Of a stretch of 64,000 nt of DNA, positions 1-64,000 are shown one piece after another. The translations under genes and the position numbers were made by a program. The notes beneath the pieces were generated by a model. The model ran no database searches and was not told the origin of the DNA. It was given only the letters and a program-made list of their open reading frames with translations. Where the stretch lies: NCBI GenBank assembly GCA_030539395.1, contig JAUNSC010000013.1, positions 1 through 64,000 of the forward strand, given 5' to 3'. How positions within the stretch are numbered: the first letter of the stretch is position 1; each line of letters starts with the position of its first letter. The stretch comes from Eubacteriales bacterium (GTDB taxonomy: Bacteria > Bacillota > Clostridia > Lachnospirales > Lachnospiraceae).

Positions 1-39
1 TTAATGGAAGTGGCAGGAACAGAATTAATAGCGGCATAG
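1..39 (+). CDS. 3' end of an unidentified upstream gene (partial)
   Basis: The frame starting at base 1 is open for 12 codons and ends at TAG 37-39, about 11 bases before the ribosome binding site of the next gene. This fits the tail of a co-directional gene that begins outside the window. Too short to identify. Confidence 0.35.
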   Translation, partial: LMEVAGTELIAA

Positions 40-64
40 ATGGTTTTGAAAGGAGGAGTTGTTA

Positions 65-457
65 TTGGACAAAAAATTGCTTGAACTGGCAAGGGATATT
101 TCGAGAGCGGGAAAAGAAATTGCTTATGATAACATCTGTAAAGATTATAGAATTGGATACGGCAGGAACATAATTACAGTCACAAGTGACAGCGGCTATG
201 AAGCAATCTATATTGGGGACACACGTTCGCCCTGCAAGGATGGGTATATGTGTCTGTACACGAATAATACGGAGAAAAGAAATAGTTTTCCACGTATAAG
301 GGCTCTTGCAAAATTATTAGAAGCTGTTGCGAACAAGGAAAAACTTCCGGAGGGAGAAGGAAAAGCGTCTTATCATGACAGGGAGGAGTTTGGAGGAATG
401 GATAAACAGTTAGAATATTTCTCCAGAGTCGTAAAGAATCTGGCGGATCTCTGGTAA
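65..457 (+). CDS. Hypothetical protein of the mobile element, about 130 aa
   Basis: Not recognised. The start is most likely TTG at 65, because AGGAGG at 51-56 then sits 8 bases upstream; TTG at 59 would leave only 2 bases. The product is soluble, with no signal peptide or membrane segment. The N-terminal third is mixed charge, the middle (about residues 30-70) looks like beta strands, and the C-terminal part is helical and lysine/glutamate-rich. It lies on the same strand as the excisionase and integrases downstream, so it is probably element cargo or an accessory function. No catalytic motif is visible. Confidence 0.7.
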   Translation: MDKKLLELARDISRAGKEIAYDNICKDYRIGYGRNIITVTSDSGYEAIYIGDTRSPCKDGYMCLYTNNTEKRNSFPRIRALAKLLEAVANKEKLPEGEGKASYHDREEFGGMDKQLEYFSRVVKNLADLW

Positions 458-657
458 TCCTGATATTTATAGACAGGAAGAAATACGGAGATTTAAATGA
501 ATCTGGCAGCGGTATGGGCAAAATCCCTCCTCTGCCAGATCTTTTGAAAAAATATAGAAAAGTTACAGAAAAAAAATTTTGTAGCTTTCTTTTTTATGTA
601 GGAATAAAAATCATGTGTCCGAGTACTTTGAGCTGATTGCATGGGAAAGGAGAAAGG

Positions 658-1068
658 ATGGTAGACGTTGATGTAAAAAGCGTGGATGCGGTATGGAGGC
701 GCGGTACGGAACTGCAAAAAGAAATAGAGCAGTCAAAGCAAAAATATGACGAACTGATAAAACAGCAGAACAATATGCCGGGAAAGGATAAGGCGGCGGA
801 GGCTGTTATAAAATATTATTTATTTCAACTTGAAAAACTAAAGAGCGAATTGCCGTATGACGCAATGGGGTGTGAATCTGCGGTGTCATTATTGGTGCTG
901 CAGGAATTTCAAAAGGAAACCATTGCAGAAGATATCTTAGAATTTTTAGGGCATCCTGATAATTTTTCTAAAGAAGAATTACTAAAAGAAGTTCAAAAGT
1001 TTTCTATAATTCATCTTGATTCAAGAGGGCTTTTATTATATCAGGATTTACTGATAAAAGGAAGGTGA
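658..1068 (+). CDS. Hypothetical coiled-coil protein of the mobile element, 136 aa
   Basis: Not recognised. ATG 658 is chosen because AAAGGAG at 646-652 lies 5 bases upstream; the in-frame TTG at 637 has no such site. The N-terminal half (about residues 15-75) is rich in Lys, Glu and Gln with heptad-like spacing and probably forms a coiled coil. The C-terminal half is a mixed helical region. The stop TGA overlaps the GTG start of the next gene as GTGA, so it is translationally coupled to the HTH gene and probably belongs to the same recombination-control operon. Function unknown. Confidence 0.75.
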   Translation: MVDVDVKSVDAVWRRGTELQKEIEQSKQKYDELIKQQNNMPGKDKAAEAVIKYYLFQLEKLKSELPYDAMGCESAVSLLVLQEFQKETIAEDILEFLGHPDNFSKEELLKEVQKFSIIHLDSRGLLLYQDLLIKGR

Positions 1069-1268
1069 GCATAATCGATACCTATTTCAAAGAAAAACGA
1101 GTATATGAGGTGGAAGATATTCAAGAGATTCTAAGTATTGGACGTACGAAGGCCTATGCTTTTATACAAGAAGTATATAAAGAACAAAAGCCGTTTAAAG
1201 TCATAAAAATCGGAAATATCTATCGTATTCCCAAAACTTCTTTTGATAGTTGGCTGGATGAAGGGTAA
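1065..1268 (+). CDS. Excisionase-like helix-turn-helix DNA-binding protein
   Basis: A 67-residue basic protein. Residues about 14-65 have the pattern of the HTH_17/excisionase family: a helix-turn-helix around DIQEILSIGRTKAYAF, then a beta wing with KIGNIYRIPK and a final FDSWL helix, as in many Xis proteins and MerR-like excisionases. Established knowledge: such proteins bind and bend attachment-site DNA and bias integrases toward excision, and some also repress their own operon. The start is GTG 1065, overlapping the previous stop. It sits directly upstream of two tyrosine recombinase genes, which strongly supports a recombination directionality role. It could alternatively be only a transcriptional regulator of the int genes. 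Confidence 0.85.
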   Translation: MSIIDTYFKEKRVYEVEDIQEILSIGRTKAYAFIQEVYKEQKPFKVIKIGNIYRIPKTSFDSWLDEG

Positions 1269-1301
1269 CTAATCTGTATCTAAAAACATGTTCGCGTGCT
1301 G

Positions 1302-1360
1302 TTGACACAGAGAAATCCATTATGTTACGGTGCTTATATGGGAAAAAGCATATAAGCACC
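1302..1360 (+). promoter_or_regulatory. Candidate integrase promoter with a 12-bp perfect inverted repeat
   Basis: TTGACA at 1302-1307 is a consensus -35, but the -10 is weak (TTACGG or TACGGT around 1325-1331). Immediately after it lies GGTGCTTATATG (1329-1340) and its perfect complement CATATAAGCACC (1349-1360) with an 8-base loop. The repeat ends 8 bases before the AGGAGG of the first integrase gene. There is no T-run, so an operator or an mRNA hairpin controlling int expression is more likely than a terminator. The repeat is certain; its function is inferred. Confidence 0.6.
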
Positions 1361-1382
1361 TGCTGAATAGGAGGTACTTCAT

Positions 1383-2618
1383 ATGGAAAAAACAAATAAT
1401 AAAGGAGCGGTATTTTATGAAAATGGCACATGGAATTTTATAACGAAAATAGTTAATCGCACGAACTATACCATCGAGTATGAAAAAAGGAGCGGTTTTT
1501 CTTCCGTTCAGGAAGCAGAACAGGCACAGGCGGAGGAAAATGAGCGGTATCAAAATCAGATTGCGAGGGTAAAAAGTCTGACGAATATGAGGTATACATT
1601 TTTTGAATACTTAGATTACTGGTATCAAAACATATACCTTCCCAACTCCGATAGCTCTATTAAAATGTGCTATTGTTGGACAATTTACAAAATAATCTTA
1701 CCCAAAGCACCCAGGGATATTTTAATAGGCATGGTAACTTCCGACTATCTGAATGAAATTTTAGAAAGCTGCGAAGATTACTGTAAAAGTGCTGGCCCTA
1801 TGGTCAACAAGGTGTTCAACGTAGCATTAAAGGACGCCATGGATGATGATTACCTTCTAAATAATCCATTAACGGGTATGAAGAAGTATTATTGGGATAT
1901 CCCGGCAATGATAATCTACTCCAAAGAGCAGATAAAAACTTTACTTCAAGCAGCTTATGAGTATCACTCTATTTATTTAGAAGTTCTGCTCGCATTATTT
2001 GCCGGATTGCGAAAAGGTGAAATTATGGGACTAAAATATTCCGATTTCGATCCGGAAAAGCAGACGGTTAAGGTAGAACGTCAGATTACCAGAGATTATG
2101 AACTTATTGTAAAAAATGATACAACTTACAAAATACTTACTTCAAAGCAATCACTTAAGCCGCCCAAATCATTATGTAGTTATCGAACATTGCGTATACA
2201 TAAAATTATTTTTCAGGAATTAGAAATCCGGAGAAAAGAAAATATGCAGTTGTTTGAAAATCTTGGCAAAGAAAATCAAGAGTGGAAAGAGTACATTTGT
2301 ATTGGACCAAAAGGAAACATCAAAGGTGACTCTACCTGCAATGCCGCTTTGGAACGGATATGTGAGAGAAATGCTCTTCCAAGAGTCTCTATGCATGATT
2401 TAAGGCATATATTTGCTACGATTTTACTTGAACAGGGTATGCCATTAGAAGAAATTTCCAAAGTGATGGGACACAAAAGCACTGCGACCACTTTTGAAGT
2501 TTATTGCGGTATTATTGCGGCGAAGGAAAAAATTTCAGCATTGATTGACTCTTCTTTTGACCCCATCTATGCAGTTGCCAACTCCATGGAAGGAGGCCAC
2601 ACATATGAAGATGATTGA
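1383..2618 (+). CDS. Tyrosine recombinase (integrase) 1 of tandem pair
   Basis: Site-specific DNA strand exchange enzyme, 411 aa, the usual length for element integrases. In order: an AP2-like arm-binding region (about 5-60), a SAM-like core-binding domain (about 70-165) and a catalytic domain (about 180-395). The catalytic set is complete: Arg210 in AGLRKGE, a box II lysine near 254-262, His338 and Arg341 in HDLRH, His364 in MGHKS and the nucleophile Tyr374 in FEVYCG. ATG 1383 has AGGAGG 8 bases upstream. Its last 14 bases overlap the second recombinase gene, so the two are made together. Presumed to integrate and excise the element. Confidence 0.93.
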   Translation: MEKTNNKGAVFYENGTWNFITKIVNRTNYTIEYEKRSGFSSVQEAEQAQAEENERYQNQIARVKSLTNMRYTFFEYLDYWYQNIYLPNSDSSIKMCYCWTIYKIILPKAPRDILIGMVTSDYLNEILESCEDYCKSAGPMVNKVFNVALKDAMDDDYLLNNPLTGMKKYYWDIPAMIIYSKEQIKTLLQAAYEYHSIYLEVLLALFAGLRKGEIMGLKYSDFDPEKQTVKVERQITRDYELIVKNDTTYKILTSKQSLKPPKSLCSYRTLRIHKIIFQELEIRRKENMQLFENLGKENQEWKEYICIGPKGNIKGDSTCNAALERICERNALPRVSMHDLRHIFATILLEQGMPLEEISKVMGHKSTATTFEVYCGIIAAKEKISALIDSSFDPIYAVANSMEGGHTYEDD

Positions 2619-3954
2619 AAAACCTGTTATCAAAGAAAGTCTGCAATACGGAGCTATTATTTCATGGAAGTTCAGAGATACCATTACACCTGTCAGGAAA
2701 AAGTTTGCATATCGCTTTCTACTGACATTTTCCAATGGGATGGAATATCCCATGCAAAAAGGGGGATATCATACCAAGACAGAAGCGTTAAAAGCAAAAG
2801 AATTTACAATTACAGAACTGCATTCAAAAAAATTTGTTCCTTTTGAATACACGCTCAAAGAATTTTTTGACTTTTGGCTCTATTATTATATGAGCGATGT
2901 AGAGAAGATTTCTTACAATACATTTTGTAATTACCGAAATATAATCTATAACTACATCTTAAAGATATGGGATCCAAACAAAAAGATCGTCGATATTGAA
3001 CGAAATGATATTAATAAAATTTTGAATTCCATTGAAAAAAAAGGAATTTTAAAGTCAGCGTATACTGTTTTAAGAAGTTCTTTTTCTTATGCAAAGAGCC
3101 ATCAAATTACACGAAGTAACCCTGCAATCACTGCCATTCGCATGAAGAAAAAAGCAGTAAGGAAGGCATATCATCAAGCCATGAGAGACGGTACCCTAAC
3201 ATATGAAGAAAAACAGAATCCGATTCTCTCTATTCCACAGATATCATTGCTTTTGCTGACGTGCAAAAACACAAAGCCAGAAATGTATATACCATTGCTC
3301 TTATCTTTAACAACAGGTTTAAGAATATCTGAAGTAATTGCAATTAAATTTTCTGATATAGATTGGTGGGAAGGGGAATTGCACATCAGACGGCAGCTGG
3401 GAAGAACCCTTTCAAATGACGGAGCCGATGAAGAACGTTTATGTACACAGGAAGTAAAAACAAAATCCCGTTCAGGAAATCGAACTATTCCTTTGGGAAA
3501 CTTCATAATAGACGAATTGATTGTGGCACGTCACAAATATGAAGCAATGCAGAAATCCAATCCTGATTTTCAGGATTTGGATTTCGTATGTTTTAAAGAA
3601 AATGGCCTGCCATATAACAGAAGCAGCTTCGGAAAACCTTTCAAAAAACTTCTGGCTGAATGTAATCTGCCTGATCTGCGCTGGCATGACCTCCGCCACA
3701 CCTATGCAACCGTGTTAAAAGAAAATGATATTAGCTTAAAAGCGATTTCTTCATGTATGGGGCATAATGGTACAAAAGTTACAGAGGAGGTGTATATTAA
3801 TATCCCGAAAGAAACTGTATATGAGTGTGAAAAACAAATAGCTGCATTTATAGTAGACATTCTTCCCCGGACAAATCTTACACTGGATATTCCTATTCCC
3901 GAAAAAGATTTGCTTGAATTCCTTCCAGCAAAAGTTTACAATATGGTGGGTTAA
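2605..3954 (+). CDS. Tyrosine recombinase (integrase) 2 of tandem pair
   Basis: A second, clearly different tyrosine recombinase, 449 aa. ATG 2605 is the true start: AGGAGG at 2591-2596 is 8 bases upstream, inside the end of integrase 1. It has an arm-binding region (about 10-75), a core-binding domain (about 82-185) and a catalytic domain with Arg240 in TGLRISE, Lys285 or Lys287 in VKTKSRS, His361 and Arg364 in HDLRH, His387 in MGHNG and Tyr397 in VYINI. All key residues are present, so it is not a decayed copy. About 30 extra residues follow the usual C-terminal helix. Two intact, co-expressed recombinases suggest that both are needed, or that two elements have been nested. Confidence 0.92.
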   Translation: MKMIEKPVIKESLQYGAIISWKFRDTITPVRKKFAYRFLLTFSNGMEYPMQKGGYHTKTEALKAKEFTITELHSKKFVPFEYTLKEFFDFWLYYYMSDVEKISYNTFCNYRNIIYNYILKIWDPNKKIVDIERNDINKILNSIEKKGILKSAYTVLRSSFSYAKSHQITRSNPAITAIRMKKKAVRKAYHQAMRDGTLTYEEKQNPILSIPQISLLLLTCKNTKPEMYIPLLLSLTTGLRISEVIAIKFSDIDWWEGELHIRRQLGRTLSNDGADEERLCTQEVKTKSRSGNRTIPLGNFIIDELIVARHKYEAMQKSNPDFQDLDFVCFKENGLPYNRSSFGKPFKKLLAECNLPDLRWHDLRHTYATVLKENDISLKAISSCMGHNGTKVTEEVYINIPKETVYECEKQIAAFIVDILPRTNLTLDIPIPEKDLLEFLPAKVYNMVG

Positions 3955-4007
3955 TGTACTGCCTGGAGATGTATACTGACATTTGGTAACAGACAGTATC
4001 GGATTCT

Positions 4008-4139
4008 TGCATAGCATGCCATAAACAGAACGTAATTCTTGAAAATTTGCATAAAAAATGCATGCTTTATACTGTTAAATACTGCTATTCCGTGCTATGT
4101 ATCTTTATACAAGGCTATAAAACAATGCATAATTATGCA
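4008..4139. repeat. Cluster of TGCATA repeats in the element-chromosome junction
   Basis: TGCATA occurs at 4008-4013, 4048-4053 and 4126-4131, and inverted as TATGCA at 4134-4139. The last two form the perfect 14-base palindrome TGCATAATTATGCA (4126-4139). GCATGC follows the first two copies. Four copies of a 6-mer in about 130 bases is far above chance. Because this lies just downstream of two integrase genes, arm-type integrase or excisionase sites are a reasonable guess, but no core site has been identified. Confidence 0.55.
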
Positions 4140-4214
4140 CAGTGCTGCGCAGTAGAAAAAAATTGAATTTGTTACGCAGGGGCAAAAATCAGGTAAAAAG
4201 CAGTATATTTCACA

Positions 4215-4297
4215 CTCACAAATCCGATAAAAAGCCATAAAAAACAGGCTGTTTTTTCAAAAAAATCGGAAAAGACAAGCAAACGATTTTTTGTGAG
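4215..4297. repeat. Nested inverted repeats (large cruciform or terminator) before the housekeeping operon
   Basis: Three pairs of arms nest around about 4248: CTCACAAA (4215-4222) with TTTGTGAG (4290-4297), TCCGAT (4223-4228) with ATCGGA (4265-4270), and AAAAAACAG (4239-4247) with CTGTTTTTT (4249-4257), the last with a one-base loop. The inner hairpin ends in a T-run and could stop integrase transcripts. The outer arms are not needed for a terminator and may mark the element junction. The rest of the 3955-4323 gap shows no gene and no convincing promoter. Confidence 0.6.
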
Positions 4298-4323
4298 TAT
4301 TGCACAAAAATGAAAGGAGATTT

Positions 4324-6189
4324 ATGCGAAAACTCGCTTTAAATGATGAAATATTACTAAAAATTGACAAGCCTGCCCGCTACATCGGCGGGGAGGTGAA
4401 CTCGGTCATGAAAGACCCGGAAAAGGTGAATGTACGTTTCTGTATGTGCTTTCCGGACGTATATGAAATCGGAATGTCCCATCTCGGAATCCAGGTTCTC
4501 TACGATATGTTTAATCGAAGAGAAGATGTATGGTGCGAGAGGGTCTATTCTCCCTGGATAGATCTTGATAAAATCATGCGGGAGAATCATATCCCGCTTT
4601 TTGCACTCGAATCCCAGGATCCGATAAAAGAGTTTGATTTTCTGGGAATTACAATACAGTATGAGATGTGTTACACCAATATTCTTCAGGTACTGGAACT
4701 TAGCGGGATTCCCCTTTTAGCATCGCAGCGTGATGATGAATGTCCTATTGTAATCGGAGGCGGCCCCTGCACTTATAATCCGGAACCTCTTGCGGATTTT
4801 TTTGATATGTTTTATATCGGAGAAGGCGAAACGGTATATGATGCGCTGATCGACTTATATAAAGAATATAAGAAAGACGGAAAAAGCCGGCGCGAATTTT
4901 TGGAAGCTGCATCATCTGTGCCCGGTATCTATGTCCCGTCTCTTTATGATGTGATATACAATGATGACGGTACTATTGCAGCATTTAAACCATTGAAAGA
5001 CTCTGTTCCGAAAGTTATCCAGAAACAAATTGTTATGGATATTACAAACGCAGTTTATCCGGAAACACCCGTCGTTCCCTTCATCAAAGCAACTCAGGAC
5101 AGGGTTGTACTGGAAATCCAGAGAGGTTGTATCAGAGGCTGCCGTTTCTGTCAGGCCGGAATGCTGTATCGTCCTACGAGAGAGAGAAATGTGGATATGC
5201 TCAGAGAAGTGGCTGTCAAAATGCTGAAAAGTACAGGGCACGAAGAAATATCCCTTAGCTCTTTGAGTTCCAGTGACTATACGCAGCTGGAAGAACTGGT
5301 AAATTTTTTGATAGAAGAGTGCCGGAAACAGAACGTGAATATATCTCTTCCCTCCCTCCGAATAGATGCTTTTTCTCTTGATGTTATGAGCAAAGTGCAG
5401 GATGTAAGAAAAAGCAGTCTTACTTTCGCACCGGAAGCAGGCTCACAGCGGCTCCGGGATGTAATCAATAAAGGTCTGACAGAGGAAGTAATCTTAAAAG
5501 GTGCCGGAGAAGCTTTTGAAGGCGGATGGAACAAGGTAAAACTTTATTTTATGTTGGGACTGCCGACAGAGACGGAAGAGGACCGGAAAGCAATCGCACA
5601 TCTGGCTGAGAAAATAGCTGAGCGTTATTATGAGATTCCAAAGGATCAGAGAAATGGAAAATGCCAGATTACAGTCAGCACATCCTTTTTTGTTCCTAAA
5701 CCGTTTACACCTTTCCAGTGGGCGCCAATGTGTACTATGGGAGATTTTCTTGGACGCGCCAAAACGGTAAATCATGAGATCAGGGAACAACTGAACCACA
5801 AGAGTATCCGGTATCACTGGCATGAAGCGGATGTAACTGTTTTGGAAGGACTTCTGGCGAGAGGTGACAGAAAAGTTTCCGCGGCAATTCTTGATGCATA
5901 CAAAAACGGTGCACTCTATGATGCCTGGTCAGAAACATTTGACAATGAGAAATGGCTCAAAGCTTTTGAGCATACAGGCATAGATATTGATTTTTATACT
6001 ACAAGAGTGCGTGATATGGATGAAATCCTCCCATGGGATTTTATTGATATCGGTGTGACGAAAAAATTCCTGAAAAAAGAGTGGGAAAGAGCGCAACAGG
6101 GAATTATTACTCCCAATTGCCATCAGTCGTGTTCAGGCTGCGGTGCTGCGAAATATAAAGGAGGTGTCTGTTTTGAAGGTAAGAATTAA
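4324..6189 (+). CDS. TIGR03960-type B12-binding-like radical SAM protein
   Basis: A 621-aa radical SAM enzyme of the YgiQ/TIGR03960 type. The N-terminal part (about 35-230) resembles a B12-binding fold. The radical SAM cluster motif is CIRGCRFC with Cys269, Cys273 and Cys276 holding a 4Fe-4S cluster that cleaves S-adenosylmethionine. A cysteine-rich tail, CHQSCSGCG, may hold another metal site. ATG 4324 follows AAAGGAG; the in-frame TTG at 4300 has no ribosome site. The gene overlaps the next one by 17 bases. Established knowledge: this gene, the TIGR03936 gene and an RNase E/G gene often lie together before rplU in Clostridia, but the substrate is unknown. An RNA or ribosome modification role is inference. 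Confidence 0.9.
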   Translation: MRKLALNDEILLKIDKPARYIGGEVNSVMKDPEKVNVRFCMCFPDVYEIGMSHLGIQVLYDMFNRREDVWCERVYSPWIDLDKIMRENHIPLFALESQDPIKEFDFLGITIQYEMCYTNILQVLELSGIPLLASQRDDECPIVIGGGPCTYNPEPLADFFDMFYIGEGETVYDALIDLYKEYKKDGKSRREFLEAASSVPGIYVPSLYDVIYNDDGTIAAFKPLKDSVPKVIQKQIVMDITNAVYPETPVVPFIKATQDRVVLEIQRGCIRGCRFCQAGMLYRPTRERNVDMLREVAVKMLKSTGHEEISLSSLSSSDYTQLEELVNFLIEECRKQNVNISLPSLRIDAFSLDVMSKVQDVRKSSLTFAPEAGSQRLRDVINKGLTEEVILKGAGEAFEGGWNKVKLYFMLGLPTETEEDRKAIAHLAEKIAERYYEIPKDQRNGKCQITVSTSFFVPKPFTPFQWAPMCTMGDFLGRAKTVNHEIREQLNHKSIRYHWHEADVTVLEGLLARGDRKVSAAILDAYKNGALYDAWSETFDNEKWLKAFEHTGIDIDFYTTRVRDMDEILPWDFIDIGVTKKFLKKEWERAQQGIITPNCHQSCSGCGAAKYKGGVCFEGKN

Positions 6190-6886
6190 ATTTTCAAAAT
6201 ATGGCGCTATGAAATTTATCGGTCATCTTGATGTTATGCGCTATTTTCAAAAAGTAATGAGAAGAGCAGATATTGATATTGCTTTTACAGGAGGCTTTAG
6301 CCCCCATATGATCATGTCCTTTGCTCTTCCTCTGGGAGTAGGGGTAACCAGCAGCGGAGAATATCTTGATATTGAGATCCATACACCGATTTCTTCGAAA
6401 GAAGCCGTTAGGCGTTTGAATGAAGTTATGGTTGAAGGTATCTGTGTACAAAGCTTCAGACAGATTGAAGAAGGAAAATCCGGTAAGGCAATGTCCCTGG
6501 TTGCTGCTGCAGACTATACGGTTGCATTCAGAGAAGGGAAAGAGCCGCCTGCAGGCTGGCAGGAAAAGTTTGATGAATTTCTTGCACAGAAACAGATAAA
6601 TATTCTGAAAAAAACAAAGAAGAGTGAGAAAGAAGTAAATATCTGTCCAATGATTTATAATTGCTGTACAGAAAATGAACAGGTACGTATGACGGTCGCC
6701 GCCGGCAGTGCCGCCAATTTAAAACCGGAACTCGTAATAGAAGCATTTGCTTCTTACATTGGATGGAATATGCCTGAATTTTCACTTCTTATTCACCGCA
6801 GTGAATTATATGCTGATACAGGCACTGAAACACAGCAAAAGCTGGTTTCTCTTGAAGAGTTAGGAGAAGAGATTCTTGGATCATAA
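6173..6886 (+). CDS. TIGR03936 / DUF2344 radical SAM-linked protein
   Basis: A 237-aa protein matching the DUF2344 family, which is defined by its link to the upstream radical SAM enzyme and is sometimes fused to it. It begins with KVRIKFSKYGAMKFIGHLD, a hallmark of the family. The start is TTG 6173, placed 8 bases after AAGGAGG at 6158-6164 and inside the previous gene. The residues before that TTG are therefore not part of the protein. No cysteine cluster or membrane segment is seen. It probably acts as a partner or substrate-recognition subunit of the radical SAM protein; its molecular function is not established. Confidence 0.88.
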   Translation: MKVRIKFSKYGAMKFIGHLDVMRYFQKVMRRADIDIAFTGGFSPHMIMSFALPLGVGVTSSGEYLDIEIHTPISSKEAVRRLNEVMVEGICVQSFRQIEEGKSGKAMSLVAAADYTVAFREGKEPPAGWQEKFDEFLAQKQINILKKTKKSEKEVNICPMIYNCCTENEQVRMTVAAGSAANLKPELVIEAFASYIGWNMPEFSLLIHRSELYADTGTETQQKLVSLEELGEEILGS

Positions 6887-8078
6887 ATTAGTTATTACCA
6901 GATATAAAAACGGAATAGTGACACTGCTTTACCATGACGGGAAAGCAGTGGAAATTTCCTATGATACAGAAGAAAACACTTCATTGGTAGGAAACATTTA
7001 CATAGGAAAAGTCGCCAATGTCGTAAAAAACATTCAGGCGGCTTTTATCGAAATTGAGAATGGCGTTCCCTGCTATTATGCTATTTCAGATAATCAACAG
7101 CCTTTTTATACTCAAAAAGGCAATTCAAAAAAACTGGCAGCCGGTGATGAATTGATTGTCCAGATATCACGTGATGCTGTAAAAAGTAAGGCTCCAGGTG
7201 TTACTTCGGATATCAGTTTGTCCGGCAGGTTTCTTGTGCTTACAGCCGGGAAAAATCAGATAAGTCTCTCAACAAAGATTAATGCAGAGCATAGAGCGCA
7301 TCTGAAAGAATTGATGGCGCCCTTTAAAAATGACGTATACGGATGGATTGTGCGTACGAATGCTGTAAATGCATCAGAGAATGAAATTTTACGGGAAGCA
7401 GAAAAGCTTTCCGCACAATTTAAACATATCATGGATATTGCACCTCACAGGTTGTGCAGGACCTGCCTTTACCGGAATCCTCCTCTTTGGTTATCACATC
7501 TTAAGGATGTTTATAATAGCGAATATGAAGAAATTATCACTGACTGTGAAGATCTGTATCATGATATAAAAGACTATTTTGACAGAGAGAGCTATTCATC
7601 TGATATTCTGCGCTTTTATCAGGACAAACTTATACCTCTTTCTAAATTATATAATATTGAATCTTCTGTGGACGAAGCTGTCAGAGAGCGTATCTGGCTC
7701 AAATCTGGTGCATATCTTGTTATACAGCAGACAGAAGCCCTCGTGGCAATTGATGTAAATACAGGTAAATTTGATCATGGAAAGAATCTTCAGAAAACTT
7801 TTTTTAAGATTAATATGGAAGCGGCAAAAGAAATCGCCCGCCAGTTAAGACTTCGGAATCTTTCCGGAATGATTTTGATTGACTTTATAAATATGAAAGA
7901 TCCTGAAGACAAAAGAAATTTGATGGATTATCTGGCAGACTGCTTAAACAATGATCCAATAAAATGTTGTGTTGTGGATATGACTGCTTTGGGACTGGTA
8001 GAAGTGACCAGAAAGCGTATCAGAAAATCAATCAGTGAACAGTTCGGTTTTTTTCAAAAAATATCAAATATTTCTTAA
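6876..8078 (+). CDS. rng: Ribonuclease E/G family endoribonuclease (RNase G-like)
   Basis: A 400-aa protein of the RNase E/G catalytic type, which cuts single-stranded RNA during rRNA and mRNA processing. An S1 RNA-binding region spans about residues 36-125, with GNIYIGKVANVVKNIQAAFI typical of the family. The metal-binding aspartates are Asp293 in AIDVNTG and Asp336 in ILIDFIN, both present. It is shorter than E. coli RNase G (489 aa) because the C-terminal dimerisation part is reduced, as in other clostridial members. The start is TTG 6876 with AGGAGA 8 bases upstream, overlapping the previous stop, so all three genes from 4324 form one translationally coupled operon. Confidence 0.9.
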   Translation: MDHKLVITRYKNGIVTLLYHDGKAVEISYDTEENTSLVGNIYIGKVANVVKNIQAAFIEIENGVPCYYAISDNQQPFYTQKGNSKKLAAGDELIVQISRDAVKSKAPGVTSDISLSGRFLVLTAGKNQISLSTKINAEHRAHLKELMAPFKNDVYGWIVRTNAVNASENEILREAEKLSAQFKHIMDIAPHRLCRTCLYRNPPLWLSHLKDVYNSEYEEIITDCEDLYHDIKDYFDRESYSSDILRFYQDKLIPLSKLYNIESSVDEAVRERIWLKSGAYLVIQQTEALVAIDVNTGKFDHGKNLQKTFFKINMEAAKEIARQLRLRNLSGMILIDFINMKDPEDKRNLMDYLADCLNNDPIKCCVVDMTALGLVEVTRKRIRKSISEQFGFFQKISNIS

Positions 8079-8085
8079 AAAAGTA

Positions 8086-8114
8086 TTGAAAAGTTGTTAC
8101 AAAAATGTTATGAT
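8086..8114 (+). promoter_or_regulatory. Sigma-A-type promoter of the surface protein gene
   Basis: TTGAAA at 8086-8091 and TATGAT at 8109-8114 are separated by 17 bases, a good vegetative promoter. It lies just after the RNase G gene and about 70 bases before the surface protein start, which has GGAGG at 8171-8175. Confidence 0.75.
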
Positions 8115-8184
8115 TTCTACACTGGACATTCCAGAAAGAAGTCTGGAATATAATAAATAATATTTTGGTGGGAGGAAAATAAAT

Positions 8185-10065
8185 ATGAAAGCAACCAGAA
8201 AAAGTATCAATACCATATTGTGCATGATCGCTTTTGCATTGGTATGTATGATTGGTGTGAGTGCAAGTGCAGCATCTCCGGCATCACTTTTTTCAACTGC
8301 AGCAGTGAGCGGCGGTGTGAAAATCACAGGTTATTCAGGCGCCGAGGATATCATTGATATTCCGGAAAAAATAGGCGGAAAAGCAGTTGTTGAAATTGGT
8401 TCCAATTTTATCGCATCTGCTCATCGCGGAGAAATTTACAGCGTTGTTATTCCGAGATATGTAACAAAAATTGACAGTCAGGCATTCAAAGGCTGTGCAA
8501 ATCTGGAACAGGTCACCCTGGGAGCAAAAGTGACATCCATCGGAGCCAGTGCATTTGAAGGCTGTTCTTCTTTATATAGCATTGATTATCCGTCTTCTCT
8601 TAGAACAATTGGTTCCAAAGCCTTCTACGGATGTGCATTTTCCTATGTTACTCTTCCGGGTACGGTTGAGTCAATCGGCGATAATGCTTATGGCAGCATG
8701 AAATCCCTGTATCAGATTACCATCGGCAATGGAACAAAATCTATTGGAAACAACATTTGTATTAACTGTTATAATCTGGCAAGAATGACAGTTCCCAGCA
8801 GTGTATCAAGTATTGGAGCAACGCTTGTGCCAAATACGGATACCGTATTATATGTTTATCAGAATTCTTATGCAATGAAGTATGCAAATGATAAGAATCT
8901 TACTAACAAAATTAACTATCTGGATAATATTCAGCCTTACAGCTTATCATTTAAAGCCGCATCAAAGACAAAAAGAGGTTATGTATTCTACGCAGGCGAA
9001 TCCATGGATCTGAGCTCTACACTTGTTGCATCACCGAGCACACATACAAACGCGATCACATGGAGCAGCAGTAATACTTCTGTATTTACAGTTGACAGAT
9101 ATGGAAAGATTACTGCAAAAGCTGCCGGTACAGCTACACTTGTTGCAAAAGCAACAGAAAATCCGACGAAAACAACATATACAAAGAAAGCTTCCGTAAA
9201 CATTACTGTAAGAAAGGCTCCTTCAAAAGTAATTATTACAGAGGCAACACAAAAAAATAACAAGATTTCTGCCGTTAAAACTGCAGCTAAATCTTCCCAC
9301 AAAGTTGCACCGAAGAAACAGATCATACTCGCTACAAGAACAACACCTGCAGGCGGGGCTCCTGTAACATTTGCAAGCAGTAATACTAAAGTTGCAACAA
9401 TCAGTTCAACAAAAACACAAAAGTTTGGCAATTATACGTATACTTTCTGTACAATAACAGGCGTAGCTGAAGGAAGTGCTAAAATCACAGCCAAAACCTA
9501 TAACGGAAAAAAAGCTGTTTACGAACTGAGAGTAGAAGCAGAGCGCAAAGCCGTCTCCAATAACTGGAAAATGGCAAAGACATATACTGTGATTAAAGGC
9601 AATGCACTTGCGAAATCATTAAAAACAATTTCCGGCATGCCGAAGAACGTTAAATTTATGTCTTCTGATACTGCTGTTGCAACCGTAAATAAAGATGGCG
9701 TAGTTACAGGAAAGAAACCCGGTGTAGCTATCATCCGTGCATACACCGATACGGAAAAAGCAGAGACCAGTGTTTTCGTTTTGCCGACAAAGATTAATGT
9801 AACCAGTGCCAACTCCAATACAAAACATAAGATTATTCTTAAATGGAAAAAGCAGGCAGGTGTAAGCGGTTATCAGATCCGTTATAAAAAGAACGGCGGT
9901 AAGTGGAGCAAAAACATAAATGTTTCTTCCTCCAAAGCAAGCTATACTACAAAAGCCCTTTCAAAAGGAAAGAAATATACTATCCAGATAAGAGGTTATG
10001 TAAAATCCGGTAAGACTATTAAATATGGAAACTGGAGTGCCTCAAAAACACTTACTGTTAAATAA
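8185..10065 (+). CDS. BspA-like leucine-rich-repeat surface protein with Ig-like and fibronectin domains
   Basis: A secreted 626-aa protein. Residues 1-29 form a signal peptide with a cleavable ASA site. About 40-235 are BspA-type (LRR_5) repeats with units such as KIDSQAFKGCANLEQVTL and SIGASAFEGCSSL. Three Ig-like (BIG2) domains follow at about 250-345, 375-455 and 475-530, recognised by WSSSNTSVFTVD, FASSNTKVATIS and SSDTAVATVNKDG. The end (about 535-626) is a fibronectin type III domain. There is no LPXTG anchor or membrane tail, so wall attachment must be non-covalent or the protein is released. Related proteins bind host or bacterial surfaces. Its own promoter and different composition (rich in Ser, Thr, Lys) show it is an insertion between two conserved operons. 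Confidence 0.9.
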   Translation: MKATRKSINTILCMIAFALVCMIGVSASAASPASLFSTAAVSGGVKITGYSGAEDIIDIPEKIGGKAVVEIGSNFIASAHRGEIYSVVIPRYVTKIDSQAFKGCANLEQVTLGAKVTSIGASAFEGCSSLYSIDYPSSLRTIGSKAFYGCAFSYVTLPGTVESIGDNAYGSMKSLYQITIGNGTKSIGNNICINCYNLARMTVPSSVSSIGATLVPNTDTVLYVYQNSYAMKYANDKNLTNKINYLDNIQPYSLSFKAASKTKRGYVFYAGESMDLSSTLVASPSTHTNAITWSSSNTSVFTVDRYGKITAKAAGTATLVAKATENPTKTTYTKKASVNITVRKAPSKVIITEATQKNNKISAVKTAAKSSHKVAPKKQIILATRTTPAGGAPVTFASSNTKVATISSTKTQKFGNYTYTFCTITGVAEGSAKITAKTYNGKKAVYELRVEAERKAVSNNWKMAKTYTVIKGNALAKSLKTISGMPKNVKFMSSDTAVATVNKDGVVTGKKPGVAIIRAYTDTEKAETSVFVLPTKINVTSANSNTKHKIILKWKKQAGVSGYQIRYKKNGGKWSKNINVSSSKASYTTKALSKGKKYTIQIRGYVKSGKTIKYGNWSASKTLTVK

Positions 10066-10073
10066 AATAATAA

Positions 10074-10102
10074 TTGACGAATATTCCATAATGTGCTACA
10101 AT
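10074..10102 (+). promoter_or_regulatory. Promoter of the rplU-prp-rpmA operon
   Basis: TTGACG (10074-10079) and TACAAT (10097-10102) are 17 bases apart, a near-consensus sigma-A promoter. Transcription should begin around 10109, giving a leader of nearly 80 bases before rplU. Confidence 0.85.
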
Positions 10103-10106
10103 ACTT

Positions 10107-10180
10107 GAGTATGCCGCACGGGGAGGTTTAAGTGTTATATAGAATGGCCACCGTACCCGGCGAGTAATGATAATAGGAGG
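10107..10180 (+). promoter_or_regulatory. Ribosomal protein L21 leader RNA
   Basis: The untranslated leader between the promoter and rplU carries the compact, conserved, foldable segment expected for the Firmicutes L21 leader: TATGCCGCACGG in the 5' half and GGCCACCGTACCCGGCGAG in the 3' half, followed by the AGGAGG of rplU. Established knowledge: such leaders let L21 bind its own mRNA and restrain the operon. I recognise it by position and conserved core, not by a covariance search. Confidence 0.75.
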
Positions 10181-10186
10181 TGCCAT

Positions 10187-10492
10187 ATGTACGCAATTAT
10201 TGCAACAGGTGGTAAACAGTACAAAGTAGCCGAAGGCGATATCATTAACGTAGAAAAACTTGGTGTGGAAGCCGGTGAAACTGTTACATTTGATCAGGTA
10301 CTTGCTGTAAAAGGTGATGAACTGAAAGTTGGTTCTGACGTTGCAGCTGCAACAGTTACAGCCAGCGTAGTTAAAAACGCAAAGGCAAAAAAAGTAATTG
10401 TTTACAAGTACAAGAGAAAAACCGGATATCACAAGAAAAACGGTCACAGACAGCAGTACACACAGGTTAAGATTGAAAAAATTAACGCTTAA
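10187..10492 (+). CDS. rplU: 50S ribosomal protein L21
   Basis: A 101-aa large-subunit protein that binds 23S rRNA. It starts with the diagnostic [18 protein letters not shown] and ends with the basic [14 protein letters not shown] stretch. Full length. First gene of the rplU-prp-rpmA operon, with its own promoter and autoregulatory leader. ATG 10187 follows AGGAGG closely. Only 5 bases separate it from prp. Confidence 0.99.
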
Positions 10493-10497
10493 TCAGT

Positions 10498-10821
10498 ATG
10501 ATCAATGTGATTGTGTATAAAAAGTCCGGAGAGTATATGGGATTTCGATGCGAGGGACATGCCGGATATGTCGCAGAAGGATATGATCCTGTCTGTGCGG
10601 CAGTTTCTGTACTCACAGTAAATACGGTCAATTCCATTGAACAGTTTACGTCTGACGGAATGACGGTAGATGCGGATGAGGATGGCCTTGTTGTATTGCA
10701 GCTGGAAGAAGACAGCTCCGATAAAACGAAGCTTCTTCTTGATTCCATGGTACTTGGTTTGGAAGCAATTCAGAAAAGTTACGGTAATGAGTATATCAGA
10801 CTTATATTCAAGGAGGTGTAG
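10498..10821 (+). CDS. prp: Ribosomal-processing cysteine protease Prp
   Basis: A 107-aa protease (YsxB family) that removes the N-terminal extension of ribosomal protein L27 in Firmicutes. The catalytic dyad is visible: His21 in EGHAGY and Cys33 in DPVCAAVS. Its position between rplU and rpmA is the conserved one, and the L27 encoded 3 bases downstream carries the matching cleavage motif, so enzyme and substrate are co-made. Activity is essential in Staphylococcus aureus because uncleaved L27 blocks the peptidyl transferase centre. Confidence 0.95.
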   Translation: MINVIVYKKSGEYMGFRCEGHAGYVAEGYDPVCAAVSVLTVNTVNSIEQFTSDGMTVDADEDGLVVLQLEEDSSDKTKLLLDSMVLGLEAIQKSYGNEYIRLIFKEV

Positions 10822-10824
10822 GAC

Positions 10825-11112
10825 ATGTTGAATATGAACCTTCAAATCTTCGCTCATAAAAAAGGTGTGGGCTCTACAAAGAACGGTAGAGATTCCGAAT
10901 CTAAAAGATTAGGTGCGAAAAGAGCTGACGGTCAGTTTGTAAAAGCTGGAAATATTCTTTACAGACAGCGTGGAACAAAGATTCACCCGGGTGAAAATGT
11001 TGGACGCGGTGGTGATGATACATTATTTGCAACAGCAGATGGTGTAGTTAGATTCCAGAGAAAGGGACGTGACAAGAAACAGGTTTCTGTCATTCCGGTA
11101 TCAGCAGAATAA
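10825..11112 (+). CDS. rpmA: 50S ribosomal protein L27 with Prp-cleaved N-terminal extension
   Basis: A 95-aa L27 whose N-terminal tail reaches the peptidyl transferase centre. The first nine residues, MLNMNLQIF, are the Firmicutes extension; Prp cuts after Phe9 to expose [15 protein letters not shown], the true N-terminus. ATG 10825 has AGGAGG at 10811-10816, spaced 8 bases, which confirms that the extension is translated. Last gene of the operon, followed by a strong terminator. Confidence 0.98.
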
Positions 11113-11117
11113 TTTTT

Positions 11118-11150
11118 CGGGCTTCAAATCTTATGGTTTGAAGCCCGTTT
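11118..11150 (+). terminator. Rho-independent terminator after rpmA
   Basis: CGGGCTTCAAA (11118-11128) pairs perfectly with TTTGAAGCCCG (11137-11147), with an 8-base loop and a short T-run. It ends the L21/L27 operon 6 bases after the rpmA stop; obgE begins 17 bases later and so may be reached by read-through. Confidence 0.9.
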
Positions 11151-11166
11151 TCGTATGAGGTATTAT

Positions 11167-12456
11167 ATGTTTGCAGATAGAGCTAGAATTACAATTTGCT
11201 CCGGCAAGGGCGGAGATGGTCATGTAAGCTTTCGAAGAGAGTTGTTCGTTGCAGCCGGCGGACCTGATGGCGGCGACGGCGGAAAAGGCGGAGATGTTAT
11301 TTTCGAAGTAGATAAAGGTCTTACTACTCTTGGAGATTACCGGCATCATCATAAATTTTCCGCTGAACACGGAAAAGACGGTGGAAAACAGCGGTGCCAT
11401 GGGGCAAACGGAAAAGATGTCATATTGAAAGTGCCGGAGGGAACTGTCATCAAAGACGCTGAAAGCGGAAAAGTAATTGCAGATATGTCCGGTGATAATC
11501 TGCGTCAGGTTATTTTAAAGGGTGGACGCGGCGGTCTTGGAAACATGAATTTTGCTACAGCTACCATGCAGGTGCCCAAATATGCTCAGCCTGGAAAACC
11601 TTCAAGAGTATTGGATGTGATTCTTGAACTTAAAGTGATTGCGGATGTGGGACTTGTCGGATTTCCGAATGTGGGTAAATCCACCTTTCTATCCAGAGTA
11701 ACAAATGCAAAACCCAAAATAGCCAATTACCATTTCACAACATTGAGTCCTAATCTTGGTGTGGTTGATATGGAGGGAAAGGGTTTTGTCATCGCAGATA
11801 TCCCCGGGCTTATAGAAGGTGCGTCGGAGGGCATTGGCCTGGGGCATGAATTTTTGCGCCATATAGAACGGACACGCGTTATGATTCATCTTGTAGATGC
11901 TGCATCTACAGAAGGCCGTGATCCAATAGATGATATTTATAAGATCAATCATGAACTTGAGGCATATAACGAGGAACTTGCAAAAAGACCTCAGGTAATT
12001 GCTGCTAATAAAATTGACGTAATTTATTCCGGCGATGAAGATCCTGTTGAACGTATCCGCGAGGAATTCGAACCTCAGGGAATAAAGGTATTTCCTGTTT
12101 CTGCAGTCAGCGGTAAAGGAGTAAAAGAACTTCTTTACTATGTACAGGAGTTACTGGATTCACTTCCCCAGGAAAAAATCATTTTTGAACAGGAATTTTT
12201 CCCGGACGAAGTTTATATTGATGAAAATTTGCCATATAAGGTTGAAAAATCCTCAGAAGAGGAACATACTTTTATTGTAGAAGGTCCCCGTATCGAAAAA
12301 ATGCTGGGTTATACAAATCTTGAATCTGAAAAAGGTTTTATGTTCTTTCAGAAGTTTTTAAAAGACAATGGCATTCTGGATGAACTTGAAGCGGCAGGTA
12401 TTGAAGAAGGAGATACTGTCCGCATGTATGGCCTTGCATTTGACTATTATAAATAG
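11167..12456 (+). CDS. obgE: GTPase ObgE/CgtA
   Basis: An essential GTPase that works in 50S ribosome assembly and stress signalling; 429 aa. Domains: the glycine-rich Obg fold (about 1-158), the G domain with P-loop GFPNVGKST (about 165-173), DIPG switch II, NKID (G4) and SAVSG (G5), and a C-terminal OCT domain (about 345-425). ATG 11167, giving MFADRARI, is preferred over ATG 11155 because the family starts there and GAGGT lies just upstream. Lies between the L27 gene and yhbY, a common order in Firmicutes. Confidence 0.97.
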   Translation: MFADRARITICSGKGGDGHVSFRRELFVAAGGPDGGDGGKGGDVIFEVDKGLTTLGDYRHHHKFSAEHGKDGGKQRCHGANGKDVILKVPEGTVIKDAESGKVIADMSGDNLRQVILKGGRGGLGNMNFATATMQVPKYAQPGKPSRVLDVILELKVIADVGLVGFPNVGKSTFLSRVTNAKPKIANYHFTTLSPNLGVVDMEGKGFVIADIPGLIEGASEGIGLGHEFLRHIERTRVMIHLVDAASTEGRDPIDDIYKINHELEAYNEELAKRPQVIAANKIDVIYSGDEDPVERIREEFEPQGIKVFPVSAVSGKGVKELLYYVQELLDSLPQEKIIFEQEFFPDEVYIDENLPYKVEKSSEEEHTFIVEGPRIEKMLGYTNLESEKGFMFFQKFLKDNGILDELEAAGIEEGDTVRMYGLAFDYYK

Positions 12457-12473
12457 GGACTTTGGGAGGAATT

Positions 12474-12767
12474 ATGACAAGTAAACAGAGAGCATATTTA
12501 AAAGGTCTTGCCATGACGATGGAGCCTGTTTTTCAAATCGGAAAGGCAAGTCTGACTCCTGAAAATACACAGGCAATCAATGATGCCCTCAATGCACGTG
12601 AATTGATTAAGATCAGTGTATTGCAGAATTGTGCAGATGATCCAAAAGAAATCGCTCAGGTAGTGGCAGAGCGGACACATTCACAGGTGGTTCAGGTTAT
12701 CGGAAAAAAGATTGTTTTGTATAAAGAAGGAAAAGATTCTAAGAAAAAAATTTTATTGCCGCTGTAA
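12474..12767 (+). CDS. yhbY: YhbY family CRM-domain RNA-binding protein
   Basis: A 97-aa single CRM-domain protein that binds pre-50S particles and RNA. The family motif LKGLAMTMEPVFQIGKASL opens the protein and the rest follows the KOW/CRM-like fold. ATG 12474 has GGGAGG at 12464-12469. It sits between obgE and nadD, consistent with a role in ribosome assembly. Confidence 0.93.
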   Translation: MTSKQRAYLKGLAMTMEPVFQIGKASLTPENTQAINDALNARELIKISVLQNCADDPKEIAQVVAERTHSQVVQVIGKKIVLYKEGKDSKKKILLPL

Positions 12768-12782
12768 TTTGGGGAGGAAATT

Positions 12783-13406
12783 ATGGAAAAACGTAAGGTG
12801 GGTATTATGGGAGGCACATTTGATCCCATACATGTTGGACACCTGATTTTGGGCGAAAGTGCTTTTCATCAGTTTAATCTGGAAAAAGTACTGTTTATGC
12901 CATCAGGAAATCCACCACACAAACTCAATAGAACAGGCCGTGCATCTCTGGAGGAGCGTATTGAGATGGTCAGGCTTGCGATAGCAGACAATCCCCATTT
13001 TGAACTTTCTCTGGAAGAGGCCCATGATAAGGGTTACACATATACCAGAGAGACGTTAGAGCGTCTTACAGAAGAGCATCCTGATACAGACTATTATTTT
13101 ATAATGGGGGCGGATTCTCTGTTCAGCTTTGAAGAATGGAAAGATCCACAGCGTATTGCTCAGCTTGCCACACTTGTGGCAGCAACACGATATCATGTAG
13201 ATACACTGGAACTTGAAGGTGCGATTGCTCATGTTAGTGAACTGTTTCAGGCTAAAGTCGAAAAATTGTCTACTCCAAATATGGATGTTTCTTCTCAAAT
13301 GATCCGGAAATGGATTGCCCGGGACAAACCGATACGGTATTATGTTCCTGACAGCGTAATCAGATATATACACGAATTAAAACTTTATATGGAATGTGAA
13401 GAATAA
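12783..13406 (+). CDS. nadD: Nicotinate-nucleotide adenylyltransferase
   Basis: Transfers AMP from ATP to nicotinate mononucleotide, a late step of NAD synthesis; 207 aa. The nucleotidyl-transferase motif GGTFDPIHVGH (with HxGH) is at residues about 10-20, and the second motif SSQMIRKWI near residue 175. Full length. Ribosome site GGGGAGG immediately upstream. The gene is followed directly by yqeK and rsfS, the usual Firmicutes order. Confidence 0.97.
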   Translation: MEKRKVGIMGGTFDPIHVGHLILGESAFHQFNLEKVLFMPSGNPPHKLNRTGRASLEERIEMVRLAIADNPHFELSLEEAHDKGYTYTRETLERLTEEHPDTDYYFIMGADSLFSFEEWKDPQRIAQLATLVAATRYHVDTLELEGAIAHVSELFQAKVEKLSTPNMDVSSQMIRKWIARDKPIRYYVPDSVIRYIHELKLYMECEE

Positions 13407-13437
13407 AGATATTGTTTTTAAACCGGCGGAGGATGAT

Positions 13438-14013
13438 ATGTATAATATTCCAAAGATGAAAAAAACATTGAGAAAGTATCTTGATGCGGGACGCTATGAG
13501 CATACAGAAGGTGTAATGTACACTGCAGCAGCGCTTGCAATGCGTTATGGTGAAGACATTGAAAAGGCTTTGGTGGCCGGACTGCTTCATGATTGTGCCA
13601 AATGTATACCGGACGCAAAAAAGTTAAAAATATGTTTAAAGAATCAGATTACCATGTCTGAGACAGAGCAAAAGAATCCGTTTTTGCTTCACGCAAAAGT
13701 TGGAGCATATATTGCCAGAGAAAAATATGGCATCGAAGATGAAGAAATTCTTTCCGCAATAGCCTGTCATACAACAGGAAAACCAGACATGACTCTTTTA
13801 GATAAGATCATTTATATCGCAGATTATATTGAACCTATGAGATGTAAAGCACCAAATCTTTCAGATGTACGAAAGCTTGCATTTGAAGATATCGATGTTA
13901 CCCTGCTTAAAATATTATCGGATACTCTTGCCTATTTGCGGGGTTCTGCCAAAAACATGGATTCTATGACAATGAAAACATATGCATATTATAAGGAAAA
14001 GGCTTTAGAGTAG
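13438..14013 (+). CDS. yqeK: YqeK family HD-domain (diadenosine tetraphosphate) hydrolase
   Basis: A 191-aa HD-superfamily phosphohydrolase. The metal ligands are in HTEGV (His) and LLHDCAK (His-Asp) near residues 22-54, with further histidines in HAKVGA and ACHTTG. Established knowledge: YqeK splits Ap4A symmetrically into two ADP. ATG 13438 is chosen because GGAGG at 13428-13432 is 5 bases upstream; the in-frame GTG at 13396 lacks a clear ribosome site, though it cannot be excluded. Lies between nadD and rsfS. Confidence 0.9.
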   Translation: MYNIPKMKKTLRKYLDAGRYEHTEGVMYTAAALAMRYGEDIEKALVAGLLHDCAKCIPDAKKLKICLKNQITMSETEQKNPFLLHAKVGAYIAREKYGIEDEEILSAIACHTTGKPDMTLLDKIIYIADYIEPMRCKAPNLSDVRKLAFEDIDVTLLKILSDTLAYLRGSAKNMDSMTMKTYAYYKEKALE

Positions 14014-14044
14014 ATGGAAAAAGGCTTTTAGAAAGGAAGTACTC

Positions 14045-14401
14045 ATGAATAATTCAAAAGAAATGGCAGCATTGGCTGTACAGGCTTTGGAGGATAAAAA
14101 GGGGGAAGATATTAAAGTAATAGATATTACTGAAGTATCTGTCCTTGCAGATTATTTTGTTATCGCAAGCGGAATGAATAAGAATCAGGTACAGGCTCTG
14201 GTAGATAATGTGGATGAAACTCTTGGCCGTGCAGGTTATGAATGCAAACAGGTGGAAGGTTACCAGACAGCAAACTGGATCCTCCAGGACTATGGCGATA
14301 TCATTGTTCATATTTTTGATTCTGAGAACCGGCTGTTTTATGATCTGGAACGTATCTGGCGGGACGGAAAGACTGTAGATCCTGAAACATTAAAGAAATA
14401 A
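14045..14401 (+). CDS. rsfS: Ribosomal silencing factor RsfS
   Basis: A 118-aa protein that binds L14 and blocks joining of ribosomal subunits when nutrients are short. The family pattern VIDITEVSVLADYFVIASG and the YEC..VEGYQTANWILQDYGDIIVHIF region are clear. ATG 14045 follows AAAGGAAG. Last gene of the obgE-yhbY-nadD-yqeK-rsfS run, ending at a terminator shared with the facing lexA. Confidence 0.97.
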   Translation: MNNSKEMAALAVQALEDKKGEDIKVIDITEVSVLADYFVIASGMNKNQVQALVDNVDETLGRAGYECKQVEGYQTANWILQDYGDIIVHIFDSENRLFYDLERIWRDGKTVDPETLKK

Positions 14402-14458
14402 AGTCTCTCATCCACTTTCATGCTTTCTTCGAAAAATGGCTGCTTTCTCATGTTTAAC

Positions 14459-14513
14459 GGGTCCCAACGTCATGATTTTTCGTGCAGGCATGAAGATCAT
14501 GACCTTTTGACCC
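14459..14513. repeat. Highly symmetric 55-base hairpin between rsfS and lexA
   Basis: Three sets of arms share one centre near 14486: GGGTC (14459-14463) with GACCC (14509-14513), GTCATGAT (14469-14476) with ATCATGAC (14496-14503), and TTCGTGC (14479-14485) with GCATGAA (14488-14494, one G-T pair). The two outer internal-loop sides are both exactly 5 bases. It is separate from the terminator that follows and has no T-run. It looks like a structured RNA or a REP-like intergenic repeat. Not recognised. Confidence 0.7.
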
Positions 14514-14532
14514 TGGCATCATATTAATATAT

Positions 14533-14571
14533 AAAAGAGGAAAGTTCCCGGTTTGAGAATTTTCCTCTTTT
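14533..14571. terminator. Bidirectional terminator between rsfS and lexA
   Basis: AAAAGAGGAAA (14533-14543) pairs perfectly with TTTCCTCTTTT (14561-14571) across a 17-base loop. A-rich and T-rich flanks allow it to work in both directions, serving plus-strand rsfS and minus-strand lexA, which converge here. Confidence 0.85.
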
Positions 14572-14598
14572 GGTTTATGTACATTTCATTTTGCACTG

Positions 14599-15219
14599 TC
14601 AGGAAAGAAAGCGAAAAACACCGATTACTTTTCCCAGAATCTGAATATCTCCGTGAACAATGATCGGATCCATAGTATCGTTTTCCGGTTGGAGACGATA
14701 GTAACCATCTTCTTTATAATAAGTTTTTACAGTAGCAGAATCGTCTATCAAAGCAACAACAATGTCACCGTTTCTGGCAGTATTTTGCTGCTGTACAAGA
14801 ATCTGATCACCGTCAAAAATTCCGGCATTGATCATACTTTCTCCTTTTACATTCAGCATAAATGTCTGCGCATTCGGCATAAACTCTGCCGGGATAGGAA
14901 AATAGTTTTCTATATTTTCTACAGCTAAAAGTGGCTGCCCGGCCGCGACACGGCCGATAATAGGAACATTAACAACTTCCCGGCGGACCAGATTGAAATT
15001 GTCATCTATAATCTCAATTGCTCTTGGTTTGGTTGGGTCTCTTCTGATATATCCGTTCTTTTCCAATGTCTCCAGATGAGAATGAACAGAAGAGGTGGAT
15101 TTCAAATTAACCGCCTCACAAATCTCACGGACAGCAGGCGGAAAACCTCTGTTCAAAATCTCACTTTTTATATATTCAAGAATTTCTGTTTGCTTTTTTG
15201 TAATTTTTCCATATGCCAT
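14599..15219 (-). CDS. lexA: LexA repressor, SOS response regulator
   Basis: A 206-aa repressor that RecA filaments induce to cleave itself after DNA damage. N-terminal winged helix (about 1-70) with the recognition helix in [11 protein letters not shown]. The cleavage site is Ala93-Gly94 in RVAAGQP, and the catalytic dyad is Ser128 in GESMI and Lys165 in TVKTYY. ATG 15219 follows GGAGG (complement at 15227-15231); residues encoded further upstream are not part of the protein. The promoter carries two LexA-box-like sites, so it is autoregulated. It is the only minus-strand gene between 4.3 and 21.3 kb. Confidence 0.97.
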
Positions 15220-15246
15220 AATACTGCCTCCTGTCTGTTTTATATA

Positions 15247-15300
15247 AGTATATAATAATTTTTCATAAAATGCAAACAAAAGTTCAGAAAATTTGTTCGA
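15247..15300 (-). promoter_or_regulatory. lexA promoter with two LexA operators
   Basis: On the minus strand, TTGCAT (complement at 15270-15275) and TATACT (complement at 15247-15252) are 17 bases apart. One operator, read on the minus strand as GAACTTTTGTTT (15274-15285), overlaps the -35. A second, read on the plus strand as GAAAATTTGTTCGA (15287-15300), is identical over 14 bases to a site upstream of the LysM gene. Each differs from GAAC-N4-GTTC at one position. Confidence 0.8.
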
Positions 15301-15385
15301 TTACATTATTTGCTTGCTTTTTCACTTCAAAAAAGGTAAGATTATACTATAACCATATTGATTTAATAGGAAAAGAGGCACCAAA

Positions 15386-15820
15386 ATGAAGATTTCAACA
15401 AAAGGACGCTATGCGATGAGAATGATGCTTGATCTGGCAATAATGGGGGGAAGTGGGCCTGTCAGAGTGAAAGATATTGCCGCCCGTCAAAATATTTCGA
15501 TTAAATATATGGAGCAGATTATTACAATCTTGTCAAGAGCAGGTTTTGTAAAAAGTATACGCGGCCCGCAGGGAGGGTATCGTCTGTCCAAAACACCCGT
15601 AGAATATACGGTGGGTATGATTTTGAGGCTGACAGAAGGAAGTCTTGCTCCGGTTTCCTGTCTGGATGACGAAGTAAATCAGTGTCCGAGACAGGATTCG
15701 TGTGTCACATTACGGCTGTGGAAAGAGCTGGATGCCGCCATCAGCGGTGTTGTTGATAAATATACACTGGAAGACCTTGTAGAATGGCAGAAAGAGATGG
15801 GGGATATTTATATAATCTAA
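15386..15820 (+). CDS. Rrf2 family iron-sulfur transcriptional regulator
   Basis: A 144-aa IscR/Rrf2-type repressor. It opens with MKISTKGRYAMRMMLDLA and has a winged helix with NISIKYMEQIITIL as recognition region. Three cysteines, Cys92, Cys100 and Cys106 (spacing CX7CX5C), are the typical ligands of a 2Fe-2S cluster, so the protein probably senses iron-sulfur status or redox stress. No isc or suf genes are adjacent. A weak promoter (TTTCAC-17-TATACT, 15320-15348) precedes it in the region shared with divergent lexA. It is unlinked in function to the purine genes that follow, which have their own promoter and riboswitch. Confidence 0.92.
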   Translation: MKISTKGRYAMRMMLDLAIMGGSGPVRVKDIAARQNISIKYMEQIITILSRAGFVKSIRGPQGGYRLSKTPVEYTVGMILRLTEGSLAPVSCLDDEVNQCPRQDSCVTLRLWKELDAAISGVVDKYTLEDLVEWQKEMGDIYII

Positions 15821-15853
15821 TCCTGATTGCTAAAATTTTGAAGAATTTAATGT

Positions 15854-15882
15854 TGAGTTTTTTTGTCGAATAGTGTAGGATA
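15854..15882 (+). promoter_or_regulatory. Promoter of the ZTP-riboswitch purine operon
   Basis: TTGAGT (15854-15859) and TAGGAT (15877-15882), spaced 17 bases, place the transcript start just before the riboswitch. The -10 is imperfect. Confidence 0.55.
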
Positions 15883-15888
15883 ATGTTG

Positions 15889-15964
15889 AGAGTTGTATGA
15901 CTGGCGGAAAAATAGGACAACCTATAGGGAGTACAACAACATATTAATGCCGACCGCCTGGGCG
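15889..15964 (+). promoter_or_regulatory. ZTP (pfl) riboswitch
   Basis: The aptamer shows GTTGTA (15893-15898) pairing with TACAAC (15933-15938), the conserved TGACTGGCGG segment with an internal hairpin (ATAGG-ACAA-CCTAT), and the signature 3' domain GCCGACCGCCTGGGC (15950-15964). This RNA class senses ZMP/ZTP, which accumulate when 10-formyl-tetrahydrofolate is short. The CCGCCTGGGC arm is shared with the terminator that follows, so ligand binding prevents termination. The two genes below use ZMP (AICAR) and its product, which fits the ligand exactly. Confidence 0.95.
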
Positions 15965-15998
15965 ACCACTTTATAATGGGCTGCTCAGGCGGTTTTTC
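15955..15998 (+). terminator. Riboswitch-controlled terminator
   Basis: CCGCCTGGGC (15955-15964) pairs with GCTCAGGCGG (15984-15993, one G-U pair) and is followed by five T. Because the 5' arm is part of the ZTP aptamer, the two folds exclude each other: low ZTP gives termination, high ZTP gives read-through into the purine genes. Confidence 0.92.
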
Positions 15999-16071
15999 AT
16001 ATAACAGAAAATTTGGGGGATTATATGAAAAACGTATATTTGACAGCCGCAAAATGAAAGGAGATTTTACA

Positions 16072-16785
16072 ATGAAAATGATTTCACTGGAACAGGAACT
16101 GAAAAGCAATGCATATCCCGGAAGAGGTATTGTCATCGGCAAAACACCGGATGGAAAAAAAGCAGTAACAGCTTACTTCATTATGGGCAGAAGCGAAAAC
16201 AGCCGTAATCGTGTATTTGTTGAAGATGGAGAAGGTATCCGCACACAGGCTTTTGATCCGGCCAAACTCTCTGATCCGAGTCTTATCATTTATGCTCCGG
16301 TACGTGTTTTGGGAAACAAAACAATTGTAACAAACGGAGACCAGACAGATACAATCTATGAAGGAATGGACACGCAGATGACATTTGAACAATCCTTACG
16401 TACCCGTGAATTTGAACCGGATGCTCCGAACTATACACCGCGTATTTCCGGCATTCTTCATATTGAAAACGGTAATTACAATTATGCCATGTCGATTCTT
16501 AAGAGCAATAACGGTGATCCTGATTCCTGCAGCCGTTTTACATTTGCATATCAGAATCCGAAAGCCGGCGAAGGACATTTTATTCATACCTATCAGTGCG
16601 ATGGAAATCCGCTGCCCAGTTTTGAGGGGGAACCGAAGCTTATAGCTATAATGGATGATATGGATGCGTTTACAGATATGTTGTGGAATAGTCTGAATGC
16701 CGATAATAAAGTTTCCCTTTTTGTACGTTATATTGATATTGAAACAGGCAATTATGAAACGAAGATTGTAAATAAGAATAAATAG
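16072..16785 (+). CDS. IMP cyclohydrolase, archaeal PurO-like
   Basis: A 237-aa protein of the IMP cyclohydrolase-like (PurO) family, which closes the ring of formyl-AICAR to make IMP, the last step of purine synthesis. Family features include the N-terminal NAYPGRGIVIGKTPDG and the central AYFIMGRSENSRNRVF. It has no similarity to the cyclohydrolase half of bifunctional bacterial PurH. ATG 16072 has AAAGGAG 8 bases upstream; an earlier in-frame ATG lies inside the terminator hairpin and is rejected. It is followed 14 bases later by a separate AICAR transformylase, so together the two replace PurH, under ZTP riboswitch control. Confidence 0.9.
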   Translation: MKMISLEQELKSNAYPGRGIVIGKTPDGKKAVTAYFIMGRSENSRNRVFVEDGEGIRTQAFDPAKLSDPSLIIYAPVRVLGNKTIVTNGDQTDTIYEGMDTQMTFEQSLRTREFEPDAPNYTPRISGILHIENGNYNYAMSILKSNNGDPDSCSRFTFAYQNPKAGEGHFIHTYQCDGNPLPSFEGEPKLIAIMDDMDAFTDMLWNSLNADNKVSLFVRYIDIETGNYETKIVNKNK

Positions 16786-16799
16786 GAGGAAAATCTATC

Positions 16800-17975
16800 A
16801 TGAAAGAATTACAGTTAAAATACGGATGTAATCCAAATCAGAAACCATCCCGCATTTACATGAAAGAGGGCGAACTGCCGATTCAGGTATTATCCGGAAA
16901 ACCGGGATATATCAATTTCCTGGATGCTTTAAACGGATGGCAGCTGGTACGTGAATTAAAAGAGGCAACAGGTCTTCCGGCTGCAACATCTTTTAAACAT
17001 GTTTCTCCGGCCGGCGCAGCGATCGGTCTTCCTCTTACAGATACACTTGCAAAAATTTACTGGGTGGATGATTGCGGTGAACTGTCTCCGCTGGCCTGTG
17101 CATACGCAAGGGCAAGAGGAGCAGACAGAATGTCTTCTTTTGGTGACTTTATCGCATTATCTGATGTCTGTGATAAAGATACAGCTATGTTGATCAAGAG
17201 AGAAGTATCAGACGGAGTCATTGCTCCCGGATATACAGAAGAGGCTCTGGAAATTCTTAAAGCAAAGAAAAACGGCAATTATAATGTAATCCAGATTGAT
17301 GAGGCTTATCGTCCGGCGCCGATTGAACATAAAGAAGTATTTGGCGTAACTTTCGAACAGGGACGTCAGGAGCTGCCGATTAATGATGAGCTGCTTTCCA
17401 ATATCGTAACAGAAAATAAGAATGTTCCGGCAGATGCTTTAAGAGATATGAAGATTGCACTTATCACTTTGAAATATACACAGTCTAACTCTGTCTGCTT
17501 TGTAAAAGACGGCCAGGCCATCGGTATCGGCGCAGGCCAGCAGTCACGTGTACATTGTACAAGACTTGCAGGACAGAAAGCCGACAACTGGCTTCTCCGT
17601 CAGTGTCCGAAGGTAATGAATCTTCCCTTTATTGACGGTATCCGCCGCGCTGACAGAGATAATGCCATTGATGTATATATAGGTGAAGAATATATGGATG
17701 TTCTGGCAGACGGTGCATGGGAAAAAGTATTCAAAATAAAACCGGAAGTATTCACAAGAGAAGAAAAACGTGCCTGGCTTGACCAGATGGACGGTGTTAC
17801 TCTTGGTTCCGATGCTTTTTTTCCATTCAGTGATAATATTGAACGCGCACACAAAAGCGGCGTGAAATATATTGCCCAGCCGGGCGGCTCTGTGCGTGAT
17901 GACCTCGTAGTTGAGTGCTGTAACAAATATGATATGGTGATGGCTTTCACGGGCATCAGACTGTTCCATCACTAA
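16800..17975 (+). CDS. purH: AICAR transformylase (stand-alone PurH domain)
   Basis: A 391-aa protein corresponding only to the formyltransferase half of PurH: it transfers a formyl group from 10-formyl-tetrahydrofolate to AICAR (ZMP). Catalytic motif KHVSPAGAA (about residues 66-74, equivalent to Lys-His of the bifunctional enzyme), plus YTQSNSVCFVKDGQAIGIGAGQQSRVHC split across about 220-250 and GSDAFFPF near 338. The inosinicase (cyclohydrolase) domain is absent, being supplied by the gene just upstream. AGGAGG lies 10 bases before ATG 16800. Confidence 0.93.
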   Translation: MKELQLKYGCNPNQKPSRIYMKEGELPIQVLSGKPGYINFLDALNGWQLVRELKEATGLPAATSFKHVSPAGAAIGLPLTDTLAKIYWVDDCGELSPLACAYARARGADRMSSFGDFIALSDVCDKDTAMLIKREVSDGVIAPGYTEEALEILKAKKNGNYNVIQIDEAYRPAPIEHKEVFGVTFEQGRQELPINDELLSNIVTENKNVPADALRDMKIALITLKYTQSNSVCFVKDGQAIGIGAGQQSRVHCTRLAGQKADNWLLRQCPKVMNLPFIDGIRRADRDNAIDVYIGEEYMDVLADGAWEKVFKIKPEVFTREEKRAWLDQMDGVTLGSDAFFPFSDNIERAHKSGVKYIAQPGGSVRDDLVVECCNKYDMVMAFTGIRLFHH

Positions 17976-18008
17976 AAAGAGCATATTGTGGGAGATTTGT
18001 GAGTTAAA

Positions 18009-19544
18009 ATGAAAAAGAGCACAGAAGAGAAGACTGCTAAGGAAAAACTGCAGACGGCGGGGCGAATTTTAAAGCGGCGCTTAAGACGGAAACACAGGCA
18101 ATATCAGAAAACACAGCGGCAGAAAAAAAGTAATCGTATCAAAATGCGAAAAAAACTGTCGCGGCAGGAATATTTACGCTTCCGCATTCAGGAACTAAAA
18201 GAGGGAGAATGGAAAAAGGCATTGGCTTACGCTCTGGCCCTGCTTTTGTGTGTTTTTCTGTTTACAAAAATTGTTGCGGCAGTATCTGGTTTAATCCGGG
18301 AAAAAAGAAAACCGGCAGAAACGGAAACAGAGACTGTAACAGAAACGGAAACAGTATATCCTGAAAAGGATATCAGCATAGGAAGTACCGGATGCATGCT
18401 GCTTCATTCTCCGTTTATTGACTCCTATCCTGACAGTGACGGAAAATACGATTTCTCTTCCATATATAAATTTATAACGCCTTATTATAGTGCTCCGGAT
18501 TATATGACCTGTGAATTTGAAGGTGCACTGGGCGGTGATGAACTTGGATATTCAGGCTATCCTTCTTTTAAATCACCTGATATCATTATAGAAAATATAA
18601 GGGACAGCGGTGTTGATCTTCAGTTTCTTGCTACAAACCATATATATGACGGATGGTCCTACGGATTTCACAGGACGATGGATGTCTATGAGGAAAAAAA
18701 GATTCCCTATACAGGGATTCGAAAAACAGAGCAGGACAAACATTATTACATAGCGGATATAAACGGAATCAAAATTGGATTTGTCAATTATGTCTATGAA
18801 ACAACAGGAACGGGAACTAACTTAAATGGTATGCAGCTGGAACAGGAAGACTGGAATCTGATTAATGTTTTTGATTACAATAATCTGGATCCTTTTTATG
18901 TAGAAATGGAAAATAACATATATGCCATGAACCAGGAAGGAGCACAGTTTATCATTGCACAGATGCACTGGGGAAATGAATATCAGCTTACAGAAGCTGA
19001 TTATCAGCGGGAAATTGCCCAGAAACTTGCAGATATGGGGGTCGGTGCGATTATAGGAGGCCATCCCCATTGCGAACAGCCTATTGATGTATTTACATCA
19101 TCTGCAACCGGACAAAATATGTTTTGCATCTTTTCGGAGGGCAATGCTCTCAGCAATCAGAGAATGTACCTGATGGATGAGATGCCTACCGGTCACACTG
19201 AAGACGGAGCAATGATCACCTTAACGCTTCATCAAAACAGCAGGGGAGAAGTATCCATTAAAAATATAGAACTTCTGCCTACATGGGTATACCGCTGGCA
19301 GGATAATGACGGTTCCAGGTATTATATCCTCCCTCTTGATGATGTTGACAATATCGAAAAAACCACAGGAATCAACGGTATCAAAGAAGAAGCGAAAGCT
19401 TCCTATGAGAGAACGATTGAAGAACTGCAGCCCGGCCTTGAGAAGGCTTTAAAAGCTTTTGGGGCCGGATATGCTGACACAGCAGAAACGGAAGAGCGGC
19501 AGTCACAGGATTCAACCGATACCCAAAAAGATTCAGAAATATAA
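18009..19544 (+). CDS. CapA-family putative metallophosphatase, membrane anchored
   Basis: A 511-aa protein. Residues 1-69 are extremely Lys/Arg-rich and cytoplasmic, about 70-94 form one membrane helix, then a Thr/Glu-rich linker leads to a CapA (PGA_cap) domain at about 121-390 outside the cell. Domain motifs include GSTGCMLLHSPF, TCEFEGALGG, LATNHIYDGW, MHWGNEY and GGHPHCEQP, the last providing likely metal-binding histidines. The family includes the CapA protein of poly-gamma-glutamate capsule synthesis, but capBC are absent here, so another envelope phosphoesterase role is possible. A weak ribosome site precedes ATG 18009. Confidence 0.85.
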   Translation: MKKSTEEKTAKEKLQTAGRILKRRLRRKHRQYQKTQRQKKSNRIKMRKKLSRQEYLRFRIQELKEGEWKKALAYALALLLCVFLFTKIVAAVSGLIREKRKPAETETETVTETETVYPEKDISIGSTGCMLLHSPFIDSYPDSDGKYDFSSIYKFITPYYSAPDYMTCEFEGALGGDELGYSGYPSFKSPDIIIENIRDSGVDLQFLATNHIYDGWSYGFHRTMDVYEEKKIPYTGIRKTEQDKHYYIADINGIKIGFVNYVYETTGTGTNLNGMQLEQEDWNLINVFDYNNLDPFYVEMENNIYAMNQEGAQFIIAQMHWGNEYQLTEADYQREIAQKLADMGVGAIIGGHPHCEQPIDVFTSSATGQNMFCIFSEGNALSNQRMYLMDEMPTGHTEDGAMITLTLHQNSRGEVSIKNIELLPTWVYRWQDNDGSRYYILPLDDVDNIEKTTGINGIKEEAKASYERTIEELQPGLEKALKAFGAGYADTAETEERQSQDSTDTQKDSEI

Positions 19545-19558
19545 AAAATATATAAAAT

Positions 19559-19631
19559 CGAAAATTTGTTCGAAATTCTGTTGACAAACATTTGTTCTAG
19601 TATTATAATCTAATTATCGAACGGACGTTCT
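19559..19631 (+). promoter_or_regulatory. Consensus promoter with three LexA (SOS) boxes
   Basis: TTGACA (19581-19586) and TATAAT (19604-19609), spaced 17 bases, are a perfect sigma-A promoter. Box 1, CGAAAATTTGTTCG (19559-19572), lies upstream. Box 2, AAACATTTGTTC (19586-19597), lies in the spacer. Box 3, CGAACGGACGTTCT (19618-19631), lies just past the start site and matches GAAC-N4-GTTC exactly. A strong promoter covered by three boxes predicts tight repression and strong damage induction of the LysM gene. Confidence 0.88.
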
Positions 19632-19664
19632 TTATGATGTCAGAAAGATGAGGGGGATTATAAA

Positions 19665-19997
19665 ATGAGTAGAGCAAAAAGAAGAAGATTACGTCAAATT
19701 CAGAGAAACAGAAGGATTGCATCTGTTTTTGCACTTGTCATCATGACTTTTTCGGTTTCTATTTTATTCCATAATTTTAGTGTACGTGCTGAAAAGCCTG
19801 CCGCCTATAAGTATTATACTGATATCCGTGTGGGATGCGGTGATACACTCTGGGGCATTGCAGAGCAATATATGACGGATGAATATAAAAATCCTGCAGC
19901 ATATATTCGTGAAATCAAAGAAATCAATAATATTGGTTCAGATATACAGTATGGACAATATCTGACCATACCGTATTATTCAGAAGAACTGAAGTAA
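19665..19997 (+). CDS. YneA-like SOS-induced LysM protein (putative division inhibitor)
   Basis: A 110-aa protein with a basic N-terminus (SRAKRRRLRQ), one membrane or signal segment (about 19-38) and a LysM peptidoglycan-binding domain (about 50-107; VGCGDTLWGIAEQY, YGQYLTIP). Size and architecture equal Bacillus subtilis YneA, which stops septation during the SOS response. The three LexA boxes and consensus promoter just upstream support the same role; in B. subtilis yneA is beside lexA, here it is 4.4 kb away. ATG 19665 follows GAGGGGG. Sequence identity with YneA itself was not tested, so the name is by architecture and regulation. Confidence 0.82.
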   Translation: MSRAKRRRLRQIQRNRRIASVFALVIMTFSVSILFHNFSVRAEKPAAYKYYTDIRVGCGDTLWGIAEQYMTDEYKNPAAYIREIKEINNIGSDIQYGQYLTIPYYSEELK

Positions 19998-20048
19998 TAT
20001 AACTGTCTTGACAAAACAAAACTTTTGGCTTTCAATATTTACAATCAG

Positions 20049-20103
20049 ACCCAATCCTTTTTATAGTATTTATTCTTTAAATATTTTTTAAAAGGGATTG
20101 GGT
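20049..20103. repeat. Inverted repeat downstream of the LysM gene
   Basis: ACCCAATCC (20049-20057) and GGATTGGGT (20095-20103) are perfect complements around a 37-base AT-rich loop that can pair further. No T-run follows on either side, so it is at best an atypical terminator. The rest of the gap to 20238 holds the recombinase promoter region. Confidence 0.5.
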
Positions 20104-20120
20104 TATAATATTATAAAAAC

Positions 20121-20217
20121 ATCTTTTTCTTGACAATAGTAAAAGAGATATGTTATGTTTAATTTGCTCCATCAATCTATACGACAAACCATAGTTTTTC
20201 CAATAGATTATTGTCAA
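20121..20217 (+). promoter_or_regulatory. Promoter and inverted repeats upstream of the Xer recombinase gene
   Basis: TTGACA at 20130-20135 with TATGTT at 20154-20159 (18-base spacing) is a likely promoter. The -35 is flanked by imperfect inverted arms ATCTTTTTC (20121-20129) and AAAAGAGAT (20141-20149). TTGACAATA (20130-20138) is repeated inverted as TATTGTCAA at 20209-20217. These arms could bind the recombinase or a regulator. Confidence 0.5.
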
Positions 20218-20238
20218 AAGAAAGGAATAAACACAAAT

Positions 20239-21297
20239 ATGGACAAAAATCAGCTTACATACCATGAACAGGTTAAAATTGATAATACCTTGCGTCTAAG
20301 AGAACTTTTAAAATCAATGCCGCCTTTTGTCAAAGATTATTTTCGGGCAATTGAGCCAACAACATCCACACGTACACGAATTTCCTACGCATATGATATC
20401 CGCGTTTTTTTTCAGTTTTTATTAGATGAAAATCCGGCATTTAGAAATAAATCTATGGATGATTTTACTGTAGATGTATTAGATCAGCTAAAGCCGGTTG
20501 ATATTGAAGAATATCTGGAATATCTGAAAGTTTACCAGTCAAATGATAATTTGAAAACAAACGGTGAACGAGCTTTAAAACGCAAAATGGTTGCTCTCAG
20601 AGGCTTTTACGCATATTATTTTAAACGGGAATTAATTAAAACAAATCCCACTGTCCTTGTAGATATGCCCAAGATCCATGACAAGGCAATTATACGCCTT
20701 GATGCGGATGAAACAGCCTCTCTGTTGGATTATATTGAGCATTGCGGGGCTTCTTTATCCGGACAGAAAAAAATATACTGGGAAAAGACAAAAGTCCGTG
20801 ATCTGGCCATTGTAACGCTTTTGCTGGGCACTGGAATCCGTGTTTCCGAGTGTGTGGGACTGGATATCAAGGATATAGATTTTAAAAATAACGGGATTAA
20901 GGTTGTCCGAAAAGGCGGAAATGAAATGGTTGTATATTTTGGTGATGAAGTTGAAAAAGCCCTTATAAATTATCTTGAACAAAGAAATGGGATCACAGCC
21001 CTGGCCGGTCATGAAAATGCTTTATTTCTATCTACCCAGAGAAAACGTATCGGGGTTCAGGCAGTGGAAAATCTGGTAAAAAAATATGCAAGTCAAATTA
21101 CAACCACCAAAAAAATTACTCCGCACAAATTACGGAGTACTTACGGAACAAGCCTTTATCAGGAAACAAACGACATATATCTTGTGGCGGATGTCCTGGG
21201 TCATAAAGATGTAAATACAACGAAAAAACATTACGCTGCCATGGATGATCAGAGAAGGCGCATGGCTGCCACTGCTGTCCGACTGCGCGAAGAATAA
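20239..21297 (+). CDS. Stand-alone Xer-type tyrosine recombinase
   Basis: A 352-aa recombinase of XerC/XerD/XerS type with an N-terminal SAM-like core-binding domain (about 22-140; TTSTRTRISYAYDIRVFF) and a C-terminal catalytic domain. Complete active site: Arg201 in GTGIRVSE, Lys225 in VRKGG, His296 and Arg299 in PHKLRS, His322 in LGHKD and nucleophile Tyr332 in KHYAAMD. It lacks the AP2-like arm domain of the element integrases at 1-4 kb and is not near any excisionase or cargo gene, so a chromosomal role is likely. ATG 20239 gives the family-like MDKN start; the upstream ATG 20155 would lie in the promoter. A dif-like palindrome begins 5 bases after its stop. Confidence 0.88.
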   Translation: MDKNQLTYHEQVKIDNTLRLRELLKSMPPFVKDYFRAIEPTTSTRTRISYAYDIRVFFQFLLDENPAFRNKSMDDFTVDVLDQLKPVDIEEYLEYLKVYQSNDNLKTNGERALKRKMVALRGFYAYYFKRELIKTNPTVLVDMPKIHDKAIIRLDADETASLLDYIEHCGASLSGQKKIYWEKTKVRDLAIVTLLLGTGIRVSECVGLDIKDIDFKNNGIKVVRKGGNEMVVYFGDEVEKALINYLEQRNGITALAGHENALFLSTQRKRIGVQAVENLVKKYASQITTTKKITPHKLRSTYGTSLYQETNDIYLVADVLGHKDVNTTKKHYAAMDDQRRRMAATAVRLREE

Positions 21298-21301
21298 TTA
21301 T

Positions 21302-21328
21302 ATTTTACATAATATAGTTATGTATACT
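21302..21328. other. Candidate dif-like recombination site beside the Xer gene
   Basis: ATTTTACATAA (21302-21312), spacer TATAG (21313-21317), TTATGTATACT (21318-21328). The left half and the start of the spacer match the XerD half-site of known dif sites almost base for base, and TACATAA/TTATGTA are perfect inverted arms. The spacer is 5 bases instead of the usual 6 and the right half is looser, so this is a candidate only. It may equally be an AT-rich palindrome without function. A second palindrome, ATATAGT (21312-21318) with ACTATAT (21326-21332), overlaps it. Confidence 0.4.
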
Positions 21329-21394
21329 ATATTTGGCGATAGAGAAACAAAAGTATACTTCGCACATACTCGCAGCTTCATCCCGTTGTATAAG

Positions 21395-21419
21395 AAAAAG
21401 CCGGAAACCCCGGCTTTTT
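21395..21419. terminator. Bidirectional terminator between the Xer gene and dtd
   Basis: AAAAAGCCGG (21395-21404) pairs perfectly with CCGGCTTTTT (21410-21419) over a 5-base loop. A-run and T-run flank it, so it works for both converging transcripts. It marks the switch from plus-strand to minus-strand genes. Confidence 0.92.
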
Positions 21420-21428
21420 GATTACATA

Positions 21429-21866
21429 TTAATTTTCTAATATAATAGTAAACGGTCCGTCATTTACAAGCGAAACTTCCATGTGGGCCCCAAATGATCC
21501 GGTTTCCACAATCGGAATATGTTTCCTGCATTCAGAAACTACATATTCATAAAGCATCTCAGCCATTTCAGGATCTCCTGCTTCAATAAAACTGGGCCTG
21601 TATCCTTTTTTGCAGTTTGCATAGAGAGTAAACTGTGATACAAGAAGAAGGCTTCCATCTACATCTTTCAGAGCAAGATTTGTTTTCCCCTCTTCATCGG
21701 AAAATATACGAAGCCCAATCATTTTTTTGATCAATGCATCTGCTTTCTCTTTATTGTCTTCTTTTCCTGCACCAATCAACACAAGAAATCCACGGTCAAT
21801 CTGTCCGATTACCTCATCTTCCACCGAAACAGATGCTTTTGTTACACGCTGAATCACGAATTTCAT
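21429..21866 (-). CDS. dtd: D-aminoacyl-tRNA deacylase
   Basis: Removes D-amino acids wrongly attached to tRNA; 145 aa. Family motifs SQFTLYA (SQxT catalytic site, about residue 77) and NDGPFT near the C-terminus (Gly-cisPro site) are both present. Starts [13 protein letters not shown]. The ATG overlaps the stop of the upstream cytidylate-kinase-like gene as ATGA. Last gene of the large minus-strand block. Confidence 0.96.
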
Positions 21867-22498
21867 TTTGCCTGTTTTGCCTCTTTCTTCTGTATAAACT
21901 CATAAATAAGATTTACCGTCTCATCAATTCCCAATACACTGCTGTTAATACACAGATCGTAACTTGAAATATCACCCCAGCGCTTGCTTGTATAATAATT
22001 ATAGTAGCTGGCACGCTGTTTGTCGGTTTTCTGTATCACATCTTTTGCCTTCGCGTCAGTAAAATCATATTTCTGTGCAATCCGGCGGATGCGAACTTCT
22101 TTATCACCGTAAATAAAAACAGAAATCAGATTCGGATTATCATCCAATGCATAATCCGCGCACCGGCCGACCATGACACAGGGACCTTCCTTTGCAATTT
22201 CTTTTATGGCATTAAACTGAGCTAAAAATACTTTATGGTTTATAGGCATACCAGAAAGAGCTGCAGAAGCATATCCCAGTGAATATGTATCCATTACAAG
22301 AGAATATAAAAAACTGTTTGTCGGTTTTTCATCATGATTTTCAAATAATTCCTGACAAATACCGCTGTCTTTCGCCGCCCTGTCTAAAAGTTCATTATCA
22401 TAAAACTTTACACCAAGTTTCTCTGACAGCTTTCGCCCTATCTCACGGCCTCCGCTGCCATACTGGCGGCCGATGGTTATAATTGATTTACACGCCAT
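21863..22498 (-). CDS. Cytidylate kinase-like family protein
   Basis: A 211-aa P-loop kinase of the cytidylate-kinase-2 type. Nucleotide-binding motif [17 protein letters not shown] is at residues about 7-23; a lid-like arginine region ([13 protein letters not shown]) follows near 135. It differs from housekeeping Cmk, whose gene normally sits elsewhere, so the true substrate is uncertain. ATG 22498 has a strong GGGAGGGG 6 bases upstream; longer upstream residues are rejected. Has its own probable promoter after rluD. Confidence 0.82.
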
Positions 22499-22532
22499 GC
22501 AAAACCCCTCCCTTAAATCAATATAAATTATT

Positions 22533-22561
22533 ATATTACAATATGCCCAAAAAGTACACAA
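22533..22561 (-). promoter_or_regulatory. Probable promoter of the cytidylate kinase-like gene and dtd
   Basis: On the minus strand TTGTGT (complement at 22556-22561) and TAATAT (complement at 22533-22538) are 17 bases apart, in the only sizeable gap between rluD and this gene pair. Confidence 0.45.
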
Positions 22562-22576
22562 ATTTCAAAAGAAATT

Positions 22577-23488
22577 TTATAACTTTTTCAGTAATTTTTG
22601 GAAATATTCCGGAAGCGGTGCCGAGAATTCCATATACATATTAGTCCTTGGATGTATAAATCCAAGAACCTGCGCATGCAGGGTCTGTCCCTGCAGACCG
22701 GAAAACGGACATTTAGCCGGACCATATACATCATCTCCCAATATAGGATGGTGTATACTGCTCATATGCACACGAATCTGATGAGTACGGCCTGTTTCAA
22801 GCCGACACTCAATATATGTGTACTGGCCAAAACGCTGCAAAACACGATAATGTGTTACTGCTTCTCTGCCGTTTTTTGTATTTACCGCCATTTTTTTTCT
22901 TTCTATTGGATGTCTGCCTATGGGAGCATTTATTGTTCCCTCATCCTCTTTCAGATTTCCATGTACAATAGCCCTATATTTTCGTGTAATAGAGTGTTCT
23001 TTCAGCTGATCTGCAATGTGGTTATGAGAAAAATCATTTTTGCAGACCAACAGAGATCCCGTTGTATTCTGATCAATGCGATGTACAATACCAGGACGCA
23101 AAACACCGTTAATTCCTGAAAGCTGATCTTTGCAGTGAAACATTAAAGCATTCACCAGCGTACCGCTGTAATGACCTGCACCCGGATGGACTACCATTCC
23201 CTTCGGCTTATTTACTACCAGAAGATCCTCATCCTCATACAAAATATCCAGAGGAATATTTTCAGCAGCAATATCCGGTTCGATCTGCCGGGGTATCCGG
23301 ATCATAATTGTTTCTGTTCCTGTAAGCTTGTAATTTGATTTGACTGGTTTATCTGAAATCAGGACATTTCCCTCTTTTAACAATTTCTGGATAAAAGAAC
23401 GTGAAAACTCCTCTATATTTTCAGAAACATATTTGTCAATTCTCTGTCCGGCCATGCCTGGATCAGCTGTTAAGATTTTTTCATCCAT
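22577..23488 (-). CDS. rluD: RluA/RluD family pseudouridine synthase
   Basis: Converts uridines to pseudouridine in rRNA; 303 aa. N-terminal S4 RNA-binding domain (about 14-75), then the catalytic domain with Asp in PGIVHRIDQNTTGSL (about residue 137), where most family members have HRLDKDTSG. The GRTHQIRVHM motif near 235 is typical. The name rluD follows the close link to lspA found in Firmicutes (ylyB in Bacillus); exact target uridines cannot be told. ATG 23488 has CGAGGAT upstream and overlaps lspA by 19 bases. Confidence 0.9.
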   Translation of the reverse strand: MDEKILTADPGMAGQRIDKYVSENIEEFSRSFIQKLLKEGNVLISDKPVKSNYKLTGTETIMIRIPRQIEPDIAAENIPLDILYEDEDLLVVNKPKGMVVHPGAGHYSGTLVNALMFHCKDQLSGINGVLRPGIVHRIDQNTTGSLLVCKNDFSHNHIADQLKEHSITRKYRAIVHGNLKEDEGTINAPIGRHPIERKKMAVNTKNGREAVTHYRVLQRFGQYTYIECRLETGRTHQIRVHMSSIHHPILGDDVYGPAKCPFSGLQGQTLHAQVLGFIHPRTNMYMEFSAPLPEYFQKLLKKL

Positions 23489-23946
23489 GAAAAATCCTCG
23501 TTTCGATAAATAATGAGTATTAGTATCAATGAGACGCAGACAAAACAGTCTGCAACATTAAATACAGGAAAATCTATTAGTGAAAAATAGAAAAAATCTA
23601 CAACAAACCCGCGAAAAACACGGTCTAAAGCATTCCCAATCGCTCCGGCTGCAAGAATGGAACTTAAAATCCGAAACGCCGTATACTTTGCAGTATTCGG
23701 AATTTTTATCCAGGAATACATAATCAGAGCTGAAATAAGGGCTGTCAAGATCAGAAAGAGCCATTTCATGCCGCCGAACAGTCCCCATGCCGCACCGGTA
23801 TTTTCAAGATAATAAAGCTCGAATACACCGGAAATAAGCGGAACACCGGAGGTTTCTTTTAAATGCAAAACTGCAAAATATTTTGTAAGCTGGTCAAAAG
23901 CAGTAAGTATGACAGTTGTCAAAATACATGCCCATGTTTTAATCAT
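23470..23946 (-). CDS. lspA: Lipoprotein signal peptidase (signal peptidase II)
   Basis: Cleaves signal peptides of diacylglyceryl prolipoproteins in the membrane; 158 aa with four hydrophobic segments. The conserved blocks NTGAAWG, GAIGNALDRVFRGFVVDF and FNVADCFV are present, giving the two catalytic aspartates (in GNALDR and NVAD). ATG 23946 follows CGGAGGATACA. Cotranscribed with rluD, as in many Firmicutes. Confidence 0.96.
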   Translation of the reverse strand: MIKTWACILTTVILTAFDQLTKYFAVLHLKETSGVPLISGVFELYYLENTGAAWGLFGGMKWLFLILTALISALIMYSWIKIPNTAKYTAFRILSSILAAGAIGNALDRVFRGFVVDFFYFSLIDFPVFNVADCFVCVSLILILIIYRNEDFSWMKKS

Positions 23947-23972
23947 TGTATCCTCCGTTTTGTGAAAAAATT

Positions 23973-25097
23973 TTATTCAAAATCTTCTGTATAGGTAATA
24001 AAGCGGATAGCATCAAGAATCTCTTCATCTGTCACACTCGTGTCAATAAAAGCTTTCCCGATTTTTTTCAAAAGAATAAATTTTACTTTTCCGCCATCCA
24101 TCTTCTTATCAGATTTCGTGATAGAAAGAATCTCCTGTGCATCAATATTATCGACAGAAAACATAAGATTGAATCCTGCATTCATATCGCGCATCTCATA
24201 AAATTCCTCAGTTGACAAAAGCTGTCTTTTATAAGAAATATAAGCGGCGGCCACACACCCCAAAGCAACACACTGTCCATGAAGAAGCTCCGGAGATTTC
24301 ACTTTTTCAATAGCATGTCCTATGGTATGTCCAAAATTTAAGAGAGCACGTTCTCCCTTTTCTGTAGGATCTTTTTCAACAACGGCACGCTTGATCTTAC
24401 AGCTCTCCATAACCATCCGGCGAAGTGTATTTGTTTCACGTTCATCAATTTCTGAGATATGTTCGATAAGCCATTCATAGTAAGATGCACTTTTTATCAG
24501 GCCATGTTTTAATACCTCACCCATTCCACAGGCAAACTGCTCCTCATTCAAAGTAGAAAGCACCTGAAGATTCATATATACAAGGGATGGCTGGTGAAAA
24601 GCACCTACCATATTTTTATAACTGTCAAAATCTACTCCGGTTTTTCCGCCGATACTGCTGTCAACCTGTGACAAAAGTGTAGTTGGAACCTGTACAAAAT
24701 CAATCCCCCTGAGATATGTCGCAGCAGTATAACCGGTAAGATCACCCACAACACCACCTCCAAGAGCAACCAGCATATCTTTTCTTTCAAAATGCTCCAG
24801 AATCAGATGTTCATACAGATTTCTTACCGTATCGAGGGTCTTGCTTTCTTCTCCTGCAGGAAAAGAAAAGCTGGTGAGATAACGGCATTTGCCGTCCATT
24901 TCCTTTTTTACAGACTCCAGATAAAGATCCTGAACGGTGCTGTCGGTAACTATGCAGATTTTTCTTTCAGAAATATTGCAGTCTTTTTCCAGATACTCAC
25001 TTAAATGTGCAAAACTGTTTTCAAAATAAATAGTATAACTTTTATTTCTCTCTGTTTTAACAATGAGACAATTTTCTTCTGTTTTTTGCTGTGTCAT
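23973..25097 (-). CDS. aroB: 3-dehydroquinate synthase
   Basis: Second step of the shikimate pathway, DAHP to 3-dehydroquinate; 374 aa, NAD- and metal-dependent. Motifs GGGVVGDLTGYTAATYLRG (NAD site), PTTLLSQVDSSIGGKTGV and NFGHTIGHAIE (metal histidines) are intact. ATG 25097 follows TAGGAGGC. No other aro gene is nearby; the gene sits between the division-associated ylmH and lspA, an unusual home that may only reflect operon growth in this lineage. Confidence 0.97.
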   Translation of the reverse strand: MTQQKTEENCLIVKTERNKSYTIYFENSFAHLSEYLEKDCNISERKICIVTDSTVQDLYLESVKKEMDGKCRYLTSFSFPAGEESKTLDTVRNLYEHLILEHFERKDMLVALGGGVVGDLTGYTAATYLRGIDFVQVPTTLLSQVDSSIGGKTGVDFDSYKNMVGAFHQPSLVYMNLQVLSTLNEEQFACGMGEVLKHGLIKSASYYEWLIEHISEIDERETNTLRRMVMESCKIKRAVVEKDPTEKGERALLNFGHTIGHAIEKVKSPELLHGQCVALGCVAAAYISYKRQLLSTEEFYEMRDMNAGFNLMFSVDNIDAQEILSITKSDKKMDGGKVKFILLKKIGKAFIDTSVTDEEILDAIRFITYTEDFE

Positions 25098-25109
25098 GAC
25101 AAAAGCCTC

Positions 25110-25865
25110 CTAAATAAATTTTTTAAGTTCTGCCCACATTCTGCCTTTCTTTGTTTCGGCAGTAACACCAAGATAACAGAATCTTCCCAAACCGCGGGCT
25201 GAAATAATATCATTTTCTTTTAATTTATATCCGTTCGACGTAACCATTTTACCGTTTACAAATACTTTGCCGCCCTCAATCAGACCAACAAGACTGCTCC
25301 TTGATGAGCCAAAAGCCACACTCAGAAGGCTGTCCAGACGGATAGATGCTACAGACCCCCGTACAAGCTCATATTTTGGGGTATAATCCATATTTTCATA
25401 ATCAACCGACTCACAAATCACATTTGTATGTTTTACCCTTGTAAGCCCGTTTAAAATGAATTCTTCCATCCTGTCAAGGCAGAATACCAGCGCCGCCGAT
25501 CCATCTATCAGTATATCTCCGAGAGTACTTCGCTCAATACCAAGGTTCAACAGTGCACCAAGATAATCCCTGTGTGTCATTTTATCAGCATATTTTTCAT
25601 TTTGCGGACGTATTTTGATACACGAAACAGGATAACAGTAATCATAAGAAAGAGCATCAGGTATAAATGCTATTATCTGACGCTCTGCATTCTCATATCC
25701 ACCAAAAGGTTTACATGTAACAAACGACAAATCCCTAAAAGTGAGATGAAAAATATTCAATTCATTTAGATTAAGAAAATCTGTAAACGTAACAATGTTT
25801 CGCCTGTCAGCAATACCCGCAAGCTCTTTTAATCTTTTTTGAAAAAATTCTTCTTCGCGATTCAT
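25110..25865 (-). CDS. ylmH: YlmH-like S4-domain RNA-binding protein
   Basis: A 251-aa protein of the YlmH family: an N-terminal RRM-like region with LGALLNLGIERSTLGDI, and a C-terminal S4 domain (about 175-240; RLDSLLSVAFGSSRSSL). Established knowledge: YlmH lies in the division cluster with sepF, and Bacillus YlmH has been linked to ribosome-associated quality control by binding stalled 50S-peptidyl-tRNA. The start codon is 4 bases after the sepF stop with no clear ribosome site, so translation is probably coupled. Confidence 0.9.
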   Translation of the reverse strand: MNREEEFFQKRLKELAGIADRRNIVTFTDFLNLNELNIFHLTFRDLSFVTCKPFGGYENAERQIIAFIPDALSYDYCYPVSCIKIRPQNEKYADKMTHRDYLGALLNLGIERSTLGDILIDGSAALVFCLDRMEEFILNGLTRVKHTNVICESVDYENMDYTPKYELVRGSVASIRLDSLLSVAFGSSRSSLVGLIEGGKVFVNGKMVTSNGYKLKENDIISARGLGRFCYLGVTAETKKGRMWAELKKFI

Positions 25866-25868
25866 AAT

Positions 25869-26459
25869 TTAATAACGGAAATTCATAGGCGGCACATCAA
25901 ACGCTCCGCTTAAAATGTCCTGAAAATCTCCTGATATATCTACTGCAGCCGGTGTAATTATAAATATGTAATTACTGATCTTCTGGAGGTTGCCGCTGAT
26001 TGCATAGCAGGAACCGGATGTAAAATCAATAATCCGCTGAGCAAGATCAAGATCAAGTCCTTCCATATTTAAAACAACAGTACAGTTTGCCAGTAATGTC
26101 TCTGTAATTTCTCTGGCATCTTCCATGTTTTTCGGTTTAACAACACAGACTGCCATATCATTATTCCCCTTTCTTGAACGGATAGGAGAAACTTTAGATG
26201 ATGAAGGCGCTGCTGCAGGTTTTGTTTTCGAAACAGTTGATTTCACCGATTTTACAGGCTGTTTTGAAACTTTTCTGGAAATCACCGGTTCATCATCTGT
26301 CTCATCGAAATCATCCAGATCTTCCTCACGCGATTTTTTAAAAAGACTTTTGCGAGGTCTGCTTTCCTCATATTCATCTATTTCATCATCCAGAAAATCA
26401 TCATCGTCATAGTCATCATTCAATTTCATTGTGCTTAAAATCTTATCCAGAAATCCCAT
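25869..26459 (-). CDS. sepF: Cell division protein SepF
   Basis: A 196-aa FtsZ-binding protein that tethers and bundles FtsZ at the membrane. The first residues (MGFLDKILSTMKL) form the membrane-binding amphipathic helix. A long, acidic then Ser/Lys-rich disordered linker (about 15-100) is followed by the SepF core (about 105-190; CVVKPKNMEDAREITETLL). The linker is longer than in Bacillus (total 152 aa). Flanked by yggS and ylmH as usual. Confidence 0.95.
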   Translation of the reverse strand: MGFLDKILSTMKLNDDYDDDDFLDDEIDEYEESRPRKSLFKKSREEDLDDFDETDDEPVISRKVSKQPVKSVKSTVSKTKPAAAPSSSKVSPIRSRKGNNDMAVCVVKPKNMEDAREITETLLANCTVVLNMEGLDLDLAQRIIDFTSGSCYAISGNLQKISNYIFIITPAAVDISGDFQDILSGAFDVPPMNFRY

Positions 26460-26477
26460 TTCTCATAATCTCCTAAA

Positions 26478-27185
26478 TTATTTTATCTGAACCTGATTAT
26501 TATAGGTACGTTCTCCAAAAATTCCGGTGCCTACACGTACAAGTGTGGCGCCCTCTTCTACTGCAACCTCATAGTCATTCGTCATCCCCATGCTGAGACT
26601 GCACATATTTACATTATCAACGTTTCTGTCTTTAATGTCAATAAATAATTTGTACAAATTTCGAAAATGAATTCTGTTTTCTTCCGGATTTTCTACAAAA
26701 GGTGCAATTGTCATCAGGCCATTGACTTTAATATTATCACAGGCAGATATCTCCTTGATAAAATCAAAAGTTTCATCTGCCTTTATTCCAAATTTTGTAT
26801 CTTCCTGTGCGATATTAACTTCCACAAGAACCGGCATAATAAGATCATGTTTTCCGGCTTCTTCATCGATTGCCTGGGCAAGCCGGATGGAGTCAACCGA
26901 GTGTATCATACAACTGCGTTCAATAACATATTTCACCTTATTGCGCTGCAGGTGTCCGATCATATGCCATCTCAGATTTTTCGGAAGCTGTTCATATTTT
27001 TCCTTTAATTCCTGAGGTTTATTTTCTCCAAAATTAATTACTCCTTCCGGCAGCAATTCTTCAATCATAGAAACAGGTTTTGTTTTACTTACCGCAATCA
27101 GAGTAACGTCATCTTTGTTTCTCCCACTGCGAAGACATGCCTCATCAATTTTTTGACGGACCATGCGGTAATTCTCTATAGACAT
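26478..27185 (-). CDS. yggS: YggS family pyridoxal phosphate homeostasis protein
   Basis: A 235-aa PLP-binding barrel protein that controls free PLP levels. The PLP lysine is in LIAVSKTKPV (about residue 35), and MIGHLQRNKV, SVDS and MGMTNDYEVAVEEG are family motifs. GGAGG lies before ATG 27185. Upstream of sepF, matching the ylmE position of the Bacillus division cluster. Confidence 0.95.
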   Translation of the reverse strand: MSIENYRMVRQKIDEACLRSGRNKDDVTLIAVSKTKPVSMIEELLPEGVINFGENKPQELKEKYEQLPKNLRWHMIGHLQRNKVKYVIERSCMIHSVDSIRLAQAIDEEAGKHDLIMPVLVEVNIAQEDTKFGIKADETFDFIKEISACDNIKVNGLMTIAPFVENPEENRIHFRNLYKLFIDIKDRNVDNVNMCSLSMGMTNDYEVAVEEGATLVRVGTGIFGERTYNNQVQIK

Positions 27186-27202
27186 AAAATTCCTCCATCT
27201 TT

Positions 27203-28585
27203 CTATTCTTCAAAAGCGTCCTCCTTAACAGCAGATGCATCCAGCGCAATCTGATCAAACTGTGCCAGACCATATGCAGAGTCGCTTTCCACAATACAAT
27301 ACTCCTCATTTTCATCAATAATGGTTATTTCACGGAAAACCGGATATCCTTTATTAATGTTGTATACGCCTGTCAGTGTTTTGGTATCGGATATCTGATA
27401 TCTTTTTGAAGAATCTTTCATCAGCACATAATCTCCTGCTTCAAAAAGTGAAGTATCCACAAAATAATCCATATCTGTTTTATCATAAACAGTAGCTGTT
27501 ATCACTTTTGTAACGGCAGAACCATCTGTATCATAGGTTTCTTTTCGAAGTGTAATCTCATTTTCATTTTGTTCATTCACTGTCACATATTCCCTGGGAA
27601 TACGATAAAAAACTTTTTCGGAAATAGCGCTGTTCGGTATTTTCAGACCATTTTGGCGGTTGATCAAAAGTTCAATATCGATAAAACGATCTGAAGCAAA
27701 ACGAATCAGAGAATTACTGATATCCAGTTTGCCAAGATAATTTCCTTCTGTCTGGTATATTGAAAAATCAGCGTTGAAAGTAGAGCCATCTTTCATAAAG
27801 CGAAAACGTACAACACTCTGGTCTGCTAGACTCATTGCAGTTTTTTTATCAAGAGGAATAATCATAGACCAATTTTCACTTGTAAGGAGTTTATATACAA
27901 CATCCCCGGCTTTCACACTCTCTTTCATTCTGAGATTTTCCCGGGAATAATTTTTCTTATTAAAATCATCCATGGTAATATCATCAACAGTATAACCTTC
28001 CATACCATCGATAGAATACACCACAATACCATCTTTATCCGTAGGGATCAGATTTAATCCTGCACTAATTCCCTGTTCTGTGCTGTCTAAAACCTTTTTT
28101 GAGAGCAATTCAATCATTGCAGTCTGTGCATCTGCTTTAAAATTATACACATCCTGATAAGATGAAGTTTTAAAATTTGTTGAAAACGATGAACAGATAC
28201 TGCGCAAATTAGAATAATTTTCATTATCAAGATCTGCCAGTTCCTCGCCGGATGTCGAAGAAGCCAGATTCATATTGCCAATAGCATATATTCCATTACC
28301 AACTCCAACTTTGCTCCCTTCTCTTGCATAATAATTGATCGGACCGGATTCACTGCAGGTTACGAGAAATTCCGATTTTAAAGCAATCGCTGTATATTGA
28401 TAATTTCCGGAAAGCGGTCCTTCTGTTACTTCATAAGCGGTTATATGATCCGCAGTCAGGTACATGACAAGATAAATCAAAATATACAGGAACACGATCC
28501 CGAACATCATTGTACCTATGTTGAGCATAGATGTAGAATGAAGTTTTACAATTTTTTTTCGTCTGTTACTGCGCAAAGCCGTCAT
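27203..28585 (-). CDS. HlyD-like membrane protein in the sepF operon
   Basis: A 460-aa protein with a basic N-terminus, one membrane helix (about 20-44) and a large outside part resembling HlyD/RND adaptor proteins: a barrel-sandwich-like segment near 70-115 (YYAREGSKVGVGNGIYAIGN), a helical stretch about 130-180, and beta-barrel regions after 230. No transporter ATPase or permease gene is next to it. In this and related clostridia it seems tied to the sepF-yggS genes, so a division or envelope function is possible. AAGGAG precedes ATG 28585. Function not known. Confidence 0.7.
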   Translation of the reverse strand: MTALRSNRRKKIVKLHSTSMLNIGTMMFGIVFLYILIYLVMYLTADHITAYEVTEGPLSGNYQYTAIALKSEFLVTCSESGPINYYAREGSKVGVGNGIYAIGNMNLASSTSGEELADLDNENYSNLRSICSSFSTNFKTSSYQDVYNFKADAQTAMIELLSKKVLDSTEQGISAGLNLIPTDKDGIVVYSIDGMEGYTVDDITMDDFNKKNYSRENLRMKESVKAGDVVYKLLTSENWSMIIPLDKKTAMSLADQSVVRFRFMKDGSTFNADFSIYQTEGNYLGKLDISNSLIRFASDRFIDIELLINRQNGLKIPNSAISEKVFYRIPREYVTVNEQNENEITLRKETYDTDGSAVTKVITATVYDKTDMDYFVDTSLFEAGDYVLMKDSSKRYQISDTKTLTGVYNINKGYPVFREITIIDENEEYCIVESDSAYGLAQFDQIALDASAVKEDAFEE

Positions 28586-28613
28586 TTCAACTCCTTAAAA
28601 AACATAAGTAAAA

Positions 28614-28640
28614 ATGCCGGATAATCAGCTCATCCGGCAT
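28614..28640 (-). terminator. Rho-independent terminator after the P-loop gene
   Basis: ATGCCGGAT and ATCCGGCAT (28614-28622 and 28632-28640) form a 9-bp stem with a 9-base loop, followed on the minus strand by TTTTTAC. It sits between the P-loop gene and the HlyD-like gene and may separate the min/rod genes from the sepF genes. No clear promoter lies between it and the HlyD-like start, so partial read-through is likely. Confidence 0.8.
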
Positions 28641-28668
28641 AAATACTGCTATGTAATATATCCAAAAA

Positions 28669-29088
28669 TTAAAGTGATACTATAACGTTACTCTGCATGT
28701 TCTCAGGAAGTTCATGTGCATCCATGGAAATACTGATAACAAAAGTAACATCATATTTTTCACCGATTGCGTTCAGTTTGTCAAGCATGCCCGGAACTTC
28801 AGCACTGTCAAGGGCCGCAATTTTCAGGAAGCTGTCAAGATACACCTGCTCAAGATCATGATCCTGAGAAATAATTCCACAGATAAAACCGAAAAATGCA
28901 TCTGAACTGCCAAGTCCGAATTCTGATGTATTGATCAGACGAATTTTGTTATTCAATTCATACATATGTTGGGAACTCTTGTCCAAATATACGATATTAC
29001 CGTGTACAGATTTAATCTCCGTGTTTACTTTGTCAAGTAAATGTTTTGTCTTTCCTTTTCCCTTATTGCCCGCAATGATCTGTATCAT
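28669..29088 (-). CDS. Small P-loop NTP-binding protein, function unknown
   Basis: A 139-aa protein. A Walker A motif, GNKGKGKTK, is near the N-terminus (about residues 6-14) and a hydrophobic strand with Ser-Asp-Ala follows; a second strand VTFVISISMDAHELP near 120 could be Walker-B-like or a sensor. ATG 29088 has AGGAGG 8 bases upstream; longer upstream residues are rejected. Similar proteins are sometimes labelled PilT-like without support. Sits downstream of a DD-carboxypeptidase in the cell-shape block, ending in a terminator. Confidence 0.75.
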   Translation of the reverse strand: MIQIIAGNKGKGKTKHLLDKVNTEIKSVHGNIVYLDKSSQHMYELNNKIRLINTSEFGLGSSDAFFGFICGIISQDHDLEQVYLDSFLKIAALDSAEVPGMLDKLNAIGEKYDVTFVISISMDAHELPENMQSNVIVSL

Positions 29089-29143
29089 TGTAATCTCCTC
29101 CTTTGGTTTCATATATACTAATTATAATGCACAATGTAATAAA

Positions 29144-30205
29144 TTACAACTGTTTTTTAACTGCAATAGACAATAACTCATTCATTTCACTATACAAGTC
29201 ATCTTTAGTCTGGGACTGCATAATAATGCTGAAATATGAATTTCCATAATCGTCTTTTGATAAAAGTGACAGACATGCTCCGGCCTCATCCGTCGTACCT
29301 GTTTTACCGCCATATACAGAAATACCTTCAGGGGCAGCAGCATATCCTGTAAAATAATAACTGGTAGCTGACCATGTTCTCTCCCACTGGTTTCCCTCAG
29401 AATCTTTGTATGTCACAACATAACTTGATTTGTTGATAGCATCTGTAAATACATCATATTTCATTGCTTCATTAAACATCAGATAGATATCATAAGGCGT
29501 TGTATAATGGTTTTCATCCTGAAGACCATGAGCATTTGAAAAATGAGTATTTGTAGCTCCGATTTCTGCCGCCTCCTGATTCATCATAGCAACAAAATTA
29601 TCAATGCTTCCGCCAACATGATTTGCAATTGCATTTCCGGCATCATTGCCGGATGCGATCAAAAGTCCGTAAATCAACTGGCGAAGAGTATAGATATCAC
29701 CGTATTCCAGATAGCAGACGGAAGATTCCGGGTCAATATCAAGAGCAATTTCGTCAATAAAAATCTCGTCATCCAGATTACCATATTTTAAGGCAACAAG
29801 AGCTGTCATTATTTTTGTCAGACTGGCCGGATAAAGCTGTTCGTGCACATTTTGGGCAAAAAGTACGTCATCATTTGTCAGATCCATTATAGCTCCCGCC
29901 GTTGCGTAATCCAGACTCACGCCATCAGCTGAAACATCTTCTGCCGTTACACAAAGACCATCTGTAAATGGAACTGCTTTTCCTTCACTTGATGCCTGTT
30001 CCATAACCCCAAAACACACATCACTGATATCATATGGGTTTGTTATTTCAATTTCGTGAGACCGAAATACAAAACGATATAATATCATCGCCAAAAGACA
30101 AATAAGACAAATAAATAAAATCAGCATAAGAATTGCATTTGCCTTCTGCCTTTTTCGCTCCCGGGCCCGCAAAGTTCTTAAATCATTCCTGTCTGTACAT
30201 CTCAC
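29144..30205 (-). CDS. D-alanyl-D-alanine carboxypeptidase (DacF-type)
   Basis: A 353-aa serine peptidase that trims the last D-Ala of peptidoglycan stem peptides. An unusual basic N-terminus is followed by a membrane helix (about 23-45), so it is anchored at the N-terminus. Active-site motifs: Ser128-x-x-Lys131 in PASLTKIMT, Ser185-Gly-Asn and KTG in GGKTGTT (about 298). The family C-terminal domain is missing; the protein ends soon after the catalytic domain. GTG 30205 is the likely start, overlapping mgsA by 23 bases. Confidence 0.88.
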   Translation of the reverse strand: MRCTDRNDLRTLRARERKRQKANAILMLILFICLICLLAMILYRFVFRSHEIEITNPYDISDVCFGVMEQASSEGKAVPFTDGLCVTAEDVSADGVSLDYATAGAIMDLTNDDVLFAQNVHEQLYPASLTKIMTALVALKYGNLDDEIFIDEIALDIDPESSVCYLEYGDIYTLRQLIYGLLIASGNDAGNAIANHVGGSIDNFVAMMNQEAAEIGATNTHFSNAHGLQDENHYTTPYDIYLMFNEAMKYDVFTDAINKSSYVVTYKDSEGNQWERTWSATSYYFTGYAAAPEGISVYGGKTGTTDEAGACLSLLSKDDYGNSYFSIIMQSQTKDDLYSEMNELLSIAVKKQL

Positions 30206-30584
30206 GCCACTCTAACTCTCCTCTTTCTAAGGATTTAATCAGCATCTCTGCCGTTGCAAGATTTGTTGCCAACGGTACATTGTATGTATCGCAAAGACGA
30301 AACACATTTTTAATATCCGGCTCATGTGATTTTGGATATAGCGGATCCCGCAAAAAAATCATCATATCCATCTGATTCTGCTCAATCTGAGCAGCAATCT
30401 GCTGTTCGCCACCCAAATGTCCGGCCAGATATTTATTAATGTTCAAACCTGTCACTTCTTCAACCAGCCTTCCGGTGGTATTTGTAGCATACAGAGAATG
30501 CTGATTAAAAATTCCTCTATATGCAATGCAAAGATTCTGCATCAGGACTTTCTTTGAGTCATGTGCAATTAAACCTATATTCAT
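30183..30584 (-). CDS. mgsA: Methylglyoxal synthase
   Basis: Turns dihydroxyacetone phosphate into methylglyoxal, a phosphate-relief bypass of glycolysis; 133 aa. Family sites: IAHDSKK near the start, TNTTGRL, AGHLGGEQQIA, FLRDPL (catalytic Asp) and a PHEP-like SHEPDIKNVFRLCD with the catalytic-site His. GGAGG lies before ATG 30584. Placed after rodA in a cell-wall operon. Confidence 0.94.
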   Translation of the reverse strand: MNIGLIAHDSKKVLMQNLCIAYRGIFNQHSLYATNTTGRLVEEVTGLNINKYLAGHLGGEQQIAAQIEQNQMDMMIFLRDPLYPKSHEPDIKNVFRLCDTYNVPLATNLATAEMLIKSLERGELEWREMYRQE

Positions 30585-30617
30585 ATAAAACCGCCTCCTT
30601 CTCCCAAAAACATTTTT

Positions 30618-31721
30618 TTAATATTTTTTTACCTGCAATCCCACATTTAGTACCAGACCGACCCCAATAAATAATGTCATCAAAGAAGTCAGTCCTGCAC
30701 TTACAAATGGAAGCGGCAGGCCTGTATTCGGCATTAAGCCTGTTGCAACACATATATTCATAATGCTCTGGATACCGATCAGCGCCCCCATACCACAACA
30801 GATCAGTGTACCGGAAAATTCTCTGGCATTTTTCCCAATCCAGATACATTCCAAAACAATAAGGATTTCAAGAATAATAATTATGCAGCATCCCAAAAAT
30901 CCCAGTTCTTCACCTGCTACCGCAAAAATAAAGTCTGTCTGCGCCTCAGCAAGGAAGTTTCCGTTTTTGACAGATTCTACCGCTGTTGTCTCAAGTCCCT
31001 TTCCATACAGCTGGCCGGAGCCAATGGCAATAATAGAATTGACCTGCTGTGCTGCCTGATCCGGATACTGGTCCGGATACAGCCATGCAAGAATACGAAG
31101 CAGCTGGTATTCCTGAATCAGGGTCTGTCCCGGCTTTAAAATGATACCCACCAGAATGACAATAAGCGGGGCAACTACTGCTATAATACCAGCAATAATT
31201 TTATAACTCAAGCCTGCGGCAAAATAAATTGCACAAAACAGGATCATTGTAAGAAGACAGGTAGAAAGATTCGGCTGTTTTAAAATCAGATAGCATGGGA
31301 CGGCCGCAATAATAACTGCCTTTATAATGGTTTTAAAAGTGCTCAGATCATCTTCATGGACTGAGAAAAACTGCGCAAAAAACATAATCAGCACAATTTT
31401 CATTACGTCTGAGGGCTGTAATTGCGTAAATCCGAGATTAAGCCATCTGGTGGCACCTCCTGCTTCAACTCCCACAAAATGTACCGCCACAAGAAGTGCC
31501 ATACCCGTAAAATAGAAAATCCAGTAAAATTTCAATAGCCAGACGTAATCAATCAATGAAACAATTATCATTACAATAAGACCCATTACCAGTCCGGCAA
31601 TCTGCTTATTCTGAATGTCTTTATCGGCACTGCCGATAATCATGATTCCCAGAACAGAAAGCAGGATTATCCATAAAATCAATCTGAATCTATAGTCCCT
31701 TAATTTGTATTGTTTTAACAT
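30618..31721 (-). CDS. rodA: Rod shape-determining glycosyltransferase RodA (SEDS)
   Basis: A 367-aa SEDS-family membrane protein with about ten hydrophobic helices that polymerises lipid II together with PBP2. Family features: GGATRWLNLGFTQLQPSD and AEAQTDFIFAVAGEELGF, the latter holding the conserved Asp and Glu of SEDS enzymes. ATG 31721 follows AAGGGG and overlaps minE by 32 bases. Its partner PBP2 is encoded 1.8 kb upstream in the same block. Confidence 0.95.
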   Translation of the reverse strand: MLKQYKLRDYRFRLILWIILLSVLGIMIIGSADKDIQNKQIAGLVMGLIVMIIVSLIDYVWLLKFYWIFYFTGMALLVAVHFVGVEAGGATRWLNLGFTQLQPSDVMKIVLIMFFAQFFSVHEDDLSTFKTIIKAVIIAAVPCYLILKQPNLSTCLLTMILFCAIYFAAGLSYKIIAGIIAVVAPLIVILVGIILKPGQTLIQEYQLLRILAWLYPDQYPDQAAQQVNSIIAIGSGQLYGKGLETTAVESVKNGNFLAEAQTDFIFAVAGEELGFLGCCIIIILEILIVLECIWIGKNAREFSGTLICCGMGALIGIQSIMNICVATGLMPNTGLPLPFVSAGLTSLMTLFIGVGLVLNVGLQVKKY

Positions 31722-31926
31722 ACTCTGCCCCTTGTTTTGATTCTCTGATTAATTGAAGCTGTATCTCCATCCGCATATGTTCTGTATTGACATATTTTCT
31801 TATAACAGAACGAAGCTCTTTTTTCATCTGTTCCATCACATCAGGTGAGGATTGCATTTTTTCCGACAAAATCATATGTTTCAACCGGTCTTTTGCAATT
31901 GTACAGGAAGCTTTTTTGCCACGCAT
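31690..31926 (-). CDS. minE: Cell division topological specificity factor MinE
   Basis: A 78-aa protein that stimulates MinD ATPase and drives Min oscillation, excluding MinCD from midcell. The MinD-contact region AKDRLKHMILSEK is clear, and the C-terminal half is the dimerisation fold. ATG 31926 is chosen as GAGG lies 8 bases upstream; a GTG at 31935 overlaps that ribosome site. minC, minD and minE are contiguous. Having MinE, not DivIVA/MinJ, fits Clostridia. Confidence 0.94.
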   Translation of the reverse strand: MRGKKASCTIAKDRLKHMILSEKMQSSPDVMEQMKKELRSVIRKYVNTEHMRMEIQLQLIRESKQGAEYVKTIQIKGL

Positions 31927-31937
31927 GGAAATCACCT

Positions 31938-32729
31938 CTAACCCTTTCTGAAAAAGTCTTTCACTCTCTGAAAAAGAGATGTTTCCTTTGTAAAATCAGG
32001 TATATCAATCTGTTCACCTGTCAGGCGCCGGGCAATATTGAAAAATGCCTGTCCTGACGGACTGTCATCGCCGGCAAGCGGCTCTCCCTGATTTGTAGAT
32101 ATTACAATATTAGTGTCGTCCGGTACCGCTCCCACAAGTGGAACAGCCAATATTTCAGTAACGTCTTCTATAGACATCATATCTCCCCGGCTGACCAGCT
32201 CAGGCTGAAGACGATTAACTAACAACTCTGTTTTTTTCATTCCGTCCGCTTCCAGAAGACCAATGATACGGTCGGCATCACGGATTGCTGAAACTTCCGG
32301 TGTTGTAACCACGATTGCATGATCTGCGCCGGCAACTGCATTGCGAAATCCCTGTTCAATTCCCGCCGGGCAGTCAAGAATAATAAAATCAAAATGAAGT
32401 CTCAGCTCATCACAAAGTTTTTTCATCTGCTCCGGATTAACTGCCGATTTATCTTTTGTCTGGGCTGCCGGAAGCAGATACAGATTCGGATAGTGCTTAC
32501 TTCGGATCAACGCCTGCTTTAAACGGCAGTTCCCGTCGACAACATCAACCAGATTATAAACAATGCGGTTTTCCAGTCCCATAACAACATCCAGATTCCG
32601 CAGTCCGATATCCGTATCTACAAGAACCGTCTTTTTGTTTAATTTAGCAAGACCTGTTCCGATATTTGCGGTTGCAGTTGTTTTTCCTACCCCGCCTTTT
32701 CCTGATGTAATAACAATTACTTCACTCAT
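31938..32729 (-). CDS. minD: Septum site-determining ATPase MinD
   Basis: A 263-aa ParA-type ATPase recruiting MinC to the membrane. Deviant Walker A SGKGGVGKTT at residues about 8-17, DTDIGLRNLD (switch I), LDCPAGIEQG (Walker B), and a C-terminal amphipathic membrane-targeting helix (LFQRVKDFFRKG). ATG 32729 has GGAGGA upstream; five further residues upstream are rejected. Confidence 0.97.
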   Translation of the reverse strand: MSEVIVITSGKGGVGKTTATANIGTGLAKLNKKTVLVDTDIGLRNLDVVMGLENRIVYNLVDVVDGNCRLKQALIRSKHYPNLYLLPAAQTKDKSAVNPEQMKKLCDELRLHFDFIILDCPAGIEQGFRNAVAGADHAIVVTTPEVSAIRDADRIIGLLEADGMKKTELLVNRLQPELVSRGDMMSIEDVTEILAVPLVGAVPDDTNIVISTNQGEPLAGDDSPSGQAFFNIARRLTGEQIDIPDFTKETSLFQRVKDFFRKG

Positions 32730-32774
32730 AAATAATTCCTCCACATAGCATAATTTGGAAATTTTCCTGTTATC

Positions 32775-33479
32775 CTATGTATTTTTATCCAGGCTTTCAG
32801 ACTGATTGCCGAGGATTTCTTTTACTGTACTTTGAACAAGATTCTTTACGTATATATGATCCTCTTTTACAAAAGCAATTTTAGGGTCCAGAGCATACTC
32901 GACATTATCGGTTCGTTTTGTGATAGCGCTTCTCGCCATTTTATCTGCAATACGTATCTGCACCGGTTTCATAACCAGCGCAGCTACAAAACAATCCCGG
33001 TCTCCCGACGCTCCTGCGTAAACGTTGCCTCTGCAGGCTCCAAGAACAACAACGTTTCCTTTTGAAGTAACAGAAGCTCCAGGATGTACATCGCCAAGTA
33101 TGACAATGCTGGTATCAGATTCCAAAGACTGTCCGCCACGGAGATTTCCGCGGTAAAACTGACCGTCTTTTGTATCCATCTCTTCTGCCAGCCGAAGTGC
33201 CTTCTCGTAGTAAACTTCCTCTTCAGGCCGTTCGTCTACAATGCAGACAACATGAAGCTGTGAATTCATAACAATTGTATCTACAAGTCGGTTTTCCTGA
33301 TCCTTTGTCAGGACACGGCCCTGAAAAGTAACCGCCATTTTAGCATCTTTAAAAAAGTTTGCCGAATCCCGGAACTTCTCTCCCACCGCCTCTAAAAGCT
33401 CAGCAAAAGGAAGTTCATCGCTGAGCCGTACAGTCAGCCCGTATTTGTTACTTTTGATTACAACCGGAAGTTTCCCCAT
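32775..33479 (-). CDS. minC: Septum site-determining protein MinC
   Basis: A 234-aa FtsZ inhibitor. N-terminal domain (about 1-100) and C-terminal beta-helix (about 105-215) with RGGQSLESDTSIVILGDVHPGA and GNVVVLGACRGNVYAGA, the MinD-binding and dimer face. ATG 33479 follows TTGGAG. First gene of min, directly after PBP2. Confidence 0.95.
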   Translation of the reverse strand: MGKLPVVIKSNKYGLTVRLSDELPFAELLEAVGEKFRDSANFFKDAKMAVTFQGRVLTKDQENRLVDTIVMNSQLHVVCIVDERPEEEVYYEKALRLAEEMDTKDGQFYRGNLRGGQSLESDTSIVILGDVHPGASVTSKGNVVVLGACRGNVYAGASGDRDCFVAALVMKPVQIRIADKMARSAITKRTDNVEYALDPKIAFVKEDHIYVKNLVQSTVKEILGNQSESLDKNT

Positions 33480-33507
33480 ATTTCACACTCCAACTTCAAT
33501 AAAACGT

Positions 33508-36441
33508 TTAGTCTGTTCTTGCGCCGGTAATAGAACCGTCAATCTGTGCAGCGTAACCGGTAATCAGCTGATCCTTATCCTCAAGATTAAAAATATAGCG
33601 GATCATATCTCTTGCAAGCAGGGAAGAAAATGCCGAGGTATAGCCGTTTGTAATACGGCATGCAATGGCAATCTGGGGATTATCATACGGCGCATACCCT
33701 ACAAACAGGGCATGTGACGGCACTCCGCTTTCCTCCGCAGTACCTGTCTTCCCGGCCATATCGATTCCCACATCCTTTAAATAAGTATTATTCTGAATCA
33801 TCTGGTTCATTCCGGTCTTGATTGCATTAAGGCAATATTCATCTGCTTCCACATAATTGTGTACAACCGGTTCCTTTTCAAGAACCGTACGGCCTTCCGA
33901 ATCCGTAATTTTATCAAGCAGCGTCAGATCATAACCGGTTCCGTCATTTGCTATGGTCGCCACATATCTTGCAAGCTGTACCGTTGCATAACCGTTCCGC
34001 CCCTGTCCCATTGCAGAAGGCGCCATGGCATTGTCGGAAATATGCGGTGTACTTTCATCCATCTCAATGCCTGTTTCCTGGTCAAAACCAAACATGGATG
34101 CATATTTGGCCAGCTTTTCAATACCGACTTCATCCACCTTCTCTCCGTCCTCATTTCCCACATCACCAAGACGCAAACCGATGGTATTAAAATAAAAGTT
34201 ACAGGAATCACTGAGAGCAGTAATAAGATTTTCTGCGCCATGCCTTCCGGGAGCAATCCAGCAATTGATTGGCGGGTCCACCATATCAAATACACCGGTA
34301 CACTCAATCAGCTCATCCACCGTAACTACGCCTTCCATTACGCCCGCCACACCGGATACCATTTTATAAGTTGATCCCGGTGCTGTCAGCTCCTGAGTCG
34401 CTTTATTGTAAAACGGGCTGGATTTATCTACACTGAGCTCTGCAAAATACTCGTCATCCATATCATTGGCAAGACGGTTATTGTCATATCCGGGATATGT
34501 CACAACAGCCAGAGCATCTCCATTATTGGGATCCACCACAACAAGGGAACCTGTACAGGGTGCTACTCCCAGCTGCGCCGGTTTCAATTCCAGATTATAG
34601 ATTTTTTCATATATAAAATCATACGCGGCAAGACTGCCGTCCTTCAGCCGGCTGTAATAATCCGTATCCATTTCAAGGATACCCTGATCATAGAGCAGCC
34701 TGCAAAGAGTAGATGGACTTAAAGTATCATCTTCCACCATATATTTGTAGACCTTCCTGCTGAAATTATGGTCTTCTCTTACATACTCCTCAAGATAATC
34801 ACAGAGATTCGTAAATATTTCATCCGAATCCCAGAACTGAGTGTCTTCCATTATTTCTGAAACGTCCATCCAGTCTTTGGAAATGGCATATGTGAGATAG
34901 TCCTTCAGGCTGATGTTCTCTTCTTTTGTCCATGCCAGATATGTCTGATCCGTCTTATCAATGGAATCTGTCTTAAGAATACCAAGTTCCGGCAGTGTTG
35001 TATCTGTCAGGTATGTTACGTAAACCTGTTCTGCTTTGGACAGCTCATTATAAGGCCGGGGAGAGTCTGAGAGCAGCTCTGACTTCAGATCCGCAAAAAT
35101 CTGTGCCTCTCTCTCAAGCAGCAGCCGATAGACTTCCTTTTCCAGCTCGGTTGCATCTGAAGCTTCCATGTGTGAAACACTCAGAATATTATTTTCAAAA
35201 AAGTTATAATAAATATCATAGACAGGAATCTGAATATAGTCAGTACTTACCGATTCGTTATCAAATTCCTTGGCATCCAGAAGATATTTACAAACAATTC
35301 CCGCAACATACTGTTCAATCAAATGGTAGGCCGCCTTTTGATAGTCTGTATTAATGGTAAGATAAAGATTATTTCCTGCCTGTGGTTCGACCTCAGAGTC
35401 TTCTTTTAAAACCTTTCCAAGGTTGTTTACATAGACACTTTTTTTACCATCCACGCCCTGAAGCTGTGTTTCAAAATACTGTTCAAGTCCGCTCTTACCG
35501 ACAATATCTGACCGGTCATAAACATCCCGTCCCAGTTCAGCATTCAATGATTCAATTTCCTCAGAGGAAATCGGGCCGGTATATCCGATGATATTTGAAT
35601 AATATAAACTTTCATTATAAACCCTGATAGAACTCTCTACCACATCTACTCCGACATAATATCCCCTGCTCTCCATCAGACTCGACATGGCCCTGTCAGA
35701 AATATCTTTCGCAATGGTAGTAGAAATATATTTCTGATAACTGTTCTGGTTGACAGCGCAGCGAAGAGCAATCAGCTTCAGTGCGTCCTCACTGGAAAGT
35801 GTTTCCGGGAGGCCATATTTTTCCAGTTCTTCCGGCTTATAGTCCACCAAAACGCCATAATGTTCTTCATCGCCCAGCTCGGCAACAAGATCTTTCGCTG
35901 TTACAGCGGCCTCCTCAGCAGACAGCACCGAGTCTTCAGAAACATCCTCCCCCTCCGGAGCAGATGTATAAATTCTCCCGTAAACATCCGCTTTAAAACG
36001 GAGCAGATTAATCCCGCTTTTTGTGAATTCATATTCGCCGGCATCATCAATACGTATCGCAAAATCACTTGTGTATACGTCATCCCCATTTTCATAGAGA
36101 ATCTGCATTATTTTATAAAGATAACCGTTTATCGTAAGATTCTTCTGGCGCATGGTTTCATAACTTCCAACATCCTGGAAGGTCACATCATAAGCCAGCT
36201 TATTATATGCAATCAGATTTCCTGCACTATCATAAATACATCCTCTTGTACTCGGTATGGTAGTTTCTTTCTTTATCTGCATGGTAAAATCATTCAGATA
36301 AGCTTCTCCATTCATAATCTGAAGATCAAAAAGCCTTCTGATAAGCACAAATCCGAGCACAACAAACAGAATACTGAGTATCAGCATTCTGTTTGTTGTT
36401 TTATCTTTAAAAAACTTAAATATCTGTTTTCGTTTAAACAA
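33508..36441 (-). CDS. mrdA: Penicillin-binding protein 2, elongation transpeptidase, with large insertion
   Basis: The class B PBP of the elongasome that crosslinks peptidoglycan with RodA; 977 aa against about 600-700 in most bacteria. One membrane helix (about 17-37), a pedestal region (about 45-350) with RGCIYD and GKSGLEQYFE, and a transpeptidase domain with Ser690-x-x-Lys693 (APGSTYK), Ser746-Cys-Asn748 (SxN) and Lys898-Thr-Gly (KTGTAE). About 245 acidic, Tyr/Asp/Glu-rich residues (about 382-626) are inserted between the first strand of the transpeptidase domain and GSLVVVDPNNGDALA. The start is TTG 36441 after AAGGAG. Overlaps mreD by 8 bases. Confidence 0.95.
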   Translation of the reverse strand: MFKRKQIFKFFKDKTTNRMLILSILFVVLGFVLIRRLFDLQIMNGEAYLNDFTMQIKKETTIPSTRGCIYDSAGNLIAYNKLAYDVTFQDVGSYETMRQKNLTINGYLYKIMQILYENGDDVYTSDFAIRIDDAGEYEFTKSGINLLRFKADVYGRIYTSAPEGEDVSEDSVLSAEEAAVTAKDLVAELGDEEHYGVLVDYKPEELEKYGLPETLSSEDALKLIALRCAVNQNSYQKYISTTIAKDISDRAMSSLMESRGYYVGVDVVESSIRVYNESLYYSNIIGYTGPISSEEIESLNAELGRDVYDRSDIVGKSGLEQYFETQLQGVDGKKSVYVNNLGKVLKEDSEVEPQAGNNLYLTINTDYQKAAYHLIEQYVAGIVCKYLLDAKEFDNESVSTDYIQIPVYDIYYNFFENNILSVSHMEASDATELEKEVYRLLLEREAQIFADLKSELLSDSPRPYNELSKAEQVYVTYLTDTTLPELGILKTDSIDKTDQTYLAWTKEENISLKDYLTYAISKDWMDVSEIMEDTQFWDSDEIFTNLCDYLEEYVREDHNFSRKVYKYMVEDDTLSPSTLCRLLYDQGILEMDTDYYSRLKDGSLAAYDFIYEKIYNLELKPAQLGVAPCTGSLVVVDPNNGDALAVVTYPGYDNNRLANDMDDEYFAELSVDKSSPFYNKATQELTAPGSTYKMVSGVAGVMEGVVTVDELIECTGVFDMVDPPINCWIAPGRHGAENLITALSDSCNFYFNTIGLRLGDVGNEDGEKVDEVGIEKLAKYASMFGFDQETGIEMDESTPHISDNAMAPSAMGQGRNGYATVQLARYVATIANDGTGYDLTLLDKITDSEGRTVLEKEPVVHNYVEADEYCLNAIKTGMNQMIQNNTYLKDVGIDMAGKTGTAEESGVPSHALFVGYAPYDNPQIAIACRITNGYTSAFSSLLARDMIRYIFNLEDKDQLITGYAAQIDGSITGARTD

Positions 36442-36952
36442 AACTGCCTACACTCCTTTTGTCCATTTTATCAAGCTTACGGTTCAGCAGTAAAAGCAGG
36501 CGGTAAAATACAATGGTAATGAGAATGGTATATATCACTTCCGGAAGAATCATTCTTCTGATATAGAAAAAGATTCCCACACGCCCGCGAAGAAGAAACT
36601 GAAATATATAAACGGCAAAGCCGTATACCATATCGCCGGCAGCCGTAAGCAATATCGGCATTTTTATATCATCATCATAAAAAATACGATAACAATAACC
36701 ACTGTAATATCCGATAAACATATAAATAAATGCTCTGAAACCGACAATCGGACCAATCATAAGATCCGTCAGCAGACCACATAAAAAACCGAGTAGAAGT
36801 CCCGCCCGTTTTCCCCTCATTAAACCGAAAGAAACTGTAAGTACGATCATTAAATTAGGTGTGATGGACGCTATGGAAATTGCCGGCATCAGGGAACACT
36901 GAAGAATCAACCCTGCCAGCACTGTAACAACCAGAATAACTTTTGTTCTCAA
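36434..36952 (-). CDS. mreD: Rod shape-determining membrane protein MreD
   Basis: A 172-aa integral membrane protein with five to six hydrophobic helices. Typical features are GLMRGKRAGLLLGFLCGLLTD split over about 47-65 and a GFRAFIYMFIGYYSGY stretch. TTG 36952 has GGGAGG 7 bases upstream. Lies between mreC and PBP2, the classic order. Confidence 0.9.
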   Translation of the reverse strand: MRTKVILVVTVLAGLILQCSLMPAISIASITPNLMIVLTVSFGLMRGKRAGLLLGFLCGLLTDLMIGPIVGFRAFIYMFIGYYSGYCYRIFYDDDIKMPILLTAAGDMVYGFAVYIFQFLLRGRVGIFFYIRRMILPEVIYTILITIVFYRLLLLLNRKLDKMDKRSVGSFV

Positions 36953-36967
36953 GGTAATTCCTCCCGC

Positions 36968-37825
36968 CTAGTCCACAGACTGCTTCAAATTCTTGATCAC
37001 CAGCACTTCTTTAATGGATTTAAAATCAACTGCCGGTGAAATATATCCGGATCTGGTCAGGTTATTGGCATCTGTCTGGATATCGCTGATATAACCGATC
37101 AGAATTCCCGGAAGAAACTTATCACTGATATGTGATGTAATTACCGTATCTCCAGCCTTTGCTTTTGATTCAGGATCCTCAAGCTTTACAAGATTGATCT
37201 TGCCCTCATCGATCAGATCAAGGCTTCCGGCTATAATACATGTATCAGATGTCTCGGAAATTTCAGCACTGACATTACTGTAATCGTCAATGACAGCACG
37301 CACTTTCGACCAGTTTGGCCCTACTTCAATAATAATCCCTGCAAGGCCTGCTCCTGATAAAACATTCATATCTACAGCAAGGCCGTCATTTTCACCCTTA
37401 TCTATTGTAAACTCGCTGAACCAGTTTCCTGCATTTTCTCTTGAAATAACACGAGCCCCGACTTTTTCATAACTTTCATACTGGTGATCCAGCGCGTACA
37501 GATCCCGCAGGCTGTTCAGTTCCGCATGATCCTGTAAAAGCTGTGTATTTTCTACTGTAAGTTCATTTACCTGTTCCTGGAGTTTTTCATTTTCCGCAAC
37601 CAGATCAAGAATATCTTCAAAATAGTCCATCTTGCCTGAAAGCCAGCCTCCAACCTGGTTTATTCCGGACTGAAGCGGTGTCAGCACATATCCTGATACA
37701 TAATTCAACGGGTTTGAAGAAAAATCCAGGACAAAGCTCAGGATAATGATGATCCCGCTCAGCAAAGATAAAATAAATAATAATGTTTTACTTTTGATTG
37801 GTTCCCTTAACTGTTTCTTTTTCAT
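36968..37825 (-). CDS. mreC: Rod shape-determining protein MreC
   Basis: A 285-aa elongasome scaffold: membrane helix (about 13-32), coiled coil (about 65-105; LVAENEKLQEQVNELTVEN) and two beta-barrel domains outside the cell (NWFSEFTIDKGENDGL, SNVSAEISETS). MreC activates PBP2-RodA. ATG 37825 follows GAGGTC. Confidence 0.95.
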   Translation of the reverse strand: MKKKQLREPIKSKTLLFILSLLSGIIIILSFVLDFSSNPLNYVSGYVLTPLQSGINQVGGWLSGKMDYFEDILDLVAENEKLQEQVNELTVENTQLLQDHAELNSLRDLYALDHQYESYEKVGARVISRENAGNWFSEFTIDKGENDGLAVDMNVLSGAGLAGIIIEVGPNWSKVRAVIDDYSNVSAEISETSDTCIIAGSLDLIDEGKINLVKLEDPESKAKAGDTVITSHISDKFLPGILIGYISDIQTDANNLTRSGYISPAVDFKSIKEVLVIKNLKQSVD

Positions 37826-37832
37826 AATGACC

Positions 37833-38855
37833 TCATAATCTGGTTTCTGTCAGATCTTTTAAAGAATACGTATATTCAGCCAATTCAGGCCTGTTCATAA
37901 TCATCTGGATACCCCGGAGTGTAGCCAGTCCCGGTTCCCGGACCATCGAAATCGGAACGGAAAGTTCTCTTCTCATATATTCCGACAAATTCGGGATAAG
38001 AGATGTCCCTCCTGTCAGGCATAATCCCGCTTCCATAATATCATTGTAGAACTGCGGAGGAAGTCTGTCCAGAATTCCCTTCAGCTCATTTGTAATCGCT
38101 TCAATAGTATTTGTGATGGCCACACTGACAGCCATGGATGTAATTTCTGCCGAGACAGGCAAGCCTGATATCGCACTGATTCCATAAACAATAACAGAAT
38201 CTGCCGGACCGTCTATTACATATGCAAGACGATTTTTAAGCAGTGATGCTGTTTTTCTTCCAATATTTACATGGAACATCCGGCGGACCATAGTGATAAT
38301 ATCTTCATCCAGCTTATGACCTCCGAGCTGAAGTGTTTTACTGATCAGAATTTTTCCTCCGGCGGCAACTGTTATTTCGGTTGTACCTGCACCGATATTT
38401 ACAAGCATGCTTGCACGGGGAGATTCAACAGATACACCTACCCCAATGGTATCTGCAAAGCCTTTATCCACAAGGTATGTCTTTCTTGCGCGTATCGTAC
38501 CGTTAAGTACGTTATAATAAGCCCTTTTTTCAACTGATGAAATGTCCCTGGGAACGGCAATATACACAGCCGGCTGTCCACTCAGAAAATGCTTATTCTT
38601 TTTCAGCAAATAGGATAAGACTGTTTCTGCATTTTTCTGTTCAGCGATTACTCCATGGATCATGGGGCAACCGGCAGTGACATCTTCCGGCGTCTTTTCA
38701 AACATATCGTAAGCAGCATCTCCAATCGCTATCACATTATGTCCGCCACGGATCGCAATCATATTTTTTTCACATACCGTGATCCTGTTTTTCCGGTCAC
38801 AGATTTTTATAGTATCTGTTCCGAAATCTATCCCCAGCGCATTGTTAAAAATCAT
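37833..38855 (-). CDS. mreB: MreB/Mbl actin-like protein, divergent
   Basis: A 340-aa bacterial actin in the mreBCD order. The phosphate-1 loop GIDFGTDT (about 8-15) keeps the Asp, and the Glu of SVEKRA (about 109) is kept. The second phosphate loop reads NIGAGTTE (153-160) where almost all MreB have DIGGGTT/S, so the conserved Asp is Asn153 and one Gly is Ala156. The adenine region CLTGGTSLIPNL is normal. The altered loop could change ATP hydrolysis. ATG 38855 follows CGAGGGGAT. Confidence 0.88.
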   Translation of the reverse strand: MIFNNALGIDFGTDTIKICDRKNRITVCEKNMIAIRGGHNVIAIGDAAYDMFEKTPEDVTAGCPMIHGVIAEQKNAETVLSYLLKKNKHFLSGQPAVYIAVPRDISSVEKRAYYNVLNGTIRARKTYLVDKGFADTIGVGVSVESPRASMLVNIGAGTTEITVAAGGKILISKTLQLGGHKLDEDIITMVRRMFHVNIGRKTASLLKNRLAYVIDGPADSVIVYGISAISGLPVSAEITSMAVSVAITNTIEAITNELKGILDRLPPQFYNDIMEAGLCLTGGTSLIPNLSEYMRRELSVPISMVREPGLATLRGIQMIMNRPELAEYTYSLKDLTETRL

Positions 38856-38873
38856 ACTTTATCCCCTCGTAAA

Positions 38874-39566
38874 TTAAATCATATTATTTTCCCGATAACT
38901 GAAATAACATTTATCTCCCAGTATTATATGGTCTAAAAGCGTAATCTCCAGCATCTCCCCTGCTTCCCGGATCCGCTTTGTAAACAGACTGTCTTCCTCA
39001 CTTGGTGAGCAGTCTCCGCTTGGATGATTATGAATCAGCACAACACAAACCGCATGATGGACAAGCGCCTCACTGAAAATTTCCCTCGGAGATACACTGC
39101 ATCGGTCTGCTGTTCCCTTTGCTATCATCTGCTCCCGAAGCAGATGACACTTCGTATCAAACATCAGGAGCATTATGTGCTCCTGTTTCAGATGCCTGAA
39201 GTCTTCCATATAATAATCTGCAATCATTTCCGGCCTGTTAAAACTGATTCCGTCACCTGCACAGGATTTCGCAATTCTCCTTGAAAGTTCTGTAATACAT
39301 TGGATCTGTACTGCTTTTACTTTTCCAACTCCTTTAATACGGCACAGTTCAGACACTGTCATATTGTGCAGTCCCGGAAGACTTGATCTCACATCAGCAT
39401 TCGATAATATTTCTTTTGCCATCTCGATGGAAGTTATTCCCTTTGCGCCTGTACGAAGAATAACTGCCAGCAGTTCTGCATCAGAAAGACATCCCGGACC
39501 ATTTTTTAAACATTTTTCATAAGGCCTGTCTTTCTCCGGCATGTCTTTTAATCTGTAATGATTCAT
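38874..39566 (-). CDS. radC: RadC family JAB-domain protein
   Basis: A 230-aa protein of the RadC family. N-terminal helix-hairpin-helix-like region (SELCRIKGVGKVKAVQI) and a C-terminal JAB/MPN metalloprotease-like domain with IHNHPSGDCSPSEED, giving the zinc histidines and Asp. Real function is unsettled despite the DNA repair name. The start is uncertain: ATG 39566 gives the family-like RLKDMPEKDRPYEK opening, while TTG 39617 would add 17 residues; neither has a strong ribosome site. Located before mreB, as in many bacteria. Confidence 0.88.
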   Translation of the reverse strand: MNHYRLKDMPEKDRPYEKCLKNGPGCLSDAELLAVILRTGAKGITSIEMAKEILSNADVRSSLPGLHNMTVSELCRIKGVGKVKAVQIQCITELSRRIAKSCAGDGISFNRPEMIADYYMEDFRHLKQEHIMLLMFDTKCHLLREQMIAKGTADRCSVSPREIFSEALVHHAVCVVLIHNHPSGDCSPSEEDSLFTKRIREAGEMLEITLLDHIILGDKCYFSYRENNMI

Positions 39567-39661
39567 GCAAATATTAATATTCCCCGGCAGGAAAACATAG
39601 TTTTGCATCATAATCAAGAAAATGATATCACATTTCTCACAAAATGTATAGAAAAGTTTCC

Positions 39662-41251
39662 TTAAATTTTCCTGTATGCTGAAATGATGGCTTCTGCGGT
39701 TTTCATCCCGTCCATTGCTGCAGAAGTAATCCCTCCTGCATATCCTGCGCCTTCACCGCAGGGATAGAAACCTTCTACTGATGACAGGCGCTCTCCATCT
39801 CTAAGTATTCTGACAGGTGACGAAGTTCTGCTTTCCACCCCGCAAAGAAGAGCGTCTTTCCGTGAAAATCCTCTGATTTTTTTGTCAAACATATTTATTC
39901 CCGCTTCCAGAGACTCACTTAAAAAAGCCGGCAGTCCTTCCCGAAGATTTGTAAGCTGGTATGCACCCTTTATACACGGTTCTACATCTCCCAAAGAAGT
40001 ACTCCTGCGATTACCGCAAAAATCTCCAAACAACTGGAGCGGTATGACTTTGTCACCGCATCTGTAAGCATATTTTTCCAGTCTGCGCTGAAATTCTACA
40101 CCGGCGAGCAGATCTGAACTCCCAAAATCAGCGGGTGTTACTGTCACTACAATAGCACTGTTTGCATTTTTACTTCCCCGATCATGAAAGCTCATGCCGT
40201 TTACAGCAATCATGCCATCTTCTGATGAAGCATTTACCACATAACCGCCCGGGCACATACAAAAGGAATAAACACCTCTTCCGTTTTCAAGTTTTCCTGT
40301 CAGCTTGTAATCCGACGGAGGAAGAACCTTTGCATATCCTTCCCCATATTGAGAAATATTTATCATTTCCTGCGGATGTTCAATCCTTACACCTACCGCA
40401 AATGCTTTGGGCTCCATGGGAATTTTGTTTCTGAGAAGCATCTGGAAAGTATCTCTCGCACTGTGCCCGACAGCACACACAAGGATCTGGCAGTCCATCT
40501 GTTCTTTCCCGTTAATTTCCACACCCTTCACCTGACTGTTTTTAATAAAAATATCTGTCACGGTACTGTCAAAATGAACTTCACCGCCCAGAGATTCAAT
40601 TTCCCTGCGGATATTTTTTACTACTGTGCAAAGAACATCCGTGCCGATATGCGGCTTATTCGCATATAGAATTTCCTGATCTGCTCCTGCATCCACAAAC
40701 GTATTAAGGACAAAGCTGTTCCGGCCCTGTCTGTCATTTACCATTGTATTTAGTTTGCCATCAGAAAACGTGCCTGCACCGCCCTCACCAAACTGCACGT
40801 TAGATGATGTATTCAGTTTTCCCGTCTCCCAGAATTTCTGCACCGATGCGGTTCTCGTATCAACGTCTTCCCCCCGTTCAAGAATAACAGGACGATATCC
40901 GCATCTGGCAAGGAGAAGTCCACAGAAAAGTCCGGCAGGACCGCAGCCGATAATAATCGGCCTGTTTGAAAGCTGTCTGGTCCCCGGCTCCGGATATTTA
41001 TAGGAAACTGTTTCTGCCTTCGAAACACGATTGCTGCGATTCTTTCTAAGGACGATATCCTCTCCGGATATTTTTACATCTACAGACAAAATATAATAAA
41101 TATCCGGCTTCTTTCTGGCATCAATGGATCTCTTTTGAATGATGAGTTCCTGAATTTTTGCCGGCGAAATCCGCAGTTCCTTTGCGGCGGATTTATATAG
41201 ATCTTCCCGGGAATAATTTAAGGGAAGCTTTAATTGCTGAATTCGTATCAT
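39662..41251 (-). CDS. FAD-dependent oxidoreductase (COG2509 family)
   Basis: A 529-aa flavoprotein. An N-terminal ferredoxin-like region (about 1-90; LKLPLNYSREDLYKSAAKELRI split) precedes the FAD fold with IIGCGPAGLFCGLLLARCGY (about 97) and QFGEGGAGTFSDGKLNT. The end has the usual FAD tail GEGAGYAGGITSAAMDG. Family members are annotated as uncharacterised dehydrogenases; substrate unknown. ATG 41251 has GGAGGAGA upstream and overlaps the previous gene's stop as ATGA. Confidence 0.88.
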   Translation of the reverse strand: MIRIQQLKLPLNYSREDLYKSAAKELRISPAKIQELIIQKRSIDARKKPDIYYILSVDVKISGEDIVLRKNRSNRVSKAETVSYKYPEPGTRQLSNRPIIIGCGPAGLFCGLLLARCGYRPVILERGEDVDTRTASVQKFWETGKLNTSSNVQFGEGGAGTFSDGKLNTMVNDRQGRNSFVLNTFVDAGADQEILYANKPHIGTDVLCTVVKNIRREIESLGGEVHFDSTVTDIFIKNSQVKGVEINGKEQMDCQILVCAVGHSARDTFQMLLRNKIPMEPKAFAVGVRIEHPQEMINISQYGEGYAKVLPPSDYKLTGKLENGRGVYSFCMCPGGYVVNASSEDGMIAVNGMSFHDRGSKNANSAIVVTVTPADFGSSDLLAGVEFQRRLEKYAYRCGDKVIPLQLFGDFCGNRRSTSLGDVEPCIKGAYQLTNLREGLPAFLSESLEAGINMFDKKIRGFSRKDALLCGVESRTSSPVRILRDGERLSSVEGFYPCGEGAGYAGGITSAAMDGMKTAEAIISAYRKI

Positions 41252-42462
41252 ACCGTTCTTTCTCCTCCACTGCTGTGAATACCGGCTGTCCATCCGCTGG
41301 ACCACGCCCACTGAAGATTATAGCCTCCACAGATTCCGTCAACATCAAGAAGTTCACCTGCTATAAACAGTCCTGAAACAATTCTGGATTCCAGCGTCTG
41401 CTCATTTATTTCAGATGTATCGACACCGCCCGAACATACCTGCGCATTTTCAAATCCTTTTACACCTGCAATATCCAGTGTAAAGTGTTTCAAATCATAT
41501 ATTATTTTTTGAAGGACTTTTTCGCACACCTTTTCATCCGGCAGATATCCTGCGCCGCGAAGCAGAGGTGTTATAGACTTTGCCGGAAGCCAGCCGGCAA
41601 ATACATCTTCATATTTCAGGTCTTTGCAGCGGCTTACTGCCCACATATACAAATTTTCTTCTGAATCAAAAGGAAGAAGGTCCAGTATCACAGACACCTT
41701 TCTTCCGCTGTCTAATTCCCTTGCAGCAAATCCGCTCAGCTGAAACACTGCAATTCCTGATATGCCGTAATCTGTCCACTGAAGTTCTCCCGACTCCGCA
41801 AACTCATTCTCATTTGTTTTCAAAATTATTTTTGCAGGCATACGTACTCCTGCAATTTTTTTCAGCCAGTTTTCTTTAGCTGTCATGGCCGCTAGGGCCG
41901 GAAGGGGTTTCACTAATCTGTGCCCGACAGACTCCGCCAAAAGATAGCCGCTTCCGTCTGAACCGGTGGCCGGAGCTGCTTTTGAACCGGCAGCAAGTAT
42001 CACAGCATCTGCCTCATATGTCCATCCTTTTGTAGAAACCTTCCAGTTACCCTTATCACGCTCTATGGAAATAACTTTTTCAGAATATTTTATTTTAACA
42101 GATAATCTTCGAAGCTCTAAAAGGAGAACATTCAGAACAGACTGTGCCTGTCCTGCCACAGGATATATATATCCTTCACGGTCACAGACCTTTAACCCGA
42201 TTTCTTCAAAAAAAGAAAGGGTATCCTGCACAGAAAACTGATTCAGAATATTTGTAATAAACTTCTCCCCGGCTCCATGGTACGTTCTTTTAACATCCAC
42301 AACAAGATTTGTCAGATTACATCTTCCGCTTCCTGTAATCAAAAGTTTTTTGCCTGGTTTTTCTTTCCCCTCCAAAAGGGTAACCGAAGCCCCGCATCTT
42401 GCAGCAGATATTGCTGCAAGCATTCCTGAGGCTCCGGCTCCGATTACAATAATACGTTTCAT
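41248..42462 (-). CDS. BaiN/HI0933-family flavoprotein
   Basis: A 404-aa NAD(P)/FAD-dependent oxidoreductase of the HI0933 family. FAD motif VIGAGASGMLAAISAARCGA at the start, GSGRCNLTNL, and C-terminal ELLDVDGICGGYNLQWAWSSG. A member called BaiN in Clostridium scindens was reported to reduce bile acid intermediates, but most members have no known substrate and sequence alone cannot assign one here. Overlaps the gamma-lyase-type gene upstream by 4 bases. Confidence 0.88.
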   Translation of the reverse strand: MKRIIVIGAGASGMLAAISAARCGASVTLLEGKEKPGKKLLITGSGRCNLTNLVVDVKRTYHGAGEKFITNILNQFSVQDTLSFFEEIGLKVCDREGYIYPVAGQAQSVLNVLLLELRRLSVKIKYSEKVISIERDKGNWKVSTKGWTYEADAVILAAGSKAAPATGSDGSGYLLAESVGHRLVKPLPALAAMTAKENWLKKIAGVRMPAKIILKTNENEFAESGELQWTDYGISGIAVFQLSGFAARELDSGRKVSVILDLLPFDSEENLYMWAVSRCKDLKYEDVFAGWLPAKSITPLLRGAGYLPDEKVCEKVLQKIIYDLKHFTLDIAGVKGFENAQVCSGGVDTSEINEQTLESRIVSGLFIAGELLDVDGICGGYNLQWAWSSGWTAGIHSSGGERTV

Positions 42463-43742
42463 AACGTAACGATTCCTTTATCCACTAATTTCTGCAGGGC
42501 TTTTAATATGCCCAATTTCGCATGCTCCCAGGTAAGTCCCCCCTGGAAGTATGCAGCATAGGGCGGTTTCACCGGTCCGTCAGCGCTTAATTCAATAGAA
42601 GAACCCTGTATAAATGCTCCGGCAGCCATGATCACGTCACTGTCATATCCCGGCATCGCCCAAGGTTCAGGCGTTACATAGCTGTCTACCGGAGCAGCAG
42701 CCTGGATTCCTTCACAAAAAGCAATCAATCCCTCTGCTGTACCAAATTCTACTGCCTGAATAATATCATGACGGCTTTCCCTGCCATCCGGAACAACTTT
42801 AAAACCAAGCTTTTCAAAAATATTGGCAGCAAAAATCGCTCCTTTTAACGCACCGGCAGTCACAGTCGGCGCTAAAAACAGTCCCTGAAAAAATGATCTG
42901 TTCACTCCGAGAGATGCACCTACTTCTTTTCCAAGACCAGGTGTTGTAAGTCTGCAGGCAGCATTTTCAATACATTCCTTCGTTCCTGCAATATATCCTC
43001 CGATTGGTGCAAGACCGCCTCCTGGATTTTTGATCAGAGAGCCGACCACCATGTCTGCGCCAAAATCACCTGGTTCTCCACACTCCACAAATTCTCCGTA
43101 ACAGTTATCCACAAGTACTATGATATCTTTACGGATATCTTTTACAAAACGTATCGCTTCAGCAATCTGAGCAACCGACAGGGTAGGCCTTGTCTGATAT
43201 CCTTTTGACCGCTGGATTTCGACCAATTTTGTTTTTTCAGAGATTGTCTTTCTGACAGATTCAAAGTCAAAACTGCCGTCTCCGAGAAGATCCACCTGAC
43301 GGTATGAAACCCCATATTCTGCCAGTGATCCACGCGAAGGTCTGATTCCGATTACTTCCTCCAGCGTATCATATGGTTTTCCTGAAATAGAAAGCAATTC
43401 ATCCCCCGGTTTTAAATTGCCAAAAAGAGCGACAGCCAGAGCATGGGTTCCGCATGTAATCTGTGCACGTACCAATGCAGCCTCAGTATGAAACACCTCT
43501 GCATAGACTTCTTCCAGAACGTCTCTTCCCAGATCATTATAACCATATCCTGTCCCCGACTGAAAGCACTCGGCGCTTACCCTGCATTTCTGCATAGCCC
43601 GGATAACTTTGAGCTGATTGTATTCTGCTGTCTTCTGGATTTCTTCAAAACGTTTCTTCAGTTTTTCTTCAACCTCTGCACCGAACCTGTACACCCTTTC
43701 TTCGATTCCAAGTTCCTGATACATAGCTTCTATTGTATTCAC
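42459..43742 (-). CDS. Methionine gamma-lyase-family PLP enzyme (aluminum resistance protein type)
   Basis: A 427-aa PLP enzyme of the YnbB/aluminum resistance family, related to cystathionine and methionine gamma-lyases. The PLP lysine is in VVGSLIKNPGGGLAP, and the opening LGIEERVYRFGAEVEEKLKKRF is family-typical. GTG 43742 is chosen because it overlaps the miaA stop as GTGA and lies after GGAAAGGAAG; the earlier TTG has no ribosome site. Substrate not proven. Placed directly after miaA, a common Firmicutes neighbourhood. Confidence 0.88.
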   Translation of the reverse strand: MNTIEAMYQELGIEERVYRFGAEVEEKLKKRFEEIQKTAEYNQLKVIRAMQKCRVSAECFQSGTGYGYNDLGRDVLEEVYAEVFHTEAALVRAQITCGTHALAVALFGNLKPGDELLSISGKPYDTLEEVIGIRPSRGSLAEYGVSYRQVDLLGDGSFDFESVRKTISEKTKLVEIQRSKGYQTRPTLSVAQIAEAIRFVKDIRKDIIVLVDNCYGEFVECGEPGDFGADMVVGSLIKNPGGGLAPIGGYIAGTKECIENAACRLTTPGLGKEVGASLGVNRSFFQGLFLAPTVTAGALKGAIFAANIFEKLGFKVVPDGRESRHDIIQAVEFGTAEGLIAFCEGIQAAAPVDSYVTPEPWAMPGYDSDVIMAAGAFIQGSSIELSADGPVKPPYAAYFQGGLTWEHAKLGILKALQKLVDKGIVTL

Positions 43743-44698
43743 TTTATAATTTCTTCCTTTCCGCAAACATTGCTGATTATATCAAGCATATATGCCAGCA
43801 CGGCATCCTGATCTTCAAAATCTTCCTTTTGTACCCAGCAGACATTCTTCTCCCGCTTAAACCACGTGATCTGACGTTTTGCAAAATGCCTGGTATCTCT
43901 TTTCAGCCGGTAGACCGCATCCTCCAGTGAACATTTGCCATCCAGATAATCAAGAATTTCCTTATAGCCCAGCCCCTGCATGGATACCATATCAGAAGTA
44001 AAACCGCGAGCCCTCAGTCTCCTGACTTCATCCACCAATCCCTGTTCAAGCATTGTATCAACTCTCTGATTGATCCGTTCATACAGCCTGCTTCGCTCTT
44101 CATTCAGCACAAAATAAACTGCCGCATAGGGTGACTCTTTCTGCCGCTCCTGCCGGTTATGGACTGATATGGGCTGTCCGCTGTCATGATAATATTCTAA
44201 AGCTCTGATGACTCTTTTTACATTATTTGCATGAATATCTCCTGCAGAATCAGGGTCAACCTCTGCAAGCATACGATGCAGATATTCAGCGCCATGTTCT
44301 TTCGCCAGCTGTTCCAGTTCAGTGCGATATACTGCATCACTGCTGTTCTCTGTAAAATTAATATCGTACAAAACCGATTGGATATAGAATCCTGTCCCGC
44401 CTGTTAAAATCGGAATCTTTCCCTTTTCATAAATCTGTTCCATATATTTTCGGGCCATATTTTTGAATTTGACCACATGAAATTCCTCATCCGGCTCCAG
44501 TTCATCAATCAGATAATGCGGGACACCCTGCATCTCTTCCGGAGTGATTTTTGCAGAACCTATGTCCATGCCACGGTAAACCTGCATGGAATCGGCAGAA
44601 ATTATTTCACCGTTAATTGCCTTTGCAAGCGCAATAGACAAGTTTGTCTTTCCCACGGCCGTTGGCCCGGTTAATATAATAAGTGGTTTTTTTGACAT
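43739..44698 (-). CDS. miaA: tRNA dimethylallyltransferase
   Basis: Adds the dimethylallyl group to A37 of tRNAs reading U-starting codons; 319 aa. P-loop LTGPTAVGKTNLSI, SADSMQVYRGMDIG and TGGTGFYIQSVL are all present. ATG 44698 follows AAAGGA and lies 1 base after the mutL stop; an upstream extension is rejected. With miaB 4.6 kb upstream in the same operon, both enzymes making ms2i6A are co-encoded. Confidence 0.96.
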   Translation of the reverse strand: MSKKPLIILTGPTAVGKTNLSIALAKAINGEIISADSMQVYRGMDIGSAKITPEEMQGVPHYLIDELEPDEEFHVVKFKNMARKYMEQIYEKGKIPILTGGTGFYIQSVLYDINFTENSSDAVYRTELEQLAKEHGAEYLHRMLAEVDPDSAGDIHANNVKRVIRALEYYHDSGQPISVHNRQERQKESPYAAVYFVLNEERSRLYERINQRVDTMLEQGLVDEVRRLRARGFTSDMVSMQGLGYKEILDYLDGKCSLEDAVYRLKRDTRHFAKRQITWFKREKNVCWVQKEDFEDQDAVLAYMLDIISNVCGKEEIIK

Positions 44699-44699
44699 T

Positions 44700-46646
44700 T
44701 CATATAATCCTTTTGAATTTTCGTTCCAGTTCATATTTTGACATGGAGATAATGGTAGGTCTTCCGTGGGGACAATTGTATGGATTCTCAAGTTTCAGAA
44801 GTTCATCAATAAGGGCATGGATTTCTGATACAGAAAGCTTCGAGTTACCCTTTACTGCCGCTTTACAGGACATGGTTGCAATCCTGTCATCCATGGTTTC
44901 CACAGTCAGGTTTTCTCCCTGCGTTCCAAGAGAATCCAACATTTCAAGAAATAAATCCCTGTCTGCAAGACCGAACAGATTATCCGGTACTGCCCGCAAA
45001 GCATACTCTTTGCCGCCAAATTCTTCAATCTCGAAACCGATTTTTGTAAAACGATCCATGTACTTTTTTAAAAGTGCTTCTTCTGTCATGTTTAAGGTCA
45101 GGATAATCGGAGGATTAATATTCTGTGAAGTATATTCCCGGTTTTCCATGGACTTAATCAGTCTCTCGTACATGACCTTTTCATGGGCAGCATGCTGGTC
45201 AATGATAAAAAGCTTGTCTCTGAATTCTACCAGCCAATAAGTATCGAACAATTGTCCGATAATCTTATGTTCTTTCACATTTTCTTTTGAAAGAAGTCTG
45301 TCATCAAAAAGATTCATCTGCTGCGGTTTTTCTGCATAGACAGCAGGTGCTTCACATATCTGCTCTGCGCCAGGAGGCTCTGTCTGTTTAATCACCGGCT
45401 GTCTTGGTTTCGTTTCAGCCTGCTTTACTTCCTGTCGTTCAATTTCAGACCGCTCTGTTTCTCTGCTGAGAACTTCTCTGTAGTCCGGCCCCTTTGAAAC
45501 CTTTTCCTCTAAAACCGGGATAGTCCGTTCCGTTTTTTTCGGCATTTCCGCCTCCCGGCGGCGCACTTCGAAAGGCTCCGGCACCGGTTTTTTCACTTCT
45601 CTATGTTCCGGAGTTTTCGTTTTTTCTTCCTTTCCCACTTCTACCTGAACGACCATCTCTTTGTGTGTCAATGCATTTTTTACAGCTTCATACACAAACT
45701 GATACATCTCCTCATTATCTGAAAAACGAAGTTCCATCTTAGTGGGATGCACATTAATATCCAGCAGATTACCGTCAATTTGAAAATGAAGGACCGTAAA
45801 CGGATACTTATGCTTCATCATAAATGTATGATAAGCATCTTCTATTGCTTTTGATATGACGCTGCTTCGGATATAGCGGCCATTGACAAAATAATTCTCA
45901 TAGTTCCGGTTTCCTCTTGAAATAACCGGCTTTCCAATAAATCCGCTTAAATGTACGCTTTCTGTTTCAGAAGATGCGGAAAGAAGATTTCCCGCTATAT
46001 CTCTCCCGTAAATATTGTAAATAATATCTTTCAGATTATGATTTCCGGAGGTATGCAGCTTCGTCTGGTTATTTGATATAAACTTAAATGCTACTTCCGG
46101 ATGTGAAAGTGCGATCCGTTCCACAATATCTCCGATATATCCTGCCTCTGTCTGAGCAGTTTTCAAAAATTTCTTTCTGGCAGGTGTGTTAAAAAAAATA
46201 TTCCTCACAAGAAAAGTTGTTCCGGAAGGTGCACCTATCTCTTCCATACCCTTTTCTTTCCCGCCTTCGATCAGATAGCGGACACCCGTAAGGCTTTCTG
46301 TTGTTTTGGTTATCAGTTCCACCTGGCAGACAGCCGCAATACTGGAAAGCGCCTCACCTCGAAATCCAAGACTGGTCACATCAAGCAGATCGTCCACTTT
46401 TCTGATCTTGCTTGTAGCATGACGCATAAATGCAAGCTTTACCTGGTCGGCCTCTATACCCATACCATTATCCGTAATTCGGATAAATGAAATCCCTCCG
46501 TCCTTAATCTCAACAGTTATGGCATTGGCACCCGCATCAATTGCATTTTCCACCAGTTCTTTTACAATGGATGCCGGTCGTTCAATCACTTCACCGGCAG
46601 CAATTTTATCAATTGTCTGTTCATCAAGTACTGCTATTTTATTCAT
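44700..46646 (-). CDS. mutL: DNA mismatch repair protein MutL (endonuclease type)
   Basis: A 648-aa GHKL ATPase and nicking endonuclease. N-terminal motifs IAAGEVIERPASIVKELVENA, DNGMGI and GFRGEALSS; a long disordered Glu/Lys/Pro-rich linker (about 330-450); and a C-terminal domain with the nuclease motif DQHAAHEKVMYERL (DQHAx2Ex4E) and metal site CPHGRP. This marks it as MutH-independent. ATG 46646 gives the family start MNKIAVLDEQTIDKIAAGE; AAGGA is about 10 bases upstream. Confidence 0.97.
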   Translation of the reverse strand: MNKIAVLDEQTIDKIAAGEVIERPASIVKELVENAIDAGANAITVEIKDGGISFIRITDNGMGIEADQVKLAFMRHATSKIRKVDDLLDVTSLGFRGEALSSIAAVCQVELITKTTESLTGVRYLIEGGKEKGMEEIGAPSGTTFLVRNIFFNTPARKKFLKTAQTEAGYIGDIVERIALSHPEVAFKFISNNQTKLHTSGNHNLKDIIYNIYGRDIAGNLLSASSETESVHLSGFIGKPVISRGNRNYENYFVNGRYIRSSVISKAIEDAYHTFMMKHKYPFTVLHFQIDGNLLDINVHPTKMELRFSDNEEMYQFVYEAVKNALTHKEMVVQVEVGKEEKTKTPEHREVKKPVPEPFEVRRREAEMPKKTERTIPVLEEKVSKGPDYREVLSRETERSEIERQEVKQAETKPRQPVIKQTEPPGAEQICEAPAVYAEKPQQMNLFDDRLLSKENVKEHKIIGQLFDTYWLVEFRDKLFIIDQHAAHEKVMYERLIKSMENREYTSQNINPPIILTLNMTEEALLKKYMDRFTKIGFEIEEFGGKEYALRAVPDNLFGLADRDLFLEMLDSLGTQGENLTVETMDDRIATMSCKAAVKGNSKLSVSEIHALIDELLKLENPYNCPHGRPTIISMSKYELERKFKRII

Positions 46647-46678
46647 AAACCGCTGTCCTTTTTCAGTTAGTTGATTCA

Positions 46679-49327
46679 TTACCATCTGTTTTTCAATCTG
46701 CTCTGGAGCCTGTTCAGCACATTTAATGCTTCAATAGGCGTAAGCGTAGATATCTCAATTTCTTTCAGTTCATTTAGAACATCTTCATCGCTGACCGTAT
46801 CAAACAGTGTCATCTGGTCAAGATCAACCTGATCATATTTTTTCTTAACCTGTTTCCCATGACTCTTGTTATCCGTCTTAAATTCGTGTACAGCTTCTGT
46901 AATATCAGCATCACTTAATTCCTGGACAAGTTCTTTTGCCCTCTCAATTACATTGTCAGGGACACCTGCCAGTTTTGCCACCTGAATACCATAACTCTTA
47001 TCAGCACCGCCTTTCACAATTTTACGCAGAAAGACGATATCATCGCCCCTCTCTTTTACGGCAATGCAGTAATTATTCACACCGGATAGTTTGCCTTCCA
47101 ATTCTGTAAGTTCATGGTAATGAGTAGCAAACAGGGTCTTTGCTCCCAGCAATTTCGTATTGCTGATATGTTCCACAACGGCCCACGCAATAGAAAGGCC
47201 GTCAAACGTACTTGTCCCACGACCGATCTCATCAAGGATCAGCAGGCTGTCAGATGTTGCATTTCGAAGTATATTAGCCACTTCAGTCATTTCCACCATA
47301 AAGGTACTCTGGCCGGATGCAAGGTCATCCGATGCACCTACTCTGGTGAAAATACGGTCTACAATCCCTATTTTTGCACTGGAAGCAGGCACAAATGATC
47401 CTATTTGAGCCATCAGCACAATCAAAGCTGTCTGGCGCATATACGTAGATTTTCCTGCCATATTAGGTCCTGTAATGATTGAAATACGGTTTTTTCCATT
47501 ATCCAGAACCGTATCATTAGAGATAAACATATCATTTGTTATCATCTTTTCTACAACAGGATGGCGGCCGTCACGAATATGTATCTGACCTTTCGTATTC
47601 ATCTTCGGACAAACATAATTATTCTGCTCTGCCACAAGGGACAGGGAAGTAAATACATCAATTCCGGCAATTGCCTTTGCAGTCTGCTGTATTCTCAGGA
47701 TTTCTGCCCCGATTTTATCACGGATTTCACAGAACAGATCATACTCCAGAGAAACAAGGCGGTCCTCCGCTCCGAGAATAATATCTTCCAGCTCCTTCAA
47801 CTCAGGAGTAATATAGCGCTCCGCATTTGCAAGCGTCTGTTTTCTTGTATAGTAGTCCGGTACAAGATCTTTATAAGAGTTTGTGACTTCAAGATAATAT
47901 CCGAATACACGATTGTATTTTATCTTGAGCCCTTTGATACCGGTAGCTTCCCGCTCTTTAGTTTCCAGCTGTGCAAGCCAGGTCTTTCCTTCTGTCTTCG
48001 CGTTTCGCAGACGGTCTACCTCTTCGTGGAAACCTTCCCGGATAATATTACCTTCACGAACCGATATGGGAGGTTCATCCTGAATGGAACGTTCTATCAG
48101 ACTGAAAATATCTTCAAGCACATCCATATCATCACGGATATCCTTAAGAAGACCACAGCCAAAATCAGACATAATATATTTGATGTGCGGCAGCATAGAC
48201 AGAGAACTTTTAAATGCAATCAGATCCCTCGGATTTGCCGACTGATAACTGATTTTACTGATAAGACGCTCCAGATCATATACAGGATTTAAATACTCGC
48301 GGATTTCTTCACGGGCTATGGCATTCTGATTCAGTTCTGTGACCGCCTCCTGCCTTCTTTCAATTTCTTCAATATCAATCAAAGGCTGTTCAATAAAGCT
48401 TCGCAGCATTCTGGCACCCATTGCAGTTTTGGTCTTATCAAGCACCCAAAGAAGGGAACCTCTTTTCTGTTTTTCACGCAAAGTCTCACAAAGCTCCAGA
48501 TTTCGTCTCGTTGAACTGTCAAGGATCATATATTTTCCTGTAATGTACGGTGTCAGCTTTGTAAGATTAGAAATAGATGTCTTCTGTGTCTCTATAAGAT
48601 ATTGTAAAAGAGCGCCTGCCGCAATGATCCCACAGTTAAAATCCGCCAGACCAAGCCCTGCAAGATTGTTTGTATGAAAATGATCCATCAAGGCACGGCG
48701 GCACAGGTCATCATCAAAATACCAGTCCTCTAATGTGTAAATAGTAATTCCCAGCCGTGATTTCAAGTCTTCCAGCGGAGTACCGCTGACGAGAAGTGAC
48801 TGATTACAGATAATCTCTGTGGGAGAAAACTTAAAGATTTCATCTGTCAGTTTCCGCACGGAATCAAGTTCCGTAACCATATAATCTCCAGTAGAAATAT
48901 CGGAAATCGATACACCGTATTTATCTGCCATGCAGACAATGCACATCAGATAATTGTTTCTCGTCTCATCAAGGGCCATCGTATTCAGGTTAGTTCCAGG
49001 AGTGACAATACGCACGACCTCCCTTTTTACAATTCCCTTCGCCATTTTAGGATCCTCCATCTGTTCGCAGATGGCTACTTTATATCCTTTTGAAACAAGT
49101 TTATTTAAATATCCGTCAACGGAATGAAACGGTACACCGCACATGGGTGCCCGTTCTTCCTGACCACAGTTTTTTCCGGTAAGAGTAATCTCCAGCTCAC
49201 GGGATGCTGTAAGTGCGTCATCAAAAAACATTTCATAAAAATCGCCCAGGCGATAAAATAAAATACAGTCTTGATAATTTTTCTTCGTTTCAAGATATTG
49301 CTGCATCATTGGTGTTAACTGTTCCAC
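46679..49327 (-). CDS. mutS: DNA mismatch repair protein MutS
   Basis: An 882-aa mismatch sensor. The N-terminal mismatch-binding domain has DFYEMFFDDA (Phe-x-Glu wedge) and starts PMMQQYLETKKNY; connector, lever and clamp follow; the ATPase has GPNMAGKSTYMRQ (about residue 617) and DEIGRGTSTFDG. The C-terminal helix-turn-helix is kept. The start is GTG 49327 with TGAGGT upstream, 2 bases after miaB. Confidence 0.98.
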   Translation of the reverse strand: MEQLTPMMQQYLETKKNYQDCILFYRLGDFYEMFFDDALTASRELEITLTGKNCGQEERAPMCGVPFHSVDGYLNKLVSKGYKVAICEQMEDPKMAKGIVKREVVRIVTPGTNLNTMALDETRNNYLMCIVCMADKYGVSISDISTGDYMVTELDSVRKLTDEIFKFSPTEIICNQSLLVSGTPLEDLKSRLGITIYTLEDWYFDDDLCRRALMDHFHTNNLAGLGLADFNCGIIAAGALLQYLIETQKTSISNLTKLTPYITGKYMILDSSTRRNLELCETLREKQKRGSLLWVLDKTKTAMGARMLRSFIEQPLIDIEEIERRQEAVTELNQNAIAREEIREYLNPVYDLERLISKISYQSANPRDLIAFKSSLSMLPHIKYIMSDFGCGLLKDIRDDMDVLEDIFSLIERSIQDEPPISVREGNIIREGFHEEVDRLRNAKTEGKTWLAQLETKEREATGIKGLKIKYNRVFGYYLEVTNSYKDLVPDYYTRKQTLANAERYITPELKELEDIILGAEDRLVSLEYDLFCEIRDKIGAEILRIQQTAKAIAGIDVFTSLSLVAEQNNYVCPKMNTKGQIHIRDGRHPVVEKMITNDMFISNDTVLDNGKNRISIITGPNMAGKSTYMRQTALIVLMAQIGSFVPASSAKIGIVDRIFTRVGASDDLASGQSTFMVEMTEVANILRNATSDSLLILDEIGRGTSTFDGLSIAWAVVEHISNTKLLGAKTLFATHYHELTELEGKLSGVNNYCIAVKERGDDIVFLRKIVKGGADKSYGIQVAKLAGVPDNVIERAKELVQELSDADITEAVHEFKTDNKSHGKQVKKKYDQVDLDQMTLFDTVSDEDVLNELKEIEISTLTPIEALNVLNRLQSRLKNRW

Positions 49328-49329
49328 TT

Positions 49330-50787
49330 TTAAACCTCACTATCTTTTATCTCACCGATATAATAAAATCCCTTGCACTGTGAAAGCCTGACATTCACAA
49401 TCTTTCCGATCAGAGATGCATCTCCCGGGAAATGAACTAAAAGATTATTACTGAGACGTCCCGTCATAAGGGTATTATCCTGGCTGTTTACTTCTTCCAC
49501 CAGAACAGGCTGCACCTGTCCGGTCAGGCGCCCTGCCATTTCTTTGGAAATATCCTGTACTTCTTTTAAAAGTCTGTCAAAACGGTCTTTCACCACATCT
49601 TCCGGCACCTGGTTATCCATAGATGCCGCAGGTGTACCCGTCCTCTTCGAATAAATAAAAGTAAACGCACTGTCATAATGAGCTTTTCTTACCACATCCA
49701 AAGTTTCCTGGAAGTCTTCTTCTGTCTCGCCCGGAAATCCCACAATAATATCGGTTGTCAATGAAATATCCGGAATTGCTCTGCGCAGTTTTTCTACAAG
49801 CTCCAGATACTGTTCTTTTGTATAACGCCTGTTCATAATTTTAAGGATACGGCTGCTTCCGGACTGAAGAGGAAGATGCATATGCCTGCATATTTTTTCT
49901 GAACCGGCCATAACTTCTATCAATTCATCTGACAAATCTTTGGGATGGGATGTCATAAAACGGATTCTTTTCAATCCTTCAATTTTTTCAACTTCACGAA
50001 GAAGCTGGGCAAAGCTGATCGGATCCTCCAGATTTTTCCCATAGGAATTTACATTCTGTCCAAGCAGCATCACTTCAACCACTCCATCGTCTACCAGACG
50101 TTCGATTTCCCGGATAATCTCCACCGGAGTCCGGCTGCGCTCTCTTCCCCTCACATAAGGGACAATGCAATAACTGCAGAAGTTATTACATCCGAACATA
50201 ATATTTACACCGGATTTAAACGGATATTTACGTTCCACCGGAAGGTTTTCCACGATTTTGTCAGTATCTTTCCAGATGTCAATGACCATCCGGTCGCTTT
50301 CCATGGCAGCAGCCAGAAGTTCTGCAAATTTGTATATATTGTGAGTACCGAAAATGAGGTTCACAAACCGATAACTTTTCTTAATTTTTTCAACCACTTC
50401 CGGTTCCTGCATCATGCAACCGCAAAGTGCGATCATCATATGGGGATTTTTCTTCTTTTTATTATTCAATACACCAAGTCTGCCATAAACACGCAGATTG
50501 GCATTTTCACGTACCGTGCAGGTGTTATAAATAACAAAATCCGCATCCTCACCTTCTACAATAGAGTACCCGACTTTTTCCAGAATACCGATCAGTTTTT
50601 CGCTGTCTCTTGCATTCATCTGACAGCCGAAGGTCACTGCAGATGCTGTCAGTTTCCTTCCCAGTTCATTTTCCTTTTTTTCAAGAAGGCTGCGGCATTT
50701 TTTTATAAAATAGTACTGGCGCCTGGTCTCATCTGCCGGAATATTCCCCTGTAAATCTATCTGTTCCAGTTCTTTATCATAATTCAT
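49330..50787 (-). CDS. miaB: tRNA-2-methylthio-N6-dimethylallyladenosine synthase
   Basis: A 485-aa radical SAM methylthiotransferase acting on tRNA A37 after MiaA. N-terminal UPF0004 domain with cysteines in [23 protein letters not shown] and LCGCMMQ; radical SAM motif CNNFCSYC (about 197-204); C-terminal TRAM domain. ATG 50787 overlaps the proA stop as ATGA. Confidence 0.97.
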
Positions 50788-52034
50788 GAGCGTACCTGTC
50801 CATTTCCATAAATAATATATTTGGCAGATGTCAGTGCATGAAGCCCCATAGGTCCTCTGGCATGGAGTTTTTGTGTACTGATGCCAATCTCTGCACCGAA
50901 TCCAAATTCAAAACCATCTGTAAATCTGGTAGATGCATTTACATATACAGCTGCGGCATCAATTTCATTCAGGAAACGCTGTGCGTTTTCATAATTATTT
51001 GTGATGATTGCCTCAGAATGACCGGTATTATAACGGTTAATATGCGCGATTGCCTCATCAACAGACGACACTGTCTTTATAGAAAGAATATAATCCAGAT
51101 ACTCTGTTCCCCAATCTTCTTCTGTTGCCGCTTTCGCATCCGGAAGTATATTGCAGACGGCTTCATCCCCCCGCAGCTCAACATTTTTCTCTTTCAGCCG
51201 CTCCTGCATTGCCGGCAGAAGCGCCTCTTTTATATTTTCATGTACGACCAGAGATTCGCACGCATTACATACACCGATGCGCTGTGTCTTTGCATTAAAA
51301 ATAATATCTGCAGCCATCTTAATGTCTGCTGATTCATCCACATATATATGGCAGTTTCCTGTTCCTGTTTCAATAACAGGAATCGTGCTGTTCATTACCA
51401 CAGCTTTAATAAGTCCGGCACCACCCCGCGGAATCAGTACATCTACGTACTCATTCATCTTCATAAACCGGGATGTGGTTTCTCTGTCAGTGGATTCTAT
51501 CAGCTGGATAGCATCTTCTGTGACCTGACATTTATACAAAGTATCCCTGATTATCTTTACAATAGCCTTATTGGAACAGATGGCATCACTTCCGCCTTTT
51601 AAAATCACCACATTCCCTGTCTTAAAACACAGGCCAAAAGCATCTGCCGTAACATTAGGACGTGATTCATAGATAATGCCGATAACGCCGAGAGGAACCC
51701 TCTGCTGCCCGATCAAAAGGCCATTGGGACGCCGCTTCATTTCTGATATTTCTCCAATAGGATCTTCCAGTGCAGAAATCTGCCGAAGTCCTTCTGCCAT
51801 GGCAAAAATACGTTCTTTTGTAAGCATAAGCCTGTCTATCAGGCCTGGTTTCATATGATTTTCTTCTGCTGTTCTGATATCTTCGGCATTTTCTCCAAGA
51901 ATAAACTCATACTGCTTTTCCAATTCAGAGGCGATCTTCAAAAGAGCCTCATTCTTTTTTGCCGTATTCATAATTCGCATCTGCGGTTCCGCCATTTTTG
52001 CTCTTTGTCCGATTTCGATTAATGTTTGTGACAT
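50784..52034 (-). CDS. proA: Gamma-glutamyl phosphate reductase
   Basis: Second step of proline synthesis, making glutamate-5-semialdehyde; 416 aa, aldehyde dehydrogenase fold. Catalytic Cys in [15 protein letters not shown] (about residue 258) and [24 protein letters not shown] lies before ATG 52034. The proB gene is 0.8 kb upstream, with fthC and a DUF896 gene between them. Confidence 0.97.
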
Positions 52035-52579
52035 ACGTAAACCTCCTTTTCCGTAACCACTTTCTGAGGGAAAATATCAAACTCTCCTGCGGGCACACAA
52101 TCAACCATTTGAAAATCAAATGCCACAGCAATTGTGGCATGTTCTTTATGTGCAGAAAGATAACGGTCATAAAACCCCTGTCCATAACCGCATCTGTGAC
52201 ATTCTTTATCAAACGCAACACCTGGAACGATCAAAAGCGCTGTTTCATCGTGAGCCTCCGTACCGGTAACCGGCTCTGGAATATCATAATATCCGGGAGC
52301 AGTATCTTCATAGGAACTGATATAATAATATTTCATCTGTCCAGGCCCTGTAACTTTTGGCGCTGCTGTTTTCTTTCCCAGCTTCCATGCAGTTTCAAGG
52401 AGAGGCTTTGTGGACACCTCTCCTTTACAGTCCATATAAACATAGATAACGGAAGCATTTTTAAAAGCCTCCGTCTCCATAATTTTTTCACAGATAATAC
52501 GGCTGTTCTCATCACAAACTGCCGCATCCGCTTCTTTTCTTCGCTTAAATACAAGCTTTCTAATTTCCTTCTTTTCCAT
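52019..52579 (-). CDS. fthC: 5-formyltetrahydrofolate cyclo-ligase
   Basis: Recycles 5-formyl-THF to 5,10-methenyl-THF using ATP; about 187 aa. Family motifs [24 protein letters not shown] (split) with GYGxGxYDR near the C-terminus and the N-terminal Arg/Lys-rich ATP region. Start uncertain: ATG 52579 matches the family N-terminus, ATG 52597 adds 6 residues; ribosome sites are weak for both, and the gene overlaps DUF896 by 20 bases, so coupling is likely. Overlaps proA by 16 bases. Confidence 0.9.
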
Positions 52580-52802
52580 TTTCTGCTTTTGCTCCATATT
52601 TTTCACCAAGGTTTGTGATACTTCCATCCGGTTCACGAATATCAATGCTGTCCAGCTGCGAGCGCAGATTACGTCTGACTGCGGCAATATACTCCTGACG
52701 GAGAACTGCCTGCTCTGCTGCTTCCGCGTCTGTCAGTCCTTCGGCCTTAGATTTACGTGCCAGCTCATTGATCCGTTCTATCTTTTTTTCCGTAATTCCC
52801 AT
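52560..52802 (-). CDS. DUF896 (YnzC-like) small protein
   Basis: An 80-aa DUF896 protein: ITEKKIERINELARKSKAEG, then LTDAEAAEQAVLRQEYIAAVR with a conserved RQEYI core. Bacillus YnzC has a two-helix structure; a link to the SOS gene region was noted there, but function is unknown. AAGGAG precedes ATG 52802. Inserted between proB and fthC. Confidence 0.93.
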   Translation of the reverse strand: MGITEKKIERINELARKSKAEGLTDAEAAEQAVLRQEYIAAVRRNLRSQLDSIDIREPDGSITNLGEKYGAKAENGKEGN

Positions 52803-52814
52803 TAAAATGTCTCC

Positions 52815-53666
52815 TTAACTAATATCGATCTTATGCAGATAATCTGCCAGAGAAAACCCCTGCTCCTGTTTTGCCACAAACAGGGTCCCATATTGTTCAC
52901 CATTTAAAATTTTATGTATTATATGAAAATCTTTTCCATTGGCAATGATCATATCAGCTCCTGAACTGACTGCAATCTGAGCTGCCGAAAGTTTTGCACT
53001 CATGCCTCCGGTTCCCACATTGCTTCCGCTCGAGCTTTTTCCCATATGGAAAAGCTTTTCATCCAGTTCTTCAACAGTATCAATGAATTCTGCCGACGGA
53101 TTCTGATGCGGATCGTCTGTAAATAAACCGTCAATATCCGACAACAGGATCAAAAGATCCGCTCCTATCAGAGAAGCAACCATTGCTGAAAGATTATCAT
53201 TATCTCCAAACTTAATTTCATCGGTAGAAACCGTGTCATTTTCATTTACAATCGGTATTGCTCCCAACTTTAACAGTTCCTGGAACGTGTTATATGCATT
53301 ATCTCTGCTCACAGAATTTGTAATCGTAAATTTTGTAAGTAATATCTGCGCTGCCATCTGACCGTATTCTGCAAACAATTTCTGATAGATCATCATCAGC
53401 TTTGCCTGTCCAATAGCCGCACAAGCCTGCTTCTCTGCAATATCTGTCGGCTTTTTATGAAATCCGGCAGTACTGCTCCCGACAGCAATCGCTCCGGAAG
53501 AAACCAGAATTACTTCTTTTCCCATGTTATGGATATTGCTGATTTCCCGAACAAGTATTTCAAGTTTTGTCAGATTCAACGCTCCTGTTGTCTCATGTGT
53601 CAGAGAAGAAGAACCTATTTTTATAATAATTCTTTGTTTATCCCTCAGTTTTTCACGAATATTCAA
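52815..53666 (-). CDS. proB: Glutamate 5-kinase (short form without PUA domain)
   Basis: First step of proline synthesis; 283 aa. Amino acid kinase fold with IKIGSSSLT, LVSSGAIAVG, NENDTVSTDEIKFGDND and GTGGMSAKL. It ends soon after the kinase fold; the C-terminal PUA domain of E. coli ProB (367 aa) is absent, as in some Clostridia. TTG 53666 with AGGAG 9 to 10 bases upstream is the likely start. Confidence 0.95.
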   Translation of the reverse strand: MNIREKLRDKQRIIIKIGSSSLTHETTGALNLTKLEILVREISNIHNMGKEVILVSSGAIAVGSSTAGFHKKPTDIAEKQACAAIGQAKLMMIYQKLFAEYGQMAAQILLTKFTITNSVSRDNAYNTFQELLKLGAIPIVNENDTVSTDEIKFGDNDNLSAMVASLIGADLLILLSDIDGLFTDDPHQNPSAEFIDTVEELDEKLFHMGKSSSGSNVGTGGMSAKLSAAQIAVSSGADMIIANGKDFHIIHKILNGEQYGTLFVAKQEQGFSLADYLHKIDIS

Positions 53667-53697
53667 TGTCTTCAGCTCCTACTTTCCAGCATTTTTC

Positions 53698-55356
53698 TTA
53701 CAGAAATCTGATTTTTCGCAGCATACGAACCAGCAAATCCCCTTTAGGCAGATCTGCAATCTCACTTTCCCGGATCCCTTTTAAACGGATCAATAAGAAT
53801 GCATAGACAAAAATTGCAGCAAGCACAGCCAGTATTAAAGCAGCTGCATTAGAAAATCTGTCTATAAAAATCGTATTTAAGAGAGCATTAAATATTTTGT
53901 ATATGGCAATATCGACAATCCCCATTATAGTTGCAGAAATAAGCGGTATAAGAAACGTCTTTCTGATTTCCTGAGTATAATGCAGATAACGTTTAATCGC
54001 CATAGAATTCAAAATACATACCACAAGTGCAAAAATCGTATTAGAGTACACAACTCCATAAATATTCAGCTGAAAATTTTTCAAAAATACATACAATACA
54101 ATAATATGTATCACCAGTGCTATAGCTGAATTTTTCACCGGCTCCCCCATCCTGCTCATGCCCTGGAGAACCGCTGTAGATACCGTTGAAACAGCAAAAA
54201 GTATCATCATCAAAGAGCCCGCCTGCATAAGACCTGCCGGAAGCTGTCTCCAATCATTAAATACAAGCGCCATAATCGGGTGTCCGAGTGTTAGAAATCC
54301 AACGGCGCAGGGAATCGTAATGATCATAGTGTAACGCATTACAGAACGGACTTTGATTTTTGCATCCCGGTAATCTCCATGAATCATTGCAGCTGAAAGA
54401 GGTGGAACAACAGAAGGCGCCAGCGATGATGCAAGCACCAGCGGAACATTCATCAGCACATAGAATTTCCCGCTGTATATGCCATAAATCGTATTATACT
54501 GAGATGGTGTATATCCCTGACCTGCAAGAATACTGTTAAAAATCGCCTGATCCAGTGTAGGTGTTATATTATAAATAACGGTGCTCAAAATTACCGGCAG
54601 TATTGTCAAAAAAATTGCAGTGTAAATCGCTCTGTCAGATTCAAGCCTCTTTGTCGGATCTCCGGCCATCTGACGCCGGAATTTCTTATTGAATGTTGCA
54701 AACAAAACTGCCAGGAGAACCAGAGATACCGCTACACTGACAGTTGTTCCAAATGTTGCCCCTGCTGCCCCAAGCGCATAGGCATATGACGGATCTTCAC
54801 CTGCAAGAGACTTCCCGTAATTCACCATGATCATTGCTCCTGCCACAGCAAAAATAACATGTATGATCTGTTCCACAACCTGTGAAACAGCTGTGGGAAC
54901 CATGGTCTCATGCCCCTGGAAAAAGCCGCGGAATACACCCACTATCGCATAAATAAAAATTGCCGGAGCAAGAACACGAAGTGCATAAACAGCATTCTCA
55001 ACTTTCATAATATTACAGATAACGCCCGCAAGAAAAAATGTCAGGAGTGCCACAACACCACCGCTGATAAGCGCAAATCTCATGGAACAGCGGAATACTT
55101 TCTGAGCATTTTTCATCTGTCCCAGATTAATTCTCTCGGACACCAGTTTTGATACTGCAAGCGGAAGACTGAATGTGGAAATCATTAACAAAATCGTATA
55201 TATGGAATTTGCAGTCTGATAATAGGCATTTCCTTCATCCGTAAGAATATTAGCGAGCGGAAAGCGATACAGCATTCCAAGTATTCTCGCCAAAATAGAC
55301 GCCGCTGCAAGAATTGTGCCCTGCACTAAATAATTTGATTTGTTTTTCTCTCCCAC
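53698..55356 (-). CDS. MurJ/SpoVB-type flippase (MOP superfamily)
   Basis: A 552-aa polytopic membrane protein with about 14 hydrophobic helices, of the SpoVB/polysaccharide transporter type. Features: GTILAAASILARILGMLYRFPLA (split) near the N-terminus, FRGFFQGHETMVPTA, and LQGMSRMGEPVKNS. SpoVB and related MurJ move lipid-linked wall precursors across the membrane. GTG 55356 is preferred since GGAGG lies 10 bases upstream; TTG 55365 would leave only 2 bases. Whether it serves vegetative wall or spore cortex cannot be told. Confidence 0.87.
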   Translation of the reverse strand: MGEKNKSNYLVQGTILAAASILARILGMLYRFPLANILTDEGNAYYQTANSIYTILLMISTFSLPLAVSKLVSERINLGQMKNAQKVFRCSMRFALISGGVVALLTFFLAGVICNIMKVENAVYALRVLAPAIFIYAIVGVFRGFFQGHETMVPTAVSQVVEQIIHVIFAVAGAMIMVNYGKSLAGEDPSYAYALGAAGATFGTTVSVAVSLVLLAVLFATFNKKFRRQMAGDPTKRLESDRAIYTAIFLTILPVILSTVIYNITPTLDQAIFNSILAGQGYTPSQYNTIYGIYSGKFYVLMNVPLVLASSLAPSVVPPLSAAMIHGDYRDAKIKVRSVMRYTMIITIPCAVGFLTLGHPIMALVFNDWRQLPAGLMQAGSLMMILFAVSTVSTAVLQGMSRMGEPVKNSAIALVIHIIVLYVFLKNFQLNIYGVVYSNTIFALVVCILNSMAIKRYLHYTQEIRKTFLIPLISATIMGIVDIAIYKIFNALLNTIFIDRFSNAAALILAVLAAIFVYAFLLIRLKGIRESEIADLPKGDLLVRMLRKIRFL

Positions 55357-55383
55357 GTGTTCCAATCCTCCATGAAGTATATT

Positions 55384-56481
55384 TTAGCGAATAGTCGTAT
55401 CTCCCTTTTTTGTATCCTGCACAATACAAATCCATGTTTTGCCCTGATTTATTGCAATTTCATTTCCCTGTGCATCATAATATCTTGCCGGGCCCCAGTC
55501 AGTATCTTTCTCCCACACTGCATTCTGGTAAGTACCTTTTGTGAAAAGTATCGCTTCACCGCCGGAATTTGTGTTTACATTCAAATAACCATTATCATCA
55601 TAAGGCTCTATCTCACAATATTGAATGATAACATTATCATATGCCAGCTGTCGGCCGGTAAGTTCATCTATCTGAGCGTCTCCATACTGAAAACGCTTAT
55701 ACTGTTCTGTCTCTGAATCGTATTCAAAATACGGCTTATTGCTGTACAGGCTTGGTTCAATATATTCTGCCGTTCCATCCGAATACGTTATAACTTCACC
55801 ATCTGCCGCAAACTTGAAGTGTCCTTCATATTCATCATCAAGTTCCGTATTATATTCTTTTTTCTCCAGTGCCTTCTGCAGGCCTTCATAACTTGTATAT
55901 GCATTATGAGGCGCAGGTCTGTCATTTGTGCGATAGAAAATTTCTTCTCCGGCATATCCATTGATTTTTCCTGCTGCCTCCTGATATTCAAGTCCGCTTA
56001 TATTATCTACCATATCAGAATTCAGCAGATCAAAAGCATAGACCGCCTGTCCGTAATGCGTATAAAATGCATCAAATTCCATTGCAAAATCTATGAAATA
56101 GTCACGGCAGCTTCTGACCGGTCCTATTTTTTCAAGTTCATAATCTTCGAAAATGCCCAGAAGTCTTGTAATTGCGCCCTCTACAGGTGCTTCATATATT
56201 ACTTCAGCATTGGCAATTCCTGCCTGGGGCATCGCATTAATGATATTATTGATCATGATACCCATCGGTCTTGTATGCGCTATGCTCTCATCCGTCAATT
56301 TTCCAGTAAGATAGCTGTGAACATTTCCGTTTTCATCAGCCTGCTCACGCTCCAGATTTCCTCTTGTAATATCTGTTTTGGGTTCCTGATGCCACGTATC
56401 ATCTTCCGCAAAAACCGGCACAGAAATCCCTGTGATAACAGCAGCAACAAATAAAAGCTTTGCAATTTTTTTCTTATACAT
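55384..56481 (-). CDS. DUF3048 domain secreted protein (YerB-like)
   Basis: A 365-aa exported protein: signal peptide (about 1-25, ending VFA), then a DUF3048 domain (about 60-355) with RPMGIMINNIINAMPQAGIANAEVIYE (split) and GPVRSCRDYFIDFAMEFDAFY. Bacillus YerB belongs here and is a lipoprotein; this one lacks a lipobox Cys. Function unknown. AGGAGGAGAG precedes ATG 56481. Confidence 0.9.
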   Translation of the reverse strand: MYKKKIAKLLFVAAVITGISVPVFAEDDTWHQEPKTDITRGNLEREQADENGNVHSYLTGKLTDESIAHTRPMGIMINNIINAMPQAGIANAEVIYEAPVEGAITRLLGIFEDYELEKIGPVRSCRDYFIDFAMEFDAFYTHYGQAVYAFDLLNSDMVDNISGLEYQEAAGKINGYAGEEIFYRTNDRPAPHNAYTSYEGLQKALEKKEYNTELDDEYEGHFKFAADGEVITYSDGTAEYIEPSLYSNKPYFEYDSETEQYKRFQYGDAQIDELTGRQLAYDNVIIQYCEIEPYDDNGYLNVNTNSGGEAILFTKGTYQNAVWEKDTDWGPARYYDAQGNEIAINQGKTWICIVQDTKKGDTTIR

Positions 56482-56499
56482 ATACTCTCCTCCTTATTA

Positions 56500-57003
56500 T
56501 TATAAACCATCTCTGGAAATTTTAAGTATCTCCATAACCCCTCTTTGTTTCTCTTCCATAACAGCAGCATCTGCCTGGGTCATATGATCATATCCCAACA
56601 GGTGGAACATGCTGTGAACGATCAGGAACGCATATTCTCTTAAAACAGAATGCCCGTATTCTTTCGCCTGGTTTTCCACATGATCAATTGAAATCACAAT
56701 ATCTCCCAGAAGAAGTTCACCGGTTTCCGGATGAAAGCAGTCTTCCTCCTCTTCCAGAAAATCAAACTTTCCGGGGACAGGATATGCAACCATAGGGAAA
56801 GAAAGCACATCTGTTGCCCGGTCTATTCCGCGCTGCTGCATATTGATAGAATGTATTTCCGCATCATTTGTCAACATAATACATACTTCTGCTTCATAAG
56901 GACATTCTTCATAATCAAGTACTGCTTCCACCACCTGTTCAGCAACTTTGCGGCAGTCAAACGGCGTATCCCATTCTACTTCTCTTTCAAGATAAACCAT
57001 CAT
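56500..57003 (-). CDS. ybeY: Endoribonuclease YbeY, rRNA maturation factor
   Basis: A 167-aa zinc endoribonuclease in 16S rRNA 3' maturation and ribosome quality control. Metal site VHSMFHLLGYDHM (H-x3-H-x5-H, about 135-147) and TDVLSFP near 70. ATG 57003 overlaps the phoH stop and has GGAGG upstream. Follows phoH, as in most bacteria. Confidence 0.97.
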   Translation of the reverse strand: MMVYLEREVEWDTPFDCRKVAEQVVEAVLDYEECPYEAEVCIMLTNDAEIHSINMQQRGIDRATDVLSFPMVAYPVPGKFDFLEEEEDCFHPETGELLLGDIVISIDHVENQAKEYGHSVLREYAFLIVHSMFHLLGYDHMTQADAAVMEEKQRGVMEILKISRDGL

Positions 57004-58016
57004 TTCATACCTCCGCGTACTCTTCCTCCGGAACGTGTTCCTGTTTTTCTTGACGGTGCCTGTTTTTTCTCAAACTCTTCATATGCCTGTACTATTTTCT
57101 GAACCAGCGGATGTCTGACAACATCCTGACTGCTAAGAGTACAAAATCCGATTTCATCTACTTTCTTTAAAACCTTTACCGCAACATCCAGACCCGACTG
57201 GCTTCCCGATGGCAGATCTTTCTGTGTCATATCGCCGGTAATCACAACTTTTGATCCAAATCCGATACGGGTCAGAAACATTTTCATCTGTGCGGGAGTA
57301 GTATTCTGCGCTTCATCAAGGATAATATAAGCATTATCCAATGTACGTCCCCTCATATACGCCAGCGGCGCAACTTCGATCAGCCCTTTTTCCATATTTT
57401 TCTGAAAGCTCTCCGGTCCCATGATCTGATAAAGAGCATCATAAAGGGGACGCAGATACGGATCCACTTTACTCTGCAGATCTCCCGGCAAAAATCCAAG
57501 TTTTTCCCCTGCTTCAATGGCCGGCCTCGTCAGAATGATCCTGCTCACTTCGTCATTTTTAAAGGCCTGAATTGCCATAGCCATAGCCAAATATGTTTTC
57601 CCGGTACCGGCAGGGCCAATACCGAATACGATCATTTTTTTCCGGATCGCATCTACATAATTTTTCTGCCCAAGCGTCTTTGGTTTGATCACCTTCCCGT
57701 TTATGGTATGACAGATAATGTCTTTATCGATCTCCACAATGGCAGATTCTTTATTTTCAAAGGATAACGCGATCGCATAATCTACATTTTGTTCGGTAAT
57801 CTGGTTGCCTGCAGATGCCAGACGTGTCAGTTGTTCAAGAATGTCTGCAGCTTTTTTTGAAGCATGCTCACTCCCAAGTATCTTAACAGTTCCTTCCCTC
57901 GAAATTACTGTCACATTCAGTGTTTTTTCAATCTTTTTTACATGTTGGTCGAACTGCCCGAATACATTACTCTCCAGATTAACCGGAATTGATACAGTTG
58001 ATTCAACAATACTCAT
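57000..58016 (-). CDS. phoH: PhoH-like ATPase
   Basis: A 338-aa PhoH-family ATPase, probably an RNA helicase-like partner of YbeY. Short KH-like N-terminal part (about 20-85), Walker A FGIGPAGTGKTYLAMAMA (about 137) and Walker B YIILDEAQNTTPAQMKMF. The C-terminus is basic and Gly/Arg-rich. ATG 58016 overlaps the yqfD stop as ATGA. Confidence 0.95.
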   Translation of the reverse strand: MSIVESTVSIPVNLESNVFGQFDQHVKKIEKTLNVTVISREGTVKILGSEHASKKAADILEQLTRLASAGNQITEQNVDYAIALSFENKESAIVEIDKDIICHTINGKVIKPKTLGQKNYVDAIRKKMIVFGIGPAGTGKTYLAMAMAIQAFKNDEVSRIILTRPAIEAGEKLGFLPGDLQSKVDPYLRPLYDALYQIMGPESFQKNMEKGLIEVAPLAYMRGRTLDNAYIILDEAQNTTPAQMKMFLTRIGFGSKVVITGDMTQKDLPSGSQSGLDVAVKVLKKVDEIGFCTLSSQDVVRHPLVQKIVQAYEEFEKKQAPSRKTGTRSGGRVRGGMK

Positions 58017-59227
58017 TCATCTATTCCTTCCTGCATGGACTCTGTCATCTCAGTGTCGCATCTTGTACCGGCTTTCTTCATCACAGTTAAGGTTCCGCTT
58101 GCACGGCACAAAGTCGCACTTATATTTATTTTAACATTATTTTCAAATATTTGAACCCCCTTTTGTGTATTTTCTAATAGAAATTTCTGTAATTGCTTTT
58201 CTGCAATTTCTTCAGCTTCCTTCGGGGCGTATGTTTTTGTCACATACCGGTATTCTTTCGCACTTATGTAACCGACAGACAGCGGTATATAAAAGTCTTT
58301 CATAATATGCAGCTGATGTTCCGAACTGATGATATCTGCTGTTTCAAAATGATCCAGGCCGCTGTCAATACCAAAATATTTACTGCCGATCCTGGCATAT
58401 ACACCGAACCTTTTCTTTCCTGTATATTCCTGTGCCTGGTAGTTCATTTTAAAACAATTATTATAATTTATTTTTGTGCGTATATAAATATCCGCATCAG
58501 CGGCCGTATAAATACGTGAGGCAACCTCCCCTGCATCATCTGTGATCTCCATCGCCCCGGATACAAGAATATCCCCCTTTTTGACAGTATCTCCCTGAGA
58601 TACCATCGGTTTCCCCTCTCTGGTAATCATTTTTTCGATAATGCCATCCACATCAGCCACAAGATCACTTGCCCCGTATTCTCTGTTCTCATATAAATTG
58701 AGATCCGTATTTTCCTGTACATTCACAAACAGCCCGGTGCCTTCCATCTTTACGGATACCCATATGATATCAGGAAAATGATTTCGTATATCTGCCGCAA
58801 GCTGCTTACAGTCCACATTTTTCTTTCTTGTTCCATATGATATTTTGTCTTCAGAAAGATATTCCATAATAGTCTGGCGGCTGATAGACATGTTTCCTTC
58901 AATTGATATGCCCCATATATACTGTGACAACAGATAAATGAAAAAACCACAGAAAACGATTCCCAGCACAAAAGCTTTTCGTTTCCTATGGCGATTTATA
59001 AAAAAGGGCAGTCCATATTTTCTTTTTATTCTGATTCGTGTCCGGCATTTTTTTGAAAATGGTCTGAGTCTGTGGAAGTCTCTTGCAAACATATTGGTCT
59101 CATATCCCTTTTCTACCGGACGCAGCTCCCAAAGAAAGATGCCATTATTACAGCACAGATTTAAAAACCGCTCATAGGCGCCGCCGCAAATATGAATTCG
59201 AACATATCCTCTACACAGACGAAGCAA
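58013..59227 (-). CDS. yqfD: Sporulation protein YqfD
   Basis: A 404-aa protein with N-terminal cytoplasmic part, one membrane helix (about 86-105; FVLGIVFCGFFIYLLSQYIW) and a large outside domain (about 108-390) with GNMSISRQTIMEYL and GRKRFGVYARIG-like segments. YqfD is part of the mother-cell programme in Bacillus and conserved in spore formers. The start is unclear: TTG 59227 lies far from AGGGGGA, and a CTG four codons upstream would be better spaced. Confidence 0.85.
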   Translation of the reverse strand: MLRLCRGYVRIHICGGAYERFLNLCCNNGIFLWELRPVEKGYETNMFARDFHRLRPFSKKCRTRIRIKRKYGLPFFINRHRKRKAFVLGIVFCGFFIYLLSQYIWGISIEGNMSISRQTIMEYLSEDKISYGTRKKNVDCKQLAADIRNHFPDIIWVSVKMEGTGLFVNVQENTDLNLYENREYGASDLVADVDGIIEKMITREGKPMVSQGDTVKKGDILVSGAMEITDDAGEVASRIYTAADADIYIRTKINYNNCFKMNYQAQEYTGKKRFGVYARIGSKYFGIDSGLDHFETADIISSEHQLHIMKDFYIPLSVGYISAKEYRYVTKTYAPKEAEEIAEKQLQKFLLENTQKGVQIFENNVKINISATLCRASGTLTVMKKAGTRCDTEMTESMQEGIDE

Positions 59228-59253
59228 ATGTCTTACCAGACAAATTCCCCCTC

Positions 59254-59520
59254 TTAATAATAGTGTATATATTCAATCCTTCCACTTAAAACCAGTTCTT
59301 CTCTGGAATAGGAATCAATGAACAAGCCTTTTCCGCATACTTCAATCCGGCAGTTTTTGCACTGAATAAGCAATCTGTCTTCAGAGTATTCAATAATCCC
59401 AAGATAATTTTGCAGCTTGAGGCCAAATTGTCCAGTGATTTCTACCAAAGCAGCTTTTTCGGACAAATCTGCCGGAATCTCCATGGCTGAAGCAATTGTT
59501 TGATAGAAAGGTTTTTTCAT
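59254..59520 (-). CDS. yqfC: Sporulation protein YqfC
   Basis: An 88-aa YqfC/YabP-type beta-rich protein: LVEITGQFGLKLQNYLGIIEYSEDRL (split) and GKGLFIDSYSREELVLSGRI are family-like. Paired with yqfD, as in all spore formers that carry them, and in Bacillus under the mother-cell sigma factor. ATG 59520 is the probable start; GTG 59532 is possible. No good ribosome site. Confidence 0.82.
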   Translation of the reverse strand: MKKPFYQTIASAMEIPADLSEKAALVEITGQFGLKLQNYLGIIEYSEDRLLIQCKNCRIEVCGKGLFIDSYSREELVLSGRIEYIHYY

Positions 59521-59575
59521 CGAACATATCACTATCTTTGCATTTTATTATTTAATATATGTTCCTGCAGGCCTT

Positions 59576-60100
59576 TTATGCAAAAAATATTAACCCGAAC
59601 CACGTTACGGTATGATTGTCACAATAAAAATCTATCTTGCATTTCTCAGCAATTTCTGTGACTAATATACCGAAACTTTCTACGCACGGTATCATCTCTT
59701 CAGGATGCCTGCATGCATTCGGATATGCACATACTTCACACTTCTGACAGGATTCACTGGAAAGAGGCATACACTCCATATCATGCTTTTTAAATTCTGT
59801 ACACAACGCACGGGTTATTTCTTCATGTTCCTGCCTTGTCTTTAATGTTTCCTCCATAATAGAAGCATCACTGACTTCAGCCATTGTCGTGAATACCAGA
59901 ACCTTTTGAAATTCCAAACATCTCCGCCGGCATTCATCCACATCCCCCACCGCAGGGGGACAGGACCATGATTTTCCATAACGTTCACATTCTGTCCGGC
60001 ATATATACCTTACTTTTTCCGAAAACGGGATATCAGATACATCTAATATCTCATACTGACATACCGGATAACCGGAAATCATTTCATCAAGATCAAACAT
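59576..60100 (-). CDS. DUF2284 cysteine-rich metal-binding protein
   Basis: A 174-aa protein of the DUF2284 family. Cysteine motifs: CRTECERYGKSWSCPPAVG in the N-terminal half and CQKCEVCAYPNACRHPEEM near 117-135, likely ligands of an Fe-S cluster or other metal. No known reaction; family members sit near corrinoid or methyl-transfer genes in some anaerobes, which are not seen here. GGAGGAG lies before ATG 60100. Confidence 0.87.
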   Translation of the reverse strand: MFDLDEMISGYPVCQYEILDVSDIPFSEKVRYICRTECERYGKSWSCPPAVGDVDECRRRCLEFQKVLVFTTMAEVSDASIMEETLKTRQEHEEITRALCTEFKKHDMECMPLSSESCQKCEVCAYPNACRHPEEMIPCVESFGILVTEIAEKCKIDFYCDNHTVTWFGLIFFA

Positions 60101-60144
60101 TTTACTCCTCCGGAATTAATTACTGCATCCTGACGGAGATTAAG

Positions 60145-60801
60145 TCACCTTAAAAGCAATTCCGAAATTTCTGCAGCTGTCTCTACAATGTAATCTGCTC
60201 CGGCGCCCGCCAGCTCAGAACGGTTTCCGTAACCGTACAATACTCCCATGCTGTCCAGTCCGTTTCTCCTGGCGCCCAGAATGTCATGTTCACGATCCCC
60301 CACCATAAGGACCTTCTTTTTCTCCTCAGGCCGAATTTTTAATGATTCCAACGTATATTGAATTACTTCTTCTTTTTTCACACGCTTTTCATCCAAAGTT
60401 GCACCACAGATAAGCTCAAAATAGTCTGCCATGTGAAAATATTTCAGGATCTGAACAGAAAACACCTCCGGTTTGGAAGTAGCGACAGCAAGTTTTTTTC
60501 CGTTTTTCTTCAAAATACCAAGCATTTCTTCCACACCCGGATAAATTTTGTTTTCAAACATTCCCTGTCTTTTGTAATACTCTCTGTACAGAGAAATTGC
60601 ATAATCTGTCTCCTCTTTCGGAATGCCGCAAAAGTTCATAAAAGACTGCGCAAGAGGCGGTCCCACAAATTTTCGCAAAACACTTTCCGGCTGCTCCTTT
60701 GCTCCCAATTTTTTTAACGCATATGCCACAGAATTCATGATGCCCGGGCCTGATTCTGTAATCGTGCCATCTAAATCAAATAAAATATACTGATAATTCA
60801 T
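60145..60801 (-). CDS. HAD-family phosphatase (phosphoglycolate phosphatase-like)
   Basis: A 218-aa HAD hydrolase, subfamily IA. Motif I ILFDLDGTITES (nucleophile Asp near residue 8), motif II VATSKPE, motif III Lys in KKEEV, motif IV MVGDREHDILGA. The cap domain is the small helical type. Substrate not determined; pyrophosphatase (PpaX) and phosphoglycolate phosphatase are both possible. ATG 60801 is chosen, 9 bases after AAGGA; ATG 60807 is too close. Confidence 0.9.
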   Translation of the reverse strand: MNYQYILFDLDGTITESGPGIMNSVAYALKKLGAKEQPESVLRKFVGPPLAQSFMNFCGIPKEETDYAISLYREYYKRQGMFENKIYPGVEEMLGILKKNGKKLAVATSKPEVFSVQILKYFHMADYFELICGATLDEKRVKKEEVIQYTLESLKIRPEEKKKVLMVGDREHDILGARRNGLDSMGVLYGYGNRSELAGAGADYIVETAAEISELLLR

Positions 60802-60815
60802 ATACATATTTCCTT

Positions 60816-61295
60816 TTATTTGTGATAAGGCTCGTGGTTAATAATCCGAAAGCCTCTGTAAATCTGCTCCAGTAAAATTACGCGCATTAATTGATGGGGA
60901 AATGTCATATCAGAGAAACTGAGCAGATAATCCGCACGTTTTAACACACGTTCATCAAGTCCCAGCGAACCGCCGATAATGAAAGTCAGATGACTGTCAC
61001 CGTATGCCGCGCGCTTTTCTACAAAATCCGCAAACCCTTCTGAAGAAACCTTCTTCCCCTGAATAGCCAATGCGATCACGTAAGAGCCTTCTTTCACGGA
61101 CTTTAAAATCCGCTCCCCCTCTTTTTCCTTAATTTTCTTTTCCTCACCGTCACTTGCCCCATCCGGTGTTTTTTCATCTGTAACTTCCACAATTTCAAGT
61201 CTGGCATAACGGGAAAGGCGTTTAGCATATTCCTTTATAGCGTCTGCAAAATATTTTTCTTTTATTTTTCCGACACAGACAACTGTAATTCTCAT
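60816..61295 (-). CDS. rlmH: 23S rRNA pseudouridine1915 N3-methyltransferase RlmH
   Basis: Methylates pseudouridine 1915 in helix 69 of 23S rRNA; 159 aa, SPOUT fold. Family features: VGKIKEKYF at the start, FIIGGSLGLDERVLKRAD (knot, SAM site) and LLEQIYRGFRIINHEPYHK at the end. ATG 61295 overlaps the Dabb stop as ATGA. Confidence 0.98.
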   Translation of the reverse strand: MRITVVCVGKIKEKYFADAIKEYAKRLSRYARLEIVEVTDEKTPDGASDGEEKKIKEKEGERILKSVKEGSYVIALAIQGKKVSSEGFADFVEKRAAYGDSHLTFIIGGSLGLDERVLKRADYLLSFSDMTFPHQLMRVILLEQIYRGFRIINHEPYHK

Positions 61296-61591
61296 AATTC
61301 AAAATCCAGGCAGGAACGGTTGCAGGTGACGCTCCGGACGTATTTTCCGGCTTCCACATGGGCAGGATGTACCGTATATCCATTCAGCGCCTCAACTGAC
61401 TCATAATCTCCGATCAGTGCCACATCACGGTTGCTGGAAGGCAGTTCATTTACAACTACCTGAAGAGAAACAACCCCCGGAACAATATCTCTTAAAGGCT
61501 CCAGAATCTCTTTCATTTTCTGTCCCGCTGCTTTTTTCTCTTCCTCATTTAATGTTTCTGCAAAATTCCACATTACAATATGTCTAACCAT
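61292..61591 (-). CDS. Dabb (stress responsive A/B barrel) domain protein
   Basis: A 99-aa small alpha-beta barrel protein: MVRHIVMWNFAETLNEEEK start, QVVVNELPSSNRDVALIGDYE middle and YTVHPAHVEAGKYVR end match the Dabb family, which includes plant stress and polyketide cyclase proteins. Role in bacteria is unknown. AGGAGA precedes ATG 61591. Coupled to rlmH. Confidence 0.9.
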   Translation of the reverse strand: MVRHIVMWNFAETLNEEEKKAAGQKMKEILEPLRDIVPGVVSLQVVVNELPSSNRDVALIGDYESVEALNGYTVHPAHVEAGKYVRSVTCNRSCLDFEL

Positions 61592-61632
61592 TCTCTTTCT
61601 CCTCGTATTATAAATCTGTATCTGATATACAA

Positions 61633-61666
61633 ATCCGCCACGCTCAAAATGCCGAGTGTGGCGGAT
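61633..61666 (-). terminator. Probable terminator after the nfn genes
   Basis: ATCCGCCACGCTC (61633-61645) pairs with GAGTGTGGCGGAT (61654-61666, one G-U pair) over an 8-base loop: a strong 13-bp stem 11 bases beyond the nfnB stop. The T-run on the minus strand is short (TTTG), so termination may be partial. Confidence 0.75.
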
Positions 61667-61677
61667 ATTTGCAAAAA

Positions 61678-63066
61678 TTATTTATTACTTAAAAACTCGT
61701 GAATTCCCTTTGCAGCTGTTTTTCCTGCGCCCATTGCCAGGATAACTGTAGCTGCACCTGTAACAGCATCACCGCCGGCATAAACACCTTCTTTTGATGT
61801 CTTTCCTGTCTCTTCTTCTGCAATGATACATTTACGTTTATTTGTATCGAGACCGATTGTTGTGGAAGAAATCAGCGGATTCGGTGATGTACCAAGAGAC
61901 ATGATTACTGTATCCACATCCAGAGTAAACTCAGAACCCGGAACTTCAACAGGACGTCTTCTTCCGGAAGCATCCGGCTCGCCAAGTTCCATTCTTATAC
62001 ATGTCATACCCTTCACTGCATCATTTTCGTCTACAAGAATTTCCTTCGGATTTGTCAGGAGATCAAAAATGATGCCTTCTTCTTTTGCGTGATGAACTTC
62101 TTCAACACGTGCCGGAAGTTCTGCTTCGCTGCGACGGTAAACAATATGTACTTCCGCACCAAGACGAAGAGCTGTTCTTGCAGCATCCATCGCAACGTTA
62201 CCGCCGCCTACAACAGCAACTTTCTTTCCTCTTACGATCGGTGTATCGTAATCCTCACGGAACGCCTTCATCAGATTGTTTCTTGTCAGATATTCATTTG
62301 CGGAGAATACACCTTTTGCAGTTTCTCCCGGAATGCCCATGAACATCGGAAGACCTGCACCAGAGCCGATAAATACAGCTTCGAATCCTTCTTCATCCAT
62401 AAGTTCATCGATCGTAATAGAACGTCCTATAATTACATTTGTCTCAATCTTGACTCCAAGAGCTTTTACATTTTCAACTTCCTTTGCAACTACGTCAAGT
62501 TTCGGAAGACGGAATTCAGGGATACCATAGACAAGAACTCCACCCGGCTCATGCAATGCCTCAAAAATTGTTACATCATAACCAAGTTTTGCAAGATCGC
62601 CTGCACAGGTAAGTCCGGAAGGACCTGAACCTATAACTGCAACTTTCCTGCCATTCTTAGCTTCAGGAGCTGTCGGTTTAATACCATTCTCTCTTGCCCA
62701 GTCAGCTACGAAACGTTCCAGCTTACCGATGGAAACCGCCTCGCCTTTGATACCACGGATACATTTTCCTTCACACTGGCTTTCCTGAGGACAAACACGT
62801 CCGCAGATTGCCGGAAGGGCACTTGACTCAGAGATTACTTTATAAGCTTCCTCAAAATTGCCTTCCTTTACCTGCGCAATGAATCCCGGAATATTAATAT
62901 TAACAGGACATCCTGTAATACATTTTGCATTCTTACAATTGATGCAGCGTGATGCTTCTTCCATCGCTTCTTCTTTATTATATCCAAGACAAACCTCATC
63001 AAAGTTTGTTGCTCTTACCTTTGGTGCCTGTTCTCTGACAGGAACTTTCTTTAATACGTCTCCCAT
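61678..63066 (-). CDS. nfnB: NfnB / glutamate synthase small-subunit-type flavoprotein
   Basis: A 462-aa protein with an N-terminal region carrying two 4Fe-4S cysteine sets (CINCKNAKCITGCP; CGRVCPQESQCEGKC) and a double Rossmann domain: FAD motif VIGSGPSGLTCAGDLAKLGY (about 140) and NADPH motif VVGGGNVAMDAARTAL (about 281). Often labelled GltA or GltD; no large glutamate synthase subunit is here, while an FNR-like partner lies directly upstream with a 1-base overlap (TAATG). This pairing is the NfnAB arrangement: NADH, 2 NADPH and ferredoxin exchange by electron bifurcation. Confidence 0.88.
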   Translation of the reverse strand: MGDVLKKVPVREQAPKVRATNFDEVCLGYNKEEAMEEASRCINCKNAKCITGCPVNINIPGFIAQVKEGNFEEAYKVISESSALPAICGRVCPQESQCEGKCIRGIKGEAVSIGKLERFVADWARENGIKPTAPEAKNGRKVAVIGSGPSGLTCAGDLAKLGYDVTIFEALHEPGGVLVYGIPEFRLPKLDVVAKEVENVKALGVKIETNVIIGRSITIDELMDEEGFEAVFIGSGAGLPMFMGIPGETAKGVFSANEYLTRNNLMKAFREDYDTPIVRGKKVAVVGGGNVAMDAARTALRLGAEVHIVYRRSEAELPARVEEVHHAKEEGIIFDLLTNPKEILVDENDAVKGMTCIRMELGEPDASGRRRPVEVPGSEFTLDVDTVIMSLGTSPNPLISSTTIGLDTNKRKCIIAEEETGKTSKEGVYAGGDAVTGAATVILAMGAGKTAAKGIHEFLSNK

Positions 63067-63959
63067 TATTTGTCACCTCCGCAGTTTCCACATCCGCCGT
63101 GATGTGTTTCACCTTCACGCAATTTCAAGAGCGCACGGCCTTCTTCGGTCTTATACATGGCCTGTCTCTTCATTGCCGCATCGAAATCAATAGCGTGTCC
63201 GTCAAATTCCGGTCCATCAACACAGGCAAATTTAACTTCATCACCAACCATTACACGACAGGCGCCGCACATACCGGTTCCGTCTACCATGATCGGATTC
63301 ATGCTGACGATTGTCGGAAGATTATATTTCTTTGTTGTCAGACAGCAGAATTTCATCATGATCATCGGGCCGATAGAAACACAGTGGTCATATGTCTTTC
63401 CTTCTTCTGTGATCAGATCATCAATGACTTTTGTAACCATACCGCTTCTGCCGTAAGAACCGTCATCTGTCGTTATGTAAAGATTTCCACTGACTGCTTT
63501 AAACTTCTCTTCAAGAATAACCAGTTCTTTTGTCTTTGCACCAATGATAACATCCGCATCCACACCATGCTCATGGAGCCATTTAACCTGTGGATACACC
63601 GGAGCAGTTCCCACACCGCCGGCTACAAACAGAATTTTCTTTTTCTTTGTCTCTTCCAGATTTTCTTCCATGCAAAGTTCGGACGGCTGACCAAGAGGAC
63701 CGACAAAATCACGGAAGCTGTCACCAGCCTGCAATTTTGTAAATTTCTCTGTAGATGCTCCGATTGGCTGGAATACAATCGTGATAGTTCCGGCTTCTCT
63801 GTCATAATCGCAGATTGTCAGAGGAATTCTCTCTCCAACCTCATCCATCTTTACGATGATAAACTGTCCGGGCAGGCAATGTTTTGCTACTCTCGGGGCT
63901 TCTACAACCATCTCGTAGATATTGCCTGCAAGTTTTCCCGCTTTTAAAATCTTGTACAT
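63066..63959 (-). CDS. nfnA: NfnA-type ferredoxin-NADP reductase subunit
   Basis: A 297-aa FNR-like subunit. FAD/NAD-binding domain with GEIRIPLTICDYDREAGTI-like flavin motif (ERIPLTICDYD), GGVGTAPVYPQVKWL (NAD site), and a 2Fe-2S cluster region GMCGACRVMVGDEVKFACVDGPEF with four cysteines. A C-terminal Cys-Gly tail (GGCGNCGG) is seen. Related to dihydroorotate dehydrogenase electron-transfer subunits, but the adjacent NfnB-type gene argues for NfnA. ATG 63959 follows GAGGAGGAAG. Upstream regulation is outside the window. Confidence 0.88.
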   Translation of the reverse strand: MYKILKAGKLAGNIYEMVVEAPRVAKHCLPGQFIIVKMDEVGERIPLTICDYDREAGTITIVFQPIGASTEKFTKLQAGDSFRDFVGPLGQPSELCMEENLEETKKKKILFVAGGVGTAPVYPQVKWLHEHGVDADVIIGAKTKELVILEEKFKAVSGNLYITTDDGSYGRSGMVTKVIDDLITEEGKTYDHCVSIGPMIMMKFCCLTTKKYNLPTIVSMNPIMVDGTGMCGACRVMVGDEVKFACVDGPEFDGHAIDFDAAMKRQAMYKTEEGRALLKLREGETHHGGCGNCGGDK

Positions 63960-64000
63960 AATCGCTTCCTCCTCTAATAATATGCATTTGAAAAGCTAAA

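What the first reader, a model, noticed from the sequence alone, without database searches (positions are those of the whole stretch)
21302..21328. A dif-like palindrome directly after a stand-alone Xer gene at a gene-strand switch
Five bases after the Xer stop, ATTTTACATAA-TATAG-TTATGTATACT resembles known chromosome dimer-resolution sites: the XerD half and start of the spacer match closely, though the spacer is 5 instead of 6 bases and the right half is looser. Single-recombinase systems such as XerS/difSL and XerH/difH keep the site beside the gene. From 4.3 to 21.3 kb nearly all genes are plus strand, and from 21.4 to 64 kb all are minus, which is what a replication terminus would produce. 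If true, this is a one-recombinase chromosome resolution system in Lachnospiraceae at the terminus.
Basis: partly seen in the sequence, partly recalled or inferred. Interest (0 to 1): 0.75.

Follow-up and report, generated by a model that had tools for sequence, protein, structure and literature searches.

The report
One-recombinase chromosome terminus module
At the point where chromosome replication ends, this gut bacterium carries one recombinase gene with its probable target site just in front of it, a compact kit for separating joined daughter chromosomes that is shared widely in its bacterial order, while the palindrome first noticed behind the gene looks like a second, different kind of site.

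Summary
The palindrome at 21302-21328 exists as written, and similar ones recur near the terminus of relatives, but it is probably not the dif site of this Xer gene. The better candidate lies upstream of the gene, window 20175-20208, ATCTATACGACAAA-CCATAG-TTTTTCCAATAGAT. It is the only match in this genome; 53 of 78 genomes (own included) have it, 50 at one place. Of 80 named loci 66 have it, always upstream, median 93.5 bp from the gene. It marks the GC-skew switch: in two genomes where site and gene are about 52 kb apart, skew turns 26 and 9 bp from the site and not at the gene. The Xer gene is near-universal in the order (73 of 78), closest to XerS but below its cut-off (219.5 vs 267 bits); no XerC was found (strict cut-off). 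So a one-recombinase system at the terminus is supported, with the site misplaced by 1.1 kb. The downstream palindrome goes with a separate solitary XerD gene (34 of 70 with it, 2 of 50 without; not significant once relatedness is corrected). Filamentous prophages abut the upstream site.

The parts
20175..20208 (+). dif-type site (called difS here): arms 20175-20188 and 20195-20208, 6-bp spacer CCATAG 20189-20194
   Evidence: Covariance model R1 48.5 bits, only match at E<=0.001 in the own genome; same layout upstream of the Xer gene in 66 of 80 named loci; such sites mark the GC-skew switch. Arms complementary at 11 of 14.
20239..21297 (+). Xer gene, 352-aa tyrosine recombinase, XerS-like
   Evidence: Pfam PF00589 9e-35; NCBIfam XerS 219.5 bits, cut-off 267; R201, K225, H296, R299, H322 and Y332 invariant in 15 aligned orthologues. 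The 380-aa ORF from 20155 would run through the site; the protein from 20239 is what aligns with orthologues (query begun there).
20130..20159 (+). promoter-like TTGACA-N18-TATGTT just before the site (weak)
   Evidence: pattern match only; the site would then lie in the leader of xer (inference)
21302..21328 (.).
   Evidence: goes with a solitary XerD gene elsewhere in the genome (G000:C64:18682-19545)
21395..21419 (.). perfect 10-bp inverted repeat AAAAAGCCGG/CCGGCTTTTT, probable terminator between converging genes
   Evidence: function inferred
21088..21088 (.). maximum of cumulative G-C in the window (replication terminus by skew)

Best explanation
Window 20175-21297 is a one-recombinase chromosome dimer resolution module: a 34-bp site (14-bp arms, 6-bp spacer) followed 30 bp later by the gene of the recombinase that acts on it. 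It sits where the two replication arms meet. Proposed working: the XerS-like protein binds both arms of two site copies brought together at the division septum, cleaves with Tyr332 either side of the 6-bp spacer and exchanges strands, turning a chromosome dimer into two monomers; the asymmetric spacer and arms set the direction. Shown here: the site, its conservation, mostly single copy, upstream linkage, position on the skew switch, a recombinase with the usual catalytic residues, and that no XerC was found. Inferred: binding, cleavage, dimer resolution, and any dependence on FtsK. The palindrome at 21302-21328 is a separate element, best read as a binding or recombination site of a solitary XerD homologue encoded elsewhere.
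For: 73 of 78 genomes (own included) hold the orthologue. Site by covariance model in 53 of 78, at one place in 50 of 53, on the Xer contig in 41, within 2 kb in 30 (the tool says its strict filters lose weak matches). In 80 named loci (78 not used for the model): 66 with the site at E<=1, 64 at <=1e-3, 66 of 66 upstream. Control: 600 kb in 30 stretches away from the terminus of three single-contig genomes gave one weak match (26.7 bits); each of the three termini gave one strong match (40.9-47.9 bits). Skew + before and - after the gene in 44 of 48 loci; cumulative maximum within 2 kb of the site in 34 of 42. Ten sites over 5 kb from the gene or on another contig were examined: 8 lie within 1.3 kb of the skew maximum, four within 125 bp (G058 26 bp, G076 9 bp, G184 125 bp, G020 1 bp), and the gene in G058 and G076 shows no switch. 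XerS genes of two Streptococcus plasmids have a site of like layout just upstream, 24 and 21 of 34 bases identical to the window site; for the first, 0 of 20000 shuffles did as well.
Against: 25 of 78 genomes gave no site at the threshold, and 21 of these 25 have the gene. G174 shows no skew switch at its site, G176 is unclear, and the second site of G058 (C2:4802) is not at a switch. In 4 of 48 loci the gene is not at the switch. In the 42 named loci where gene and site are close, the skew maximum is no nearer to the site (median 1237 bp) than to the gene start (1074 bp), so only the far-lying sites tell them apart. 37 of 78 genomes, this one included, also hold a XerD homologue that could share the work. 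The XerC cut-off is strict, passed by 2 of 14 control genomes, and the own genome is a draft (93.94% complete). No biochemistry; FtsK not examined; no structure prediction.
Confidence: 0.9

Rival explanations
1. The downstream palindrome 21302-21328 is the true dif of this Xer gene, and the upstream repeat is a regulatory operator.
For: Palindrome near the stop in 7 of 8 same-genus loci; XerD-box arms; terminus location.
Against: Found at <=2 mismatches in only 12 of 78 and 24 of 50 genomes (a chosen set) although the Xer gene is in 73 of 78; 2-4 copies in some genomes; goes with XerD rather than with this gene. The upstream site marks the skew switch where gene and site separate.
Confidence: 0.04
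2. The palindrome is the site of the solitary XerD homologue and serves something other than routine dimer resolution, such as unloading SMC complexes at the terminus, as described for XerD of Bacillus subtilis.
For: Arms equal the XerD box (recalled consensus); 34 of 70 genomes with XerD hold it against 2 of 50 without; 14 of 17 close matches lie on the Xer contig; 1-4 copies. XerD as SMC unloader is told in passages of PMC8242196, PMC9733580 and PMC13342612.
Against: The association rests on related genomes: over independent pairs that differ in XerD the palindrome goes the same way in about 2.6 and the other way in 0.1 of 9, median p 0.25. 36 XerD-bearing genomes lack it at this threshold, and G040 and G048 have it without XerD. 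No binding data.
Confidence: 0.4
3. The palindrome is a second symmetric dif at which XerD alone recombines, a back-up dimer resolution system.
For: XerD-box arms on both sides, 16-bp arm-centre spacing close to dif, XerD catalytic residues complete by eye.
Against: Spacer 5 bp, not 6; copies about 50-560 bp apart in some genomes would delete or invert DNA.
Confidence: 0.25
4. The palindrome is only an A+T-rich transcription terminator or operator.
For: It can form a hairpin behind the stop; in L018 it is followed by a T run; an inverted repeat as good arises in about 1 of 10 shuffled gaps; at up to 3 mismatches the pattern is no commoner than its reversed control over 78 genomes (46 vs 51 places, counted).
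Against: Letters, not only pairing, are conserved across genera, also where it is kilobases from any Xer stop; at up to 2 mismatches the reversed control hit once in 50 genomes against 24 genomes with the pattern.
Confidence: 0.15

Closest known systems
XerS/difSL of streptococci and lactococci
   Same: One recombinase of about 356 aa with its site beside the gene at the terminus; on plasmid pSsal-NU10 the XerS-linked site shares 24 of 34 bases with the window site and lies just upstream of the gene.
   Different: Class Clostridia instead of Lactobacillales; about 34% protein identity; XerS model score below cut-off; symmetric 14-6-14 layout, whereas difSL is described as 31 bp with one arm a base longer (PMC5357621, passages).
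XerH/difH of Campylobacter and Helicobacter
   Same: Single recombinase, in most species a linked site, related consensus TGAAAAC---A-TTTTCAAA (PMC2731167, passages).
   Different: XerH appears phylogenetically unrelated to XerS according to that paper; PDB XerH (5jjv) matches the window protein only at 1.3e-10.
XerCD/dif
   Same: Terminus location, inverted repeat with 6-bp spacer, tyrosine recombinase.
   Different: No XerC over the cut-off in 78 genomes; no convincing canonical dif in about 200 kb round the terminus of three genomes: best 6 of 22 arm mismatches in G002 and G042, 5 in G071, against the recalled B. subtilis dif.
XerD-mediated SMC unloading at the terminus (Karaboja et al. 2021, seen only through citing passages)
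   Same: A XerD homologue and XerD-box sites near the terminus.
   Different: Here a solitary XerD with symmetric XerD/XerD palindromes; function untested.

Membership tests
XerS (NCBIfam NF003462) | score over the curated cut-off of 267 bits | tested here: not met
   window protein 219.5 bits, the best family for it; all 15 aligned orthologues match the model, best E 1.5e-67; streptococcal XerS scores 436
XerS/difSL-type one-recombinase system | recombinase gene with linked site at the terminus | tested here: met
XerS/difSL-type one-recombinase system | no XerC/XerD pair in the genome | tested here: met
   0 of 78 over the XerC cut-off; all 38 XerC-model places at E<=1e-70 are also XerD-model places; XerD-type gene in 37 of 78. 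In the own genome only that gene and the window gene match the XerD model at E<=1e-40. Caveat: only 2 of 14 control genomes pass the XerC cut-off, and the genome is a draft.
XerS/difSL-type one-recombinase system | 31-bp site with arms of unequal length | tested here: not met
   34-bp symmetric 14-6-14 layout
XerS/difSL-type one-recombinase system | FtsK-controlled recombination at the site | not testable with these tools
   needs protein and cells
tyrosine recombinase (PF00589) | R-K-H-R-H-Y catalytic set | tested here: met
   R201, K225, H296, R299, H322, Y332 invariant in 15 of 15 (which residues are catalytic is recalled)
XerCD/dif | two recombinases and an 11-6-11 XerC-box/XerD-box site | tested here: not met
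   with the XerC caveat above; the dif scan covered three relatives, not the own draft genome
XerD-binding terminus sites (SMC unloading) | XerD bound at the site and SMC removed there | not testable with these tools
   only co-occurrence with XerD tested

The most novel reading that the evidence does not exclude
In the Lachnospirales the two jobs of Xer proteins at the terminus are split between two unpaired recombinases with separate sites: the XerS-like enzyme resolves dimers at a single 34-bp site that fixes the skew switch to within tens of bases, while a dispensable solitary XerD acts at one to four symmetric XerD/XerD palindromes around it, for example to unload SMC. The dimer-resolution site is also a major docking point for filamentous and other phages that carry their own copy of it.
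Probability: 0.35. Interest if true: 0.78.

Novelty: new variant of a known kind. Interest (0 to 1): 0.6.

Why it matters
The papers I saw describe one-recombinase alternatives to XerCD for streptococci and lactococci, epsilon-proteobacteria and Archaea (PMC5357621, PMC2731167, passages), with XerS also noted in Lactobacillus helveticus (PMC3025954, passages). Here most genomes of a major order of gut bacteria carry such a module, and 25 of 118 genomes drawn from its class (own included) carry a relative of its recombinase. The site offers a near base-level marker of the terminus, a ready target for gene-removal tests, and a place where filamentous prophages of these bacteria insert. Four searches of the held library found no paper joining XerS, dif site or dimer resolution with Lachnospiraceae, or inovirus with dif site, XerC and Firmicutes. 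One search (XerS, dif, tyrosine recombinase, Clostridia) found two: PMC3025954 and PMC4876114, the latter seen in the listing only. PMC9765430, on a dimer resolution system in Legionellales, was also seen only in listings. Supplementary tables, such as the Firmicutes predictions of PMC3025954, could not be read.

Tried and rejected
Canonical dif in about 200 kb round the terminus of three single-contig genomes: best candidates 5-6 arm mismatches of 22, not convincing. BLASTN of 34-mers against phage (two queries) and plasmid records (one query): no match. Idea that the palindrome strictly co-occurs with XerD: supported in raw counts, not after correction for relatedness, and G040 and G048 hold it without a XerD match. 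Idea that each terminus has one palindrome: rejected, 1-4 copies. Idea that all palindrome matches count: rejected, at up to 3 mismatches the pattern is no commoner than its reversed control (46 vs 51 places, counted), so only <=2 mismatches were used. Tree: XerS falls with the Lachnospirales Xers apart from XerD and the integrases, with modest support (86/79) and long branches. In the viral contigs other than L183, L184 and L235 the site was not assigned to virus or host; 40 of 50 viral records searched had no PF00589 match, but the tool warns that such records may be fragments.

Full report
What was claimed.

What is in the window. The Xer gene runs 20239-21297 on the plus strand. It encodes a 352-aa tyrosine recombinase with Pfam PF00589. 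Its best NCBIfam model is XerS, 219.5 bits against a cut-off of 267. R201, K225, H296, R299, H322 and Y332 are invariant in 15 aligned orthologues. In a greedy ORF set 16 of 19 ORFs left of 21.4 kb are plus and 40 of 40 to the right are minus. The cumulative G-C curve peaks at 21088. The palindrome stands at the stated place. Alone it is what about one shuffled gap in ten would give (31 of 300).

The site that matters is in front of the gene. Printing the flanks of orthologues showed a conserved repeat that proved to lie upstream of the gene: ATCTATACGACAAA-CCATAG-TTTTTCCAATAGAT, window 20175-20208. In the 7 other same-genus loci it keeps 32-34 of 34 bases, in one inverted. A palindromic weight matrix and a plain inverted-repeat scan extended it to other genera in the form NACTATTCGNNAAA-N6-TTTNNCGAATAGTN. 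A covariance model (R1) built from 21 sites found it in 53 of 78 genomes, own included: 50 of them at one place, 41 on the contig of the Xer gene, 30 within 2 kb (the tool says that its stricter filters lose some weak matches). The other 12 lie on another contig of a draft, or the Xer gene was missing from my table (not found in G025; listed but not fetched in G064). Of the 25 genomes without a match 21 have the gene. In 80 named loci from a separate collection (two of them, L305 and L322, have the contig lengths of contigs already used for the model and I take them for the same) the site was found in 66 at E<=1 and 64 at E<=1e-3, in 66 of 66 upstream of the gene, at a median of 93.5 bp. Of the 14 loci without a hit plus L344, L371 and L377 (17 genomes), 6 gave a hit at E<=0.001 somewhere in the genome. 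As a control, 600 kb in 30 stretches away from the terminus of three single-contig genomes gave one weak match (26.7 bits, E 0.01), against one strong match at each of the three termini.

It sits on the skew switch. In single-contig relatives G002, G042 and G071 the Xer gene lies at 0.47, 0.52 and 0.52 of the circle from dnaA; sampled skew is + on one arm and - on the other, and the fine cumulative maximum is 1.2, 1.3 and 7 kb from the gene start. In G071 the site is 5.8 kb from the gene and 1.2 kb from the maximum. In G067, also one contig, the gene is at 0.38 of the circle (positions), and its skew was not sampled. In named loci with long flanks, skew is + before and - after the gene in 44 of 48, and the maximum is within 2 kb of the site in 34 of 42; there gene and site are mostly too close to tell apart (median 1237 bp to the site, 1074 bp to the gene start). 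The telling cases are sites over 5 kb from the gene or on another contig. I examined 10 of the roughly 27 that searches show. In G058 and G076 site and gene are 52-53 kb apart: the skew turns 26 bp and 9 bp from the site and does not turn within 20 kb of the gene. In G184 (Mobilitalea sibirica) the maximum is 125 bp from the site, in G066 1.3 kb, in L377 0.7 kb, in G063 221 bp from the site on C227, and in G020 1 bp from the site on C2, though with weak skew to the left there (+0.018). Against it: G174 shows no switch at its site, and G176 is unclear. So 8 of 10 fit within 1.3 kb. Of secondary sites, G058 C2:4802 is not at a switch, the weak G020 C24 site is 3.3 kb from the maximum, and the G063 C221 pair lies too close to a contig end to judge. 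The G177 site lies on a 7-kb contig and was not analysed.

One recombinase. The orthologue is in 73 of 78 genomes of the order, own included, and in 25 of 118 drawn from the class, own included, 20 of them over 400 bits. No genome of 78 has a match over the XerC cut-off, and all 38 XerC-model places at E<=1e-70 are places that the XerD model hits too. The XerC cut-off is strict: 2 of 14 control genomes pass it. In the own genome the XerD model at E<=1e-40 found two genes, the XerD homologue and the window gene, among 16 PF00589 matches. The XerD homologue, about 300 aa, is present in 37 of 78; in the own genome it is G000:C64:18682-19545, 346 bits against a cut-off of 329.6. Most of the other genomes have the XerS-like gene without it, which argues that the XerS-like gene carries the essential role (inference).

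Kinship. XerS genes on two Streptococcus megaplasmids (about 34% identity) have upstream a repeat such as ATCTATTCGGAAAACAGTTATTTGTTGAATACAC. It is identical to the window site, read on the other strand, at 24 of 34 bases (21 in the second plasmid); none of 20000 shuffles of the first did as well. Model R1 scores the first 16.9 bits, E 0.12, so the model alone would not prove kinship. The arms also resemble those printed for difSL (PMC5357621, passages) and difH (PMC2731167, passages). In a tree XerS falls with the Lachnospirales proteins, support 86/79, with long branches. I therefore call the protein XerS-like and the module difSL-type in working, not a member of XerS by the curated cut-off.

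The palindrome downstream. Its type AGTTTACATAA-N5-TTATGTAAACT follows the Xer stop in 7 of 8 same-genus loci and in L030. Over 78 genomes, matches with at most 2 mismatches number 17 in 12 genomes, 14 of them on the Xer contig; at up to 3 mismatches the pattern is no commoner than its reversed control (46 vs 51 places; my count). In the 80 named loci 21 hold it within the fetched flanks, 8 of these in 2-4 copies. Over 50 named genomes 24 hold it, and the reversed control hit once. All 24 have the XerD homologue, against 13 of the other 26; the line of 299 bits was drawn after seeing the scores, in the gap between 299 and 233. Those 50 were chosen as 21 with and 29 without a local palindrome, so frequencies there are not population values. 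Over 120 genomes with an Xer orthologue at hand: 34 of 70 with XerD, 2 of 50 without, Fisher 4e-8; over independent pairs on the tree the test has no power (median p 0.25). The two exceptions are G040 and G048. Reading: a XerD site, for SMC unloading or for recombination by XerD alone. The unloading role of XerD in B. subtilis is taken from passages in three papers; the primary paper was not held.

Phages at the site. Two viral contigs holding an exact palindrome (L183, L184) are filamentous prophages (in L183 a replication protein over the PF23343 cut-off and an ATPase matching PF05707 just below its cut-off) that end at the 34-bp site, followed by the palindrome and a host-type Xer gene. In L235 homology to host loci runs to base 1799, the site begins at 1834, and a PF05707 protein lies beyond. 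This is what elements exploiting a host Xer system look like, but a second site copy at the far prophage end was not seen. A study of Enterocloster inoviruses reports direct repeats at their ends, and a term search of its text found neither Xer nor dif site (PMC10061712, passages).

Verdict. The dimer resolution site is most likely 20175-20208.

Noticed in passing
L183:5184-5215, L184:8589-8620, L235:1834-1865: Filamentous (inovirus-like) prophages end at the dif-type site next to a host-type Xer gene, as expected of elements that use the host Xer system.
   Followed up: partly
   Followed up: partly
L387:2306-2340: Butyrivibrio proteoclasticus megaplasmid pCY360 has a Xer gene (36% identity) with a perfect 14-bp inverted repeat, 7-bp spacer, inside the annotated start of the gene and upstream of the homologous part: perhaps a plasmid version of the module.
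   Followed up: partly
window 1923-2504 and 3238-3804: Two further phage-type integrase domains (PF00589) close together at the left end of the contig, perhaps an integrated element.
   Followed up: no
G131:C77:74096, G133:C263:3952, G157:C104:66687: The same palindrome variant GTTTACATAAATCATTTCTGTAAAC occurs in three genomes (in G131 on the contig that also holds its XerD gene), so perhaps at one conserved place.
   Followed up: no
L050 (G010:C2:101200-110100): Two Xer orthologues 3.8 kb apart, and just outside this stretch two palindromes 558 bp apart near one dif-type site.
   Followed up: no
G020:C2:11641 and C24:23422: Full site at a (weak) skew switch on one contig and a weak hybrid-looking site before the Xer gene on another, perhaps the trace of an integration or rearrangement.
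   Followed up: partly
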